Source: Burkholderiaceae bacterium (GTDB lineage: Bacteria; Pseudomonadota; Gammaproteobacteria; Burkholderiales; Burkholderiaceae_E). From it: DNA of 64,000 bases. The notes below the pieces were generated by a model. That model searched no databases, was not told the DNA's origin, and saw only the letters and a program-made list of their open reading frames with translations. The first letter of the stretch is position 1, and every line of letters starts with the position of its first letter. The stretch is from positions 186,001 to 250,000 of the forward strand of contig JAMLIR010000001.1 of NCBI GenBank assembly GCA_023954045.1, in the 5' to 3' direction. Positions 1 through 64,000 of this stretch are shown here, one piece after another. The translations under genes were made by a program, and so were the position numbers.

Positions 1-1
1 C

Positions 2-385
2 CTGCACGAGGTGCGCGACGGGCCGGCCAGTCGCAGCTACGGCCTGCAGGTCGCGCGGCTGGCGGGCCTGCCGCCGCCGGTGATCCGCGCGGCCAGCCAG
101 TTGCTGGCCGAGCTCGAGGCGCGTGCCCGCGCCCGCGACGACCAGCTCGACCTGTTCGCGATGCCCCGGGGGCCGGGGCCCGACCTCGCCGGCCCGTCGC
201 CCGGTGTCGCCGCAGCGGCGCCGGCCCGCGGCGGCACTGCGCCCGATCGCGCGATGCAGGCGCTCGCGCGCCTGCGCGAGATCGACCCGGACGCCCTCAG
301 CGCGCGCGAAGCGCTCGAGCTGCTCTACGAGCTGCGCGCGCAGCTCGACGAGGACGCCTGCGGACCGGGCATCGACGTCCCGTAG
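2..385 (+). CDS. mutS: DNA mismatch repair protein MutS, C-terminal end (5' truncated by window edge)
   Basis: The first 127 codons read L-H-E-V-R-D-G-P-A-S-R-S-Y-G, the conserved run just after the MutS ATPase domain (VxxGxAxxSYGxxVA), and continue 'LQVARLAGLPPPVI'. The remainder is a low-complexity Ala/Pro linker and a short C-terminal helical segment ending in ALELLYELRAQLDEDA, typical of the MutS tetramerisation tail. MutS recognises mismatches and starts methyl-directed repair. The reading frame is open from base 2, so the N-terminal mismatch-binding, connector and most of the ATPase domain lie outside the window. It converges on the heme synthase-like gene that follows, with 56 bases between their stops. 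Confidence 0.95.
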   Translation: MHEVRDGPASRSYGLQVARLAGLPPPVIRAASQLLAELEARARARDDQLDLFAMPRGPGPDLAGPSPGVAAAAPARGGTAPDRAMQALARLREIDPDALSAREALELLYELRAQLDEDACGPGIDVP

Positions 386-441
386 GCTGCGGGCGTGCAC
401 CGACGTCGACGCGAGCGCGCGCCAACCTTGCGCGGTCGTCG

Positions 442-1425
442 TCAGCCGGAGGATCGCCGCGGCGCAGCCGCCGCCGTGGCGCTACCCGCGACGGCCGCCA
501 GCGCCACTGCAAGCAGCGCTGCCACCGCGTTGTGCAGCGTGGTCGTCAGCAGCGGTTGCGTGCCCAGCGCCGTGCCCACGCCGAGCAGCAGTTGCGCTGC
601 CACCAGCAGGGCCAGCCACGCGGCCACCACGGGACGCGCGGCGCGCAGCCGCAGCGCCAGCAGCGCGACCGCGATCGCGAGCAGCATCCCGGCGAGACGG
701 TGCGCCACGTGCAGCCCCCGTGCCGCGGCGGCATCCACCGCGACCGCCGCCCGCGTCGGATCGAGCGCCGCAGCGTCGAAGCGCGCCCCGCTGGCGCACA
801 GCGGCGTGGCGCAGGCGTCGATCGCGTGGCGCGCGCCGATCATCGTGCCGCCCCAAGCGAGCAGGCCGACCAGCACGAGCGCCGCGACGGCGACGCCGCG
901 CGCGCCGGGCGCCACGCCGCGGCCGCTGCGCGCGGCCGCGATCCAGGCGAGCGCCGCCGCCAGCAGCAACCCGCCGACGAGGTTGCCGAGGGTCACCAGC
1001 GGCAGGTCGTGCGGCGTATAGCGTCCCAGCCAGGAGAGGAAGACCGTGTCGGCGAGCGCGACGGCCGCGGCGACGCGCGCGCCAGCGCCCATCGACGACC
1101 AGCCGAACACGACGACCAGCAGCACCAGCACGCCGGCCAGCGTCGCGCTCATGCGGTGCAGCGCGCGCGCGATCCGCACCGGCGGCGGCGCTTCGGCCGA
1201 CGGGACGTTGGCGATCGTCGCGACCGCCGCGTCGAGCGCGCTGCGCCCTGCGCTCGCGCCCGCGCCCGCGCCGGGACCCGGCGCGGCTTCGGACGGCCGC
1301 CCAGCCCGATAGCAGTCGGGCCAGCCCTCGCAGCCCACGCCGTTGCCCCAGTGACGGATGAACGCGCTCGACGCCGTGATGCACACCGTGAGCAGGCACG
1401 CGGCCAGCGCCAGCGCGCGGATCAT
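442..1425 (-). CDS. ctaA: COX15/CtaA-family heme A synthase-like membrane protein
   Basis: 327 aa with about eight hydrophobic helices. It belongs to the COX15/CtaA family, which hydroxylates/oxidises heme O to heme A. Visible family features are the N-terminal G-C-E-G-W-P-D-C segment (the CxxWPxC loop), a loop with DACATPLC that places a second cysteine pair, and histidines in helices (ALHRMSA, HVAHRLAG, TLHNAVAA). It is the last gene of the leftward respiratory operon; its ATG overlaps the preceding stop as ATGA (1422-1425). It presumably matures the heme of one or both heme-copper subunits upstream. Its presence argues for a heme A or heme O cofactor. Exact product (heme A or a variant) cannot be told from sequence. 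Confidence 0.8.
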   Translation of the reverse strand: MIRALALAACLLTVCITASSAFIRHWGNGVGCEGWPDCYRAGRPSEAAPGPGAGAGASAGRSALDAAVATIANVPSAEAPPPVRIARALHRMSATLAGVLVLLVVVFGWSSMGAGARVAAAVALADTVFLSWLGRYTPHDLPLVTLGNLVGGLLLAAALAWIAAARSGRGVAPGARGVAVAALVLVGLLAWGGTMIGARHAIDACATPLCASGARFDAAALDPTRAAVAVDAAAARGLHVAHRLAGMLLAIAVALLALRLRAARPVVAAWLALLVAAQLLLGVGTALGTQPLLTTTLHNAVAALLAVALAAVAGSATAAAAPRRSSG

Positions 1426-2843
1426 CGGGTGCGCCTCGCGGCGATCACGCTGTCGAGCACCACCCAGATGAACAGCACACCGCCGACGATCGCCAGCAGC
1501 CCGCCGAAGCCCATCAGGCCCATGCCGAACACCTCCTGCGTGCTGCGCAGCGTCTGCTCGGCGCCCGCCACCTTGCGCTGCACGCCGTAGCCGCCGGACC
1601 ACATCAGCCCGAGGATGTGCAGCAACTGACCGCCCCCGTAGACCCAGGGCTGCCAGTTCGCGATGCGGCCGGTCGCCTCGCGATAGCCCAGGCGCGGCAG
1701 CAGCGCGTAGGCCAGCCCCATCAGCGCCAACGTCACGCCGACGATCGAACCGTGATAGTGCGCCGGCACGCGGACGTCGGACCCTTCGATCAGGAAGCCG
1801 AGCAGGCCGCCCGCCGAGAACAGCAGCAGCGACGCGATCAGCGACGCGCGCAGCGGCCTCGTGGCGGGCGTCGGCGCGACGCGGCGCGCGAGAGCAACGG
1901 CCAGCGCCAGCACCATCGGCAGGATCGCGAGCCCGCCGCCGAAGCGCATCAGCCAGGTCATCATCTTGCGGTACTCGACCGACGGCACGCTCCAGTTCAG
2001 GTGGATCAGCGGCGCGGCGAACACCGACACCAGGCCGATCGCGTAGACGAGCACGACGACGCGCGGGCTGAGCGGCAGCGGCGAGCCGGTGAGCGTCGCC
2101 AGCCAGGCCCACGCGACCAGCATCAGCAGCGTCCAGGTGAACTGGACCACGTGGCCCGGCCCCCAGAACAGCAGCTCGTAGTAGGTGCGCGGATCGAGCT
2201 CGCGCGGCACTTCGACCACCGACCACGCCAGCGACATCAGCGCGACGGCGCTCGAGACCGCCGCCGCCTTCAGGCCGAAGCGCAGCGCGTCGGCGCCGTC
2301 GAGTTGCAGGCTCATCCGCGCCGGCGCGACGAACGAGCGCAGCGTGAGCAGCAGGAACCCGGCGCCGAGCACGACCAGCCCGTACAGGAAGGTGTCGTTG
2401 TCGAGCACCGGCACGTAGTTCGACATCACCGGCGTCGCCGCGCCGGTGAACGGCGCCACCGCCATGAACAGCGTGCCGATCCCGGTGACCCAGAGCGCGA
2501 GCCAGCCGAGCCAGAGCCAGCGCGGCGACGTGTCGATCGTCCAGAGCATGCCCGCCATCGACACGAACCAGACCAGCACCGACAGGTCGACGTGCACCAC
2601 GAGCGCGACCCGGAAGAAGTCGCCGGCCGGAACCAGGTTGGCGAAGAACGGCGTGCGCGCGAGCACCAGCAGGATCGAGAACACGCCGGCGCCGATCAGC
2701 GCCGCGACGCCGAGCAGCAGCCAGCCGGCCGCGATCGCGCGCTGTTCGGTTGCGGGAACCGCGACGTCGAAGCGATCGTCGCGCGCGCTCGCCGGCGCGC
2801 TTCCGATCTGGCGGGGCAAGCCCGCTGTCGGTGCCCCGCTCAT
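1422..2843 (-). CDS. Divergent heme-copper oxidase subunit I-like protein lacking the active-site tyrosine
   Basis: 473 aa, about 12 transmembrane helices. Heme-copper family landmarks are present: H84 in helix II (VVHVDLS), H231 in helix VI (GPGHVVQF) and the H362-x-H364 pair in helix X (PAHYHGS). Two canonical features are missing. The residue four after H231 is F235, where oxygen-reducing A/B-type enzymes have the cross-linked Tyr, and helix VII shows only one His (H281, PLIHLNW) instead of the usual His-His copper ligands. It is shorter than a typical CoxA (about 530 aa). It sits between the small anchored protein (ATGA overlap at 2840-2843) and the CtaA-like gene (ATGA overlap). It could be a second reductase core, an NO-reductase-like enzyme, or a non-catalytic heme membrane subunit. 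Confidence 0.8.
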   Translation of the reverse strand: MSGAPTAGLPRQIGSAPASARDDRFDVAVPATEQRAIAAGWLLLGVAALIGAGVFSILLVLARTPFFANLVPAGDFFRVALVVHVDLSVLVWFVSMAGMLWTIDTSPRWLWLGWLALWVTGIGTLFMAVAPFTGAATPVMSNYVPVLDNDTFLYGLVVLGAGFLLLTLRSFVAPARMSLQLDGADALRFGLKAAAVSSAVALMSLAWSVVEVPRELDPRTYYELLFWGPGHVVQFTWTLLMLVAWAWLATLTGSPLPLSPRVVVLVYAIGLVSVFAAPLIHLNWSVPSVEYRKMMTWLMRFGGGLAILPMVLALAVALARRVAPTPATRPLRASLIASLLLFSAGGLLGFLIEGSDVRVPAHYHGSIVGVTLALMGLAYALLPRLGYREATGRIANWQPWVYGGGQLLHILGLMWSGGYGVQRKVAGAEQTLRSTQEVFGMGLMGFGGLLAIVGGVLFIWVVLDSVIAARRTR

Positions 2844-3346
2844 CGGATCACCACCCCGCCCTGGTCGGGAATGAAGTCGATCAGGACGACCTGCCCCGGC
2901 ACGACGGTCATCCGCCGTTCGCCCTCGTGGTTGAAGCCCTTGACGCGCACGTCGTCGTTGAACTGCACGCGCAGCTGGTGATCGCCGGACGCGATCGGCA
3001 GGCGGCGATAGCCGCTGGCCGCGCCGTCGCGCCGCAGCCCGGCCGGCTGGAAGGTCTCGTCGTAGAGCACCTTGCCGTCGAGTTCGACGCGCACGTGCAC
3101 CGGCGAGCGCTCGCGCGGGCAGTCCATCTGCGCGCGCAGCTGCGGCGGCAGTTTGGCCAGTTCCTCGGGCGTGCGCGCGCGGCAGTCGGTCGCGAACTGG
3201 CCGGGATGCCGGAACGACAGCCGCAGCAGCGCCTCGCCGGGCGCGAGGTGCTGGTACGCCGGCGCGGTCGAGAAGTAGCCGATGAACGCGGCGAACAGCA
3301 GGTAGAGGATTCCCTGTCCGCCGTACCGCAGCAGCGCGCTAGCCAT
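2840..3346 (-). CDS. Small membrane-anchored hypothetical protein of the respiratory cluster
   Basis: 168 aa. One N-terminal hydrophobic helix (residues about 7-27, GILYLLFAAFIGYFSTAP) is followed by a soluble domain with three cysteine-containing stretches (TDCRART, QMDCPRE) and an all-beta looking C-terminus (RRMTVVPGQVVLIDFIPDQ). No family recognised. The topology suggests an N-in anchor with a periplasmic beta-sandwich, as in small assembly or accessory subunits. It is co-translated with both neighbours: its start lies eight bases inside the stop of the cytochrome b fusion and its stop overlaps the next start as ATGA. That tight coupling suggests a stoichiometric partner of the divergent subunit I or an assembly factor. 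Confidence 0.75.
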   Translation of the reverse strand: MASALLRYGGQGILYLLFAAFIGYFSTAPAYQHLAPGEALLRLSFRHPGQFATDCRARTPEELAKLPPQLRAQMDCPRERSPVHVRVELDGKVLYDETFQPAGLRRDGAASGYRRLPIASGDHQLRVQFNDDVRVKGFNHEGERRMTVVPGQVVLIDFIPDQGGVVIR

Positions 3347-4928
3347 GTCCGTGTTCTCCGAAAGTACGCCGGCGAACGCCGCCGGCCGCCGATGCCGACC
3401 CGGCCGCGGCGAGCCGCGACCCGAACTCTTCGATCCCCGCGTCCAGCGCGGCGCCCTCCTCGCGGCCGGCGCGGATCACCTCGACCCGCGCGCGATCGAC
3501 GCCGCGGCGCAGGCGCGGCTCGCGAGTGCCCGCGATCCGCTCGGTGGTCCATCCTACCCCGAAGCGGTACTCGCAATCCCCCTTCGCGCACGTGGCCACG
3601 ACCACGCCGGCGGCGCCCGCCCGCAGCCCGTATTCCACGAACGACGGCGGCAGCATCCCCGCGCAAGGCAGCTCGAAGCCGAGCACGCCGTCGCGCACCG
3701 CCGGCCGCGCGCCGTGCCGGCACGAGAACACCAGCGTCGCGCCGGCGGCGCCCGGCTGCCGGAACGCGGCTTCGACCTCGTCGCGCAGCGTGCCCACCGT
3801 CAGGTCCGGCAGGTCGATGCCGCTCACCAGCCGCACGCCGGGCCGGAACGGCACCGCCGACGGGCACGAGCCCGCGCAGATCCCGCACGACGCGCACCGG
3901 TCGTCGTCGACGACGGCGATCTCGCCCTCGCCCCCGGGATGCGGCGCCATCGCGATCGCGGCGAACGGGCAGTCGGCGAAGCAGATCCGGCACCCGTTGC
4001 AGTGATCGGGATCGACCTTCGCCGGGGCCGGCCGTGCGTGGGCGCCCAGCCATGGCGCCACGCCGATCAGCAGCGTCAGCCCGAGGGTCGCCGCCCAGAC
4101 GACGGCCGGGGACCACGCATAGATCGCCGGCAGCGGCGCGAGGTAGAACCAGTCGATCGGCAGCGCAGCGGGCAACCGTCCCAGGTCGGCGGGGGGCTGC
4201 GAGACGGCGGGCATCGCCAGGGACAGCGCGAGCATCGCACCCAGGCTCCACAGCGCCACGGCGCGGCTCGCGCCGGTCTGCGGCCGCGTGAGCCGCTGCA
4301 CGTGCGCCCACATCGCCAGCAGCAGCACCAGTGGCAGGCCGACGTGCAGGAACACCACCAGCGAGAACAGCCGGTCGGAGACCGCGCCCTCGGCGATGAA
4401 GTTGCGCACCAGCGCGGGACCGAAGCCGGGCAACGCGCCGAACCACTCGGTGGTCGCCGTGGCGACGAACAGCGCCACGGTGTCCCAGACCATCCAGTAG
4501 CCGATCACCCCCGCCGCGACGGCCAGCCAGAGCGTCGGCACGCCGCTCACCCACGAGTACCACCGGAAGCCGCGAAAGCGCCCGAGCATCAGCTCGCGCA
4601 GCAGGTGCAGGATCATCACCGCGACGAACGCGTCCGACGCGTAGCGATGAAGGCTGCGCATCACGCCGCCTGCCCACCACTGGCCGTGCGTGAGCGACTC
4701 GACCGACGCGTGCGCGCCGTCGACGCTGGTGTCGTAGAAGACGTACAGGTAGCCGCCGGTCAGCGCGATCAGCCAGAACAGGTAGAAGCCCAGCCCACCG
4801 AGCTGGCGCAACGGGTTGTCCGGCTCGCCGCAGATCCGGTCGAGCCCGTGCTCGAGCGCCCGCCACGCGCGGGCGGCGCGGCCGCCGCGCGGCGGCTCGA
4901 CGGGACTCTGGGACAGGAACACGGACAT
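3339..4928 (-). CDS. Cytochrome b N-domain fused to 2x[4Fe-4S] ferredoxin and MvhD/FrhD-like iron-sulfur domain
   Basis: 529 aa from ATG 4928 (a GTG 36 bases upstream is possible but would add an odd Arg-rich leader). Residues 40-215 are a four-helix cytochrome b domain with two bis-His heme sites, H94/H108 and H195/H209, each pair 14 residues apart as in bc1 complexes. More helices lie at 220-300. Residues 310-320 and 345-355 each carry CxxCxxCxxxCP, giving two [4Fe-4S] clusters. Residues 398-460 resemble the delta subunit of methyl-viologen-reducing hydrogenase (C403, C422, C447 and C452 in ATCAKGDCEYRFG). It probably moves electrons between a soluble donor and quinone or the oxidase. It is downstream of SCO and couples to the next gene by an eight-base overlap. 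I know of no named family with this whole architecture. Confidence 0.85.
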   Translation of the reverse strand: MSVFLSQSPVEPPRGGRAARAWRALEHGLDRICGEPDNPLRQLGGLGFYLFWLIALTGGYLYVFYDTSVDGAHASVESLTHGQWWAGGVMRSLHRYASDAFVAVMILHLLRELMLGRFRGFRWYSWVSGVPTLWLAVAAGVIGYWMVWDTVALFVATATTEWFGALPGFGPALVRNFIAEGAVSDRLFSLVVFLHVGLPLVLLLAMWAHVQRLTRPQTGASRAVALWSLGAMLALSLAMPAVSQPPADLGRLPAALPIDWFYLAPLPAIYAWSPAVVWAATLGLTLLIGVAPWLGAHARPAPAKVDPDHCNGCRICFADCPFAAIAMAPHPGGEGEIAVVDDDRCASCGICAGSCPSAVPFRPGVRLVSGIDLPDLTVGTLRDEVEAAFRQPGAAGATLVFSCRHGARPAVRDGVLGFELPCAGMLPPSFVEYGLRAGAAGVVVATCAKGDCEYRFGVGWTTERIAGTREPRLRRGVDRARVEVIRAGREEGAALDAGIEEFGSRLAAAGSASAAGGVRRRTFGEHGHG

Positions 4929-4974
4929 GCTGGACCGGCGCGATGGCAGATGCCTGGGAAACACCCGGACGCGC

Positions 4975-5826
4975 TCAGGCGCGCGTCGACCGCCGCAGCT
5001 CCCGCATCACCACCCAGCCGATCGCGCCCAGCGTCGTCAGGCCGGCGAAGATCTCGAAGAACAACGAATAGTTCGCCCGATAGCCGCCCGTCACCGGATC
5101 GTACACGGTGCAGTAGAGGACGACCTTCTCCCAGAGGTTGCCGAGCGACGGCGACTGCGAGGCCTGCCCCGACAGCAGCTCCTTCAGCGGCTGCACCAGC
5201 ATCGGCAGGTCGAAGTTCTCGCCGTAGACCTGCCGGTAGATCAGGCCGTCGGCGTCGACGATCGTCACCTGCGTGACGTGGTCGAAGCCCTTCGGCGTCG
5301 CCTCGTAGGTGAAGCCGAGGCTGGCGGTCAGCGCGTCGATCTGCGCGGGGTCGGGGCTGAGGAACGCCCACCCCGGCTCGTCGATGCGGTTCTGGCGCCT
5401 GAATGCCGCCATCGCGGCCGGGCTGTCGAACGGCTGGTTGAAACCGATCGAGACGACGGCGAACTTGTCCTCGCCGAGCGCCTGGCGCGCGGTGCGCACC
5501 GCGCGCGCGAGGAACTGCGTGGCCACCGGACAGGCCTGGAAGCAGCCGGTGTAGACGAGGCTGACCAGCAGCGGACGCCCGCGGTAGTCGCTCAGCCGCA
5601 CGTCGCGGCCGTCGGTGTCGCGCAGGCGGATGTCGGCCACCGGCCGGCCGATCACGGCCTGGCTGGCCTCGAGCGCCTTGCGGTAGTCGGGCGCGCGCGC
5701 TGCGCCGTCGCCGCCCTCGGCCCGCGCCAGCGGCATTGCGACGACGGCCAGCGCCGCCGCGGCGGCCAGCGCCAGCCGGCGCCAGACGCCCCCGCGGGGC
5801 GCCGCCCGGAGCGAGCGCCCTCCCAT
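4975..5826 (-). CDS. SCO1/SenC-family copper chaperone with C-terminal membrane anchor
   Basis: 283 aa. A signal/anchor helix (about residues 17-35, LALAAAAALAVVAMPLA) precedes a thioredoxin-like SCO domain with the copper-binding CxxxC motif in YTGCFQACP and the later conserved His in KGFDHVTQ. A second hydrophobic helix near the C-terminus (FFEIFAGLTTLGAIGWVVM) is unusual for SCO1. The ATG at 5826 is preferred over GTG 5841 because GAGGG sits five bases upstream of it. SCO proteins insert copper into the CuA site of oxidase subunit II, and the subunit II encoded at 8442-8981 has a full CuA motif. It lies between cyoE and the cytochrome b/Fe-S fusion. Confidence 0.9.
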   Translation of the reverse strand: MGGRSLRAAPRGGVWRRLALAAAAALAVVAMPLARAEGGDGAARAPDYRKALEASQAVIGRPVADIRLRDTDGRDVRLSDYRGRPLLVSLVYTGCFQACPVATQFLARAVRTARQALGEDKFAVVSIGFNQPFDSPAAMAAFRRQNRIDEPGWAFLSPDPAQIDALTASLGFTYEATPKGFDHVTQVTIVDADGLIYRQVYGENFDLPMLVQPLKELLSGQASQSPSLGNLWEKVVLYCTVYDPVTGGYRANYSLFFEIFAGLTTLGAIGWVVMRELRRSTRA

Positions 5827-5833
5827 CGTGCCC

Positions 5834-6700
5834 TCAGGCACCGAGCGCAGCCCGCATCCAACCGTCGGCGATCGTTCCGAGCAGCAGCAGCGAGAGCTGG
5901 ATCAGCGAGGCGTGGAAGCTCGCCATCGCGTGGGCGCGACTGGGGGCGAGCGCCAGCACCAGCGCGCGCCAGACGAGCAGTGCGCCGCCAGAGGCCGCGC
6001 AGGCCAGGTACAGCCACCCCGGGCTGAGCAGCGCCAGCGCGAGCGACAGGCCGACCATCACGACCGCGTGGCCGAAGATGGCCCACGCCGCGAAGCGATC
6101 GCCCATCACCACCGGCAGCATCGGCACGCCGGCCTCGGCATAGTCGTCGCGAAAGACGATCGACAGGCTCCAGAAATGCGGCGGGGTCCACAGGAACAGG
6201 ACCAGCGCGAGCAGCAGTGCCTCGTTCGAGAGCCCGGGCGAGACCGCCGCGGCGCCGGCCAGCACCGCGAAGCTGCCCGCGAGCCCGCCGATGACGATGT
6301 TCCAGGCGGTGCGCCGCTTCAGCCACACCGTGTAGACCACCGCGTAGCAGAATGCGCCGAGGAACGTGTAGAGCGCGGCGCTGGCGTTGGTCGCGAGCCA
6401 GGCCGCCGCGACGGCGATCCCGGTGAGCGCGACGATCAGCGCCAGCCATCCGCCATGGTGGCGCATCCGCCCGGAGACGAACGGGCGCCGGCGGGTGCGC
6501 GCCATCCGCGCGTCGAGGTCGACCTCGTAGTACTGGTTGAAGGCCCCTGCCGCCGACGAGGACAGCAGCACCGCGAGCGTGAGCACGACTGCCTGCCAGG
6601 GCGATACCGCCGCTCCCGGCGAGACCATCAGGCCGGCGACCGCGGTCAACGCGATCGCCACCCCGATGCGCAGCTTGAACAGGTTCAGCAAGGCCCTCAT
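5834..6700 (-). CDS. cyoE: Protoheme IX farnesyltransferase (heme O synthase)
   Basis: 288 aa UbiA-family prenyltransferase with about nine hydrophobic helices. The prenyl-diphosphate/Mg site is visible as NQYYEVDLDARMARTRRRP near residues 55-73, the CtaB/CyoE signature (NxxxDxxxDxxMxRTxxRP). It adds a farnesyl chain to heme B to give heme O, the substrate of the CtaA-like protein at the end of the same operon. Its start is 25 bases downstream of the subunit I stop, and its stop lies just before the SCO start. Together these place heme O/A making, copper insertion and two subunit I proteins in one transcript. Confidence 0.95.
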   Translation of the reverse strand: MRALLNLFKLRIGVAIALTAVAGLMVSPGAAVSPWQAVVLTLAVLLSSSAAGAFNQYYEVDLDARMARTRRRPFVSGRMRHHGGWLALIVALTGIAVAAAWLATNASAALYTFLGAFCYAVVYTVWLKRRTAWNIVIGGLAGSFAVLAGAAAVSPGLSNEALLLALVLFLWTPPHFWSLSIVFRDDYAEAGVPMLPVVMGDRFAAWAIFGHAVVMVGLSLALALLSPGWLYLACAASGGALLVWRALVLALAPSRAHAMASFHASLIQLSLLLLGTIADGWMRAALGA

Positions 6701-6725
6701 GTCACGCCTCGCCCGACCCTGGGGA

Positions 6726-8429
6726 TCAGCTCAGGCCCCAGACCGTCGACAGGTACTTCCAGTTGACGAAGTAGTACAGCACGAACGCGGTCAGGAACAC
6801 CAGCGCGAACACGAAGGTGCCCGGGGCGGAGGCGCTGCCGTGCCCGCCGTGCCCGGTGAGCGCGGCCTGCACCGGCAGGCGCAGCGGGCTGACCGTGGTC
6901 GTGTAGGCGCCCGCGTCGAGCTTCTTGCCGAACAGCAGCGTGCCGACCGTGATCAGGATGTACATCGCGCCGCCGACGATCGCGATCACGCCCGAGACGC
7001 CGCAGATCGCCAGCATCAGCAGCGCGGTGCCCGGGTACTCGTACGGCAGCGCGGCGCCGGCGAACGTGATGTCCCAGTGGCGGCGCGGCACGCCAAGGGT
7101 GCCCGCGCCCATCATCGCCAGCGTGAACACGCCCATCCCCAGCCCGAAGATGTACGGCTGCCACTTCGCCCAGCCCGGCAGGATCATCTCGCGGTTGAAC
7201 AGCACCGGGAGCAGGAAGTAGGTGAGCGACATGAACGCGAGCGTCGTGCCGATCACCACGGTCGCGTGGAAGTGCCCCGGAACGTAGATCGTGTTGTGGA
7301 TGATCATGTTCAGCTGCTCGGTGCCCATCATCACGCCCGAGATGCCGCCCAGGAAGCCGAAGCCGATCAGCGAGATGAACATGCCCGAGAACACCGGGTT
7401 GCCCCACGGCGCCTTGCGCAGCCACTCGAACAGCCCCTTCGTGTAGCCCTTCTCGCGCTGCGCCACCTCGATCGCGCCCGGCACCGTCAGGCCGTGGAGC
7501 ATCGAGGCCAGCACCGCCAGGTACATCGCGTAGCTGGTGTTGAACACCTTCCACTCGGTGCCCACGGCCGGGTCGGCCAGGATGTGGTGGGCGGACGCGA
7601 GTTGCAGGAACAGGATGTAGAGCAGGAACGCGCTGCGGCTGATGCGCTCGGACATCGGCTTGGCGCCGAAGACGATCGCGGCGATCGCGTACCAGACCGC
7701 GATGTGCGCGCTGACGTTGATCTGCTGCGACGAGTGCCCGAACGCCCACCAGATCACCCGGTACATCGCCGGGTCGATGTGCTTGATGTAGCCCACCGAC
7801 CACAGGAACGTCGGGATCAGGATGATCGCGCCCGAGGCGATCGTGAAGATCGCGATGATGCAGGCGGTGAGCGCGCCGAAGGTCACCAGCGGGATCGAAC
7901 CCTCGTAGGTCTTCTCGGCGCGCGCGACGACCAGCGTGCCCAGGAAGATGAAGCAGCCGACCAGCGCGCCGACCGCGAAGAGGATCAGGCCGAGGTAGAA
8001 CGCCGGGTGCGCGGGCAGCGGCACGTACGAGGTCATCATCACCGTCGCATTGCCGGTGAAGATCGCCGCGTTGAAGGTCAGCGTGCCGATCACCATCAGC
8101 GCGAACGCCAGCCACGCGAGCCGCGGCGTCGCCAATCGGCATCGCAGCAGCGTCGACGAGCAGAAGTACAGGATCGCGATCTCGAAGAAGATGATCCAGA
8201 CCACCAGCATGTCCAGGCCGTGCGCGGTCAGGAACAGGTAGAAGTTGTCGGCGTCGATCAGGTGGATCGCCTGCCAGCGCGTGAGCGTGATCAGCAGCGC
8301 GAGGATGCCGCCGACCAGCAGCGACACGACGGCCGCGACCGCGTTCAGCTTGATCAGCGGCTCGGCCGACTTGTGGAACTGCAGCCCCGTGCGGGGGCAG
8401 ATCCGGAACTGCGCTTGAGCGGTTGCCAT
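6726..8429 (-). CDS. Heme-copper oxidase/NO reductase subunit I with GHSSQQ in place of GHPEVY
   Basis: 567 aa with about 13-14 transmembrane helices. Metal ligands seen: H70 (low-spin heme, LTAHGLDML), H232 (CuB, helix VI), H281-H282 (CuB, helix VII, ASAHHILAD), H386 and H388 (helix X, VPGHFHATV). Position H232+4 is Q236 (GHSSQQINVS); the Tyr that is covalently linked to the CuB His in O2-reducing A and B oxidases is absent. That change, a CuA subunit II and an adjacent SCO/SenC gene match what is described for the sNOR group of nitric oxide reductases (norSY-senC of Nitrosomonas). On the other side, cyoE and a ctaA-like gene in the same operon suggest a farnesylated heme, more usual in oxidases. 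The catalytic reaction (NO or O2) is undecided. Confidence 0.88.
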   Translation of the reverse strand: MATAQAQFRICPRTGLQFHKSAEPLIKLNAVAAVVSLLVGGILALLITLTRWQAIHLIDADNFYLFLTAHGLDMLVVWIIFFEIAILYFCSSTLLRCRLATPRLAWLAFALMVIGTLTFNAAIFTGNATVMMTSYVPLPAHPAFYLGLILFAVGALVGCFIFLGTLVVARAEKTYEGSIPLVTFGALTACIIAIFTIASGAIILIPTFLWSVGYIKHIDPAMYRVIWWAFGHSSQQINVSAHIAVWYAIAAIVFGAKPMSERISRSAFLLYILFLQLASAHHILADPAVGTEWKVFNTSYAMYLAVLASMLHGLTVPGAIEVAQREKGYTKGLFEWLRKAPWGNPVFSGMFISLIGFGFLGGISGVMMGTEQLNMIIHNTIYVPGHFHATVVIGTTLAFMSLTYFLLPVLFNREMILPGWAKWQPYIFGLGMGVFTLAMMGAGTLGVPRRHWDITFAGAALPYEYPGTALLMLAICGVSGVIAIVGGAMYILITVGTLLFGKKLDAGAYTTTVSPLRLPVQAALTGHGGHGSASAPGTFVFALVFLTAFVLYYFVNWKYLSTVWGLS

Positions 8430-8441
8430 GTTCTCCCCCGG

Positions 8442-8981
8442 TTACTTGACGTACAGCCTCGAGACCATCTTGTGATGGCCGATGCCGCAGAACTCGTTGC
8501 AGACGATCGCGTACTGGCCCGAGCGGTTCGGCGTGATCGTCACGACGTGCTGGTAGCCGGGCAGCACCTGGATGTTGATGTTCTCGGGTTGCAGCGAGAA
8601 GCCGTGCTGGTAGTCCATGGAGGAGAGGTTCAGGCGGTAGGTCTTGCCCTTTTCGAGCTCGAGGATCGGCCACCAGTCCCACAGGCGGGCGATCAGGTAG
8701 ACGTCGCTGCCGGCGGGCGGCGCGACCACGGGGACCTTGTTCTCGCCGTCGGTGCGCACCGTGTACTTGTCGACCATGTCCTGCGCGGCCTTGGCGAACA
8801 GCTCGGGCCTGACCTTGTACGTTTCGGTCGACAGGTTCTGCTTACCGTACACGTGCCAGTACGGCATCATGAAGAACATGATCATGCACCAGACGAAGGC
8901 GATCACGATCCAGAGGATCTCGATCTTGTCGACTGGCTGCTTCCACCAGATTCGCTGCTGCGGGGGCAGTATCGCGCTCAC
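8442..8981 (-). CDS. Heme-copper oxidase subunit II with CuA site
   Basis: 179 aa. One N-terminal membrane helix (residues about 20-43, IEILWIVIAFVWCMIMFFMM) is followed by a periplasmic cupredoxin domain. The full binuclear CuA set is visible: H126 (DYQHGF), C161, E163, C165, H169 and M172 in CNEFCGIGHHKM. The single helix and short length resemble ba3-type subunit II rather than two-helix CoxB, and no fused cytochrome c is present. It receives electrons from a periplasmic donor and passes them to subunit I, encoded 12 bases downstream. SCO in the same operon is the expected CuA metallochaperone. Confidence 0.92.
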   Translation of the reverse strand: MSAILPPQQRIWWKQPVDKIEILWIVIAFVWCMIMFFMMPYWHVYGKQNLSTETYKVRPELFAKAAQDMVDKYTVRTDGENKVPVVAPPAGSDVYLIARLWDWWPILELEKGKTYRLNLSSMDYQHGFSLQPENINIQVLPGYQHVVTITPNRSGQYAIVCNEFCGIGHHKMVSRLYVK

Positions 8982-9008
8982 GGATCTTCTCCTTGTATTC
9001 GCGAACGA

Positions 9009-9194
9009 TCACTTGGCCAGCGGCGTGACCGGAACCGTGGCGATCTCCATCACCCCCCAAAGGATGTAGAGCACGGTCGGCAGCGCGACCCCGAGGAACA
9101 GCAGCAGGAACGGGTTGTCGAGGATCTGCTGCATCACGGGTACGCGTTCTTCGTCTTGTTGGGCTCCGGCCTGCGATTGAGCATGGTCAGCCAT
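9009..9194 (-). CDS. Small single-helix membrane protein, first gene of the respiratory operon
   Basis: 61 aa. ATG 9194 is chosen because GGGGAG lies about six bases upstream; a longer reading from 9269 has no ribosome site. A polar N-terminus (MADHAQSQAGAQQDEERVPV) leads to one hydrophobic helix (NPFLLLFLGVALPTVLYILWGVM). It is 27 bases upstream of the CuA subunit gene. Small one-helix subunits of this kind (for example subunit IIa of ba3 oxidase) stabilise heme-copper enzymes, so an accessory subunit is the likely role. No specific family recognised. Confidence 0.75.
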   Translation of the reverse strand: MADHAQSQAGAQQDEERVPVMQQILDNPFLLLFLGVALPTVLYILWGVMEIATVPVTPLAK

Positions 9195-9233
9195 GGCAGC
9201 TCCCCTTCCCGATGTCGAAATGGATTGGTAACG

Positions 9234-9282
9234 CCGGCCATCATGGTTGGCGCCCGCGTGCAGTCGCATTGACTCGAATCAA
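9234..9282 (-). promoter_or_regulatory. Probable class II FNR/DNR-dependent promoter of the leftward respiratory operon
   Basis: On the minus strand the dyad at 9269-9282 lies about 30 bases upstream of CATGAT (9240-9245), a four-of-six match to TATAAT. A transcript starting near 9233-9234 would put the dyad centre at about -41 to -42, the classic activator position for FNR-type proteins, with a leader of about 40 bases before ATG 9194. The spacing is seen in the sequence; the regulator is inferred. Confidence 0.55.
9269..9282. promoter_or_regulatory. FNR/ANR/DNR-type binding site
   Basis: TTGAC-TCGA-ATCAA matches the CRP/FNR-family consensus TTGAY-N4-RTCAA exactly. It is the only such full dyad I found in this 294-base divergent intergenic region. 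FNR/ANR sense oxygen loss and DNR/NNR sense nitric oxide; the sites cannot be told apart by sequence. Either would fit a low-oxygen or NO-responsive terminal reductase. Confidence 0.7.
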
Positions 9283-9372
9283 GTCTTGTCCAGTTGCCGC
9301 GCTGCAGCAGTCCGGAAACCGCAACGCCGCACCGAGCGCCGCGCCCACTGTGGTTTGCGCGTCTCCATGTAC

Positions 9373-9401
9373 TTGCAAGGGCTTTGCGATGCGGCTAGGG
9401 T
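9373..9401 (+). promoter_or_regulatory. Possible sigma-70 promoter for the cytochrome b-ferredoxin reductase gene
   Basis: TTGCAA (9373-9378), 17 bases, then TAGGGT (9396-9401), about 88 bases before the TTG start at 9489. The -35 is good (four of six), the -10 is weak (three of six). A TTGAT half-site follows at 9405. Tentative. Confidence 0.3.
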
Positions 9402-9488
9402 CCGCTTGATTTGCCTGCCGGCCGCGTGCAGCGCGCCGGCCATCGGATGCTGCGCCGCACCGGGCGCCCGGCACGACGGAGAATTGCG

Positions 9489-11402
9489 TTGCTCAAGACA
9501 ATCCAGGCCCTGCTGCAGTGGTTCTTCCTGCGGATGGAGGCCGTCGGCAACCGGGTGTTCGGCGACCGGCTGAACCCGATGTACTACCTCGGCGCGACCA
9601 GCTACTGGATGTTCTGGATCGTGGTCGCGAGCGGCCTGTACGTCTACGCCTTCTACGAGACCGGCATCGACAAGACCTACGCGTCGATGCAGTCGATCAC
9701 GCACGGCCAGTGGTTCGCCGGCGGCATCATGCGCAGCGTGCACCGCTACGCCTCCGACGCGATGGTGCTCACGATGCTGCTGCACATGGTGCGGCACTTC
9801 GCCTTCGATCGCTACCGTGGCTTTCGCGCGTTCTCGTGGGTCACCGGCGTGATCGTGCTGTGGCTGGTCTACGCGTCCGGGGTCAACGGCTTCATGCTGC
9901 CCTGGGACAAGCTCGCGCAGTTCGTCGTCATCGGCACCACCGAGTGGCTCGACGCGCTGCCGGTGTTCCGCGGCATCCTGACGCGCAACTTCATCACCCC
10001 TGAGGCGATCACCGACCGGCTGTTCTCGCTGCTGTCGTTCCTGCACATCGGCATTCCGCTGGTCGTGCTGCTGGCGCTGTGGATCCACACGCAGCGGGTG
10101 CCGCGCGCCTCGCAGATGCCGCCGCGCCGGCTCGCCTACGGGCTGGTCGCGATGCTGCTCGTGCTCGCGCTGGTCAAGCCGGTCGTGAGCCAGGCGCCGG
10201 CCGATTTCGGCACGGTGCCGACGCGGCTCGACTTCGACTGGTTCTACCTGACCGTCTATCCGCTGATCTACGCGTGGGATCCGCTGAAGCTGTGGATCGT
10301 CTGCGCCGGGGCGACGCTGCTGCTGCTGGCGATGCCGTGGCTGCCGCCGGCGCGCACCGGCAAGGGCCAGAGCTACCACCTGGTCGCGCATCCCGGCCGA
10401 CAGGGCGCGCCGGTGCGCGCGGGCGAGACGCTGCTCGACGCGGGGCTGCGCGCGGGAATCGCGCTGCCGTACGAGTGCCGCTCGGGCGGCTGCGGCGTGT
10501 GCAAGGCGACGATGATCGGCGGCCAGGTCGAGATGTCGGGCTACCAGCCGAGCGCGTTGTCCGAGGACGAGCGCCGCGCGGGCCGCATCCTGCTGTGCTG
10601 CGCGCGCGCGCTCTCCGACGTCGAGTTCGAGTACGAGGAGGACGCGGCCGCGCGCGGCACGCGGATCGCCACCTACCAGGCCCGCGTCGAACGGCTCGAG
10701 AAGCTCGCGCACGACGTGATGCTGGTCGCGCTGCGGCTGGACCGGCCGATCGAGTTCGAGGCCGGGCAGTACCTGAACATCGTGCTCGAGGACGGCGCGC
10801 GCCGCAGCTATTCGTTCACCACCCCTTCGGGCGCCACCGACCTGGTCGAGTTGCACGTGCGCCTGATGCCAGGCGGACGCTTCACCACCCGCGTGTTCGA
10901 GTCGATGAAGGTCGGCGACCCGATCACGTTCGAAGGCCCGGTCGGCTCGTTCGTGCTGCACGAACCGAGCGACAAGCCGCTGATCTTCGTCGCCGGCGCG
11001 ACCGGTTTCGCGCCGGTCAAGAGCCTGCTCGAGCAGGCGTTCCGCATGGGGATCGAGCGGCCGCTCTACCTGTACTGGGGAGTGCGCCGGCTGCGCGACC
11101 TGTACATGACGGATCTGCCGCAACGCTGGGCCCGCGAGCACCCGAACTTCCGCTTCGTGCCGGTGCTCTCCGAGCCCGCGCCCGAGGACGCGTGGAACGG
11201 ACGCACCGGGCTGGTCCACGCGGCGATCCTCGCCGACTTCCCCGACCTGTCCGGGTTCTCGGTCTACGCCTGCGGCTCGGTCCGGATGGTCGAGGCCGCG
11301 CGGCCGGCGTTCGTCGCCCAGGGGCTGAACGAGGACGCCTGCTACTCCGACGCGTTCACGCCGTCGGCGGCGCCCGGGCCGGCCGCGGCCCGGCAATCGT
11401 GA
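9489..11402 (+). CDS. Cytochrome b N-domain fused to [2Fe-2S] ferredoxin and FAD/NAD(P)H reductase
   Basis: 637 aa from TTG 9489, chosen because GGAGAA (9478-9483) sits five bases upstream; ATG 9447 is in frame but lacks a ribosome site and would add an Arg-rich leader. Residues 30-205 are a four-helix cytochrome b domain with heme pairs H85/H99 and H186/H200. Residues 296-380 are a plant-type ferredoxin with C330, C335, C338 and C370. Residues 395-630 are an FNR-type module with the FAD motif RRSYSFTTP, the NAD-site VAGATGFAPVKS and a late YACGS. It could carry electrons from NAD(P)H through FAD and 2Fe-2S to membrane hemes and then quinone, or the reverse. It diverges from the oxidase operon, and its cytochrome b half is clearly paralogous to the one encoded at 3339-4928. 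Confidence 0.85.
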   Translation: MLKTIQALLQWFFLRMEAVGNRVFGDRLNPMYYLGATSYWMFWIVVASGLYVYAFYETGIDKTYASMQSITHGQWFAGGIMRSVHRYASDAMVLTMLLHMVRHFAFDRYRGFRAFSWVTGVIVLWLVYASGVNGFMLPWDKLAQFVVIGTTEWLDALPVFRGILTRNFITPEAITDRLFSLLSFLHIGIPLVVLLALWIHTQRVPRASQMPPRRLAYGLVAMLLVLALVKPVVSQAPADFGTVPTRLDFDWFYLTVYPLIYAWDPLKLWIVCAGATLLLLAMPWLPPARTGKGQSYHLVAHPGRQGAPVRAGETLLDAGLRAGIALPYECRSGGCGVCKATMIGGQVEMSGYQPSALSEDERRAGRILLCCARALSDVEFEYEEDAAARGTRIATYQARVERLEKLAHDVMLVALRLDRPIEFEAGQYLNIVLEDGARRSYSFTTPSGATDLVELHVRLMPGGRFTTRVFESMKVGDPITFEGPVGSFVLHEPSDKPLIFVAGATGFAPVKSLLEQAFRMGIERPLYLYWGVRRLRDLYMTDLPQRWAREHPNFRFVPVLSEPAPEDAWNGRTGLVHAAILADFPDLSGFSVYACGSVRMVEAARPAFVAQGLNEDACYSDAFTPSAAPGPAAARQS

Positions 11403-11453
11403 CGCGCGCCTGCGGCCGCGCGGCGACGCGGCCCGCGCGCCCGTAGCCGGCCG

Positions 11454-12650
11454 ATGCCTGCCAACCGCCCGTCTGCGCGCCACCCGATCGAGGCGCCGGA
11501 GGGCGCCGCGCGGCGCCGCTCGCGCTGGCCTCTGGGCGACATCGGCGTCGAGCGCTTCATGCGCGATTACTGGCAGCGGCGGCCGCTGCTGGTGCGCCGG
11601 GCGTTGCCGGGGCTGCAGCCGCCGCTCGACGTCGACGCATTGCGCGCGCTCGCCGCGCGCGACGAGGTCGAGTCGCGGCTGGTGAGCGCCTTCGACGGGC
11701 GCTGGCGCCTTCGGCACGGGCCGTTCGACGCAGGTGCGCTGCCGGGTCTTCGCCGGCGGCGCTGGACGCTGCTGGTGCAGGGGGTGGACCTTCACGACGA
11801 GCGCGCGCACGCGCTGCTCGCGCGCTTCCGCTTCGTCCCGGACGCGCGGCTCGACGACCTGATGATCAGCCTCGCGTCCGACGGCGGCGGCGTCGGACCT
11901 CACCTCGATTCCTACGACGTCTTCCTGGTCCAGGCGTGGGGACGGCGGCGCTGGCGCATCGGCTGGCCCGCTTCGCGCGAACTCGTCGCCGGCCTGCCGC
12001 TGAAGGTGCTGGCGCGCTTCGAGCCGAGCCACGAGTTCGTGCTCGAGCCTGGCGACATGCTGTACCTGCCGCCGGGCTGGGCGCACGACGGCGTCGCAGA
12101 GGGCCCGTGCATGACCTGCTCGGTCGGCTTTCGCGCGCCGTCGCGGCACGAGTTCCTCGCGGCGTTCCTTGCCGATGCGGCCGAGGCGCCGGGCGGCGCC
12201 GATCCGCGCTTCGGCGATGCCGGGCGCCGCGCGGTCACCCGGCCGGCTCGGGTGCCGGCCGACCTGCATGCGCAGCTCGCGCGCTGGGCGCGCGACTGGC
12301 GACCCTCGCCCGCCGCGATCGACGCCTTCGTGGGCCGCTTCCTGACCGAGCCGAAGCCGCAGGTCTGGTTTCAGCGTGGGCAAAAGCTCGCGGCCGGACG
12401 CTTCGCCGCGCTTGCCGCGCGCGACGGCGTGCGGCTCGATCGGCGAACCCGGATCGCCTACCGGCGCCAGGTCTTCGTGAACGGCGAGGCCTTCGAGGCC
12501 GGCCGGCGCGCCGCGCACTGGCTGCGCCGGCTGGCCGACGCGCGCCGCCTCGGCCCGCGCGACGCGGCGCAGGCGCTCGCCGAGCCGCGCTGCACCGAGC
12601 TGTTGCTCCAATGGTACGAGGCGGGCTGGCTGCACCTGGCGGAAATCTGA
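11454..12650 (+). CDS. roxA: Ribosomal protein uL16 arginine 3-hydroxylase (cupin/JmjC family)
   Basis: 398 aa. It belongs to the RoxA/YcfD family of Fe(II)/2-oxoglutarate oxygenases, which hydroxylate an arginine of ribosomal protein L16. The N-terminus has the family segment FMRDYWQRRPLLVRRALPG (residues 35-53). The iron facial triad is visible as H150-x-D152 (VGPHLDSYDVF) and H211 (PPGWAHDG). A winged-helix-like C-terminal domain follows. It begins 51 bases after the cytochrome b-reductase fusion on the same strand, but no functional link is evident. A Pro/Arg-rich N-terminal extension may reflect an over-early start. Confidence 0.9.
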   Translation: MPANRPSARHPIEAPEGAARRRSRWPLGDIGVERFMRDYWQRRPLLVRRALPGLQPPLDVDALRALAARDEVESRLVSAFDGRWRLRHGPFDAGALPGLRRRRWTLLVQGVDLHDERAHALLARFRFVPDARLDDLMISLASDGGGVGPHLDSYDVFLVQAWGRRRWRIGWPASRELVAGLPLKVLARFEPSHEFVLEPGDMLYLPPGWAHDGVAEGPCMTCSVGFRAPSRHEFLAAFLADAAEAPGGADPRFGDAGRRAVTRPARVPADLHAQLARWARDWRPSPAAIDAFVGRFLTEPKPQVWFQRGQKLAAGRFAALAARDGVRLDRRTRIAYRRQVFVNGEAFEAGRRAAHWLRRLADARRLGPRDAAQALAEPRCTELLLQWYEAGWLHLAEI

Positions 12651-12666
12651 GCTTCTGCCATAAGTT

Positions 12667-12675
12667 TGCTAGAAT
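12667..12675 (+). promoter_or_regulatory. Extended -10 promoter upstream of the small lipoprotein gene
   Basis: TG-C-TAGAAT is an extended -10 element (five of six to TATAAT) just after the roxA stop. A poor -35 (CTGAGC, 12647-12652) is 17 bases upstream. It would give a leader of roughly 140 bases for the gene at 12823. Confidence 0.5.
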
Positions 12676-12822
12676 TCGCGGCTCGATCGGTCCGGAAGCA
12701 AGGGTTAACACTTAAGGGTTTGACCCGAGATTCGCCCCGCGCACGAACCCGGGCGCGACCGCGGATCGCCGGCCGCCGAAGCTGAATCCCTCCGTTGTTT
12801 CCTCCTAGGATCAAACGCCATC

Positions 12823-13188
12823 ATGAAGAAGTCGCTGCTCCTCGCCTCGCTGATCGTCGTCACCCTGGCCGCCTGCGGCAAGAAAGAGGAAGCGCCGGCG
12901 CCGGCGCCCGCTCCGGCCACCACCGCCCCGGCCCCTGCCGAGGCTGCCAAGGAAGCCGCTGGCGCCGCGGTCGAAGCCGCCAAGGAATCTGCCTCGAAGG
13001 CCGGTGAGGCCGTGAAGGAAGGCGCCACCGCGGCGGCCGACGCCACCAAGGAGATGGCCAAGGACGCGGTCCAGGCCACCAAGGACGCCGCCGGCGCGAC
13101 CGTCGACGCGGCCAAGGAAGCCGCCGACAAGGCTGCTGCGGCTGCCAAGGAAGCTGCCGACAAGGCCGCCGAAGCCGCCAAGAAGTAA
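12823..13188 (+). CDS. Small Ala/Lys-rich lipoprotein with 11-residue-like amphipathic repeats
   Basis: 121 aa. A signal peptide ends in a lipobox (VVTLAAC, Cys18), so it is an envelope lipoprotein. After an Ala/Pro linker (residues 25-40) the mature part is built only from repeats of the type AAKEAADKAA / EAAKESASKAGEAVKEG, predicted to be one long amphipathic helix. The periodicity recalls LEA-like and apolipoprotein helices and other proteobacterial Ala-rich lipoproteins. It stands alone between its own promoter and a strong terminator, so it is probably well expressed. Function unknown; a stress or envelope spacer role is only a guess. Confidence 0.85.
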   Translation: MKKSLLLASLIVVTLAACGKKEEAPAPAPAPATTAPAPAEAAKEAAGAAVEAAKESASKAGEAVKEGATAAADATKEMAKDAVQATKDAAGATVDAAKEAADKAAAAAKEAADKAAEAAKK

Positions 13189-13295
13189 GCCGGGCGACTC
13201 ACCCGGCGCAAGAAGCCCGCGCGACTCACCCGTCGCGCGGGGCGGCTGGCGAACGCTGGCCGCCGCACGCCGGTGCCCGCGTACCGGCGTCGTCG

Positions 13296-13326
13296 AAACC
13301 GGCCCTCGCGGCCGGTTTTTCTTTTT
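13296..13326 (+). terminator. Rho-independent terminator of the lipoprotein gene
   Basis: Perfect nine-base stem AAACCGGCC/GGCCGGTTT with a CTCGC loop (13296-13318), followed by T5-C-T5 up to 13326. It also touches the stop of the leftward metallo-hydrolase gene, so it separates convergent transcripts. Confidence 0.9.
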
Positions 13327-14120
13327 CAGACCTCGATCCAGTCGATCCCGCGATCCTGGTCGGCGACGCGAATCATCTCGTCCGCGTCCGACGCCAGCAC
13401 CGCCGCGAGCGCCTCGCGCGCCAGTTCGGGGCGGTTGTTGTGCCGGCTCAGGTGCGCCGCGACGACGGTGCGCAGCCGCGAGCGGTCGATCGCCGCGAGG
13501 ATGCGCGCCGCCTCGCGGTTGTCCAGGTGGCCCCAGGGGCCGGCGATGCGGCGCTTGAGCGCCGGCGGATAGCGCGGATTGACGGCCAGCATCCGCTCGT
13601 CGTGGTTGCACTCGAGCACCAGCGCGTCGAGTCGCGCGAGCGCGCGCACGACGTGCGGCGTGCCCTGCCCGAGATCGGTGAGCACGGCGAGGCGGCGCCG
13701 GCCGTCGTCGATCACGTACTGGACCGGCTCGCGCGCGTCGTGCGGCACCGGCACCGGCTCGATCGCGAACCCCGCGCACTCGAACCCCGCGTGCGAGTCG
13801 AAGACGCGCAGCAACGGGTCGGCCTCGCCGCTCGCCGCCAGCATCGCGGCGGCCGCGCGCAGCGTGCCGTGCGTCAGGTGCACCGGGATCCCGTGTGCGC
13901 GCGCGAGCCGGAAGACACCGCCGATGTGATCGGCGTGCTCGTGGGTGACGAGGATCGCGTCGAGCCGGTCGGGCTCGCATCCGGCCGCGCGCAACCTGCG
14001 CTCGGCCTCGCGCCGGCCGAATCCGCAGTCGACCAGCACCCGCGTCGTGCGGGCGCCGTCGCTGCTCTCGATCAACAGCGCGTTGCCTTCGCTGCCGCTG
14101 CCCAGACTCGCGAAGCGCAC
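13326..14120 (-). CDS. MBL-fold metallo-hydrolase (YycJ/WalJ type)
   Basis: 264 aa. The metallo-beta-lactamase zinc motif is LVTHEHADHIGG (HxHxDH, about residues 58-69), preceded by MRFASLGSGSEGNALLIE, the usual N-terminus of the YycJ/WalJ group of predicted nucleases or phosphodiesterases. Further ligands are in VPVPHDA, LTDLGQGT and AAHLSRHN. It is the last gene of the leftward operon methyltransferase-dapA-bamC, ten bases after bamC. The substrate is not known for this group; exonuclease activity is suggested for relatives. Confidence 0.85.
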   Translation of the reverse strand: MRFASLGSGSEGNALLIESSDGARTTRVLVDCGFGRREAERRLRAAGCEPDRLDAILVTHEHADHIGGVFRLARAHGIPVHLTHGTLRAAAAMLAASGEADPLLRVFDSHAGFECAGFAIEPVPVPHDAREPVQYVIDDGRRRLAVLTDLGQGTPHVVRALARLDALVLECNHDERMLAVNPRYPPALKRRIAGPWGHLDNREAARILAAIDRSRLRTVVAAHLSRHNNRPELAREALAAVLASDADEMIRVADQDRGIDWIEV

Positions 14121-14130
14121 CGCCCGGTCG

Positions 14131-15282
14131 TCACTTCAGCTGCTCGTGCAGCAGCGCGAGGATGCGGCCCGCCGTGCGCTGGTCGACGTCGGCGACCGGC
14201 TTGCCATCGCCCCCGAGGACGCTCACGCGGCTCTGCTCGCCGCTGCCCTCGACCCGGATGCGGAATTTCTGGCTGGCGTCGGCCCGCGCCTTCGACGAAC
14301 CGAACAGCCGCGCGAAGAATCCCGGCTTCTCGGCGACACGGCCGCCCTCGACCTCGGGATCGATGTAGCGCACGAAATAGAGCCCCTGCGCGCGGTCGCG
14401 ATCTTCGACGGTGAAGCCGCCTCGGTCGAGCGCGAGCCCGACCCGGCGCCAGGCGCGATCGAAGCCCTCGAGCACTTCGAGCGTCTGCGTCGCGCCGCTG
14501 CCGGCGAGTCGCGCGCGCTCGGCGGTGCTCGCGGCGGCGGTCGCCGTCGTGGAGGCCTCAGCGGGGCTGAACTTGAGCATCAGCCGGCGCAGGAACTCGG
14601 CCTCGAGCTCCGGATCGCTCGGGCGCGGCTGCCACGCCGTGTTCTCGCGGGCAGTGCTGGTGTAGACCTCGATCATCCCGCGATGGCTGATGAAGACCTC
14701 GGTCTTGCCGCCGGCCGACTCGAGCCGCGTGCGGAACTTGTCGCGCTCGCCGGTGGAATAGAGGTTCTTGAAGGCCCGGCCGATCGTCTCGCGGATGAAA
14801 TCCTGCGGCAGCTTCGCGCGGTTCTCGGCCCAGTCCGTTTCCATGATGCCGGTCTCGGGCGACTCGGTCTTCACGACGAACCCCGACTCCTGCCAGAAGT
14901 CGCGCAACACGGCCCAGACCTTTTCGGGCGGGAGGTCGACGACCAGCCAGCGCTGCGAGCCGTCGCGCTCGATGTGCGCGCCCGGCACCTTCGGCAGCAC
15001 CGCGCTGGGGGTACCGGCAGCGGCACGCTCGGTCGCCTGCGTGCTCGCGTAGGCCGACGCGGTGCGCGCGCCCCGATCGGGAATCGCGTAGCGGCTGTCG
15101 ACCGACGGCCGCACGAGGTCGGGCGGCACGTCGAGCGACGGCCCCTTCGTGGCCGACTTGTACTCGATCCGGCTCGCCTCGTCGATCGTCTCGCCGATCG
15201 CGCAGGCGCCGAGCGCCGCGGCGAGCGCCGGGATTGCGGCCAGCCGCAGCGCACGAACGAGGCCAACCGGACGGGATCTCAT
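14131..15282 (-). CDS. bamC: Outer membrane protein assembly factor BamC (NlpB)
   Basis: 383 aa lipoprotein: a signal segment ends in LAAALGAC (lipobox). The extended N-terminal lasso (EYKSATKGPSLDVPPDL) is the part of BamC that wraps BamD. Two helix-grip domains follow (WAVLRDFWQESGFVV around residues 117-131, and RAWRRVGLALDRGGFTVEDRDR near 290-310). BamC is an accessory lipoprotein of the BAM complex that folds outer-membrane beta-barrels. It lies two bases after dapA, the order dapA-bamC also seen in Escherichia coli and many betaproteobacteria. Confidence 0.93.
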   Translation of the reverse strand: MRSRPVGLVRALRLAAIPALAAALGACAIGETIDEASRIEYKSATKGPSLDVPPDLVRPSVDSRYAIPDRGARTASAYASTQATERAAAGTPSAVLPKVPGAHIERDGSQRWLVVDLPPEKVWAVLRDFWQESGFVVKTESPETGIMETDWAENRAKLPQDFIRETIGRAFKNLYSTGERDKFRTRLESAGGKTEVFISHRGMIEVYTSTARENTAWQPRPSDPELEAEFLRRLMLKFSPAEASTTATAAASTAERARLAGSGATQTLEVLEGFDRAWRRVGLALDRGGFTVEDRDRAQGLYFVRYIDPEVEGGRVAEKPGFFARLFGSSKARADASQKFRIRVEGSGEQSRVSVLGGDGKPVADVDQRTAGRILALLHEQLK

Positions 15283-15284
15283 CG

Positions 15285-16163
15285 TCAATTCATCACTCCA
15301 GAGCGCACGAGCGCGGCGCGCACGACTTCCTGCCGGTCTGCCGACAGCGGCGTGAGCGGAAGGCGGATGCCGGGGCGGATGCGCCCCATCTGCGCCAGCG
15401 CCCACTTGACGGGGATGGGGTTCGCTTCGCCGTACAGATCGGTGTGCAGCGGCAGCAGCCGGCGGTTGATCGCGAGCGCCTGCGCCCATTCGCCCGCCAG
15501 CGCACGCTCGCACATCTTCGCCATCGGGCCTGGCGCGAGGTTCGCCGTGACCGAGACCACGCCGTGCGCGCCCATCGCCATCAGCGCCAGCGCCGAGTCG
15601 TCGTTGCCGCTGTAGACGGCGAACTGCGCCGGCGCCTGCGCCAGCAGCACCGACCCGCGCGCGACGTCGCCGGTCGCGTCCTTGATCCCGACGATGCCGG
15701 GCACCTGCGCCAGGCGCAGCACGGTGGCGTTGGCGAGGTCGGCGACGGTTCGGCCAGGCACGTTGTAGAGCAGGATCGGCAGGTCGACCGCCTCGGCCAC
15801 CGCGCGGAAGTGCCGGTACATGCCTTCCTGCGTCGGCTTGTTGTAGTACGGCACCACCTGCAGCGACGAGTGCGCACCGGACTTGCGCGCGTGCTCGGTG
15901 AGCTCGATCGCCTCGCGCGTGGAGTTGCCGCCGGTGCCCGCGATGATCGGCACGCGCCCTGCGGCGTGCTCGACGGCGACGCGGATCAGCGTCGCGTGCT
16001 CTTCGACGTCGACGGTCGGCGACTCGCCGGTCGTGCCGACGGCCACGATCGCCGCCGTGCCCTCCTCGACGTGCCAGTCGATCAACCGGCGGTAGCTCTC
16101 GAAATCGAGGCTGCCGTCTTCGTGCATCGGACTGACGATTGCGACAATGCTGCCCTTGATCAT
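15285..16163 (-). CDS. dapA: 4-hydroxy-tetrahydrodipicolinate synthase
   Basis: 292 aa, the standard DapA length. It condenses pyruvate with aspartate semialdehyde in lysine and diaminopimelate synthesis. The Schiff-base lysine is K161 ([11 protein letters not shown]), the catalytic tyrosine Y133 ([10 protein letters not shown]), and the GTTGE motif lies at residues 43-47. It lies between the methyltransferase gene (27 bases upstream) and bamC (two bases downstream). Confidence 0.97.
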
Positions 16164-16187
16164 GGCTGGTCGATCGCAAAAACCCGC

Positions 16188-16193
16188 ATTCTA
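16188..16193 (-). promoter_or_regulatory. Possible internal -10 element for dapA-bamC
   Basis: TAGAAT on the minus strand, overlapping the TAG stop of the upstream methyltransferase. It would give a leader of about 18 bases for dapA. No recognisable -35. Confidence 0.3.
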
Positions 16194-16760
16194 TCCGAGC
16201 GCGCGCAGGGCCTCGGTACCCGCGACGCGCGCCGCACAGACCCGCTGCACGACGGCCGGGCGGGGCCGCTCGAGCAGCCCGTGCTCGTAGGCGAGCACCC
16301 GCAGGCCGGCGCTGCGGCAGCGGTCGAACAGCTCTCCCGGGGCGAGCAGGAACGCGGGATTCGACGGCCGGCCGTAGCGCTCGTTGCCCTGCGCGAAGGT
16401 CTCGCAGACCAGCAGGCCGCCCGGCGCGACGAGCGCGGCCAGCAGCGCGAATCGCGGCCGGAACAGGTAGTTCGTCACGACCACGCCGTCGAAGCGCTCC
16501 TGCGCGAACGGCCACTCGCCGCTCTCCAGGTCCGCCACGCGCGTCGCGACGCCCTCGCCCGCCGCGGCCAGCGCGTCCGCGTCGCGGTCGATCGCCGTCG
16601 CGCGCAGGCCGAGGCGTCGCGCCTCGCGAGCGTGGCGGCCCGAGCCGGCGGCGAAGTCGAGCACGCTGGCGCCCGCCGGCAGGGTGGACAGCCAGCGCTG
16701 CACCCAGGGCGACGGTTCCGGCGGCGCAGCGGCGTGCGCGGTGACGCGCAAGGTGGACAT
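16191..16760 (-). CDS. Class I SAM-dependent methyltransferase (TehB-like)
   Basis: 189 aa Rossmann methyltransferase. Motif I is VLDFAAGSGRHAREA (about residues 33-47), followed by an acidic strand end (TAIDRDADAL) and DGVVVTNYLFRP. The compact size and context recall the TehB/UbiG-like group; the substrate is not evident. It is the first gene of the leftward operon with dapA and bamC, and is divergent from the GGDEF-EAL gene with only a few bases between starts. Confidence 0.85.
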   Translation of the reverse strand: MSTLRVTAHAAAPPEPSPWVQRWLSTLPAGASVLDFAAGSGRHAREARRLGLRATAIDRDADALAAAGEGVATRVADLESGEWPFAQERFDGVVVTNYLFRPRFALLAALVAPGGLLVCETFAQGNERYGRPSNPAFLLAPGELFDRCRSAGLRVLAYEHGLLERPRPAVVQRVCAARVAGTEALRALG

Positions 16761-16773
16761 ATTCCTCTGTTCG

Positions 16774-19647
16774 GTGCCTGCGATCCGCTACATTACGCCG
16801 AATCCCCACCGGAGCCCGACGATCGAACCCGTTGCCGCCTCGCCGAGCCCGCGATCGTCGTCGCGCGACCTCGCCGTCTGCGCCGTCGCGCTGGCGCTCG
16901 CCGCAGCACTGCTGCTCGCGGGATGGCTGGCACCGGTGCCGGGCGCGCGGCGCGCGGCGTTCGCGCTCGCGGCGATCGCGGCGGTCGCGGCGATCGGGTG
17001 GGCCTGCCTCGCGATGCGCCGCGAGCTGCGCGCGGGCAAGCGCTCCCGGGAGCTGTTGCGCGACTTCGGTGAGCAACAACAGGCCGCCGAGCAGCTCGCG
17101 GCGCTCGGCTCGTGGGTGCACGACCTGCGTCACAACACGCTTCACTGGAGCGACGGCGCGTTCCGGCTGTTCGGCATCGACCGCAGCGCCGGCGTGCCGC
17201 CGCCGCCCGAGTTCCTTGCGCACATCCACCCGAACGACCAGGAACGCTGGCAGGAGGCGCATCGCCGCGCGCTGCGCAGCGGCCGCGAGGCGCGAGTCGA
17301 GTTCCGCTGGATGCGCGCCAACCGCGACGTCGTCTGGATCCGCAGCGTCGGGCGGCCCGAGCGCGACGCGCGCGGCCAGACGGTGCGGATCGCCGGGATC
17401 GTGCAGGACATCACCGGCATGCGCGCGATGCAGCAGCAGCTCGCCGCCAGCGAGGCCAAGTTCCGCGACCTGACTCACCTGAGCTCCGACTGGGTCTGGG
17501 AGACCGACGCCCAGCACCGCGTCTCGTTCCTGTCGGACTCGATCGACGCGGTGCTCGGCCCGTGGCGGCGCGCGCTGATCGGGCGGCGCCGCTGGGAGAT
17601 GCCCGAGGCCGACTTCCTGCGGCCGGACTGGGACAGCCACCGGGCGATCTGCGAGGCCCACAAGCCCTTCGAGAATTTCGAGTTCGGCCAGATCGATCCG
17701 CAAGGCAACGTCCATCACCTGTCGCTGAGCGGCCATCCGGTGTTCGACGAGGCCGGCCAGTTCACCGGCTATCGCGGCACCGGCCGCAACATCACCCGCG
17801 AGAAGCAGCAGCGGATGCTGCTCGAGATCGAGGGCGACGTGGCCGGCATCATGCGCGAGCAGACCGAGCCGGCGCGCGTCATCACGGCGATCATCATCAC
17901 GCTGTCCGGCAAGCTCGGCTGGCTGGGCGGCGTGCACCTGGTGCGCACCGACCGCGGCCTGGCGCCGCGCGAGCGCTGGGGCTACCCGGGCTTCACGAAG
18001 ATGGTCGGCGACCTGCCGGGCGAGATCGCGCTCGAGGAGGACAGCATCGAGGGCCTGTGCTGGCGCGAGGGGCGCCACGCGTGGATCACCGACCTCGCCG
18101 CGCACCCGTCGTTCGTCGCGCGCTACCGCACCCGCGCGCTGGGCGCGAAGGCCGCGTTCCTCGCGCCGATCCGCGACGAGCACGGGCACACGCTGAGCCT
18201 GCTGCTGTTCCTCGGGCCGGTCGCGTTCCAGGGCGACGCCTTCCTCGGCCAGGCCGCCGAGACCCTGTCGCGCACGCTGTCGCTGTACCTGCAGCGCAAG
18301 GCCGCCGAGCGGCGCCTGCTGCACGCGTCGATGCACGACGCGCTCACCGGGCTGCCCAACCGCGCCTTCCTGCTGCAGCAGCTCGAGTCGCGGCTGCAGT
18401 CGAACGAGCCTGCGGCGCTGCTCTACGTGGACCTGGACCGCTACAAGCTGATCAACGACACGCTCGGGCACGCGGCCGGCGACAAGGCGCTGATCGAGGT
18501 CGCGCGGCGCCTTCGCGCGTCGGTCGGCGCCGACGACGTCGTCGGACGCATGGGCGGCGACGAGTTCGTCGCGCTGCTCGTGCGCCCGGGCACCCGCGAG
18601 CAGGTCGAGCAGGCCGCGCGGCGCGCGCTCGCGGCGATCGAGAAGCCGCTGGTGCTCGCCAATCGCGCGTATTTCCTGTCGGCGAGCATCGGCGTGGCGC
18701 TCGCCCCCGAGGACGCGCAGGAAGCCGACGCGCTGATCCGCTGCGCCGACAGCGCGATGTACCAGGTGAAGTCCGAGGGCCGCAACGACGTGCGCTTCTT
18801 CGCCGGCGGGATCTCCGACGAGCGCGCCGAGCAGCTGCAACTGGCCGCGGAACTGCCGATGGCCATCCGGCGCGGCGAAGTCGACCTCTTCTACCAGCCG
18901 GCGATGAACATCGACGAGCGCACGGTGATCGGGTTCGAGGGCTTGCTGCGCTGGCGCCACCCGACGCGCGGCCTGCTGCTGCCCGACCGCTTCCTGCCCG
19001 CGGCCGAGCAGAGCAACCTGATTCGCGAGATCGGGCTGTGGGCAATCCGCCGCGCGCTCGACGACCGCGTGCGGCTGGGCTTCGACGCCTACCCCGACAT
19101 CGCGGTGTCGGTCAACGTGTCGGCGCGCCAGCTCTCCGAGGAGGGCTTCCTCGCGACGCTGGCGGACCTGATGGACGAGCGCGACTTCCCGCCCCGGCTG
19201 CTGCGGCTGGAGTTGACCGAGAGCGCGTTCATCGAGAACCCCGAGCGCACGATCGCGCTGATCGGCGAGCTGCGGCGGCTCGGCGTGCGGGTCTTCATCG
19301 ACAACTTCGGCACCGGCTACGCGTCGCTGTCGTACCTGAAGAACCTGCCGGTCGACGGGATCAAGATCGACCACACCTTCGTGAAGGACCTGCCCGCCGA
19401 TCGCGGCAACGCGGCGATCGTGCAGGCGATCACGACGATGGCCGCGAAACTCGGCCTGCAGGCGATGGCCGAGGGCGTGGAAACCGCGGCCGAGTTGCGC
19501 GGGCTGCGATCGCTCGACTGCCACCAGGTGCAGGGCTCGCTGATCGCCGAGCCGCTGCCGTTCGCGCAGCTGCAGGAGTTCCTCGAGGCGCTGCCGACGC
19601 TGCGCCAGATGCACCTGGTGCGCGACGCGCGCGGCGGCGCCGCCTGA
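16774..19647 (+). CDS. Membrane PAS-PAS-GAF-GGDEF-EAL signalling protein
   Basis: About 957 aa; start uncertain (GTG 16774 taken, no clear ribosome site). Two N-terminal helices (roughly residues 35-95) anchor it. A PAS domain (LGSWVHDLRHNTLHWSDGAF) and a second PAS (LTHLSSDWVWETDAQHRV) are followed by a GAF-like domain, then a diguanylate cyclase domain with intact RMGGDEF, then a c-di-GMP phosphodiesterase domain with the signature FEGLLRWRHP (EGL for EAL). The usual DDFGTG is DNFGTG here, which changes one of two metal-binding Asp residues. It may therefore mainly make c-di-GMP, or use the EAL domain as a sensor. Signals sensed by PAS/GAF are unknown. Confidence 0.9.
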   Translation: MPAIRYITPNPHRSPTIEPVAASPSPRSSSRDLAVCAVALALAAALLLAGWLAPVPGARRAAFALAAIAAVAAIGWACLAMRRELRAGKRSRELLRDFGEQQQAAEQLAALGSWVHDLRHNTLHWSDGAFRLFGIDRSAGVPPPPEFLAHIHPNDQERWQEAHRRALRSGREARVEFRWMRANRDVVWIRSVGRPERDARGQTVRIAGIVQDITGMRAMQQQLAASEAKFRDLTHLSSDWVWETDAQHRVSFLSDSIDAVLGPWRRALIGRRRWEMPEADFLRPDWDSHRAICEAHKPFENFEFGQIDPQGNVHHLSLSGHPVFDEAGQFTGYRGTGRNITREKQQRMLLEIEGDVAGIMREQTEPARVITAIIITLSGKLGWLGGVHLVRTDRGLAPRERWGYPGFTKMVGDLPGEIALEEDSIEGLCWREGRHAWITDLAAHPSFVARYRTRALGAKAAFLAPIRDEHGHTLSLLLFLGPVAFQGDAFLGQAAETLSRTLSLYLQRKAAERRLLHASMHDALTGLPNRAFLLQQLESRLQSNEPAALLYVDLDRYKLINDTLGHAAGDKALIEVARRLRASVGADDVVGRMGGDEFVALLVRPGTREQVEQAARRALAAIEKPLVLANRAYFLSASIGVALAPEDAQEADALIRCADSAMYQVKSEGRNDVRFFAGGISDERAEQLQLAAELPMAIRRGEVDLFYQPAMNIDERTVIGFEGLLRWRHPTRGLLLPDRFLPAAEQSNLIREIGLWAIRRALDDRVRLGFDAYPDIAVSVNVSARQLSEEGFLATLADLMDERDFPPRLLRLELTESAFIENPERTIALIGELRRLGVRVFIDNFGTGYASLSYLKNLPVDGIKIDHTFVKDLPADRGNAAIVQAITTMAAKLGLQAMAEGVETAAELRGLRSLDCHQVQGSLIAEPLPFAQLQEFLEALPTLRQMHLVRDARGGAA

Positions 19648-19656
19648 GCTGCGTCC

Positions 19657-20859
19657 TCAGTCGAACGCGAGCCCCATCGCCTCGCGCACTTCGCCCATCG
19701 TCTCCTGGGCGATCTTGCGCGCCTGGTCGCAACCGTCGGCGACGATGCTGCGCAGCAGGCTCGGGTCGTCGAGGTAGGGCTGTGCCCGCTCGTGAAAGCC
19801 CTGCTGCTCGGCGAGGATCGCGTCGATCACCGGCTGCTTGCACTCCAGGCAACCGATGGCGGCGCTGCGGCAGCCGGTCTGCACCCACTCGCGCGTCGCC
19901 TCGTCGGAGTAGACGAGGTGCAGCTGCCAGACCGGGCAGCGCTCGGGCTCGCCGGGATCGGTGCGGCGCACGCGCGCCGGATCGGTGGGCATCGTGCGGA
20001 TCTTCTTGCGCACCGACTCCGGGTCTTCGCGCATCGCGATCGCGTTGCCGTAGCTCTTGGACATCTTCTGGCCGTCGATGCCCGGCATCCGCGACGCCTC
20101 GGTGAGCAGCGCCTGGGGCTCGGCGAGGATGATGCGCCGGCTGCCCTCGAGGTAGCCGAACAGGCGCTCGCGGTCGCCCATGCTGAGGTTCTGCGCGAGC
20201 TCGAGCAGCTCGCGCCCCTGCTGCAGCGCGCTGTCGTCGCCCTGCTCCTGGTAGCGCGTGCGCAGCTCCTGGTAGAGCTTCGCGCGCTTGCTGCCGAGCT
20301 TCTTCACCGCCTCGCGCGCCTTGTCCTCGAAGCCCGGCTCGCGGCCGAACAGGTGGTTGAAGCGGCGCGCGATCTCGCGCGTGAACTCGACGTGCGGCAC
20401 CTGGTCTTCGCCGACCGGCACCCAGGCCGCCCGGTACATCAGGATGTCGGCCGCCTGCAGCAGCGGATAGCCGAGGAAGCCGTAGGTGGAGAGGTCGCGG
20501 TCGGACAGCTTCTCCTGCTGGTCCTTGTAGGTCGGAACCCGCTCGAGCCAGCCCAGCGGCGTGATCATCGACAGCAGAAGGTGCAGCTCGGCGTGCTCGG
20601 GCACGCGCGACTGGATGAACAGCACCGACTGCTGCGGATCGATCCCCGCGGCGAGCCAGTCGATGACCATCTCCCAGACGTTGTCGCCGATCACGTCGGG
20701 CGAGTCGTAGTGGGTCGTGAGCGCGTGCCAGTCGGCGACGAAGAACAGGCACGGGTGCTCGGACTGCAGCCGCACCCAGTTCTTCAGCGCGCCGTGGAAG
20801 TGGCCCAGGTGCAGCGCGCCGGTCGGGCGCATGCCGGATACGACTCGTTCGGTGAACAT
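19657..20859 (-). CDS. trpS: Tryptophanyl-tRNA synthetase
   Basis: 400 aa class I synthetase that charges tRNA-Trp. The HIGH box is GALHLGHFHGAL (about residues 14-25) and the KMSKS loop is QKMSKSYGN. It is about 60 residues longer than E. coli TrpS and carries the insertion around CRSAAIGCLECKQPV, as in the long bacterial form found in betaproteobacteria. It is the last gene of a leftward operon, one base after the site-2 protease gene. Confidence 0.97.
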   Translation of the reverse strand: MFTERVVSGMRPTGALHLGHFHGALKNWVRLQSEHPCLFFVADWHALTTHYDSPDVIGDNVWEMVIDWLAAGIDPQQSVLFIQSRVPEHAELHLLLSMITPLGWLERVPTYKDQQEKLSDRDLSTYGFLGYPLLQAADILMYRAAWVPVGEDQVPHVEFTREIARRFNHLFGREPGFEDKAREAVKKLGSKRAKLYQELRTRYQEQGDDSALQQGRELLELAQNLSMGDRERLFGYLEGSRRIILAEPQALLTEASRMPGIDGQKMSKSYGNAIAMREDPESVRKKIRTMPTDPARVRRTDPGEPERCPVWQLHLVYSDEATREWVQTGCRSAAIGCLECKQPVIDAILAEQQGFHERAQPYLDDPSLLRSIVADGCDQARKIAQETMGEVREAMGLAFD

Positions 20860-20860
20860 C

Positions 20861-21520
20861 TCAGTCGGACAGTGAAAAGAGCGCCGCGATCACGCCGACG
20901 CCGACGTCGACGAGCGGCGCGACGACGAAACCCAGCACGCCGGTCGCCAGCAGGCCGAGCAGGATCAGGAGTCCGTAGGGCTCCAGGCGCGAAAAGCCCA
21001 CGGCGAGGCGCGCGGGCAGCAGGCTGTTGACGATGCGCCCGCCGTCGAGCGGCGGCACCGGCACCAGGTTGAGCACCGCCAGCGCGAGATTGACGAAGAT
21101 GCCGGCGATCGCCATCCGCGGGAGGAACTCGCCGTCGCTGCCGAACATCGTCATCAGCTTGAGCGCGAGTCCCCAGCCGAGCGCCATTGCCAGGTTGGCG
21201 AGCGGCCCGGCCGCGGCGACGATGCCCATGTCGCGACGCGGCGAGCGCAGGTTCGACGCGACGATCGGCACCGGCTTGGCCCAGCCGAACAGCATGCCGC
21301 CGCCCAGCACCCTGCTGGCGAGCAGGATCAGCACCGGCACCAGCAGCGTTCCGACCGGGTCGATGTGGCGAAGCGGGTTCAGCGTGACGCGGCCCTGCAG
21401 CTGCGCGGTGCGGTCGCCCAGGCGCGCGGCCACGAAGCCGTGCGCCGCCTCGTGCAGCGTGATCGCGAAGATCACCGGGATCGCATAGACCGCGATCAGC
21501 TGCGGAAGGCTCAAATCCAT
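20861..21520 (-). CDS. Site-2 protease family (SpoIVFB/YwhC-like) intramembrane metalloprotease
   Basis: 219 aa with about five to six membrane helices. The zinc motif is ITLHEAAHGFVA (HExxH, about residues 21-32), and the third ligand motif is LNLVPVPPLDGGRI. No PDZ domain is present, so it belongs to the short M50 group rather than RseP. The substrate is unknown. Conserved next to trpS and Sua5-type genes in many betaproteobacteria. Confidence 0.92.
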   Translation of the reverse strand: MDLSLPQLIAVYAIPVIFAITLHEAAHGFVAARLGDRTAQLQGRVTLNPLRHIDPVGTLLVPVLILLASRVLGGGMLFGWAKPVPIVASNLRSPRRDMGIVAAAGPLANLAMALGWGLALKLMTMFGSDGEFLPRMAIAGIFVNLALAVLNLVPVPPLDGGRIVNSLLPARLAVGFSRLEPYGLLILLGLLATGVLGFVVAPLVDVGVGVIAALFSLSD

Positions 21521-21551
21521 GGCCCGATTGTAGCAGCCGGCCTCGCGGGCA

Positions 21552-22211
21552 CTAGAAACGCACCCGCAGCGCCGACGTCTCCGCGCCGCGCGCGACCATT
21601 CCCTCGATGCTGCCGCAGCCCACGCGCACGATCAGCGGCTCGTCGCCGGTGAGGTCGATGACCGTCGTCGGCACGAAGCCCTGGCCGCCCGCGTCCAGCA
21701 CGAGCTCGACGCGGCGCGCCAGGCGCTCGACGATCGCGTCGGCCTCGGTGAGCGGGTCGTCCTCGTCGGGGAGGATCAGGCTCGAGCACAGCACCGGCTC
21801 GCCGTGCGCCTCGAGCAGCCCCTGCGCGACCGGGGCGTCGGGAACGCGCAGGCCGATCGTGCGCCGCGACGGATGCCAGAGGCGACGCGGCACCTCCCTG
21901 GTCGCGTCGAGCACGAAGGTGTACGGCCCCGGTGCCCATTCCTTGAGGAACCGGTACTGGCGGTTGTCGACCATCGCGTAGGTCGACAGCTCGGAGAGGT
22001 CGCGGCACATCAGCGTGAGCAGGTGGCGCTCGTCGAGGCCGCGGATCGCGCGCATCCGGTCGACCGCGGCCTTGTCGCCCAAGCGGCACGCGAGCACGTA
22101 GCAGGCGTCGGTGGGCATCGCCACCAGCCCGCCCGCGCCGAGCACCTCGGCCGCCTGCCGCAGCAGCCTCGCCTGGGGATGCGTCGGGTGCAGCGTGAAG
22201 CGCTGGGTCAT
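21552..22211 (-). CDS. L-threonylcarbamoyladenylate synthase family (Sua5/YciO/YrdC)
   Basis: 219 aa. The YrdC fold signature is visible in GGLVAMPTDACYVLACRLGDKAA (residues about 27-49) and SRRTIGLRVPDAPVA. The family makes threonylcarbamoyl-AMP for t6A modification of tRNA, though YciO-type paralogues may act otherwise; this copy looks closer to YciO (TDACYVLACRLGD, KxR replaced in part). Its ATG overlaps the stop of the PHP gene as ATGA (22208-22211). Confidence 0.85.
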   Translation of the reverse strand: MTQRFTLHPTHPQARLLRQAAEVLGAGGLVAMPTDACYVLACRLGDKAAVDRMRAIRGLDERHLLTLMCRDLSELSTYAMVDNRQYRFLKEWAPGPYTFVLDATREVPRRLWHPSRRTIGLRVPDAPVAQGLLEAHGEPVLCSSLILPDEDDPLTEADAIVERLARRVELVLDAGGQGFVPTTVIDLTGDEPLIVRVGCGSIEGMVARGAETSALRVRF

Positions 22212-23158
22212 GCGCGTGCCGTCCGCGCGCCGGATTCGCCGCGCGCCGCGCGCGCGGCCGCGATCGCCCGCGCCGTCTCGGGCCAGTCGAGCCACACGGG
22301 CGCGAGCGCCGCGGGCAGCGGCGGCAGGCTGCCGAGCTCGACGCGGCTCTCGTCGGGGCCGTGGAAGTCCGAGCCGCGCGAGGCGCGCAGCCCGAACTCG
22401 CGGGCCACCTGCGCGAAGCGCCGGTACTGGTCGCGCGTGTGCGAGCCGCTGACGACCTCGATGCCCTCGCCGCCCGCGTCGCGGAACGCGGCGACCAGCG
22501 ACCACAGCGCGGTGTCGCCGATCCGGTAGCGGCCCGGGTGGGCCAGCACCGCGACGCCACCGGCGCGGCGGATCCAGCCCACCGCGTCGCCAAGATCCGC
22601 CCACCGGTGCGGGACGAAACCCGGCTTGCCCTCGGACAGGTAGCGCTGGAACACCTCGTGGACGTCGCGGCAGGCACCCTGCTCGACGATGTAGCGCGCG
22701 AAGTGCGTGCGCCCCACCATCGCCGGATTGCCGACGAGCTTCAGCGCGCCAGCATAGGCGTCGTCGATGCCGGCTCGTGCGAGGTCTTCGCCGATCTCGC
22801 GCGCCCGGGCATCGCGGCCGCTGCGCGTGCGGGCGAGCCCGGCGCGCAGTTCGGCGCACCCGGGGTCGATCCGCAGGCCGACCACGTGGATCGTCTCGCC
22901 GCCCCAGGTGACCGAGATCTCGACGCCGGGCACGAACACGAGGCCGAGCGCGGCGGCAGCGGCGCCCGCCTCGGCGAGCCCGTCGACCTCGTCGTGGTCG
23001 GTCAGCGCGAACAGCTCCACGCCGTGCGCGTGCGCGCGCCGTGCGACCTCGCCCGGCGCGAGCGAGCCGTCGGAGACGCGCGAATGCGAATGCAGGTCCG
23101 CGTTGATCGCCAGCGCGTCCTGCGGGGCCTGCGCGGCAGGCGTGAAGGCGAGGCTCAA
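22208..23158 (-). CDS. PHP-domain phosphoesterase (RNase AM/YciV type)
   Basis: 316 aa with a TTG start at 23158 that overlaps the TGA of the hydrolase gene (TTGA); AGGAG eight bases upstream of this TTG supports it, and no ATG or GTG fits better. PHP metal ligands are in ADLHSHSRVSDG, LTDHDEVDG, PGVEISV, LAHPGRY and RGSDFHGPD. The family includes YciV/RNase AM, a 5'-3' exonuclease acting on 3',5'-bisphosphates and RNA 5' ends. The downstream partner is the Sua5/YciO gene, an association (yciV-yciO) also known in enterobacteria. Confidence 0.9.
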   Translation of the reverse strand: MSLAFTPAAQAPQDALAINADLHSHSRVSDGSLAPGEVARRAHAHGVELFALTDHDEVDGLAEAGAAAAALGLVFVPGVEISVTWGGETIHVVGLRIDPGCAELRAGLARTRSGRDARAREIGEDLARAGIDDAYAGALKLVGNPAMVGRTHFARYIVEQGACRDVHEVFQRYLSEGKPGFVPHRWADLGDAVGWIRRAGGVAVLAHPGRYRIGDTALWSLVAAFRDAGGEGIEVVSGSHTRDQYRRFAQVAREFGLRASRGSDFHGPDESRVELGSLPPLPAALAPVWLDWPETARAIAAARAARGESGARTARA

Positions 23159-24123
23159 GCCAGGTGCTCCTCGATCAGCCGCGCGACCGCGTCGGGACGG
23201 TCGCGGTGCAGCATGTGGCCGGCCCCTTCGACCGTCGCCTCGCGCAGCGAGCGGATCGCCTGCAGCCGGCGCCGGTACTCGGCCGTGTGCACGAAAGGCA
23301 TCCGCTCGGCGGTGCCGTCGCCGAGCACCCACAACACCTGCGCGGTGATCGCCCGCCAGCAGGCCACGACCTCGGGAACCCGGTAGAGGATCGGCGAGGA
23401 CACCCGGTGCGCCGGGTCGGCGAGCAATTCGAAGCGGCCTGCCGCGTTCCGGTGCGACCAGTGCTGCGCGAGGTAGGCGGCGAAGTCGGGCCTGAGCCGC
23501 GGATTGGCCCTGGTCAGTCGCGCCGCGACCTCGGCGCGCGACGCGTAGTCGCGCAGCGCGACGCCGTCGCGCAGCTCGTCGAGCCAGCGCGCGTAGCGCG
23601 CGGGCGCCTGCGCCGGGCGCGTCGCCCTGAGCCCCACCCCCTCGAGATTCACCAGCCGTCGCACCCGCTGCGGCCGCACGCCGGCGTACAGCGCCGCCAC
23701 GTTGCCGCCCATGCTGTGCGCCACGAGGTCGACGGCGCCGGCCGGCGCCAGTGCCGCGAGCAGCGCGTCCAGGTCGCCGAGGTAGTCGGGGAACCAGTAC
23801 GCGTCGGCACCGCCGCGCCCGGTCAGCCCGAAGCCGCGCCAGTCCGGCGCCAGCAGCCGCCAGCGGTCGGGCAGCAGGTCGGCGACGAACTGGAACGACG
23901 CGGAGACGTCCATCCAGCCGTGAAGCAGGAACACGGTCGGCGCGGACGGCGCCGCGTCGAGCGGCTCCCAGCAGCGGACGTGGTGGCGCAGGCCCCGGAC
24001 GTCGACGAACAGGGACCGGCTCTCGCGCCGCGGCCGGTAGGGTTCGACATCCGCGGTCTGCGCCGATGGCGATCCGGCCGACCCGGCGCCAGGACTGGAC
24101 GGCAGCGCAGCGGAAGTGGGCAC
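23155..24123 (-). CDS. Alpha/beta hydrolase
   Basis: 322 aa from GTG 24123, which has AGGAG eight bases upstream; an in-frame ATG at 24145 overlaps the -10 box and is unlikely. The fold is shown by FLLHGWMD (oxyanion loop), the nucleophile elbow VAHSMGGN (Ser) and the late GAGHMLHRDRP (catalytic His). The acid may be the Asp in WVLGDGT. The substrate is unknown; esterases and haloalkane dehalogenase-like enzymes share the fold. First gene of the leftward operon ending in trpS. Confidence 0.88.
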   Translation of the reverse strand: MPTSAALPSSPGAGSAGSPSAQTADVEPYRPRRESRSLFVDVRGLRHHVRCWEPLDAAPSAPTVFLLHGWMDVSASFQFVADLLPDRWRLLAPDWRGFGLTGRGGADAYWFPDYLGDLDALLAALAPAGAVDLVAHSMGGNVAALYAGVRPQRVRRLVNLEGVGLRATRPAQAPARYARWLDELRDGVALRDYASRAEVAARLTRANPRLRPDFAAYLAQHWSHRNAAGRFELLADPAHRVSSPILYRVPEVVACWRAITAQVLWVLGDGTAERMPFVHTAEYRRRLQAIRSLREATVEGAGHMLHRDRPDAVARLIEEHLA

Positions 24124-24142
24124 AATACGGACTCCTGACGAC

Positions 24143-24148
24143 ATTATA
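24143..24148 (-). promoter_or_regulatory. Consensus -10 box (TATAAT) for the hydrolase-trpS operon
   Basis: A perfect TATAAT on the minus strand in the 45-base divergent gap. Transcription would begin near 24136, leaving a leader of only about 13 bases before GTG 24123 that still contains the AGGAG ribosome site. No good -35 is visible. Confidence 0.5.
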
Positions 24149-24168
24149 GAAACCCCGGGAGGCGATCC

Positions 24169-25827
24169 ATGCGGATTGCGGCACGCGACGACTACGACGA
24201 GCTGCACGACGGGTTCCGGTGGCTCGTTCCCGAGCGCTTCAACATCGCCGAGGCCTGCTGCACCCGCTGGGCCGGCAATGCGCGACGCACCGCGATCGTG
24301 GTCGACCACGGCGATGGCCACGTCGAGCGCGTGGCCTATCGCCGGCTGCACGACGAAGCCAACCGCCTCGCCAATGCGCTGGCCGCGCTCGGCGTGCGCC
24401 GCGACGACCGCGTCGCGGTGGTGCTGCCGCAGCGCCCCGAGACCGCAGTCGCGCACATGGCGATCTACCGCCTCGGCGCGGTAGCGATGCCGCTGTCGAT
24501 CCTCTTCGGTCCCGACGCGCTGCGCTTCCGTCTCGACGACAGCGCGACGGTGGTCGCGATCGTCGACGCCGAGTACGTCGACAACCTTCGCGCCGCGCTC
24601 GGCGAGTCGGTGCGGCACGTGGTGGTGGTGCCCGCCTCGGGTGAGCGCCCCGCCCTTCGGGCCGGCGAGCACGACTACGTCGAACTGATCGCGCGCGCGC
24701 GCGATCGCTTCGTCACGGCGGACACGCTGGCCGGCGACCCGGCGGTGCTGATCTACACCAGCGGCACCACCGGGCCGCCCAAGGGTGCGCTGATCCCGCA
24801 CCGCGCACTGATCGGCAACCTGAGCGGCTTCGTCGCCTCGCAGAACTGGTTTCCGCGCCCGCGCGACGTGTTCTGGTCGCCGGCCGACTGGGCCTGGACC
24901 GGCGGACTGATGGACGCCTTGCTGCCGACGCTGTATTTCGGCTTCCCGATCGTCGCGCAGCGCGGCCGCTTCTCGCCCGATCGCGCGTTCGAACTGCTCG
25001 AGCGGCACCGCGTCACGAACACGTTCCTGTTCCCGACGGCGCTCAAGATGATGATGAAGCACGCGCCCGAGCCGCGCGCACGCCACCGGCTGGCGCTGCG
25101 CGCGATCATGAGCGCCGGCGAGTCGGTCGGCGAGACGCTGTTCGACTGGTGCCGCGACGCACTCGGCGTCACCGTCAACGAGATGTTCGGGCAGACCGAG
25201 GTCAACTACGTCGTCGGCAACTCGGCGCAGCGCTGGCCGGCGCGCCCGGGCTCGATCGGCCGCGCCTACCCGGGGCACCGGGTCGCGATCCTCGACGACG
25301 ACGGGCGCGAGCTGCCGCCCGGCCAGCTCGGCGAAGTCGCGGTCAACCGCCTCGACCGGCACGGCCACCCCGACCCGGTGTTCTTCCTCGGCTACTGGCG
25401 CAACCACGCCGCGACCCGCGCGAAGTTCAGCGGCGACTGGTGCCGCACCGGCGACCTGGCGACCGCCGATCCCGACGGCTACCTCTGGTACGGCGGGCGC
25501 GCCGACGACATGTTCAAGGCGGCCGGCTACCGGATCGGCCCGAGCGAGATCGAGAGCTGCCTGGTGCGGCACCCCGCGGTGGCCAACGCCGCGGTCGTGC
25601 CCAAGCCCGACGCCGAGCGCGGCAACGTCGTCAAGGCCTTCGTGGTGCTCGCGCCGGGGCACGCCGCCTCGCCGGCGCTCGTCGAGCAACTGCAGCAGCA
25701 CGTGCGAGGGAAGCTCGCCCCTTACGAGTACCCGAAGGAGATCGAGTTCATCGCCGAGTTGCCGATGACGACGACCGGCAAGGTGCAGCGCCGCGTGCTG
25801 CGCGAACGCGAGCAGGCCGGGGGCTGA
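24169..25827 (+). CDS. AMP-dependent acyl-CoA synthetase
   Basis: 552 aa ANL-family ligase. The ATP-binding P-loop is YTSGTTGPPKGA (about residue 195-206), with later motifs NEMFGQTEVNYV (A5), WCRTGDLATADPDGYLWYGGRADDMFK (A7/A8) and the C-terminal lysine in TTTGKVQRR. It activates a carboxylic acid as acyl-AMP and then acyl-CoA. The WSPADWAWTGGLMD segment is shared with acetyl-/propionyl- and medium-chain synthetases (Acs/MACS type), but chain length cannot be fixed. ATG 24169 follows a strong GGGAGG site. Divergent from the hydrolase operon. Confidence 0.93.
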   Translation: MRIAARDDYDELHDGFRWLVPERFNIAEACCTRWAGNARRTAIVVDHGDGHVERVAYRRLHDEANRLANALAALGVRRDDRVAVVLPQRPETAVAHMAIYRLGAVAMPLSILFGPDALRFRLDDSATVVAIVDAEYVDNLRAALGESVRHVVVVPASGERPALRAGEHDYVELIARARDRFVTADTLAGDPAVLIYTSGTTGPPKGALIPHRALIGNLSGFVASQNWFPRPRDVFWSPADWAWTGGLMDALLPTLYFGFPIVAQRGRFSPDRAFELLERHRVTNTFLFPTALKMMMKHAPEPRARHRLALRAIMSAGESVGETLFDWCRDALGVTVNEMFGQTEVNYVVGNSAQRWPARPGSIGRAYPGHRVAILDDDGRELPPGQLGEVAVNRLDRHGHPDPVFFLGYWRNHAATRAKFSGDWCRTGDLATADPDGYLWYGGRADDMFKAAGYRIGPSEIESCLVRHPAVANAAVVPKPDAERGNVVKAFVVLAPGHAASPALVEQLQQHVRGKLAPYEYPKEIEFIAELPMTTTGKVQRRVLREREQAGG

Positions 25828-25834
25828 ACGACCG

Positions 25835-26854
25835 GTGGATTCGGTCTCGCAGATCGCCCTCGGCGCCGCGGTCGGCGTCGCCGTGATGGGGCGGCGCACC
25901 GCGGTCTGGAAGTCGGCGCTGTGGGGCGGCGTGTGCGGCACGTTGCCCGACCTCGACGCGTTGATCGACCACGGCGACGCGGTGCTGAACATGACCCGGC
26001 ACCGCGCCGAGAGCCACGCGCTCGTCTGGCTGACGCTCGTCTCGCCGGCGATCGCCTGGGCGGTCGCCCGGGCCGCCGGCGAGCCGGGCCTCGCCCGGCG
26101 ATGGTGGCTCGCGGTCTGGGCCGTGCTGGTCACGCATCCGCTGCTCGACGCGATGACGGTCTACGGCACGCAGCTCGCGCTTCCGTTCTCCGACTATCCG
26201 TACGGTGTCGCCAGCCTGTTCATCGTCGACCCGCTCTACACGCTGCCGCTGCTGGCCGGAATCGGCGCGGCCCTGCGCGGCGGCCCGAAGGCGCTGCGCT
26301 GGAATGCGATCGGCCTCGCGCTGTCGACCGCCTACGTCGGCTGGAGCGTCTTCGCGCAGCAGCAGGTGAGCGCGGTTGCGCGCGAGACGCTGGCGATGCG
26401 CGACGGCGCGGTTGCGCGGGACGCGCGCATCCTGGTCACGCCCACCGCGTTCAACACGCTGCTGTGGCGCGTGGTGGTGATGCACGACGACCGCTACGAG
26501 GAGGGCTTCCGCTCGCTGCTCGACCGCACGCCGACGATGCGCTTCGACGCGTTCCCCAGCGGCCGCGCGCTGTACGAGACCGTGCGCACGATCCCCGCCG
26601 TCGAGCGGATGGCGCGCTTCACGCACGGGTTCTTCCGCGTCTCCGAGACCGACGGCCGCCTGGTGTTGACCGACCTGCGCATGGGCCAGGAGCCGTGGTA
26701 CGCGTTCTCGTTCGTCGTCGCCGCGCGCGGCAACCCGGGCCTGCACCCGGTCGTGCCGGTCAACGTCGGCGGTCGCCGCGGCATCGACGTCGCCGCGAGC
26801 CTGCGCTGGCTGCGCTTGCGCGCGCTGGGCACCGAGCTGGCGCCGCCGCGCTGA
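25835..26854 (+). CDS. Membrane-bound metal-dependent hydrolase, YdjM/DUF457 family
   Basis: 339 aa, GTG start seven bases after the acyl-CoA ligase stop. The N-terminal half has several hydrophobic segments and the YdjM-type metal motif: [25 protein letters not shown] and [18 protein letters not shown]. The C-terminal third is soluble. YdjM relatives are inner-membrane proteins induced by stress in E. coli; the reaction is not established. Confidence 0.88.
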
Positions 26855-26945
26855 CCGGCCTCGTGCGAGCCGATCGCTTAAACTGCAGCCTTTGGCGCCG
26901 CGCCTGCGGCGCGCCACCCCTTCCCCGACACAGGAACTCCCTTTC

Positions 26946-27476
26946 ATGGCGATTTACCGTCTCGGCGATCGCGAGCCCCGCATCGACCCGACCGCCTGGG
27001 TCGCCGAGTCGGCCGAGCTGATCGGACTGGTCGAGCTCGCCGCCGGATCCAGCGTCTGGTTCAACTGCACGCTGCGCGGCGACAACGAGCCGATCCGCGT
27101 CGGCGCGCGCAGCAATGTGCAGGACAACTGCGTGCTGCACACCGATCCCGGCTTTGCGCTGACGATCGGCGAGCGCGTCACCGTCGGCCACCAGGCGATG
27201 CTGCACGGCTGCACGATCGGCGACGGTTCGCTGATCGGGATCCAGGCGATCGTGCTCAACGGCGCGCGGATCGGCCGCGACTGCCTGGTCGGCGCCGGCG
27301 CGCTGGTGGCCGAAGGCAAGGAGATTCCCGAGCGCAGCCTCGTGATGGGCACGCCGGGCCGCGTCGTGCGCCAGCTCACCGACGCCGAGGTCGCCAACCT
27401 GCACGCGGGCAGCGAGCGCTACGTGCAGCGCGCGCGCCATTTCCGCGAGGCGCTGGTGCGCCGGCAGCGACCCTGA
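26946..27476 (+). CDS. Gamma-class carbonic anhydrase family protein (YrdA-like)
   Basis: 176 aa left-handed beta-helix of hexapeptide repeats (for example [20 protein letters not shown]). Zinc-ligand positions are visible as [20 protein letters not shown] (His residues). The group includes Cam/YrdA; many members have weak or no carbonic anhydrase activity. ATG 26946 chosen, with AGGAACT upstream. It is followed closely by hslO. Confidence 0.92.
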
Positions 27477-27490
27477 GCCGGCGGCGACCG

Positions 27491-28399
27491 ATGCGCGACG
27501 GCGTCACCCGTTTCCTGCTTCGCGGCGCGTCGGTGCGCGGCGAGATCGTCACCCTCGACCGCGCCTGGCGCGAGGTCGTCGCGCGCCACGCGCTGCCCGA
27601 GCCGGTGCGCGACCGGCTCGGCGAGCTGTCGGCGGCGGCCGCGCTGCTGGGCGCGACGCTGAAGTTCGAGGGCTCGCTGGTGCTGCAAATCCACGGCGAC
27701 GGCCCGGTGGCGCTGTTCGTCGTCGAGTACCGCTCCGACGGCGGCTACCGCGCCACCGCAAAGCTGCGCGAAGGCGCGGTGATCGCCGAGGACGCGCCGC
27801 TGCCGGCGCTGGTCGACACGCAGGGGCGCGGACGCTTCGTCGTCACGCTCGATCCGCGCGAAGCCGCCCCCGACAAGCCCGCCTGGCAGGGCATCGTGCC
27901 CTTCGAGAGCGAGACGGTGGCGGGCGTGCTCGAGCGCTACATGCAGCGCTCCGAGCAGATCCCGACGCGGCTCTGGCTGGCCGCCGACGGCGAGCGCGCG
28001 GTCGGGCTGCTGCTGCAGCGGCTGCCCGACGAGGGCGGCCAGCCCGAAGTCGACACCGACGGCTGGAACCGCATGCAGAAGCTGGCCGACACCGTCGTGC
28101 GCGAGGAACTCCTCACGCTGCCGCCCGGCGAGCTGCTCCGGCGGCTGTTCTGGCAGGAGTCGCTGCACGCCTTCGACGAGCGGGCGTGCCGCTTCGCGTG
28201 CCGGTGCACGCGCGACAAGGTGGGCGACATGCTGAGGATGCTGGGCAGCGACGAAGTCGAGACGATCCTGGCCGAGCGCGGCGAGATCGAGGTGCGCTGC
28301 GAGTACTGCAACCAGGCCTACCGCTTCGACGTGGTCGACAGCGTCGCGCTGTTCCACCCCGCCGCGCCCGCCGCCGAGGGCGCGCCGACCCGGCACTGA
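27491..28399 (+). CDS. hslO: Hsp33 redox-regulated chaperone
   Basis: 302 aa. Hsp33 is a holdase switched on by oxidation and heat. The C-terminal zinc switch is shown by CRCTRDKV (CxC) and CEYCNQAYRF (CxxC) about 30 residues apart. The N-terminal domain starts RFLLRGASVRGEIVTLD, as in other Hsp33. It lies 14 bases after the gamma-carbonic anhydrase gene, a common pairing in betaproteobacteria. Confidence 0.95.
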   Translation: MRDGVTRFLLRGASVRGEIVTLDRAWREVVARHALPEPVRDRLGELSAAAALLGATLKFEGSLVLQIHGDGPVALFVVEYRSDGGYRATAKLREGAVIAEDAPLPALVDTQGRGRFVVTLDPREAAPDKPAWQGIVPFESETVAGVLERYMQRSEQIPTRLWLAADGERAVGLLLQRLPDEGGQPEVDTDGWNRMQKLADTVVREELLTLPPGELLRRLFWQESLHAFDERACRFACRCTRDKVGDMLRMLGSDEVETILAERGEIEVRCEYCNQAYRFDVVDSVALFHPAAPAAEGAPTRH

Positions 28400-28414
28400 G
28401 AAAACGGGGCGCGC

Positions 28415-28753
28415 TCAGCGGCGCGGCGTGGCGTCGACCGCCGCGGTGCGGATCTGGTCCTCGGCGACCGGCCGGCGCGCGCTGGCCTCGTTGATCTGCA
28501 CGAAGATCTCGCCCGGCTTGACCATCCCCAGCTCGTAGCGCGCGCGCTCCTCGAGCGCCTGCTTGCCGGCGCGCAGGTCGTCGACCTCGGCCTGCAGCGC
28601 CCCGTTGCGCGCCGCCAGCCGCGCGTTGACCTCTTCCTGGGCGTGCAACTGCCGGTCGAGCTCCCAGACGCGCAGCCAGCCGCCCTTGCCGAGCCAGAGC
28701 GGATACTGGATCAGCACGAGCAGCGAGGCGAGAACGATGCCCAGCGTTCGCAT
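28415..28753 (-). CDS. ftsB: Cell division protein FtsB
   Basis: 112 aa bitopic protein. A short N-terminal membrane helix ([17 protein letters not shown]) is followed by WLGKGG, typical of FtsB, and a leucine-zipper coiled coil (residues 30-70, [20 protein letters not shown]). [17 protein letters not shown] is the conserved C-terminal FtsB segment. It forms the FtsQBL complex that activates septal peptidoglycan synthesis. Its position after eno is typical of proteobacteria. Confidence 0.95.
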
Positions 28754-28793
28754 CCGGGTTGACCTCGGGGGTTCGGGAGCGCCGTGTGCGCCT

Positions 28794-34701
<5,908 letters not shown>

Positions 34702-34788
34702 CGTGGGTCGGGGTCGCGAATCCGGCGTCGGGTTGCGGAACCGGCCGGTTCCCGCGAAGCCGCGCCGTCGGCCGATTGTAGCGGCCCT

Positions 34789-34794
34789 TATAAT
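34789..34794 (+). promoter_or_regulatory. -10 box (TATAAT) upstream of the CoA-transferase pair
   Basis: Perfect TATAAT, 37 bases before ATG 34832, in the 130-base divergent gap. No good -35 is present, so an activator may be needed. Confidence 0.5.
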
Positions 34795-34831
34795 CGCTGC
34801 CGAAGCGCAAACGATCCAGGCGAGGACATCG

Positions 34832-35533
34832 ATGAGCAAGGTATACCCGAGCGCCGCGGCGGCCCTGGCGGGCGTGGTCGCCGACGGCCAGACGATCGCG
34901 GTCGGCGGCTTCGGCCTGTGCGGCATCCCCGAGGCGCTGATCGCGGCGCTGCGCGACTCGGGCGTGAAGAACCTGACCTGCATCTCGAACAACGCGGGGG
35001 TCGACGGGTTCGGCCTCGGCCAGCTGCTCGAGACGCGCCAGGTGCGCAAGATGATCGCCTCGTACGTGGGCGAGAACAAGGAGTTCGAGCGCCAGTACCT
35101 GTCGGGCGAGCTCGAGCTCGAGTTCACGCCGCAGGGCACGCTCGCCGAGAAGCTGCGCGCCGGCGGCGCCGGCATCCCCGCATTCTTCACCCGCACCGGC
35201 GTCGGCACGATCGTCGCCGAGGGCAAGGAATTGCGCGAATTCGACGGCCAGACCTACGTGATGGAGCGCTCGCTGGTGCCGGACGTCTCGCTGGTCAAGG
35301 CCTGGATGGCAGACCGCGCGGGCAACCTCGTGTTCCGGCGCACCGCGCGCAACTTCAACCCCAACGTCGCGATGGCCGGCCGCGTCACGATCGTCGAGGT
35401 CGAGGTCATCGTGCCCACCGGGGAGATCGATCCCGACCAGATCCACCTGCCGGGCATCTATGCGCACCGCATCGTGCACAACCCGACCCCCGAGAAACGC
35501 ATCGAGCAGCGCACGACGCGGCCGGCACGATAA
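34832..35533 (+). CDS. scoA: 3-oxoacid CoA-transferase subunit A
   Basis: 233 aa. The CoA-transferase family I signature appears as [16 protein letters not shown] (residues about 22-37), and [12 protein letters not shown] and [13 protein letters not shown]-type motifs follow. With subunit B it transfers CoA from succinyl-CoA to acetoacetate (SCOT) or a similar 3-oxoacid. ATG 34832 follows GAGGA. The [18 protein letters not shown] tail is typical of SCOT A subunits in betaproteobacteria. Confidence 0.93.
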
Positions 35534-35544
35534 GGAGAACCGAG

Positions 35545-36198
<654 letters not shown>

Positions 36199-36337
36199 AA
36201 CGCACAGGGCGCCGGCCGCCTCGACCGGTCGCGTGCGTCCGTTCGCGCGGGCAACGGCGCGGGCCGTCGGCCGCGGGCGCGCCGGGTGCTTGCCCCCGCT
36301 TCGCGGGGGTGCCCTGCGATGCTCGCCGCACCGGCTG

Positions 36338-36423
36338 GCGCGGCGAAACTCGCTCCGCGCGCTTCGCGCGCTGCGCTCAGACAATCGCCGCGAGAATGAT
36401 GGACGATGCGCGCTGCGCGCGCC
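36338..36423 (+). repeat. Core repeat B, left copy
   Basis: 86 bases, matching 80 of 86 positions of the reverse complement of 36731-36816. The most conserved part reads GACAATCGCCGCGAGAATGA and continues identical for a further 14 bases. Most mismatches lie in the flanking CG-rich alternating stretch. Confidence 0.85.
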
Positions 36424-36595
36424 GCCGGTGCAGCTGCGCTTCTCGGCTGCGCACAAGGCGCGCCCCCGGCCGACGGCCCGCGCCGTTGCCGACACCGTCG
36501 TGGTGTTCGAGGCAACAGCCCCGGCTTCCGTCACCGTGGTGGTGTTCGTGCGCAAGGGCCCCGACCACCGTTCGAGCACCCATGACGTCGCCAGA

Positions 36596-36698
36596 GCGGC
36601 AGGTGACGGCGGGCCGGGCTCGCGGGGCGGCCTCGGGTGGCCCTGGGCGCGGTCTGGGGCGGCGCGCAACCCGATGGCCCAGGCGCGGCGGCGCGATG
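36596..36698 (+). repeat. Long inverted-repeat arm A, left
   Basis: 103 bases, one mismatch to the reverse complement of 36871-36973. The arms enclose 172 bases holding the inverted core repeat B. Confidence 0.9.
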
Positions 36699-36730
36699 TC
36701 GGTGGCGCCGAGCAGCGCAGCGTCGGGGTC

Positions 36731-36816
36731 GGCGCGCGAAGCGCGCATCGTCCATCATTCTCGCGGCGATTGTCCGAGCGGAGCTCGCGAAGCGAGCGCA
36801 GCGAGTTTCGCCGCGC
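36731..36816 (-). repeat. Core repeat B, right (inverted) copy
   Basis: Reverse-oriented partner of 36338-36423, inside arm pair A; immediately flanked by CGTCGGGGTCG and its reverse complement. Confidence 0.85.
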
Positions 36817-36870
36817 GACCCCGACGCGAGCAGCGCAGGGAAGTCGTTGCGAAGCAACGACCGCCGTCGT

Positions 36871-36973
36871 CATCGCGCCGCCGCGCCTGGGCCATCGGGT
36901 TGCGCGCCGCCCCAGACCGCGCCCAGGGCCACCCGAGGCCGCCCCGCGAGCCCGGCCCGCCGTCGCCTGCCGC
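36871..36973 (-). repeat. Long inverted-repeat arm A, right
   Basis: Partner of 36596-36698 (102 of 103 identical as reverse complement); ends 11 bases before the thioesterase stop. Confidence 0.9.
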
Positions 36974-36983
36974 GCCGCGCCGA

Positions 36984-37403
36984 CTAACGCAGTCGCGGCG
37001 TCGTGACCGCCTGCCGCGCGAAGTCGGGCAACGGCGCCGACTTGCGTCTCGGGTAGTCGACCCAGACCACCTTCGCCGAACCGTGCGCGTAGACCGTCCC
37101 CGGATCGTCGGTGCGCAGCATGTCGATGTAGGTCTCGAAGCTCGAACGCCCGATCTTGCCGACGTACTGCCGCGCCAGCACCGTCCCCGGATACTGCAGC
37201 TCGCGCAGGAACGTGCAGCTCGCGTTGATGATCAGCGGCCCTTCGCCCGCCGGATCCGGCCGGAAGCCCATCGAATCGAACCAGCTGATCCGCAGCTGCT
37301 CCATGTAGCGGAAATAGACCGTATTATTCACGTGGCCCATCGCGTCCATGTCGCCCCAGCGGATCGGCATTTCCAGTTCGAAGACCAGGATGCGCTCGCT
37401 CAC
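36984..37403 (-). CDS. Acyl-CoA thioesterase, 4HBT hot-dog family
   Basis: 139 aa from GTG 37403, with GAGAGGG upstream. The 4-hydroxybenzoyl-CoA thioesterase signature IRWGDMDAMGHVNNTVYFRYME (residues about 14-35) carries the catalytic Asp. The SWFDSMGF and RKSAPLPD segments fit YbgC-like single hot-dog enzymes. It hydrolyses acyl-CoA esters; the chain is unknown. Divergent from the DUF3422 gene by 63 bases. Confidence 0.92.
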   Translation of the reverse strand: MSERILVFELEMPIRWGDMDAMGHVNNTVYFRYMEQLRISWFDSMGFRPDPAGEGPLIINASCTFLRELQYPGTVLARQYVGKIGRSSFETYIDMLRTDDPGTVYAHGSAKVVWVDYPRRKSAPLPDFARQAVTTPRLR

Positions 37404-37466
37404 TCGTTTCCCTCTCTCTTCGATCGACGCCCCCAGCAGGCCGGCCCGCGTCGGCATCGCACCGTC

Positions 37467-38753
37467 ATGATCATCCATCCCGACCGGGACGCGCTGCAGA
37501 ACGAAATCCATGCGCGGCCTCGCCAGCCGGTGGCCACGCCGCAGCGAGTGTCGCACATCGCGCTGCTGCGCCCGGCGCGCGGCGCGCACGAGGCCGCACC
37601 CGATCCGCTGGAGCGCCTGTGCGCCGAGCGCGGCGTCGCGGCCCCCGATTCGCGCGACGGCCACTTCTTCGCCGACTTCGGCGCCTTCCGGCTCAAGCGC
37701 GAGCGCCACGGCGAGTTCGACGATTACACGGTCTACTGCGACGGCGGCGATCCGCACGCACCGTTCGCGCAGCCTGCCATCGACGCGCTGCCCCGAGGCT
37801 GGCTCGACACGCTGCCGGGCTCGCTCATCGCAGCCGTCCACGTCGCGCTGCTGCCGGCGCGCGAGATGCCCGACGACCCGGCCGGGCCCGCGGCGATTTT
37901 CGGCCCAGGCGAGTCGAGCGGCGCTTCGATCGCCGACGGCGCGGCCTGCGCGTTCACCGACTTCCGCGTCGACGAGCGCGGTTTCACCCGCATCCTCGTC
38001 CTCGACCGCTCGCTCAGCCCCACCTACGCCGGCCGCGTGGTGCAGCGGCTGATCGAGGTCGAGGTCTACCGGATGATGGCGATGCTGGCGTTTCCGCTCG
38101 CGCGCGCGAGCGCCGTCGAGCTCGACGGGGTCGAGGCCTCGCTCGGCGCGCTCGTCGCGCGGCTCGAGTCTGCGCCGGTCGCAGAGGAACCCGAGTTGCT
38201 GCGCGAAGTCAGCCGGCTCGCCGGCACTGTCGAGCGCATCGCGGCCTCGGTCGGCTTTCGCTTCGGCGCAGCGCGCGCCTACCACGCGCTGGTGCGCCAG
38301 CGCGGCGCCGAGCTGCGCCAGCAGCGGCTGCCCGGCCTGCAGACGCTCACCGCGTTCCTCGAGCGCCGCTTCGACCCCGCGATGGCGTTCTGCGAGAGCG
38401 TGGGCCGTCGCATCGAGACGATCGCCGAGCGCATCGCGCGCGCCAGCGCGCTGCTGCGCACGCGCGTCGAGATCGAGCGCGAGCGGCACAACCAGGAGCT
38501 GCTCGCGGCGATGAACCGCCGCGCGAAGCTGCAGCTGCACCTGCAGCAGACGGTCGAGGGCCTGTCGGTCGCGGCGATCACCTACTACGGGGCCGGAATC
38601 GCCGGTTACCTGTTCAAGGCGATGAAGGCGCTCGGCTGGCCGGTCGACCCCGAGCTGGCCACGGGGCTCGCCATCGTGCCGATCGCCGTCGCGGTCGCGC
38701 TCGGCGTGCGCCACATCCGCGAGGGCATCCGCCGCCGGCTCGGCGGCGCCTGA
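37467..38753 (+). CDS. DUF3422 family membrane protein
   Basis: 428 aa. Starts MIIHPDRDALQNEIHARPRQPV, the DUF3422 N-terminus, and contains YRMMAMLAFPLAR. Residues 300-370 look like a coiled coil (RASALLRTRVEIERERHNQELLAAMNRRAKLQ), followed by two C-terminal membrane helices (ITYYGAGIAGYLFKAMKALG; GLAIVPIAVAVALGVRHI). The family is widespread in proteobacteria and has no known function. It resembles an inner-membrane sensor or channel-like protein by layout only. Confidence 0.88.
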   Translation: MIIHPDRDALQNEIHARPRQPVATPQRVSHIALLRPARGAHEAAPDPLERLCAERGVAAPDSRDGHFFADFGAFRLKRERHGEFDDYTVYCDGGDPHAPFAQPAIDALPRGWLDTLPGSLIAAVHVALLPAREMPDDPAGPAAIFGPGESSGASIADGAACAFTDFRVDERGFTRILVLDRSLSPTYAGRVVQRLIEVEVYRMMAMLAFPLARASAVELDGVEASLGALVARLESAPVAEEPELLREVSRLAGTVERIAASVGFRFGAARAYHALVRQRGAELRQQRLPGLQTLTAFLERRFDPAMAFCESVGRRIETIAERIARASALLRTRVEIERERHNQELLAAMNRRAKLQLHLQQTVEGLSVAAITYYGAGIAGYLFKAMKALGWPVDPELATGLAIVPIAVAVALGVRHIREGIRRRLGGA

Positions 38754-38783
38754 GCGCGATCCCGCGTTCCTGCGGAGCTTGGC

Positions 38784-39584
38784 TCAGGCGAGCGTCTGCC
38801 CGCCGTCGATCGTAATGACGCTGCCCGTCACGTATGCGGAGGCGTCGCCAGCCAGCCAGACGGCGATTTCCTTGATTTCCTCCGGCCGGCCGATTCGACC
38901 CAGGGGCACGTGGCGAACGAAGGCGGCGTACTTCTCGGGCGAGGACATTTCGGCCTCGGTCAGCGGCGTGAGAAAGCGTCCCGGCGCGAGCACATTGACA
39001 CGCACGCCATTGGCCGCCCACTCCATCGCGATCGCCCTCGAGAAGTTGATCACGGCCGCCTTGGCGGCGGAATAAGGCGCGTTCGCCGCGCGGCCACGCA
39101 GACCGGCAGTGGAGGCGATGTTGATGATCGCGCCTGCGCGTTGGGCGACCATGAGCTTGCCTACCGCGCGGCAGACCTTGAAGGTCGACGAAAGGTTGGC
39201 GGCGATGACGCCGTCCCACTCCTCATCGCTGATCTCCAACGTCGGCTTGCGCAGGCTGCCGCCAGCGGCATTGACGAGGATGTCGATGTGACCAAAAGTC
39301 AGAACAGTCTTCGCGACCGCTGCATCGACCTGTACCCCGTCCGTGACATCGGCCGGCGCCACCAGTGCGCGGGCGCCACAGCTCTCGACCTCGTGCGCTG
39401 CGGCCTCGAGGTCCACACGCGTACGCGCGACGAGTGCCACGTCCGCGCCCGCCGCGGCCAGTCCTTGGGCGATTGCGCGGCCGAGGCCCTTGCCTGCCCC
39501 CGTGACGAGCGCGACACGTCCTACGAGGGGCCCCGCCGGATCGTTGCTCGATACATCCATGCCTTGAGCCCGGATCCGCCTCAT
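38784..39584 (-). CDS. Short-chain dehydrogenase/reductase
   Basis: 266 aa from ATG 39584, which overlaps the stop of the Bug protein gene (ATGA) and has AAGGCGGA upstream; ATG 39560 is the alternative. Rossmann NAD(P) motif TGAGKGLG, NAAGG motif (ILVNAAGG), catalytic Ser in IINIASTAG and YxxxK in PYSAAKAA, C-terminal GSVITIDGGQTLA. It resembles FabG-like oxidoreductases. Last gene of the leftward arm of the catabolic island, so it probably oxidises a pathway alcohol or reduces a keto intermediate. Confidence 0.92.
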   Translation of the reverse strand: MRRIRAQGMDVSSNDPAGPLVGRVALVTGAGKGLGRAIAQGLAAAGADVALVARTRVDLEAAAHEVESCGARALVAPADVTDGVQVDAAVAKTVLTFGHIDILVNAAGGSLRKPTLEISDEEWDGVIAANLSSTFKVCRAVGKLMVAQRAGAIINIASTAGLRGRAANAPYSAAKAAVINFSRAIAMEWAANGVRVNVLAPGRFLTPLTEAEMSSPEKYAAFVRHVPLGRIGRPEEIKEIAVWLAGDASAYVTGSVITIDGGQTLA

Positions 39585-40561
39585 TCCGCCTTGATTCCGG
39601 CGGATCGGATGATTTCGCCCCACCTTGCCGCATCTGCCTGTACGAGGGCGCGCGTGCCCTCCGCATCGGTCGCCAGCGTGGTCAGACCAAGGCCCGCAAG
39701 CTGCGCCGCCGATTCGGGCGCGCGCAATGCAGCCATGAATGCGTCCTGCAGCCGCGCGACGATGTGCTCCGGCACCCCGGCTGGGGCGAACACGGCATAC
39801 CAAACCGTCGAAGTGAAGTCCGCGAGCCCTGACTCCGACATGGTGGGGACATCGGGCAGTTGGCTCACCCGCCTGGCCGAGGTCACGTTCAGCGCCTTAA
39901 GGCCGCCGTGCCGTATCTGCGGCAACAGCGGTGGCATGTTTTCGAACGCCAGGGTGATGACACCTGCCATCAAGTCCTGCATTGCCGGCGCCGTCCCCTT
40001 GTAGGGCACGTGAATCATCTGGGTGCCAGTCATCTTCTCGAACATCTTGGCGCACAAGTGCTGCGTCGACCCGGGGCCGACCGAGCTATAGCTCAGTCTT
40101 CCTGGGCGCTCCGAGACGTAGGCGATCAATTCGCGCAGGTTCGACACGGGCAGCGAAGGGTTCACGACCAGTACATTGGGAACCGTCGCAACACCGATCA
40201 CCGGCACGAAGTCGCGCTGAGGATCGTAGGGCAGCTTCGGGTATAGAGCTGGTGCAGTTGCGTATCCGGGCGTACTACCCAGCGTCAGCGTATAACCGTC
40301 GGGTCTGGACCGCGCCACTGCCGTGGTGCCGATGGCCCCGCCAGCGCCCGGCCGGTTCTCGACGACGACCGGTTGCCCAAGCACCTTGCCAGCCTCGCGC
40401 GCCAGAATGCGGCACAGCAGGTCGTTCGTTCCCCCCGGGGCCCAAGGACTCACCAGCGTGATCGTTCGCGATGGGAAATCGTCGGCCAGTGCGGGCACGG
40501 CACGCGCGAGCGTACCGAATCCTAGAACCCCCAGGAAATGACGTCGCTGCATGGTATTCAC
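39581..40561 (-). CDS. Bug-family (TctC-like) periplasmic solute-binding protein
   Basis: 326 aa. Exported by an RR-type signal (MQRRHFLGVLGFGTLA) and cleaved near ALADD. The Bug fold is shown by VSPWAPGGTNDLLCRILAREA, NRPGAGGAIGT and HVPYKGTAPAMQDLMAG. Such proteins bind carboxylates or amides for tripartite tricarboxylate transporters or for sensing. No TctA/TctB membrane genes are in the window, so it is an orphan binding protein. It lies nine bases after a RidA-like gene. Confidence 0.92.
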   Translation of the reverse strand: MNTMQRRHFLGVLGFGTLARAVPALADDFPSRTITLVSPWAPGGTNDLLCRILAREAGKVLGQPVVVENRPGAGGAIGTTAVARSRPDGYTLTLGSTPGYATAPALYPKLPYDPQRDFVPVIGVATVPNVLVVNPSLPVSNLRELIAYVSERPGRLSYSSVGPGSTQHLCAKMFEKMTGTQMIHVPYKGTAPAMQDLMAGVITLAFENMPPLLPQIRHGGLKALNVTSARRVSQLPDVPTMSESGLADFTSTVWYAVFAPAGVPEHIVARLQDAFMAALRAPESAAQLAGLGLTTLATDAEGTRALVQADAARWGEIIRSAGIKAE

Positions 40562-40570
40562 TCCATCGGG

Positions 40571-41050
40571 TTACGTCTCGGACCGGATCTCGAACGTGCA
40601 GACGGTTTCCACCGGCGCCGTGTAGACGAGATCCGGCACACTCAGGCTGGCACGCGCCATCGCCGCGCGCTCGGGGCCGAAGACTTCAACGAACAGGTCC
40701 GATGCGCCGTTGGAAACGTACGGAGCGCGTTCAAAGCCCGGCGCGCCATTGACGTAGACCAGCAATTGCACCACCCGTACGATCCGATCGAGATCGCCTA
40801 GGACGGCCTTGGCCTGCGCCAGGTGATTGATCGCGCAAAGCCGCGCCGACTCGTAGGCCTGCTGCTCGGACACCTTGTCGCCGACTTTGCCGAGATAGGG
40901 AAACGCACCGTTGGTGTGGCCGAGCGCGCCCTGACAGAAGAAGAGATTGCCCACGGCCACACCCGGCACCAGTCCAGGGTTGGCCTTTATGACCGGTGCA
41001 TCCGGGAGAACGATCCCACGTTCGGTCAGGCGGGTGTCGATCCGGCCCAC
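40571..41050 (-). CDS. RidA/YjgF/YER057c family protein
   Basis: 159 aa. RidA-type fold with VAVGNLFFCQGALGHTNG near the N-terminus, a run of acidic/aliphatic helix (INHLAQAKAVLGDLDRIVRVVQLLVYV) and the Arg-containing strand ARASLSVPDLVYTAPVETVCTFEI. RidA proteins deaminate reactive enamine/imine intermediates; relatives act on aminoacrylate in pyrimidine (Rut) and other amide pathways. Four bases after a second RidA-like gene, so the two may form a pair with different substrates. Confidence 0.9.
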   Translation of the reverse strand: MGRIDTRLTERGIVLPDAPVIKANPGLVPGVAVGNLFFCQGALGHTNGAFPYLGKVGDKVSEQQAYESARLCAINHLAQAKAVLGDLDRIVRVVQLLVYVNGAPGFERAPYVSNGASDLFVEVFGPERAAMARASLSVPDLVYTAPVETVCTFEIRSET

Positions 41051-41054
41051 GAGA

Positions 41055-41444
41055 TCACTCCACCTCAGCGACGCATTCGATCTCCAGCAGGAAGTCCTTG
41101 CGCGGCAGCCGAGCCTCGACAGTGGTTCGTGCCGGCCACGTATCCGGATCGCCGCCGAAGAACTCGCGATAGATCTCGTTCATCTCATCGAAGTCGGCGC
41201 GACGATCGAGGAATACGTTGACCTTGACCACACGCTCCAGCGACGAGCCTGCATCCTCGAGGATATTCTTCACGTTCGTCATGCACTGGCGCATCTGTGC
41301 GGCGAAGTCACCCTTCGCCAACTGCATGTCACCGAAGTAGGCCGGGCAGCCTGAAACGAAGACCAGGTTCCCGGTCCTGACCGCATGCGCGTGGGGCGCC
41401 TTCGTGCGTGTCACTCTCGGGCTGTAGATCACCTTCTTGGTCAT
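41055..41444 (-). CDS. RidA/YjgF family protein (second copy)
   Basis: 129 aa, the usual RidA length. AVRTGNLVFVSGCPAYFGD, QCMTNVKNILEDAGSSLERVVKVNVFL and the catalytic-type ending ARTTVEARLPRKDFLLEIECVA (Arg and Glu kept) fit active RidA. It is the first gene of the leftward catabolic operon and faces the LysR gene across a 117-base gap holding a LysR-type dyad. Confidence 0.92.
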   Translation of the reverse strand: MTKKVIYSPRVTRTKAPHAHAVRTGNLVFVSGCPAYFGDMQLAKGDFAAQMRQCMTNVKNILEDAGSSLERVVKVNVFLDRRADFDEMNEIYREFFGGDPDTWPARTTVEARLPRKDFLLEIECVAEVE

Positions 41445-41527
41445 CGGACGCCCCCTGTGCGCAATGATCAGGCTTCAATGTGCAGGAGTCGAACGAACGC
41501 ATCAAACGAATACTTTCGAACGGAGTG

Positions 41528-41542
41528 TTGCGATATATGCAA
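41528..41542. promoter_or_regulatory. LysR-type operator
   Basis: TTGC-GATATAT-GCAA is a perfect dyad of the T-N11-A type, between the divergent RidA operon and LysR gene; its centre is 27 bases before the LysR ATG and about 90 bases before the RidA ATG. Expected site for autoregulation and operon control by the adjacent LysR protein. Confidence 0.65.
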
Positions 41543-41561
41543 CGCCCGGCGAGAATGCACC

Positions 41562-42461
41562 ATGTCCAACACGACGCTAGTCCGATTTCAGGAGGTCGCG
41601 CGCACTGGCTCCATCCGGGCAGCCGCCGATCGCCTGTTCGTCACGCCGTCGGCTCTGAGCCGTGAGCTTCATCGGCTCGAGGAGGAGCTCGGCGTCGAGT
41701 TGTTCGAACGCCGCGCTCGTGGCATGGCACTTACGCCCGCCGGGAAGATTTACCTGAATCACGTCCGGGACGTGCTCAATGGCGTCGAGCGGATGCGATC
41801 GGAACTCGATGCGCTGCAGAACCTGCTGCGTGGCCATGTGGACCTGATGTCCGTCGAAGGATACGCGTCGGACTTCCTCGCGCCGGCCATTGCGCAGTTC
41901 CAGGACGAACATCCCGACATCACATTCTCGCTGCGCATTACTGCAGCCAGCGCCATCGTGACTGGTGTCGCCAGCGGAGAAACCGACATCGGACTGGTCT
42001 TCAATTTGCGCCCGAGCGACGAGCTGCGCTCGGTGCTGCATCTTCACGTTCCACTGCTGGCAGTGATGGCGCCCAACCACCCGCTGGCGCGTCGCAAGAG
42101 CCTCTCGCTGGCCCAGTTGGCCCAGCAGCGGCTGGCTCTTCCTGACGCCAGCTTCGGCGTCCGCCGGCTCATCGATCTGCAGAGCCAGATGTCCAAGATT
42201 CGAGTAACGCCGGCGCTGGAAGCGAATTCGCTGGCGGTACTGCGCGGTTTCGCACGCAACGGTGGAGGCGTCACCTTGCTGTCGCGGATGTCGATCCGGC
42301 ACGAACTCGCCGCAGGACAGCTGGTGGGAATTCCACTGAGCGATCCATTGCTGACCCAAGGAGGTATCGACATCTGTGTGCTGGCTCGTCGCACCCTCCC
42401 GGTCGCGGCGTCCGCGTTCCTCGACCACCTGATCCGGATCGGGCAATCCTCGCAGGAGTGA
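41562..42461 (+). CDS. LysR-family transcriptional regulator
   Basis: 299 aa. N-terminal winged helix-turn-helix (ARTGSIRAAADRLFVTPSALSRELHRLEEELG, residues about 13-44; family signature ALSRELHRLE), then FERRARGMALTPAG, and a two-lobed effector domain with GETDIGLVF and VLRGFARNGGGVTLLS. It starts MSNTTLVRFQEV, slightly unlike the usual MxLRxLRxF start. It probably controls the divergent RidA-Bug-SDR operon, and perhaps the downstream deacetylase and Bug genes, in response to a pathway intermediate. Confidence 0.93.
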   Translation: MSNTTLVRFQEVARTGSIRAAADRLFVTPSALSRELHRLEEELGVELFERRARGMALTPAGKIYLNHVRDVLNGVERMRSELDALQNLLRGHVDLMSVEGYASDFLAPAIAQFQDEHPDITFSLRITAASAIVTGVASGETDIGLVFNLRPSDELRSVLHLHVPLLAVMAPNHPLARRKSLSLAQLAQQRLALPDASFGVRRLIDLQSQMSKIRVTPALEANSLAVLRGFARNGGGVTLLSRMSIRHELAAGQLVGIPLSDPLLTQGGIDICVLARRTLPVAASAFLDHLIRIGQSSQE

Positions 42462-42475
42462 TTTCCTGCCCACCC

Positions 42476-42500
42476 GAGCGTTGCCCATACATCAACGCTC
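42476..42500. repeat. Short hairpin after the LysR gene
   Basis: GAGCGTTG / CAACGCTC with a nine-base loop, 15 bases after the LysR stop. No T-run follows, so it is either a weak terminator or a dyad operator for the deacetylase gene. Confidence 0.35.
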
Positions 42501-42610
42501 TGTACGAAAACTATCATTTGCCGCGATCGCCGAGGCTGCTTAAGCTTTTCCGAGGACACTCGCCGTACTGATTGTTCACCACAGGCTGCCCACGTGGCGG
42601 CATCGCTCCC

Positions 42611-43501
42611 ATGCCCACGGCGTTCGACATTCATGCGGGCGGCACCGAAACGCTCCCGGCGCCCGACTTCCGATGGCCAGGCGGCAAGCGCCTGGGTATT
42701 TTCTTTCGAGTCGCGCTGGAAGGCTGGTCCGACCATGCATGGCCGGGCTTCGGCCCCATGGGCAATCCGCTACAGCCCGGCACCCCCGACCTGAACGCGC
42801 TGGGTTGGGTGGAGTACGGAATACGCCGCGGTATCCACCGGATCCTGGAGGTGCTGAACCGCCAACAGATCCGGATCAGCATGCTCGTCTGCGGCGTGCT
42901 GGCCGAGCGCCACCCGCAGACCTTGCGCCTGATTGCGGACGCTGGGCACGAAATCGTCGCGCATTCGTGGGGTATGGATGTCATTCCGGCCTACCTGGAC
43001 GAGGAAGGCGAGCGCGCCAACATCCGCCGGACGACCGAAATCCTGGAGCGCGCCTGCGGCACGCGCCCCAGGGGCTGGATCAGCCCGCGTGCCTCGCCCA
43101 GCCCCCGCACCGCGCGCCTGCTCGCGGAGGAGGGGTACCTCTGGCATGGCGACACGATGAACGACGATCTTCCCTACCTGGTACGTTTCGGCGAGCACGA
43201 AATCGCGGCGTTCCCCGGAGGCATGGAGATGAACGACACGCCCCATGCAATCCGCTATGGCAACCCACCTCGCCAGATGCTCGAGCTGTTCGACGACTGG
43301 CTCACCTACGTGAGGCGCCACGAGCGTGGCGCGGTGCGGCTCAACCCGTCCATCCATGGCCACGTGTATGGCCGACTCACGGGCATCAACGTCTTCGAAC
43401 AGTTGATCGAGCGCGCCCGAGGGCTCGAAGATGCCTGGATCGGCCGCCAAGGCGATGCGATCGCCCACCTGCGCGAGCAGTTGGGGCAGACGCAGCTCTG
43501 A
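42611..43501 (+). CDS. Polysaccharide deacetylase (NodB/CE4-like, PuuE-like) family protein
   Basis: 296 aa from ATG 42611. The NodB homology fold is indicated by ISMLVCGVLAERHPQTLRLIADAGHEIVAHSWGMD (the AGHExxxHSxxH-type motif 2), GWISPRASPSPRTARLLAEEGYLW and LNPSIHGHVYGR near the end. The first motif TFDD is replaced by RVALEGWSDHAW, as in PuuE-type cyclic amidases. Relatives hydrolyse allantoin or cyclic imides, so C-N bond cleavage of a cyclic amide is a reasonable guess here and would fit the two RidA proteins. It precedes the second Bug gene by 20 bases. Confidence 0.85.
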   Translation: MPTAFDIHAGGTETLPAPDFRWPGGKRLGIFFRVALEGWSDHAWPGFGPMGNPLQPGTPDLNALGWVEYGIRRGIHRILEVLNRQQIRISMLVCGVLAERHPQTLRLIADAGHEIVAHSWGMDVIPAYLDEEGERANIRRTTEILERACGTRPRGWISPRASPSPRTARLLAEEGYLWHGDTMNDDLPYLVRFGEHEIAAFPGGMEMNDTPHAIRYGNPPRQMLELFDDWLTYVRRHERGAVRLNPSIHGHVYGRLTGINVFEQLIERARGLEDAWIGRQGDAIAHLREQLGQTQL

Positions 43502-43521
43502 ATACATTGACGGGAGCCCCC

Positions 43522-44523
43522 ATGACCGACTTCCTCTCCCCGATGACCGTCACACGACGAGACTTCCTGATTGCCGGATCGTTGGCCGCGCTGACCTACG
43601 GCGGCTCCGCACGTGCTGCAGAGTTCCCGGAACGGCCAATCCGCCTCGTGATCCCCTACCCGCCCGGTGGCTCGACCGATATCGTCGGCCGTCTGGTTGC
43701 AAAGCAGACGGCCGAGGCGCTCAAAGGCACCGTGGTAGTGGACAACAAGGGCGGCGCGGCCGGAGCAATCGGTGCAGCCGAAGTGGCCCGCACGGCGCCC
43801 GACGGCTACACGCTGCTGGCGAGCATCGTGACATCGGCGGTGATCATGCCGATCACTCAGGGCAAGAGCCTCGCCTACGATCCGATCGGCTCGTTCGAGC
43901 CAGTGGCCATGGTCTGCAAACTACCCAATGTGCTCATCATCAACAAAGACATCCCCGCGCGCAATTTCCGGGAGTTCGCGGCATGGGCCCGCGCAAATCC
44001 CGAGCGCGCCAACTACGGCACTGGCGGCACGGGCAGCGTCATGCACCTTACGGGCGAACTGCTGAAACGCGACGGCAAGTTCAATATGACTCACGTGCCC
44101 TATCGCGGCGCCGCCGCCGCAATCCAGGACTTGATGGGTGGAAATCTCGCCGCTGTGCTGGACAATATCACCGGTGTGATGGGGATGGTCCGCGCCGGCA
44201 GCGTACGTGCGATCGGCGTCTCCACCGAGGCGCGCTCGGCTGCGTTGCCCGATGTGCCCACCTTCGCCGAACAGGGCATTCCGGGCTTCGCCAACTCCAG
44301 TTGGTTCGCTGTGTTCACTCGCGCCGGCACGCCGCGCGACGTGCTCGCACGGCTGGAGAAGGCTGTTCTCGATGGCTGCGCCCAGCCCGAGGCGATCGAC
44401 AAGCTCAAGGATCTGGGTGCCATCCCCAACCCCATGGGCGCCCGCGCCTTGGGCGAGTTTTGGCAAGCCGAGTTCGCCTATTGGAGGCAGGCCATCGCAG
44501 CAGCCGGCATCCAGCTGAACTGA
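43522..44523 (+). CDS. Bug-family (TctC-like) periplasmic solute-binding protein (second copy)
   Basis: 333 aa. Tat-type signal TRRDFLIAGSLAAL with cleavage near ARAAE. Bug features: VIPYPPGGSTDIVGRLVAKQ, DNKGGAAGAIGA and HVPYRGAAAAIQDLMGG. It is clearly divergent from the copy at 39581-40561, so the island may bind two related ligands. ATG 43522 with GGGAG upstream. No transporter membrane subunits nearby. Confidence 0.92.
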   Translation: MTDFLSPMTVTRRDFLIAGSLAALTYGGSARAAEFPERPIRLVIPYPPGGSTDIVGRLVAKQTAEALKGTVVVDNKGGAAGAIGAAEVARTAPDGYTLLASIVTSAVIMPITQGKSLAYDPIGSFEPVAMVCKLPNVLIINKDIPARNFREFAAWARANPERANYGTGGTGSVMHLTGELLKRDGKFNMTHVPYRGAAAAIQDLMGGNLAAVLDNITGVMGMVRAGSVRAIGVSTEARSAALPDVPTFAEQGIPGFANSSWFAVFTRAGTPRDVLARLEKAVLDGCAQPEAIDKLKDLGAIPNPMGARALGEFWQAEFAYWRQAIAAAGIQLN

Positions 44524-44599
44524 TCGTGCATAGCGCTGTTCGCCACCTGCCGCGGGCCGCCCCGAGCGCCAGCTCCGTTCGGGGCGTGGCCCTCAGGCG

Positions 44600-45373
44600 C
44601 TAGACCCCGAACCCGTCGTCCGCCGCGATCACCGCGCCGTTGACGAATTGCGACTTGTCCGAGGCGAGCAGCATCAGCACGCCGTCGAGGTCCTCGGGCT
44701 TGCCGACGCGGCGCCGCGGCAGCATCTGGATCAGCTTCTGGCCGGCCTCGGTCTGCCAGTGGTGCGCGTTGATCTCGGTCTCGATGTAGCCGGGGCAGAT
44801 CGCGTTGACGTTGATGTTGTACCGCCCCCACTCGAGCGCCATCGCCTTCGTCATCTGCACGACGGCGGCCTTGCTCATGCAGTAGACCCCGATCTGCGCG
44901 AGCACGCGCAGCGCCGCCATCGACGCGATGTTGACGATGCGCGCCTGCCGCGCGGGATCGGCCTTGGCGCGCGCGATCATCCGGCGCCCGACCTCCTGCG
45001 CGACGAAGAACGCGCCGCGCGTGTTGGTGCCGAACATGAAGTCGTAGTCCTCGGGTTTCACGTCGACCAGCCGTTGCGTCGTGCTGACGCCCGAGTTGTT
45101 CACCAGGATGTCGATCGGCCCCGCCTCGTCCTCGGCCCGCGCAACCGCCGCGTGGATGCTGGCGACGTCGGTCACGTCGAGCGCGACCACGTGCGCGTCG
45201 CCGCCGGCGGCCTCGATCTCGGCGCGCAGCTCCTTGAGGCGCTCGACGCGCCGCGAGGCCAGCACGACCTGCGCGCCGTTGTCGGCGAGCACGCGCGCGA
45301 AGCGCGCCCCCAGTCCGCTGGAAGCGCCGGTGACGAGAGCGGTCTTGCCGTCGAGGTCGAATCGGATGGTCAC
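44600..45373 (-). CDS. Short-chain dehydrogenase/reductase (FabG-like)
   Basis: 257 aa. TGASSGLGARFA (cofactor motif), ILVNNSGVS, catalytic Ser in IVNIASMAAL, VYCMSKAAV (YxxxK) and NAICPGYIETEIN. The group is often called 3-oxoacyl-ACP or 2,3-dihydroxy-type oxidoreductases; substrate unknown. GC and codon use match the chromosome again, so it is outside the island. Divergent from the ETF-QO gene by 200 bases. Confidence 0.92.
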   Translation of the reverse strand: MTIRFDLDGKTALVTGASSGLGARFARVLADNGAQVVLASRRVERLKELRAEIEAAGGDAHVVALDVTDVASIHAAVARAEDEAGPIDILVNNSGVSTTQRLVDVKPEDYDFMFGTNTRGAFFVAQEVGRRMIARAKADPARQARIVNIASMAALRVLAQIGVYCMSKAAVVQMTKAMALEWGRYNINVNAICPGYIETEINAHHWQTEAGQKLIQMLPRRRVGKPEDLDGVLMLLASDKSQFVNGAVIAADDGFGV

Positions 45374-45573
45374 GGTGAAGTCTCCTGTGCGGGTCGCGGC
45401 GGATCGCTAGCGGCACGATGTTAGCCGATGCCGTGCCGCACGCCGCGGGCCGGACGCGGCACCCGCGCCCTCGCTCGCATGGGGCCCGCCCTGGGGGCCG
45501 TTTGCGCGCAGTCGCCGGTTTCCGGACAATCGTGGCCGCCAGCATCGTCCCAGACACCCGGAGAGCCCATTCC

Positions 45574-47223
45574 ATGGACATTGAGCGCGATTCGATGGAG
45601 TTCGACGTCGTGATCGTCGGCGGCGGCCCCGCCGGCCTCGCGGCCGCCATCCGTCTGAAGCAGCTCGCCGCCGACAAGGGCACCGAGATCGGCGTGTGCG
45701 TCATCGAGAAAGGCTCGGAGATCGGCGCGCACATCCTGTCGGGTGCCGTCATGGACCCGCGCGCGATCGGCGAATTGCTGCCCGACTGGCGCGAGCGCGG
45801 CGCGCCGCTGAACACCGAGGTCGTCGAAGACCGGTTCATGTTCCTGTCCGAGACCGGCGCCCGGCAGGTGCCCAACTGGATGCTTCCCGAGTGCTTCCGC
45901 AACCACGGCAACTACGTGATCAGCCTGGGCAACGTCGTGCGCTGGATGGGCCAGCAGGCCGAGGCGCTCGGCGTCGAGATCTTCCCCGGCTTCGCCGCCG
46001 CCGAGGTGCTCTACCACGCCGACGGATCGGTCAAGGGCGTGGCCACCGGCAACATGGGCGTCGGCCGCGACGGGCAGCCCACCGACGCGTTCCAGCCGGG
46101 CATGGAGCTGCACGCGAAGTACACGCTCTTCGCGGAAGGGGCGCGCGGCCACCTCGGCAAGCAGCTGATTGCCAAGTTCGGGCTCGACGCCGGCCGCGAT
46201 CCGCAGAGCTACGGAATCGGGCTCAAGGAGCTGTGGGAGATCGATCCGGCGAAGTCGAAGCCGGGCCTCGTGATCCACACCGCGGGCTGGCCGCTGGACA
46301 ATGCGACCTACGGCGGCTCGTTTCTCTACCACCTCGAGGACAACAAGGTCGCGATCGGCTACGTGGTCGGCCTGAACTATCGCAACCCGTACCTGTCTCC
46401 GTACGAGGAATTCCAGCGCTACAAGACGCACCCGGCGATCCGCGGGTTCCTCGAAGGCGGCAAGCGGCTCGCCTACGGCGCGCGCGCGATCACCGCCGGC
46501 GGCCTGAATTCGCTGCCGAAGTTCACGTTCCCCGGCGGCTGCCTGGTCGGCTGCGACGCAGGCTTCCTGAACGCCTCGCGGATCAAGGGCAGCCACGCTG
46601 CGATCAAGACCGGGATGCTGGCGGCCGAGGCGGCTTTCGACGCGCTGGCCGCCGGCCGCTCGGGCGACGAACTGACCGCCTACCCGGACGCCTTCCGCGC
46701 CTCGTGGCTGCACGACGAACTGCACCGCGCGCGCAACTTCAAGCCGGCGATGGGCAAGGGCCTGTGGATGGGCACGCTGCTGGTGGGCATCGACCAGGTG
46801 CTGTTCCGCGGCAAGGCGCCGTTCACGCTGCACACGACGAAGCCCGACCACGCCTACCTGCTGCCTGCCGCCGAGTGCCAGCCGATCCAGTACCCGAAGC
46901 CCGACGGCAAGCTGAGCTTCGACCGGCTCTCGTCGGTGTTCATCTCGAACACCAACCACGAGGAGAACCAGCCGATCCACCTGACGCTGAAGGATCCGTC
47001 GGTGCCGGTCGCGGTGAACCTGGCGCGCTACGCCGGCCCCGAGCAGCGCTACTGCCCGGCGGGCGTCTACGAGTTCGTGCGCGACGACGACGGAGCCGAG
47101 CGGCTGCAGATCAACGCGCAGAACTGCGTGCACTGCAAGACCTGCGACATCAAGGATCCGACCCAGAACATCGTCTGGGTCGTGCCCGAGGGCGGCGGCG
47201 GCCCGAACTACTCGGGCATGTGA
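45574..47223 (+). CDS. Electron transfer flavoprotein-ubiquinone oxidoreductase
   Basis: 549 aa from ATG 45574 (CGGAGAG upstream). FAD-binding VVIVGGGPAGLAAAIRL near residue 10, a monotopic membrane/quinone domain, and a C-terminal [4Fe-4S] site with C-P-A-G-V-Y-E-F and NCVHCKTCDIKDPTQNI. It passes electrons from reduced ETF (from fatty acid and amino acid oxidation) to ubiquinone. Full length for the family. Confidence 0.96.
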   Translation: MDIERDSMEFDVVIVGGGPAGLAAAIRLKQLAADKGTEIGVCVIEKGSEIGAHILSGAVMDPRAIGELLPDWRERGAPLNTEVVEDRFMFLSETGARQVPNWMLPECFRNHGNYVISLGNVVRWMGQQAEALGVEIFPGFAAAEVLYHADGSVKGVATGNMGVGRDGQPTDAFQPGMELHAKYTLFAEGARGHLGKQLIAKFGLDAGRDPQSYGIGLKELWEIDPAKSKPGLVIHTAGWPLDNATYGGSFLYHLEDNKVAIGYVVGLNYRNPYLSPYEEFQRYKTHPAIRGFLEGGKRLAYGARAITAGGLNSLPKFTFPGGCLVGCDAGFLNASRIKGSHAAIKTGMLAAEAAFDALAAGRSGDELTAYPDAFRASWLHDELHRARNFKPAMGKGLWMGTLLVGIDQVLFRGKAPFTLHTTKPDHAYLLPAAECQPIQYPKPDGKLSFDRLSSVFISNTNHEENQPIHLTLKDPSVPVAVNLARYAGPEQRYCPAGVYEFVRDDDGAERLQINAQNCVHCKTCDIKDPTQNIVWVVPEGGGGPNYSGM

Positions 47224-47254
47224 GCGGGCGCGGCGGCCTGCTCGCCGCGCAGGC

Positions 47255-47848
47255 TCAGATCGGCTTCTTCAGGAACAACGCGCCGCGGATCTGCCCCGGC
47301 TCGTAGCCGGTGGCCCGGTCGTTCGGATAGAGCGCGCGCAATTTCGCCTTCACCGGCTCGCTCAACTTGTCGACGCTGCCGTGGCACTGCACGCACAACG
47401 GCTGCGTCGGCAGCGCCTTCGCGTAGCGGAACACCTGCCGGCCGCCCTCGTCGACGACCTGCCAGGTCTCCAGCGTCGAGCCGGCGACGCCGGCCGCCGC
47501 CTGCGCGTCGAAGCGCTCGAGCACGCCCCGCTCCCAGGCGTCGGGGACGCCCTTCGGGTTGCGGTTGCGCAGGCTCGCCCGGCGCACGTTCCAGCCCGTG
47601 CGCTCGGAAGCCGCACGTGCCATCTCCGGCGCCTTGTCGCGGCAGACCTCGATCGCACCGGCCGGCCCGCTGCGATTCAGCTCGGCCGTCAGCACCGTGA
47701 GCAGGTTCGCGGGGACCGTGGCAGCGATGGTGCGCGCCTCGTCCAGGTAGCCGGGCGGCGCGGCGACCGGCGCGGACGGCGGCGCCGCACAGCCGGCGAG
47801 CAGCAGCGCGGCGAGCGCGGGCATGGCGCGGGAAACCGGGTACTTCAT
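47255..47848 (-). CDS. DUF3365 (Tll0287-like) c-type heme lipoprotein
   Basis: 197 aa from ATG 47848, behind GGAGG. Signal with lipobox ALLLAGC. The DUF3365 domain is shown by AIEVCRDKAPEMARAASERTGW-NVRRASLRNRNP and a single heme site CVQCHG near the end (residues about 160-165), then GDRATGYEPGQIRGALF. Family members are periplasmic heme sensors or free heme proteins. Here it is a stand-alone outer- or inner-membrane lipoprotein with no kinase or cyclase attached. Confidence 0.9.
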   Translation of the reverse strand: MKYPVSRAMPALAALLLAGCAAPPSAPVAAPPGYLDEARTIAATVPANLLTVLTAELNRSGPAGAIEVCRDKAPEMARAASERTGWNVRRASLRNRNPKGVPDAWERGVLERFDAQAAAGVAGSTLETWQVVDEGGRQVFRYAKALPTQPLCVQCHGSVDKLSEPVKAKLRALYPNDRATGYEPGQIRGALFLKKPI

Positions 47849-47970
47849 CGAACGTTCCTCCTCGGTGGCGACGGTGCGTCCTCCGTATTGGGCGCGGTTC
47901 GCTGCACGCGCGTCCATAGCCACGGAGGGGGATCCGCGACCTACCACCGAGGGGTGATCGATGCCGTGAA

Positions 47971-48001
47971 AACGCTTCGCGCCGGTGGTGCCGGCGCGAA
48001 G
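47971..48001 (-). terminator. Rho-independent terminator of the RRM protein gene
   Basis: On the minus strand, an 11-base perfect stem (CTTCGCGCCGG/CCGGCGCGAAG, 47975-48001) with a five-base loop, followed after two bases by TTTT. Confidence 0.65.
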
Positions 48002-48025
48002 GATGTGACAGGAACGAAGAGTCGG

Positions 48026-48499
48026 CTACTGGCCGAACTGGCGGGCGCGTCGCTGGCCGCCGCGGCCGCCGCCGCCTTCGCGGTCGCCTCCGCCGTAGCC
48101 GCCGCCGTAGCCGCCGCCACCGCCACCGCCACCGCCGTAGCCGCCGCCACCGCTGCGGCCGCCGCCGCCGCCGTAGCCGCCGCCACCGCTGCGGCCGCCT
48201 CCGCCACCGTAGCCACCGCCGCCGCCGCCGCGGCCGAAGCCACCGCCGCCGGACTGCTCGCGCGCCTCGTTGACGACCAGGCTGCGGCCTTCGAGCGAGT
48301 AGCCGTTCAGCGCGCGGATGGCGGCCTGCGCCGCCTCGTCGGTGGCCATCGTGACGAAGCCGAAGCCGCGCGAGCGGCCGGTTTCGCGATCGGTGACGAT
48401 CTTGGCATCGATGACTTCACCGTGATTGCCGAAAAGCTGCGACAGCTGTGCATCGGTGGCGCGCCACGGCAGGTTGCCCACGTAGATCTTGGTTCCCAT
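48026..48499 (-). CDS. RNA-binding protein: one RRM plus Gly-rich tail
   Basis: 157 aa. Residues 1-80 are an RRM with RNP2 KIYVGNLPW and RNP1 RGFGFVTM. Residues 85-157 are Gly-rich repeats of the kind [14 protein letters not shown] ending in RRARQFGQ. Close to cyanobacterial Rbp and plant GRP cold-induced proteins and common in betaproteobacteria, often with cold or growth-phase control. It binds single-stranded RNA. The 290-base gap with lexA carries an RNA-like structure described separately. Confidence 0.95.
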
Positions 48500-48513
48500 C
48501 GAAACTCGTTCCT

Positions 48514-48603
48514 CGGACCGTTGAACTCATTGCATTTCGAGGGACACCTGAGCGAGCAAACCGGGAAATGCAATTCCGCGGACCGGATTGCCGGTCCGTT
48601 TTT
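48514..48603. other. Structured intergenic segment with a + strand terminator-like hairpin
   Basis: Two hairpins lie side by side: ATTGCATTTC (48529-48538) / GAAATGCAAT (48565-48574), then CGGACCGG-ATTG-CCGGTCCG (48579-48598) followed on the + strand by TTTTT. A third copy of CGGACCG (48514-48520) could pair with 48592-48598 instead, next to the ribosome site of the RRM gene on the minus strand. No + strand gene precedes the terminator-like hairpin. It may be a small RNA (+) or a temperature-sensitive leader of the RRM gene (-). Confidence 0.5.
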
Positions 48604-48744
48604 CGACTTTGCCACAAACGTGCACGAATGCACAGTGGCGTCCCGGCGCGTCCTTGCGCGGCGTCACGAACGCGCCGGGGGGCGATCCGGCGCCGCGATC
48701 GGGAACGGCGCCCGATGCGAAACCACTTGAAAAGATCCCGGATA

Positions 48745-48760
48745 CTGTATAAAAATACAG
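48745..48760. promoter_or_regulatory. LexA (SOS) box of lexA-imuA-imuB
   Basis: CTGT-ATAAAAAT-ACAG, a perfect CTGT-N8-ACAG SOS box 30 bases before the lexA ATG. It overlaps the probable -10 (TATAAA, 48748-48753); a -35-like TTGAAA is at 48727-48732. Binding would block RNA polymerase, giving autorepression. Confidence 0.9.
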
Positions 48761-48789
48761 ACCTTGGACACCTCGACACGGAGCCCCCG

Positions 48790-49434
48790 ATGCGGGATCT
48801 CACCGCGCGCCAGCAGCAGATCCTGGCGCTGATCAGGCAGCACATCGCCGACACCGGTTTTCCGCCCACGCGGGCCGAAATCGCCGCGCAGCTGGGCTTT
48901 CGCTCGCCGAACGCCGCCGAAGAGCACCTGAAGGCGCTGGCGCGCAAGGGCGTCATCGAGCTCGCTTCGGGCTCCTCGCGGGGCATCCGTCTGAAGCTGC
49001 TGCCCGACTCCACCGACGAGGCGCCGCGGGCCGTGCAGATCGCCCTCAGCCTGCCGCTGGTCGGGCGGGTGGCCGCCGGCAGCCCCATCCTCGCCCAGGA
49101 GCACATCGAGGCCAGCTACGCGATCGACCCGAACCTGTTCGACGACAAGCCCGACTACCTGCTGAAGGTGCGCGGCATGAGCATGCGCGATGCCGGCATC
49201 TTCGACGGCGACCTGCTCGCGGTGCGCCGCGCCGACGAGGCGCGCAACGGCCAGGTCGTCGTCGCCCGCGTCGGCGACGACGTCACCGTCAAGCGCTGGC
49301 GTCGCAAGGGCCACACGATCGAGCTGCTGCCCGAAAACCCCGACTTCCAGCCGATCGTCGTCGACAGCCGCAGCGACGCCTTCGCGCTCGAAGGCATCGC
49401 GGTCGGCCTGCTGCGCGGCGGCAAGGCCTTGTGA
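48790..49434 (+). CDS. lexA: LexA repressor
   Basis: 214 aa. N-terminal winged helix ([26 protein letters not shown]), auto-cleavage site Ala96-Gly97 ([10 protein letters not shown]), catalytic Ser131 (GMSMRDAGI) and Lys168 (DVTVKRW). It represses SOS genes until RecA-stimulated self-cleavage. Its own SOS box lies 30 bases upstream. imuA starts seven bases after its stop, so the mutagenesis genes are directly in the lexA transcript. Confidence 0.98.
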
Positions 49435-49441
49435 GGCGGCG

Positions 49442-50167
49442 ATGTCGTCGGCCCTGCCCGCCGCGGTCTGGCGCGCCAGCCAGCTCGGCCACGCGAGCGT
49501 CGCCGCGCTGTCCAGCGGCTTTCCCGCCCTCGACGCCGAACTGCCCGGCGCCGGCTGGCCGGCGGGCATGCTCACCGAGCTGATCGGCCGCGAATCGGGC
49601 ATCGGCGAATTGCGCCTGCTGGTGCCGCTGCTGCGCCAGCTCACCCGCGAGCGCCGCTTCGTCGTGCTGCTGGCGCCGCCGCTGCAACCCTATGCGCCGG
49701 CACTCGCCAGCCACGGCATCGACCTCGACTACCTGCTGGTCGTGCAGGCGCCCAACGCCGCTGATCGCCTGTGGGCGGTCGAGCAAACGCTCAAGAGCGC
49801 GGCCTTCGGCGCCCTGCTCGCCTGGCTGCCACAGGAACGCACCCGCCCCGAGCACTTGCGCCGGATGCAGTCGGCCGCCCAGCCGGCCACCGGCCCGGCG
49901 TTCCTGTTCCGCTCGCTGGCGGCGCAGTTCGAGGCCTCGCCCGCCCCGCTGCGCCTGCTGCTGCTGCCGCGCCCCGACCAGCGCCTGTCGGTGCAGATCC
50001 TCAAGCGCCGCGGCCCGGTGATGGCCGACCCGATCCTCGTCGACCTTCCACAGCCGGTTTCGGCGATCCGGCCTCGCACGAGCCCTCTCGCCGCAACGCC
50101 CGACCCCCGGCCGATGCGCACGATCCACGCTCGCCACGACGAGTCGCGCGCCGGCACGCTCAACTAG
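49442..50167 (+). CDS. imuA: ImuA, translesion mutagenesis accessory protein (SulA/RecA-like)
   Basis: 241 aa. SALPAAVWRASQLG, then GFPALDAELPGAGWPAGMLTELIGRESGIGELRLL is the ImuA RecA-like start, with no full Walker A (GRESGIGE). It ends with LSVQILKRRGP (conserved). ImuA works with ImuB and DnaE2 in the damage-induced mutasome and is found next to imuB. Seven bases after lexA. Confidence 0.93.
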   Translation: MSSALPAAVWRASQLGHASVAALSSGFPALDAELPGAGWPAGMLTELIGRESGIGELRLLVPLLRQLTRERRFVVLLAPPLQPYAPALASHGIDLDYLLVVQAPNAADRLWAVEQTLKSAAFGALLAWLPQERTRPEHLRRMQSAAQPATGPAFLFRSLAAQFEASPAPLRLLLLPRPDQRLSVQILKRRGPVMADPILVDLPQPVSAIRPRTSPLAATPDPRPMRTIHARHDESRAGTLN

Positions 50168-50245
50168 GGCGTGTTCACACTACGATCGTCCCCGCCGGCA
50201 CCGATTCGCCCCGGACCCCGGAACCCTCCAGAGCTCTCCAGAACC

Positions 50246-51850
50246 ATGTGGTGGCTCGGCCTGTTCTTCGACCGGCTGTCGCTCGACGTCGCCCGCTGCG
50301 GCGCGCCCGGGCCCGACGATGCGCGCCCGCTGGCGATCTGCGACCGGCTGCGCGTCCTCGACGCCGACGACGGCGCCCGCGTGCTGGGCATCGTTCCCGG
50401 CATGAAGCGCGCCGCCGCGCTGGCGCTCGCCCCGGGGCTGCGGCTGCGCGAGCGCGACGACGCGGGCGAGCAGGCGACGCTCGACTCGCTCGCCGCCTGG
50501 GCGCTGCAATTCACGCCCGCAGTCAGCCTGCAATCCGACCTGTCGTTCGGCGATCCCGACGACACGCCCCGTCCCTGCGGCCTGCTGCTCGAAGTGGCGC
50601 CGAGCCTGCGCTATTTCGGCGGATCCGATGCGCTGCTCGCCCGGCTGCGCCAGGGGCTGCGCGCGCTCGGATTCCCGGCGCGGATCGGTGCGGCGCCGAC
50701 CGCTGCCGCCGCCTGGCTGTTCGCGCGCGACCGCGACGGCCTGCAAGCCGACGAGGCGGGGCTCGAGGCCGCGTTGCGCAGCCTGCCGGCGGTGCTACTC
50801 GCGCGCAGCCGCGCGCAGCGCGAGACCCTCGACGCGATCGGCGCGCACCGTATCGACGACCTGCTCGCGTTGCCGCGCGCCGGCCTCGCGCGCCGCTGCG
50901 GGCGCACGCTGCTCGACGAGATCGACCGCGCGCTCGGCCGCCAGCCGGAGCCGCGCCGCTGGTTCGAGGCGCCCGAGCGCTTCGAGACGCGGATCGAGTT
51001 GCTGGCGCAGGTCGAGCACGCCGAGGCGCTGCTGTTCGCCGCCCGCCGATTGCTCGATCGGCTCGCCGGATGGCTGGCGGCGCGCCACTGCGCGGTGCGC
51101 GAATTCACCGTGCACGCCGAGCACGACCGGCGCAGCGGACGCGAGCAGCGCACCGACACGCTGCTGACGGTGCGGCTCGCCGATCCGAGCCGCGACGTCG
51201 AGCGGCTGGGCACGCTGCTGCGCGAGAAGCTCGCGATCACGCGGTTGCCGGCGCCGGTGCGCGCGTTGCGCCTGCGCTGCGACGAGGTGCTGGCGCTGCC
51301 CGGCGCCAGCACCCAGCTGTTTCCCGCGCCCGCCGCCGCGCGCGAGAGCCTTGCGCGACTGGTCGAGCGGCTGCAGGCGCGGCTCGGCCCGCGCCAGGTG
51401 CAACGGCTGGCGCTGGTCGCCGACCATCGCCCCGAGGTCGCCTACCGGGTCGAAGCCTTCGATGCGCCGCCGGGTCCGCCGGCCAGCGCGCCGCGGCCCG
51501 GGCCCCGACCACGCCCCCCGGGGCCGCTGGCCGACGCCCCGGCGGCCGATTCCCTGCCCGTTGATTCCCTGCCCGCCGACGCCCCGGTCGCCAACCTGCC
51601 ACGGCCCCTGTGGCTGCTGCGCGAGCCGATCGCGATCGGCGAGCGCAACAACCGGCCCTGGTGGCACTCGGCGCTGACGCTGCTGGCCGGGCCGGAACGG
51701 ATCGAAGGCGGCTGGTGGGATGCCTCGCTGGTGCAGCGCGACTACTTCATCGCCGAAGACGAGAGCCACGCGCTGTACTGGATCTATCGCGAGCGCCTCG
51801 CGCCCGACGACGCGCGCCGCGGCTGGTTCGTGCAGGGGCGCTTCGGCTAG
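50246..51850 (+). CDS. imuB: ImuB, inactive Y-family polymerase-like protein of the mutasome
   Basis: 534 aa from ATG 50246; an earlier GTG (50171) would add an unrelated 25-residue leader. The Y-family fold starts MWWLGLFFDRLSLDVARCG; the acidic residues that bind the catalytic metals are not in place, as in all ImuB. A little-finger-like region (EFTVHAEHDRRSG) and a Pro/Ala linker (residues about 430-475) precede a conserved C-terminal part (PLWLLREPIAIGE..., ISPERIEGGWWD-like GPERIEGGWWDASLVQRDYF). ImuB links the beta clamp, ImuA and DnaE2. Confidence 0.93.
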   Translation: MWWLGLFFDRLSLDVARCGAPGPDDARPLAICDRLRVLDADDGARVLGIVPGMKRAAALALAPGLRLRERDDAGEQATLDSLAAWALQFTPAVSLQSDLSFGDPDDTPRPCGLLLEVAPSLRYFGGSDALLARLRQGLRALGFPARIGAAPTAAAAWLFARDRDGLQADEAGLEAALRSLPAVLLARSRAQRETLDAIGAHRIDDLLALPRAGLARRCGRTLLDEIDRALGRQPEPRRWFEAPERFETRIELLAQVEHAEALLFAARRLLDRLAGWLAARHCAVREFTVHAEHDRRSGREQRTDTLLTVRLADPSRDVERLGTLLREKLAITRLPAPVRALRLRCDEVLALPGASTQLFPAPAAARESLARLVERLQARLGPRQVQRLALVADHRPEVAYRVEAFDAPPGPPASAPRPGPRPRPPGPLADAPAADSLPVDSLPADAPVANLPRPLWLLREPIAIGERNNRPWWHSALTLLAGPERIEGGWWDASLVQRDYFIAEDESHALYWIYRERLAPDDARRGWFVQGRFG

Positions 51851-51871
51851 CGAACGCCGCTGCCGCGTCGC

Positions 51872-52255
51872 TCACATCGACGACGGATGCGACGCCTCGC
51901 GGCGCTCCGCGCGCATCTGGCAGTCGACGCAACGCAGCGCCATCGGGCTCGCGTGCAACCGCTCGAACGGGATCTCGATGCCGCAGTCGATGCAGACGCC
52001 GTAGGTGCCCTCGTCGACCCGGCGCAGCGCGGCCCGCAGCCCGCGCCACTCGTCGATGTCGCGCAACGCCTCCGACATCTCGACCTCGCCCTCGTTCAGG
52101 ATCGACGACAGGTCGCCACTGTCGCCGACGCGCTCGAACGCCGAGAACTCCTCGGACGCCTGGCCGAGCTTGCGGGAGATTTCCTCTTCGAGAACGGAAA
52201 GCCGCTGGCGGATCTGGGCCAGCAGTTCGCCGATCTGGGTTTCGGACAAGGGCAT
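51872..52255 (-). CDS. TraR/DksA-type zinc-finger protein
   Basis: 127 aa. A helical coiled-coil part (ETQIGELLAQIRQRLSVLEEEISRKLG) precedes a four-cysteine zinc finger CIDCGIEIPFERLHASPMALRCVDC. Shorter than DksA and without the clear DxxDxA tip, so it is likely a DksA-like paralogue that may bind the RNA polymerase secondary channel. It is convergent with imuB, 21 bases apart, and its start is followed by a 126-base gap to ugpQ. Confidence 0.9.
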   Translation of the reverse strand: MPLSETQIGELLAQIRQRLSVLEEEISRKLGQASEEFSAFERVGDSGDLSSILNEGEVEMSEALRDIDEWRGLRAALRRVDEGTYGVCIDCGIEIPFERLHASPMALRCVDCQMRAERREASHPSSM

Positions 52256-52381
52256 TCACGCCTCCGGATGCGATCCCCCATGCTAAGGCCCGCTCCGAAC
52301 CCGGCCTTGACCCCGGTCAAGCGCCTCGGGCGCGCCCCCTGCGCCTCGGGAAAGTCCCGGGGTGCCGCGCACGCCCGGCCG

Positions 52382-53107
52382 TCAGGGGGCGATCCGGTCG
52401 ACCGCGTCGGTGATGAGGGCGTCGAGCCCCCAGCCGAGCAACTGGTCGGCGCGCGCCGGCTCGTTGACCGTGTAGGCGATCACGCGCAGCCCGGCGCGGT
52501 GCGCGGCGGCGATCACGCCCTCGGTCAAAGTCTCGTGATTCGCGTCGAGCGCGACGCAGCCCAGCGCCCGGCAGCGCTGCAGCCAGTCGTCGGGCAACTC
52601 GCCGAACAGCAGCGCGCGCGGCAGCTCCGGCGCCACGCGCCGCGCCGCCTCCAGCGCCGCCGCGGAGAACGACGAAAGGACCGGCGCTGCCGCGCCCTGC
52701 CAGAGCTGGCGCGCCTCGAGCGCCGCGGCGGCGCCGGTCTCGGCCTCGCGCCCCGGGCAGGGCTTGATCTCGACGTTGGCCATCAGCCCGTTGCGCAGCA
52801 GCCAGCGCGCGACGTGCGCGAGCGTCGGGATCGGCTCGCCCGCATAGGCGGCCGAGTGCCAGCCGCCCGCGTCGAGCCGCGCCAGCTCGCCGTACGCGAA
52901 CCCCGCGACGCGCCCGGCGCCGTCGGTCGTGCGCTCGAGCGTCGCGTCGTGCATCAGCAGCAGCACGCCGTCGCCGCTCAGCTTCACGTCGAACTCGAAC
53001 ATCGTGTAGCCGAACGAGGCGCCCAGCCGGATCGCCGCCAGCGTGTTCTCGGGAGCGAGCCTGCCGGCACCGCGATGCGCGAGCTTGCGCGGATAGGGCC
53101 AGTTCAC
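52382..53107 (-). CDS. ugpQ: Glycerophosphodiester phosphodiesterase
   Basis: 241 aa from GTG 53107, which overlaps the ugpE stop as GTGA. GDPD signature: LAHRGAGRLAPENTLAAI (His-Arg, residues about 9-26), FEFDVKLSGDGVLLLMHD (Glu, Asp, His), MANVEIKPCPG and DALITDAVD. It hydrolyses glycerophosphodiesters to glycerol-3-phosphate and an alcohol. Last gene of the ugp operon, without the ugpC ATPase gene that precedes it in E. coli. Confidence 0.95.
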   Translation of the reverse strand: MNWPYPRKLAHRGAGRLAPENTLAAIRLGASFGYTMFEFDVKLSGDGVLLLMHDATLERTTDGAGRVAGFAYGELARLDAGGWHSAAYAGEPIPTLAHVARWLLRNGLMANVEIKPCPGREAETGAAAALEARQLWQGAAAPVLSSFSAAALEAARRVAPELPRALLFGELPDDWLQRCRALGCVALDANHETLTEGVIAAAHRAGLRVIAYTVNEPARADQLLGWGLDALITDAVDRIAP

Positions 53108-53949
53108 TTGTCCGACTCCACCAGCCCCTTGACGAACCACTTCTGCATCAGCACGACCACGGCGACCGGCGGCAGCATCGCGAGGATCGCGGTGGCCATC
53201 ACCAGGTTCCACTCGGTCGCGGCGTCGCCGGTCGAGATCATCCGCTTCAGGCCGATCACCACCGGGTACATCGACTCCTGGGTCGTGACCAGCAGCGGCC
53301 ACAGATACTGGTTCCAGCCGTAGACGAACTGGATCACGAACAGCGCCGCGATGCTGGTGCGCGAGAGCGGCAGCAGCACGTGCCAGAAGAAGTGCATCGG
53401 CCCCGCGCCGTCGATCTTCGCGGCCTCGGCCAGCTCGTCGGGCACCGTCATGAAGAACTGCCGGAACAGGAAGGTCGCGGTCGCCGACGCGATCAGCGGA
53501 AGCGTGAGCCCGGCATAGGTGTCGAGCAGGTGCAGGTCCGACATCACCTGGTAGGTCGGCATGATGCGCACCTCGACCGGCAGCATCAGCGTGACGAAGA
53601 TCAGCCAGAACGCGAGCTGGCGAAAGCGGAAGCGGAAGTAGATCAGCGCGAACGCCGACAGCAGCGAGATCGCGATCTTGCCCAGCGCGATCGCCAGCGC
53701 CATGATCAGGCTGTTGGTCATCATCCGGACGACCGGCGCGCCGCTGTTGCCGGCGCCGGACGTCAGCACCTCGGCATAGTTCTGGAACAGGCGGCTGCCC
53801 GGCGCGAGCGACATCGGCGCGGCCAGCACCTGCTCGAGCGTCTGCGTGGACGCGACGAACGTGACCCAGACCGGCAGCGCGACGATCGCCACGCCGGCGA
53901 CCAGCACGGCATAGGTGACGAAGCGGCTGAGCGGAGAGCGGTCGAGCAT
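53104..53949 (-). CDS. ugpE: sn-glycerol-3-phosphate ABC transporter permease UgpE
   Basis: 281 aa, six membrane helices. The cytoplasmic EAA loop that contacts the ATPase is ELAEAAKIDGAGPMHFFWHVLLPL (about residues 177-200). TFVASTQTLEQVLAAPMSL and NQYLWPLLVTTQESMYPVVIGL match UgpE closely. It forms the membrane channel with UgpA. 39 bases after ugpA. Confidence 0.95.
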   Translation of the reverse strand: MLDRSPLSRFVTYAVLVAGVAIVALPVWVTFVASTQTLEQVLAAPMSLAPGSRLFQNYAEVLTSGAGNSGAPVVRMMTNSLIMALAIALGKIAISLLSAFALIYFRFRFRQLAFWLIFVTLMLPVEVRIMPTYQVMSDLHLLDTYAGLTLPLIASATATFLFRQFFMTVPDELAEAAKIDGAGPMHFFWHVLLPLSRTSIAALFVIQFVYGWNQYLWPLLVTTQESMYPVVIGLKRMISTGDAATEWNLVMATAILAMLPPVAVVVLMQKWFVKGLVESDK

Positions 53950-53988
53950 CGGTGTCGGTGGCGCGGGTGGCGGCGACGTGCGGGCGGC

Positions 53989-54873
53989 TCAGTACTTGAC
54001 GCGGCCTTCGACGTAGCGGAACTGCGCAACCGTGAGCAGCAGCACGATCGTCATCAGTACCACCGACTGCGCCGCCGAGCTGCCGATGTCGAGCGACTTG
54101 AAACCGTCGAGGAAGACTTTGTAGACGAGGATCTCGGTCGCCTTCGCCGGCCCCCCGCTGGTGGCAGCGTCGACGATCGCGAAGGTGTCGAAGAACGCGT
54201 AGACGACGTTCACGACCAGCAGGAAGAACGTCGTGGGCGAGAGCAGCGGAAAGATCACCGAGCGGAACGTGCGCCAGGCCCCAGCCCCGTCGATCGCCGC
54301 AGCCTCGATCAGCGATTTCGGAATCGACTGCAGCCCGGCGAGGAAGAAGATGAAGTTGTAGCTGATCTGCTTCCAGACCGCGGCGATCACGATCAGCGTC
54401 ATCGCCTGCGAGCCGTCGAGCACGTGGTTCCAGTCGAAGCCGGCCGAGCGCAGCCAGTGCGTGACCACGCCCAGCGACGGGTTGAACAGGAACACCCAGA
54501 GCACGCCGGCGATCGCCGGCGCCACCGCGTACGGGACGATCAGCAGCGTGCGGAACACGAGCGCGCCGCGGATCGCGCGGTCGGCGAAGTAGGCCAGCGC
54601 GAGGCTCAGCGTGAGCCCGACCCCGGTAACCGCGACCGAGAACACCGCCGTCACCTTGAACGACTGCAGGTAAAGCTCGTCGGCGAACAGCGTCTGGAAA
54701 TTCTCCAGTCCGACGAACTCGAGGTTGCCGCCGAACGCGTCCTGGATGAAGACCGACTGGAACAGCGCCTGCGACGCCGGCCAGTAGAAGAAGACCAGGA
54801 TGATCGCCAGTTGTGGCGCGAGCAGCACGACCGGCAGCCAGCCGGTCGTGCCGAAGACGACCCGCTTGTCCAG
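53989..54873 (-). CDS. ugpA: sn-glycerol-3-phosphate ABC transporter permease UgpA, probable CTG start
   Basis: 294 aa, the same length as E. coli UgpA, if it starts at CTG 54873. The encoded leader (L/M)[20 protein letters not shown] matches the UgpA N-terminus (xxRxVFxxxWLPYLLVAPQ). An in-frame TAG lies one codon before this CTG (it is also the ugpB stop), so no upstream start exists, and the first GTG (54828) would delete a conserved 15-residue part. GGGAG sits six bases before the CTG. The EAA loop is [40 protein letters not shown] closes the protein. Confidence 0.92.
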
Positions 54874-54876
54874 GCG

Positions 54877-56220
54877 CTACTCCCGGGCGGTGCGCTCGAA
54901 GCGCGCGAGTTGCTCGTCGCCGCGCCGCTTCATGTTGGCGAGCGCGGTCTTCGCGTTCTGCTTGCCGGCCAGCATGCTCTCGAGTTCCTCGTGCACGATG
55001 TCGCGGATCTGCACCATGTTGCCCAGCCGCACGCCGCGCGACTTGTCGGTCGTCTTCACGATCATCTGCTGCACGGCGACGTCGGTGCCCGGGTTCTTGT
55101 CGTAGAAACCGGTCTTGCGCGTGAGCTCGTAGGCGGCGATCGTCACCGGCAGGTATCCGGTGCTCTGGTGCCACTCGGCCTGCACCTCGGGCGAGGACAG
55201 GAACGAGAAGAACTTCGCGACGCCCTTGTAGTCGGCCGCCTTCTTGCCGCTCATCACCCACAGGCTCGCGCCGCCGATGATCGTGTTCTGCGGCGCGCCG
55301 GCGACGTCGGAGTAGTACGGCAGCTTCGCGATGCCGAAGTTGAACTTCGCGTTGCGCTTGATGTTCGCGTAGGCCGACGCGCTGCCGGTGAACAGCGCGC
55401 ACTCACCGCTGTAGAACTTGGCGTCGCCCTCGCTGGTGCGGCCCGGATAGACGAACAGGCCGTTCTTCGACCAGTTCAGCAGGTTGTTCAGGTGCCGCTC
55501 GTGCAGCGGCGTGGTGATCGCCAGCCGCGCCTTCGGCCCGCCGAAGCCGTTGTTCTCGGTGGCGAACAGCGTGTTGTGCCAGGTGGAGAAGCTCTCGAGG
55601 TGCACCCAGCTCGCCCAGCTGGAGGTGAACGGGCAGCTCGACGCGCCCGAGGCCTTGATCTTCGCCATCGCGGCGGCGAACTCGGTCCACGTCTCGGGCA
55701 CCTTGTCGACGCCCGCCTTCGCGAGTGCGTCCTTGTTGTAGTAGAAGATCGTGGTCGAGCTGTTGAAGGGGAACGACAGCATCTCGCCCTTGCTGCTCGT
55801 GTAGTAGCCCGCCACCGCCGGCACGTACGCGCCGCGATCGAACTTCTCGCCGGCGTCCTTCATCAGCTTCTCGACCGGGACGATCGCGCCCTTCGCGGCC
55901 ATCATCGTCGCGGTGCCCACCTCGAACACCTGGACGATGTGCGGCGCGTTGCCGGCGCGGAACGCGGCGATCGCCGCGGTCATCGTCTCGGGATAGGTGC
56001 CCTTGAAGACCGGCACGACCTTGTAGTCGGACTGGCTCTTGTTGAAGCGGTCGGCGAAGTTGTTGACCTTGTCGTTCAGCGCGCCGGTCATCGCGTGCCA
56101 CCACTGGATCTCGGTGACCGCCAGCGCCTGCGTCGAGATCGCCAATCCGGCCACGGTCGCGGCCGCGCCGACGACACGCCGCGTCCAGGCGGCGACGCCG
56201 CCTTCCCATTGCGTCTTCAT
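54877..56220 (-). CDS. ugpB: sn-glycerol-3-phosphate-binding periplasmic protein UgpB
   Basis: 447 aa. Signal peptide (residues 1-34, VGAAATVAGLAISTQALA). Extracellular solute-binding family 1: EIQWWHAMTGALNDKVNNFADRFNKSQ and FPFNSSTTIFYYNKDALAKAG, GLFVYPGRTSEGDAKF and GGASLWVMSGKK are close to E. coli UgpB. It captures sn-glycerol-3-phosphate or glycerophosphodiesters. First gene of ugpB-A-E-Q, behind a strong GAGAGGAGAG site; its stop is three bases before the ugpA CTG. Confidence 0.96.
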   Translation of the reverse strand: MKTQWEGGVAAWTRRVVGAAATVAGLAISTQALAVTEIQWWHAMTGALNDKVNNFADRFNKSQSDYKVVPVFKGTYPETMTAAIAAFRAGNAPHIVQVFEVGTATMMAAKGAIVPVEKLMKDAGEKFDRGAYVPAVAGYYTSSKGEMLSFPFNSSTTIFYYNKDALAKAGVDKVPETWTEFAAAMAKIKASGASSCPFTSSWASWVHLESFSTWHNTLFATENNGFGGPKARLAITTPLHERHLNNLLNWSKNGLFVYPGRTSEGDAKFYSGECALFTGSASAYANIKRNAKFNFGIAKLPYYSDVAGAPQNTIIGGASLWVMSGKKAADYKGVAKFFSFLSSPEVQAEWHQSTGYLPVTIAAYELTRKTGFYDKNPGTDVAVQQMIVKTTDKSRGVRLGNMVQIRDIVHEELESMLAGKQNAKTALANMKRRGDEQLARFERTARE

Positions 56221-56354
56221 GAGCTCTCCTCTCCAGTGATGCCGGCTTCTGAAGGCCGGGCCGCCCGGGCGGGCGGCGCGTTATTGTCTTGCGCCGACTA
56301 TTACAGAACCGTGGCGCGCCCGCAACTGGGCGGAACCCGGGTATAAACGCGTCG

Positions 56355-57239
56355 ATGAACGACGCCCGCACGCTCCCGCCTTCGGCGGCCGCGGCCCAAC
56401 TGCTGCTCTGCATGATCTGGGGCCTCGGCCAGGTGGCCACGAAGGTCGGCAACACCGGCATCTCGCCGATCTGGCAGGCAGCGCTGCGCTCGATCGGCGC
56501 GACGCTGCTGCTGGTCGCCTGGATCGCGTGGCGCCGGATTCCGCTGGGCGATCGCAGCGCGACGCTGGTGCCCGGCATCGTCGCCGGCGTGCTGTTCGGC
56601 CTGGAGTTCGTGTTCCTGTTCGTCGGCCTGGTCTACACGACCGCGGTGCGCGCCGTGCTGCTGCTCTACTCGGCGCCGTTCTTCGTCGCGCTCGGCGCGC
56701 ACCTCTTCGTGCCGGGCGACCGGTTCACGCGCAACAAGCTGCTCGGCCTGTCGGCGGCCTTCGCCGGGCTGCTGCTCGCGTTCGGCGACCGCCTGACGCT
56801 GCCCGACGCGCACGCGCTCGTCGGCGACCTGCTGTGCCTGGGCGCCGCGTTCATGTGGGGCGCGACGACCGTCGTGATCAAGGCCACCGCGCTGCGCCGC
56901 GCGCCGCCCGAGACGACGCTGCTCTACCAGCTGGCGATCTCGGCGGTGCTGATGGTGGCGCTCTCGTACGCGTTCGGCGAGCCCGGAGTCTTCGCCCCCA
57001 CCCCGCTCGTCTGGGGCGCGCTCGCGTTCCAGACCGTCGCCATCGCCTGGGCCAGCTACACCGTCTGGTTCTGGCTGGTTTCGCGCTACCGCGCCACCAC
57101 GCTGCACGCGTTCACGTTCCTCACTCCCCTCTTCGGCGTCCTCGCCGGCGCGCTCCTTCTCGGCGAGCCCGTCAGCCCCGCCCTGATCGCCGCCCTCGCC
57201 CTGATCGCCGCCGGCATCGTCCTCGTCAATCGCGCCTGA
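56355..57239 (+). CDS. EamA/RhaT-family (DMT) transporter
   Basis: 294 aa, ten membrane helices in two EamA halves (each about 140 residues). MIWGLGQVATKVGN, the repeated AALRSIGATLLLVAWIAWRR, and in half two GAAFMWGATTVVIKATAL and LTPLFGVLAGALLLGEPVS are typical. A drug/metabolite exporter of unknown substrate. ATG 56355 chosen over a longer 56289 reading. Divergent from ugpB across 134 bases; TATAAA lies only 13 bases upstream of the ATG. Its stop directly borders the palindromic region. Confidence 0.9.
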   Translation: MNDARTLPPSAAAAQLLLCMIWGLGQVATKVGNTGISPIWQAALRSIGATLLLVAWIAWRRIPLGDRSATLVPGIVAGVLFGLEFVFLFVGLVYTTAVRAVLLLYSAPFFVALGAHLFVPGDRFTRNKLLGLSAAFAGLLLAFGDRLTLPDAHALVGDLLCLGAAFMWGATTVVIKATALRRAPPETTLLYQLAISAVLMVALSYAFGEPGVFAPTPLVWGALAFQTVAIAWASYTVWFWLVSRYRATTLHAFTFLTPLFGVLAGALLLGEPVSPALIAALALIAAGIVLVNRA

Positions 57240-57310
57240 ACCACCGGCACCGCCTCGAGCCGCTCGCCCGCGCATCGAACGCGCGCCCCGTCGACCGCCA
57301 ACGACGTCGA

Positions 57311-57456
57311 GGCTTCGTGCGACGGGGTCCGCCGCGCCGGAGACGGCGCCTGGCGGCCGGGGCCCGGGCAAGCGGGGTTGGGGGCGCGTGCGGCGCCCGG
57401 GCGGCGGCGCGCGGGGCCGTCGCAGCGGGGGGTGTGCCTCGCGCCGCGCCGGGCAA
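57311..57456 (+). repeat. Inverted-repeat arm, left
   Basis: Begins GGCTTCGTGCGACGGGG and ends CGCGCCGGGCAA; matches the reverse complement of 57587-57729 except for a few substitutions and a three-base length difference. Confidence 0.88.
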
Positions 57457-57586
57457 TTGGCGAGCGGCGGGCTACCGAAAGCAAAATGGCGGGACCCGTC
57501 GCCGTCACGCGCGTAGCGCGTGTCGGCAGCGGGTGCCATTTTGCGAGGTAGACGCCGGAAGCCCCGCGAAGTGGGGCCGAAGCCTC

Positions 57587-57729
57587 TTGCCCGGCGCGGC
57601 GCGAGGCACACCCCCGCTGACAGCCCCGCGCGCCGCCGCCCGGGCGCCGCACGCGCCCCCAACCCCGCTTGCCCGGGCCCCGGCCGCCAGGCGCCGTCTC
57701 CGGCGCGGCGGACCCCGTCGCACGAAGCC
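57587..57729 (-). repeat. Inverted-repeat arm, right
   Basis: Partner of 57311-57456; begins TTGCCCGGCGCG and ends CACGAAGCC, ten bases before the LexA box. Confidence 0.88.
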
Positions 57730-57738
57730 GGGCGTATA

Positions 57739-57754
57739 CTGTACGTCCATACAG
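57739..57754. promoter_or_regulatory. LexA (SOS) box of dnaE2
   Basis: CTGT-ACGTCCAT-ACAG, a perfect SOS box inside a longer dyad (TATACTGT...ACAGTATC), 18 bases before the dnaE2 ATG. It overlaps a TATACT -10 box (57735-57740). Confidence 0.92.
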
Positions 57755-57772
57755 TATCAAGCAGCGCTCCCG

Positions 57773-60700
57773 ATGCTGTCCCCCTACGCCGAACTTCTCT
57801 GCGCCACCAACTTCTCCTTCCTCCACGGCGCCTCCCACCCCGAGGAGCTCGTCGAGCGCGCCCACGCGCTCGGCTACGCCGCGCTCGCGATCACCGACGA
57901 GTGCTCGCTCGCCGGCGTCGTGCGCGCGCACCTGCGCGCGCGCGAGGTCGGGCTGCCGCTGCTCGTCGGCGCGCAGTTCTCGCTGCGCAAGGCCTTCGGC
58001 GGCGACTCGCGGCTGGTGCTGATCGCCGCCTCGCGCAACGGCTACGGCAACCTGTCCGAGCTGATCACGCGCGCGCGGATGCGCGCCGGCAAGGGGCACT
58101 ACCGCCTGCTCGCCGACGACCTCGCGGAAGGGCTCGACGACTGCCTCGCGCTGCTGGTGCCCTCGCCGGCGATCGCCGTCGACCCCGCGGCCGCCTCGCC
58201 CGCGCCGCCGCGGGATTCTCCGTGCGCCCAGCTGCTTCGCCACGCGCGCTTCCTGCGCGAGCGCTTCGACGGCCGCTGCTGGCTCGGCGTTCCGCTGCTG
58301 GTGCGCGGCCACGACGCGGCGCTGCTCGAGCGCACGCGCAGCGTCGCCGTCGCCGCCGGCCTGCCGCGCGTGGCCGTCGGCGACGTGCTCTACCACCTGC
58401 GCTCGCGCAAGACGCTGCAGGACACGCTCACCGCGATCCGCCTGAACACGCCGCTGGCCGCGCTCGGCTACGCGCTGGCGCCCAACGCCGAGCAGCACCT
58501 GCGCAGCCGGCTGCGGCTCGCGCGGCTGTATCCGCCGGCGCTGCTCGAGGAGACGCTCGAGGTCGCCGCGCGCTGCAGCTTCTCGCTCGAAGAATTGCGC
58601 TACGAGTACCCCGAGGAGATCGTTCCCGCCGGCCACACGCCGGCAAGCTGGCTGCGCGCGCTGGTCTTCGACGGCGTGCCGGGCCGCTACCCGGACGGCC
58701 TGCCGCCGGCGGTCGCCGCACAGCTCGAGCACGAACTGGCGCTGATCGCCGAGCTGAAGTACGAGCCGTATTTCCTCACCGTCGCCGACATCGTCCACTT
58801 CGCGCGCGGCCGCGGCATCCTGTGCCAGGGCCGCGGCTCGGCGGCCAACTCGGCGGTCTGCTACTGCCTGGGCATCACCGAGGTCGACCCGGCGCGCACC
58901 AGCGTGCTGTTCGAGCGCTTCATCAGCCGCGAGCGCAACGAGCCGCCCGACATCGACGTCGACTTCGAGCACCAGCGGCGCGAGGAGGTCATCCAGTACC
59001 TGTACGCGAAGTACGGCCGCCACCGCGCCGCGCTCACCGCCACGGTCATCAGCTACCGATCGCGCTCGGCGCTGCGCGACGTCGGGCGCGCGCTGGGCAT
59101 CGACGCGCAGCGCATCGAGCAGCTGGCGCGCGCCCACCAGTGGTGGGACCGCAGCGTGCAGCCCGAACGATTACGCGAGGCCGGCTTCGATCCCTCCTCG
59201 ACCGTGGCGCGCCAGTGGCTCGATCTGGCCGGCGCGCTGCGCGGCTTTCCGCGCCACCTGTCGCAGCACACCGGCGGCTTCGTGATCGCACGCGACGCGC
59301 TCACCCGGCTCGTGCCGGTGGAGAACGCGGCGATGCCCGGGCGCAGCGTCATCGAGTGGGACAAGGACGACCTCGACGCACTCGGCCTGCTGAAGGTCGA
59401 CGTGCTGGCGCTGGGCATGCTCACCGCGATCCGCCGCGCGCTCGAGCTCGTCGGGCAGCGGCGCGGGCGGCCGTTCCGCATCCAGGACATCCCGGCCGAA
59501 GACCCGGCCACCTACGAGATGATCTCGCGCGCCGACACGATCGGCGTGTTCCAGATCGAGTCGCGCGCGCAGATGAGCATGCTGCCCAGGCTGCGCCCGC
59601 GCCGCTTCTACGACCTGGTGATCGAGGTCGCGATCGTGCGCCCCGGCCCGATCCAGGGCGGCATGGTGCATCCGTACCTGCGCCGCCGCATGGGCCTCGA
59701 GCCGGTCGTCTATCCGCGCGAAGAGATCCGCCCCGCGCTCGAGCGCACGCTCGGCGTGCCGATCTTCCAGGAGCAGGTGATGCAGGTCGCGATGCTCGCG
59801 GCCGGTTTCTCGGGCGGCGAGGCCGACGCGCTGCGCCGCGCGATGGCGGCCTGGCGGCGCAAGGGCGGGCTCGAGCCGTTCGAGCGGCGCGTCGTCGACG
59901 GCATGCTCGCGCGCGGCTACCGGCGCGAGTTCGCCGAGGCGATCTTCCGGCAGATCCAGGGCTTCGGCGAATACGGCTTTCCCGAGAGCCACGCGGCGAG
60001 CTTCGCGCTGCTGGTCTACGTGTCGGCCTGGATCAAGCGGCACGAGCCGGCGGCCTTCCTCGCCGCGCTGCTGAACAGCCAGCCGATGGGCTTCTACGCG
60101 CCGGCGCAACTGGTGCGCGACGCGCGCGAGCACGGCATCGAGGTGCGCGGCGTCGACGTGCTCGCCAGCGACTGGGACTGCACGCTCGAAGAGGCGCCGC
60201 AGGCCGGCGCCGAGGCCGCGCCGGCCGAGGGCGCGCCAGGCGACGCGCCAGGCCGTGCGCCGGCCTACGTCGCCGCCGCCGACGGCAGCGCGATCGACTG
60301 GCGCCCCCAGCCCGCGGTTCGGCTCGGCCTGAACCGCGTGCGCGGCCTGTCGCAGGCCGGCGCGCAACGGCTGCTCGACGCGCGCGACGCGCGCCGGCGC
60401 GCGCGCGGCGACGAGTTCGCGTTCGACAGCGTCGAAGACCTGGCCCGGCAGGCGCGGCTCGACGCGGGCGAGTTGCAGGCGCTGGCACAGGCCGACGCGC
60501 TGCGCCAGCTGGCCGGGCACCGCGCGCAGGCGCACTGGGAGGCCGCGGCGATCCGGCCGATGCCGGCGCTGCTGGCCGACGCGCGCTTCGACGAGGCGCC
60601 GACCCGGCTGCCCGCGCTGCCCGAGGGCCGCGAGATCGTCGCCGACTACCGGGGGCTGGGCATTCCGATGGGCCGCCATCCGCTGGCCTTGCTGCGGCCG

Positions 60701-61051
60701 CGGCTCGCGCGCCTGCGCATTGCCACCGCGGCGACGCTGCGCGCGTTCCCGAACGGCCAGCCGGCGCGCGCCAGCGGCCTGGTCACGCACCGCCAGCGCC
60801 CCGAGACCGCGAAGGGCACGATCTTCGTCACGCTCGAAGACGAGACCGGCGCGGTCAACGTCATCGTCTGGCCGCGCGTGTTCGAGCGCCAGCGCCGCGA
60901 GGTGCTCGGCGCGCAGCTGATGACGGTCTACGGCACCTGGCAGTGCGACACCGACACCGGCGGCGAAGTCAGGCACCTGGTCGCGCAGCGCATCGTCGAC
61001 CACAGCGCGCTGCTCGGCGAACTGATGGTCGCCAGCCGGGATTTCCGCTGA
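57773..61051 (+). CDS. dnaE2: Error-prone DNA polymerase DnaE2
   Basis: 1092 aa. C-family polymerase: N-terminal PHP domain (YAELLCATNFSFLHGASHPEELVERA), catalytic palm region with PPDIDVDFEHQRREEVIQYLYAKYG (metal Asp residues), then GFPESHAASFALLVYVSAWIKRHEPAAFLAALLNSQPMGFY and a C-terminal OB domain (FVTLEDETGAVNVIVWP). It is the translesion polymerase of the ImuA-ImuB-DnaE2 mutasome, SOS induced from the box 18 bases upstream. It lies about 6 kb away from imuB. Confidence 0.97.
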   Translation: MLSPYAELLCATNFSFLHGASHPEELVERAHALGYAALAITDECSLAGVVRAHLRAREVGLPLLVGAQFSLRKAFGGDSRLVLIAASRNGYGNLSELITRARMRAGKGHYRLLADDLAEGLDDCLALLVPSPAIAVDPAAASPAPPRDSPCAQLLRHARFLRERFDGRCWLGVPLLVRGHDAALLERTRSVAVAAGLPRVAVGDVLYHLRSRKTLQDTLTAIRLNTPLAALGYALAPNAEQHLRSRLRLARLYPPALLEETLEVAARCSFSLEELRYEYPEEIVPAGHTPASWLRALVFDGVPGRYPDGLPPAVAAQLEHELALIAELKYEPYFLTVADIVHFARGRGILCQGRGSAANSAVCYCLGITEVDPARTSVLFERFISRERNEPPDIDVDFEHQRREEVIQYLYAKYGRHRAALTATVISYRSRSALRDVGRALGIDAQRIEQLARAHQWWDRSVQPERLREAGFDPSSTVARQWLDLAGALRGFPRHLSQHTGGFVIARDALTRLVPVENAAMPGRSVIEWDKDDLDALGLLKVDVLALGMLTAIRRALELVGQRRGRPFRIQDIPAEDPATYEMISRADTIGVFQIESRAQMSMLPRLRPRRFYDLVIEVAIVRPGPIQGGMVHPYLRRRMGLEPVVYPREEIRPALERTLGVPIFQEQVMQVAMLAAGFSGGEADALRRAMAAWRRKGGLEPFERRVVDGMLARGYRREFAEAIFRQIQGFGEYGFPESHAASFALLVYVSAWIKRHEPAAFLAALLNSQPMGFYAPAQLVRDAREHGIEVRGVDVLASDWDCTLEEAPQAGAEAAPAEGAPGDAPGRAPAYVAAADGSAIDWRPQPAVRLGLNRVRGLSQAGAQRLLDARDARRRARGDEFAFDSVEDLARQARLDAGELQALAQADALRQLAGHRAQAHWEAAAIRPMPALLADARFDEAPTRLPALPEGREIVADYRGLGIPMGRHPLALLRPRLARLRIATAATLRAFPNGQPARASGLVTHRQRPETAKGTIFVTLEDETGAVNVIVWPRVFERQRREVLGAQLMTVYGTWQCDTDTGGEVRHLVAQRIVDHSALLGELMVASRDFR

Positions 61052-61060
61052 CGCGCGGAC

Positions 61061-61086
61061 GCCAGGGCGTGTTCACACGCCCTGGC
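61061..61086. terminator. Perfect hairpin between convergent dnaE2 and metZ
   Basis: GCCAGGGCGTG-TTCA-CACGCCCTGGC, an 11-base stem with the metZ TGA inside the loop. No T-run, so the terminator role is tentative; it could serve either strand. Confidence 0.5.
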
Positions 61087-62299
61087 CCGCGAGCCCGCGC
61101 GCCAGGTCGGCGCAGACGTCCCGCGGATCTTCCAGGCCCACCGCCACGCGCAGCATCCCCTCGCCGATGCCGGCCTCGCGCCGCGCCACGGCCGGCATCC
61201 GGCTGTGCGTCGTGCTGGCCGGATGCGTGATCGTCGACTTCACGTCGCCGAGGTTCGCCGTGATCGACAGCAACCGGCACGCGTCGACGACGCGCCAGGC
61301 CGCGGCCTTGCGCGCGGCGTCGTCGGCGCCCTTCAGGTCGAACGCGAGCACAGCGCCGCCGGCGCGCTGCTGCGCGCGGGCCAGCGCGTGCTGCGGGTGC
61401 GACTCGAGCCACGGATAGCGCACCCGCTCGACCTCGGGACGCGCCTCGAGCCAGCGCGCCACCGCGAGCGCGTTCTCCGAATGCCGGGCCATGCGCACCG
61501 ACAGCGTCTCGAGCCCCTTCGCGAGCACCCAGGCGTTGAACGCCGACAGCGTCGGCCCGCAGTAGCGCACCACCGGCTGCAGCGCCTCGGCGACGTACTT
61601 GCGCGAGCCCAGCACCGCACCGCCGATCACCCTTCCCTGCCCGTCGAGGTACTTGGTCGCCGAGTGCACGACGATGTCGGCGCCCAGTTCGAGCGGCCGC
61701 TGCAGCGCCGGCGTGCAGAAGCAGTTGTCGACCACCAGCGGGATGCCGCGCACGCGCGCGAGCGCCGCGAGCGCGCGCACGTCGCCGACCTCGGTCAGCG
61801 GATTCGACGGCGTCTCCAGGAACAGCAGTTTCGTGTTCGGCCGGATCGCGGCCTCCCAGGCGGCCGGGTCGTCCAGCGGCACGTAGGTCGTCTCGATCCC
61901 GTAGCGCGCGAACAGCGCGAACAGCTGGATCGTCGTGCCGAACACGCCCTGCGAGCAGACCACGTGGTCGCCCGCGCGAGTGAGGCTCACCAGCACCGAC
62001 ATGATCGCCGACATCCCCGAGGCCGTCGCGCGGCAGTCCTCGGCGCCTTCGAGCGCGGCGAGGCGCTCCTCGAACAGCCGCACCGTCGGGTTGCCGAAGC
62101 GCGAGTAGATGAAGCCCTCGGCCTCGCCGGCGAACTTGGCGGCGGCGTGTGCCGCGCTGTCGTGCACGAAGCTCGACGTGAGGAACATCGGCTCGGTGTG
62201 CTCGCCATACTGCGTGCGCTCGAAGCCCGCGCGCACTGCGCGCGTGTCGAAACCGTACTCGTCGCCTTCGCCGGGCGCCTGCGCCGCGCGATCGCTCAT
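61073..62299 (-). CDS. metZ: O-succinylhomoserine sulfhydrylase
   Basis: 408 aa Cys/Met-metabolism PLP enzyme. The PLP lysine is K216 (VHSATKYLDGQGRVIGG); EGFIYSRFGNPTVRLFEERLAALEGAE and SVRMARHSENALAVARWLEARPEV follow the MetZ pattern. It makes homocysteine from O-succinyl- or O-acetyl-homoserine plus sulfide for methionine. purF-metZ adjacency is common in betaproteobacteria. 34 bases after purF. Confidence 0.95.
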   Translation of the reverse strand: MSDRAAQAPGEGDEYGFDTRAVRAGFERTQYGEHTEPMFLTSSFVHDSAAHAAAKFAGEAEGFIYSRFGNPTVRLFEERLAALEGAEDCRATASGMSAIMSVLVSLTRAGDHVVCSQGVFGTTIQLFALFARYGIETTYVPLDDPAAWEAAIRPNTKLLFLETPSNPLTEVGDVRALAALARVRGIPLVVDNCFCTPALQRPLELGADIVVHSATKYLDGQGRVIGGAVLGSRKYVAEALQPVVRYCGPTLSAFNAWVLAKGLETLSVRMARHSENALAVARWLEARPEVERVRYPWLESHPQHALARAQQRAGGAVLAFDLKGADDAARKAAAWRVVDACRLLSITANLGDVKSTITHPASTTHSRMPAVARREAGIGEGMLRVAVGLEDPRDVCADLARGLAGQGV

Positions 62300-62333
62300 C
62301 GTCGTTGCTTCCGCCGCTGGATCGTGCCCGGGG

Positions 62334-63863
62334 TCAGTCGGTCGCCACCGGGAACTGCAGGTTCATCTGGTTCTTCGGCGCATCCTCGTCGTAGCCGCCC
62401 GAGGGGCCGAGCAGCCGCTCGCGCTCGATCCGGTCGAGGTACTCGGGCGTCACGTCCCCGGTGATGTAGACGCCATCGAAGCACGAGGCCTCGAAGCTCC
62501 TCAGCTTCGGGTTCACGTCGCGCACCGACTGCTTCATCGCCTCCACCGTCTGGTAGATCAGCGCGTCGGCGCCGATCGCCATGCGGATCTCCTCGTCGGT
62601 GCGGCCGTGCGCGATCAGCTCGCTGCGGGTAGGCATGTCGATGCCGTAGACGTTCGGATAGCGCACCGGCGGCGCGGCCGACGCGAAGAACACCTTGTTG
62701 GCGCCCGAGTCGCGCGCCATTTGCACGATCTCGCGCGAAGTCGTGCCGCGCACGATCGAGTCGTCGACGAGCAGCACGTTCTTGCCCTTGAACTCGACGC
62801 TCATCGCGTTGAGCTTCTGGCGCACCGACTTCCTGCGCACCGCCTGTCCCGGCATGATGAACGTGCGCCCGACGTAGCGGTTCTTCAGGAAGCCTTCGCG
62901 GTAGTTGAGCCCCAGCTTCATCGCCAGCTGCATTGCCGACGGCCGAGACGTGTCGGGGATCGGCATCACGACGTCGACGTCGCCGCGCCACAGCTCGCTG
63001 GCGAGGCGTTCTGCCAGGTATTCGCCCATCCGCAGCCGCGCCGAATAGACCGACGCGCCATCGATGATCGAGTCGGGCCGCGCGAAGTAGACGTACTCGA
63101 ACACGCAGGGATTCAGCGACGGCGACGTCGCGCACTGCCGCGAGTGGAAGTTGCCGTCGAGGTCGATGAAGATCGCCTCGCCCGGCGCGACGTCGCGCAC
63201 CATGCGGAAGCCGAGCCCCTCGAGCGCCACCGACTCGGACGCCACGAGGTACTCGACGCCCTGGTCGGTCTCGGCCACTCCGTAACACAGCGGGCGGATC
63301 CCGAACGGGTCGCGAAACGCGAGGATGCCGTAGCCCGCGATCTCGGCCACGCAGGCGTAGGCGCCGCGCACCCGCGCGTGCAGCTCGCCCACTGCGGAGA
63401 AGATCGTGTCGGGATCGAGCGAGACGCCGCGCGCCGACGCCTGGAGCGAGTTCGCCAGCACGTTGAGCAGCACCTCGGAGTCCGAGTCGGTGTTGATGTG
63501 GCGGCGGTCGCGCCGGAACATCTCGTCCTTCAGCTGCTCGGAATTCGTCAGGTTGCCGTTGTGCGCCAGCATGATCCCGAACGGCGCGTTCACGTAGAAC
63601 GGCTGGGCTTCCTCGGAATTGGCGGCCGACCCGGCGGTCGGGTAGCGCACGTGCGCGATTCCCGAATGACCGCCCAGCGAGCGCATGTTGCGCGTGCGGA
63701 AGACGTCGCGCACCAGGCCGTTGCCCTTCTGCATGTGGAACGCCTTGCCCATCGCCGTCGCGATGCCGGCGGCGTCCTGGCCGCGGTGCTGAAGCAGCAG
63801 CAGCCCGTCATAGAGCAGCTGGTTGACCGGCGAGCGCGCTACGACGCCCAGGATTCCGCACAT
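62334..63863 (-). CDS. purF: Amidophosphoribosyltransferase
   Basis: 509 aa from ATG 63863 (GGGGAG upstream). The nucleophile is Cys2 ([13 protein letters not shown]); glutaminase domain [17 protein letters not shown] motif [18 protein letters not shown]. It catalyses the first committed step of purine synthesis. It is preceded by cvpA, as in E. coli. Confidence 0.97.
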
Positions 63864-63886
63864 CTGAGGCTCCCCGATTCCGGCGT

Positions 63887-64000
63887 TCAGGCCTGCCTGA
63901 CCGGCTCCGAACGCGAGGGCAGGTACGGCGACACCCACGATACCAGTTCGTCGAGCAGCGGTCTCGAAAGCGCCTGCTGCCAGGCGGGCTCGCGGTCCGC
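63887..64000 (-). CDS. cvpA: Colicin V production/CvpA family protein, C-terminal end (5' beyond window)
   Basis: 37 residues from the window edge to TGA 63887-63889: [20 protein letters not shown] then [26 protein letters not shown] and the WVSPYLP ending are typical of the cytoplasmic tail of CvpA. Directly upstream of purF by 23 bases, the standard cvpA-purF order. CvpA is an inner-membrane protein of unclear role. Confidence 0.85.

Follow-up and report, generated by a model that had tools for sequence, protein, structure and literature searches.

Within the window, the 64,000-nucleotide stretch of DNA that was analysed, ten genes and one regulatory box lie between positions 442 and 11402 as two divergent units:

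442..1425, minus strand: CtaA/COX15-like membrane protein (PF02628, 45.5 bits), starting with ATG
1422..2843, minus strand: SubI-2, a divergent subunit-I-like protein with the heme-copper-oxidase fold but without a CuB site (PF00115, 62.6 bits)
2840..3346, minus strand: orf168, 168 aa, N-terminal TM anchor and beta-domain (model pLDDT 95.1)
3339..4964, minus strand: fusion of a diheme cytochrome b (b6/subunit-IV-like, 6 TM) with 2[4Fe-4S] and MvhD/FlpD (Pfam, hydropathy)
4975..5841, minus strand: SCO/SenC copper chaperone (PF02630)
5834..6700, minus strand: CyoE/CtaB heme O synthase (TIGR01473, 256 bits, over the cut-off)
6726..8429, minus strand: subunit I, eNOR-type, with six His and Gln236 for Tyr (profile, alignment, tree)
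8442..8981, minus strand: subunit II with a complete CuA site (His126, Cys161, Glu163, Cys165, His169, Met172)
9009..9194, minus strand: 61-aa single-TM peptide heading the operon (hydropathy, 57 sequences aligned)
9269..9282, no strand: FNR/DNR-type palindrome TTGACTCGAATCAA in the divergent promoter region
9411..11402, plus strand: fusion of a diheme cytochrome b with a [2Fe-2S]-FAD-NAD(P)H reductase (Pfam)

The true start of the last gene may lie somewhat 3′ of 9411. Every part named in the original prediction was found about where it had been placed, and the 61-aa peptide and orf168 also belong to the gene set. As further genomes from the genus and from the order carry the same set, the arrangement is not due to chance; the locus is genuine, and its conservation is strong. 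Parts, ligands, conservation and co-occurrence were all established by computation.

The two units share the promoter region holding the exact FNR/DNR-type box. Among 114 distinct operon heads, 50 have an exact match to the box, TTGAY-N4-RTCAA, on their 5′ side, where 1.8 were expected.

Subunits I and II

Subunit I of the window has all six heme/CuB His. The six are complete in 57/59 family members, the second helix X His being Lys in two Thermus rows of the alignment, and the CuB ligands are kept in 59/59. Four residues past the helix VI His, Gln is found instead of Tyr. Indeed, the cross-linking Tyr of helix VI, a hallmark of O2 reductases, is absent from all 59 aligned members, each of which has Gln, whereas Tyr occupies the position in the 14 B-type sequences examined and in three odd ones. 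One K-type proton channel is expected of an eNOR; in what we take to be the ba3 numbering of this channel, the equivalents of Tyr248 (59/59), Ser261 (55/59), Ser309 (59/59) and Thr315 (55/59) are kept or nearly so, and those of Tyr133, Tyr237, Tyr244 and Thr312 are altered. The closest solved structures are B-type ba3 enzymes.

The eNORs are said to be a family of heme-copper NO reductases, treated by Hemp and Gennis in 2008 and by Murali et al. in 2024; the Rhodothermus eNOR is reportedly a biochemically tested enzyme. In a quick tree of Gln-type, B-type, NorB, aa3 and SubI-2 rows, built without tested eNOR or sNOR sequences, subunit I grouped with Gln-type proteins of Thermus and Thermomicrobium (support 94). 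In the part of the source consulted, the published signature at the Tyr position is Gln for eNOR and Asn for sNOR (PMC8756737, Table A4). Because of its Gln we assign subunit I to the eNOR type. The original prediction had likened it to the sNOR arrangement norS-norY-senC; with Gln, not Asn, in 59/59 members, we rejected that identity.

The CuA ligands are conserved at 0.95–1.00 across 62 subunit II sequences. The 61-aa peptide stands in the place of the small subunit of B-type enzymes, a likeness of position only.

Cytochrome b fusions and orf168

The four heme-ligand His of bc1/b6f-type cytochrome b are present in both fusions. Conserved in the alignments are His106/120/207/221 and the cluster Cys of the MvhD fusion, and His111/125/212/226 and Cys356/361/364/396 of the NAD(P)H-reductase fusion. 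Both also have a conserved Asp-Trp in the subunit-IV-like region (D276-W277 and D271-W272), which we take to lie at the PEWY position of cytochrome b; by hydropathy topology the Asp-Trp of the MvhD fusion is predicted to be on the periplasmic side. A scan of ten proteins found no Rieske protein or cytochrome c1/f partner in the operon.

The fusions are accompanied by orf168, with two copies in a few operons. Its Cys55, Cys76 and His123 are near-invariant in the alignment. The protein of the window matched no family in Pfam or NCBIfam and its model matched no PDB entry at E≤0.001. A role of orf168 as a cupredoxin or Rieske-like carrier was considered, and neither sequence nor fold matches support it.

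Of 399 sampled genomes of the order, 35 have this subunit I (carriers). The original prediction was to be refuted by a neighbourhood survey in which fusions and oxidase did not co-occur; it withstood that check, as their co-occurrence proved near-perfect: this cytochrome b type was found in 35/35 carriers vs 1/364 other genomes of the sample, and in 27/28 carriers tested outside it. Of the 50 named loci with good coverage, 49 hold one or both fusions together with orf168 and SubI-2, and in most carriers examined a fusion sits inside the eNOR operon. The stretches examined around the Thermus and Thermomicrobium Gln-type homologues hold no fusion, and thus Gln-type enzymes as a whole do not need one.

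Instead of feeding eNOR, the fusions could run in reverse beside it: quinol would be oxidised on the periplasmic side, and the membrane potential would drive the electrons towards an acceptor, either NAD(P)+ or one of low potential. The subunit-IV-like region with its Asp-Trp in both proteins, predicted periplasmic in the MvhD fusion, would fit such transport, as would the result that none of the ten scanned proteins matched Rieske or cytochrome c1. However, the near-exclusive co-occurrence and the shared operon suggest that the fusions are connected with NO reduction, and we consider reverse transport unlikely.

Some of the fusions are not part of the eNOR operon; four genomes (G074, G151, G159 and G342) have one within ~2 kb of NirS-family genes, so the fusions may serve nitrite reduction too. 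That they feed nitrite reduction or heme d1 proteins (NirS/NirN), linked to eNOR through nothing but common denitrification regulation, has in our judgement a small chance of being correct: a fusion is within the eNOR operon in most carriers examined, and none of the six comparison genomes with NirS but without eNOR was among the cytochrome b matches.

Nitrite and NO reductase genes in the carriers

NirS-family genes (E<1e-50) were detected in 33/35 carriers vs 6/37 comparison genomes (Fisher p=4e-12), where the comparison genomes are not a random draw and relatives among the genomes do not count as independent. At E<1e-140 the family was found in 30 of the 35, and in 15 carriers such a gene lies ≤20 kb from subunit I. 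A Thermus plasmid carries a Gln-type homologue ~3.5 kb away from a gene annotated as nirS. NirK matches under the cut-off (e.g., in G338 and G392) were left out of the counts.

In many of the sampled carriers with a nitrite reductase, a NorB-type NOR went undetected: this was so in 20/34 nir-positive carriers vs 0/14 nir-positive comparison genomes (p=9e-5), in a search that may have missed some NORs because it used a single divergent query (E≤1e-20) and one positive, G078, scored only 1.7e-22. Among carriers without a detected NorB-type NOR, 20/21 have NirS-family genes. The nosZ gene (PF18764) did not separate the groups (9/35 carriers vs 7/37 comparison genomes). The genome of the window also encodes a putative NorB-like protein, with the NOR-type Glu and no NCBIfam match, so eNOR is not its only option. 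Zeimonas arvi and Quisquiliibacterium (G007, G299), two cultured environmental carriers, each have a NorB-type match as well.

The original prediction had left the substrate as NO or O2. The co-occurrence with nitrite reductase and the frequent lack of a NorB-type NOR favour NO and disfavour O2. A high-affinity B-type O2 reductase would agree with the ba3 enzymes being the closest solved structures, and the Nitrosomonas B-type "sNOR" has been argued to be an oxidase, as far as the consulted part of that paper goes (PMC6967387). We nevertheless find this reading improbable, given Gln in 59/59 members vs Tyr in the 14 B-type tree sequences, the strong nir co-occurrence and the NorB-type NOR so often absent.

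Relatives in plasmid records are annotated as cbb3-type or b(o/a)3-type cytochrome oxidase. With such labels, organisms with the locus can be mis-scored as NO emitters, and a census of nitrous oxide producers can overlook the genes. In the portion of the report consulted, a denitrifier from an anammox reactor is described as lacking norBC although nirS is present (PMC8402940).

SubI-2 and the maturation proteins

The model of SubI-2 (pLDDT 88.5) matched ba3 oxidase in Foldseek with a TM of 0.74 (query length). All 60 aligned members retain the helix II, VI and X His and have Phe at the Tyr position. The His-His pair of helix VII is absent in 60/60, the second position alone being His in 15/60, including the window copy; SubI-2 thus has no CuB site. 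SubI-2 joins subunit I in the quick tree, a join that is unsure because NorB, aa3 and several of the SubI-2 rows sit on long branches there. No match to SubI-2 was found in plasmids. Of 17 stand-alone relatives, 10 have genes for heme A synthase or for cytochrome c maturation next to them. A second terminal reductase, as suggested by the original prediction, would agree with the oxidase fold of SubI-2 and its kept helix II, VI and X His but is rejected as highly improbable, as the CuB pair (0/60), the Tyr and a second subunit II in the operon are all missing.

Heme A synthases have the motif E-x-x-H-R with a conserved Glu (PMC12808453). In the CtaA-like protein (442–1425) the motif reads R-x-x-H-R in 19/19 rows gathered by tblastn at E≤1e-10, the window included, and the protein has no NCBIfam match. 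Of the maturation proposed earlier, the heme O part (CyoE) holds and the heme A part is weakened by this Arg. Catalytic features typical of their families are missing from both SubI-2 and the CtaA-like protein, which, judging from sequence, most likely act as assembly or heme-handling partners. If the heme-handling reading is true, SubI-2 is an oxidase fold reused.

Proposed model

A specialised terminal reductase with a tyrosine-less subunit I, a CuA subunit II and two cytochrome b input proteins, as foreseen, is supported by these results. Taken together, we think it probable, on sequence grounds, that this is the locus of an eNOR-type NO reductase, of its maturation proteins and of two cytochrome b proteins dedicated to its electron input, one linked to NAD(P)H and the other to Fe-S. 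Its substrate, the direction and route of electrons and the membership of the complex we infer as follows.

The regulator of the locus is probably of the FNR/DNR type. The core would consist of the 61-aa peptide, the CuA subunit II and the Gln-type subunit I, with heme O from CyoE and copper from SCO, and would catalyse 2 NO + 2 e- + 2 H+ -> N2O + H2O. The two paralogous diheme cytochrome b proteins would deliver electrons to this core, one by way of its NAD(P)H-FAD-[2Fe-2S] reductase in the cytoplasm and one through 2[4Fe-4S] and an MvhD domain serving a low-potential partner; orf168 is probably a periplasmic partner of both. Electrons would pass from the cytoplasmic donor via Fe-S and heme b to a second heme b across the membrane, and from there to CuA and the heme/CuB site, the step from heme b to CuA being either direct or via quinol or cytochrome c.

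If the fusions feed NO reduction directly, NO could be respired with electrons from NAD(P)H or from donors at the ferredoxin level. A bolder version is possible but doubtful: a new kind of respiratory assembly, in which two diheme cytochrome b modules carry electrons from cytosolic NAD(P)H and a low-potential Fe-S donor directly across the membrane to an NO reductase, so that complex I, the quinone pool and bc1 are all bypassed, and the CuB-less SubI-2 pairs with the CtaA-like protein as a heme-loading device.

Comparison with known systems

The CtaA-like protein shares the COX15 family match and His motifs with CtaA/COX15 heme A synthase but has Arg for the conserved Glu. In NCBIfam the cytochrome b parts come closest to ExtP/ExtQ, b-type cytochromes of a selenite/tellurite reduction operon; however, the match is far under the cut-off (90–99 vs 290 bits), and the cytochromes of the locus form fusions with NAD(P)H or Fe-S modules. 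The C-terminal part of the MvhD fusion matches HdrA2, and 2[4Fe-4S] with MvhD joined to a membrane cytochrome b is shared with HdrA2/MvhD modules and Qmo-type complexes, the latter likeness being our assumption. Unlike HdrA2/MvhD, no HdrA flavin domain was found in the fusion, and its cytochrome b is of the b6/bc1 type.

With sNOR (norS-norY-senC) of ammonia oxidisers and the Bacillus qCuANOR the locus shares a B-type subunit I without Tyr, a CuA subunit II, SCO/SenC and a small peptide, and one Bacillus qCuANOR cluster also has a heme O synthase, according to the part of the source consulted (PMC3475470). Both differ from the locus in having Asn, not Gln, at the Tyr position.

Compared with eNOR, the locus adds two cytochrome b fusions, orf168, SubI-2 and the CtaA-like protein, none of them mentioned in the passages of the eNOR literature consulted; Murali et al. 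(2024) apart, the searched portions of the literature gave no description of cytochrome b partners of eNOR. In the consulted parts of three papers, eNOR is reported in Proteobacteria and shares with the locus the Gln at the Tyr position, the six His, a cupredoxin subunit II and the relation to the B family (PMC8756737, PMC10734462, PMC8114936).

Organization of the locus

The window locus consists of two divergent transcription units, the minus-strand unit being listed here in reading order.

9009-9194, minus strand, 61-aa one-helix peptide
minus strand, CuA subunit II
6726-8429, minus strand, subunit I, candidate eNOR-type NO reductase
minus strand, CyoE
minus strand, SCO
3339-4964, minus strand, cytochrome b-2[4Fe-4S]-MvhD fusion (MvhD fusion)
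2840-3346, minus strand, orf168, anchored protein of 168 aa
1422-2843, minus strand, SubI-2, second subunit-I-like protein
442-1425, minus strand, CtaA-like protein
9411-11402, plus strand, cytochrome b-[2Fe-2S]-FAD-NAD(P)H fusion (FNR fusion)

The genes for orf168, SubI-2 and the CtaA-like protein each overlap the preceding gene by 4 to 8 bases. Full-length subunit I was found in 13 of 17 other genomes of the window genus, a fragment in one and none in three. After the FNR fusion comes a JmjC/ROXA-like 2-oxoglutarate oxygenase gene (window 11454-12650), as it does at varying distance in five other same-genus stretches. At one locus (L039 15652-17509, genome G005) the divergent cytochrome b-FNR gene gave two separate tblastn matches and may be split in two.

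We scanned the 350 bases ahead of the peptide match for an FNR/DNR-type box. An exact TTGAY-N4-RTCAA precedes the operon head in 50 of 114 distinct regions, which are non-independent where genomes are related; random stretches taken from these loci give an expectation of 1.8. A second exact box in the window, at 52307-52320 near apparent ABC transporter permease genes, is probably unrelated.

Subunit I is probably of the eNOR type

Subunit I is a B-family relative, and the nearest solved structures are heme-copper oxidase 7deg and Thermus ba3. The alignment comprised 59 members after six B-type or odd rows were set aside. The His residues of helices II, VI and VII and the first of helix X are conserved in all 59, and the second of helix X, which ligates a low-spin heme, in 57; the two Gln-type copies on Thermus plasmids (L095, L096) carry Lys instead. 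In L096 an annotated nirS lies near this gene. The position of the oxidase Tyr is occupied by Gln in 59/59. According to PMC8756737 and its Table A4, Gln denotes eNOR, Asn sNOR and CuANOR, Asp gNOR and Tyr the oxidases. This residue therefore points to eNOR and speaks against sNOR, and the sNOR resemblance of the original prediction is not supported. A quick tree of 51 rows joins the family to Gln-type proteins of Thermus and Thermomicrobium (94) and sets it apart from the 14 Tyr-type B enzymes (97, starred). The CuA set of subunit II is conserved at 95-100% in 62 sequences.

A third odd heme-copper clade was seen in L044 (G046:C46), L143 (G165:C8) and L236 (Azospirillum plasmid). The alignment places Tyr at the first helix VII His in all three and also at the first helix X His in L044 and L143 ('LYH', 'PGYFH'), where a subunit II match adjoins the odd subunit I.

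Nitrite reductase and NOR genes in carriers

NO rather than O2 is favoured as the putative substrate. The order sample contained 399 genomes, 35 of them carriers of subunit I at E<=1e-100, which were compared with 37 other genomes that were no random draw. NirS-family domains were detected in 33/35 carriers vs 6/37 others at E<1e-50 and in 30/35 vs 6/37 at E<1e-140, with weaker or partial matches in G324, G342 and G413; PF02239 can match NirF and NirN too. NirK scored above the family cut-off in one of 35 carriers vs eight of the 37 others. A NorB-type NOR, sought with a single window-genome query at E<=1e-20, was detected in 14 carriers and 14 others. Among genomes with a nitrite reductase it was detected in 14/34 carriers vs 14/14 others, and thus 20 carriers with NirS-family genes showed no NOR other than the subunit I enzyme. 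The carrier G134 had no match for a nitrite reductase or for a NorB-type NOR. In 15 carriers subunit I and a NirS-family gene are no more than 20 kb apart; the window genome has its NirS, NosZ and NorB-like matches on other contigs.

The cytochrome b fusions accompany subunit I

Each fusion is a b6-type diheme protein extended by a subunit-IV-like region. For the MvhD fusion, six helices with both ends cytoplasmic are predicted by hydropathy and positive-inside counts; in the FNR fusion only four helices passed the hydropathy threshold. Filtering by length and motif left 33 of 82 and 47 of 81 rows for the two fusions; in these and in the window query the heme His and cluster Cys are conserved.

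Searching the 399 order genomes with just the cytochrome b part gave matches in 36, namely the 35 carriers and G185, a 580-contig assembly. Outside the order it matched 27 of 28 carriers (G493 was missed; G641, with a subunit I fragment only, is excluded), none of three genomes with only a Tyr-type B enzyme (L141 classed by reading, the other two from scores) and one of five with only SubI-2 (G558).

The arrangement was surveyed at 80 loci from the genome collection; these loci partly overlap the other genomes surveyed. Downstream sequence reached 9.5 kb or more at 50 of them. A fusion, orf168 and SubI-2 occur together at 49 of the 50, the exception being L169, where a cytochrome b is visible at its start only; both fusions are present in 42, CyoE in 45 and a CtaA-like match in 29. 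On a Defluviimonas plasmid (L094) a hemerythrin-family gene comes after one fusion and orf168.

SubI-2 and the CtaA-like protein

SubI-2 has an oxidase fold (AlphaFold pLDDT 88.5; Foldseek TM 0.74 to ba3). Across 60 aligned members the helix II, helix VI and both helix X His are retained, the helix VII His-His pair occurs in none, and Phe replaces Tyr in 60/60; SubI-2 thus keeps the heme ligands but has no CuB site. The operon's CtaA-like protein has Arg for a conserved Glu in 19/19 rows, a count that leaves aside weaker CtaA matches elsewhere.

We inspected 17 SubI-2 relatives outside eNOR operons, excluding L093 as a partial match only. Six adjoin a CtaA, called by PF02628 (L124), from sequence (L117) or by clustering (L123, L125, L126, L128). 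Four are in cytochrome c maturation clusters, with genes called by Pfam (L059, L060) or clustering (L061, L063). One is by an aa3-like operon (L121, from sequence), and one has a weak SCO match beside it and an eNOR operon some 3 kb away (L062). Five (L118-L120, L122, L127) have no such gene in the stretch examined, where some contigs end nearby. The relatives in L059, L061 and L063 are fused to TPR repeats, that of L059 sitting inside a Ccm/ResB-type cluster. This gene company and the missing residues suggest that SubI-2 and the CtaA-like protein act in heme handling or assembly, not catalysis. SubI-2 is absent at E<1e-60 from two of the 35 carriers (G342, G413) and gave no match in the Defluviimonas plasmid stretch, and so may not be strictly required for the system.

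Proposed electron route and comparison with known systems

We propose that the eNOR-type enzyme would reduce NO to N2O and that the fusions would pass electrons onward to it, the direction being part of the proposal; the transfer to CuA would be direct or would run through quinol and cytochrome c. The fusions and orf168 could serve NirS as well, and in four genomes a fusion lies beside NirS-family genes. For eNOR paired with these fusions, orf168 and SubI-2, we found no description in the literature searched, and the main eNOR paper (Murali et al., 2024) may contain one. eNOR itself is already known, and in Ardenticatena it has been published as sharing an operon with NirK (PMC4653789).
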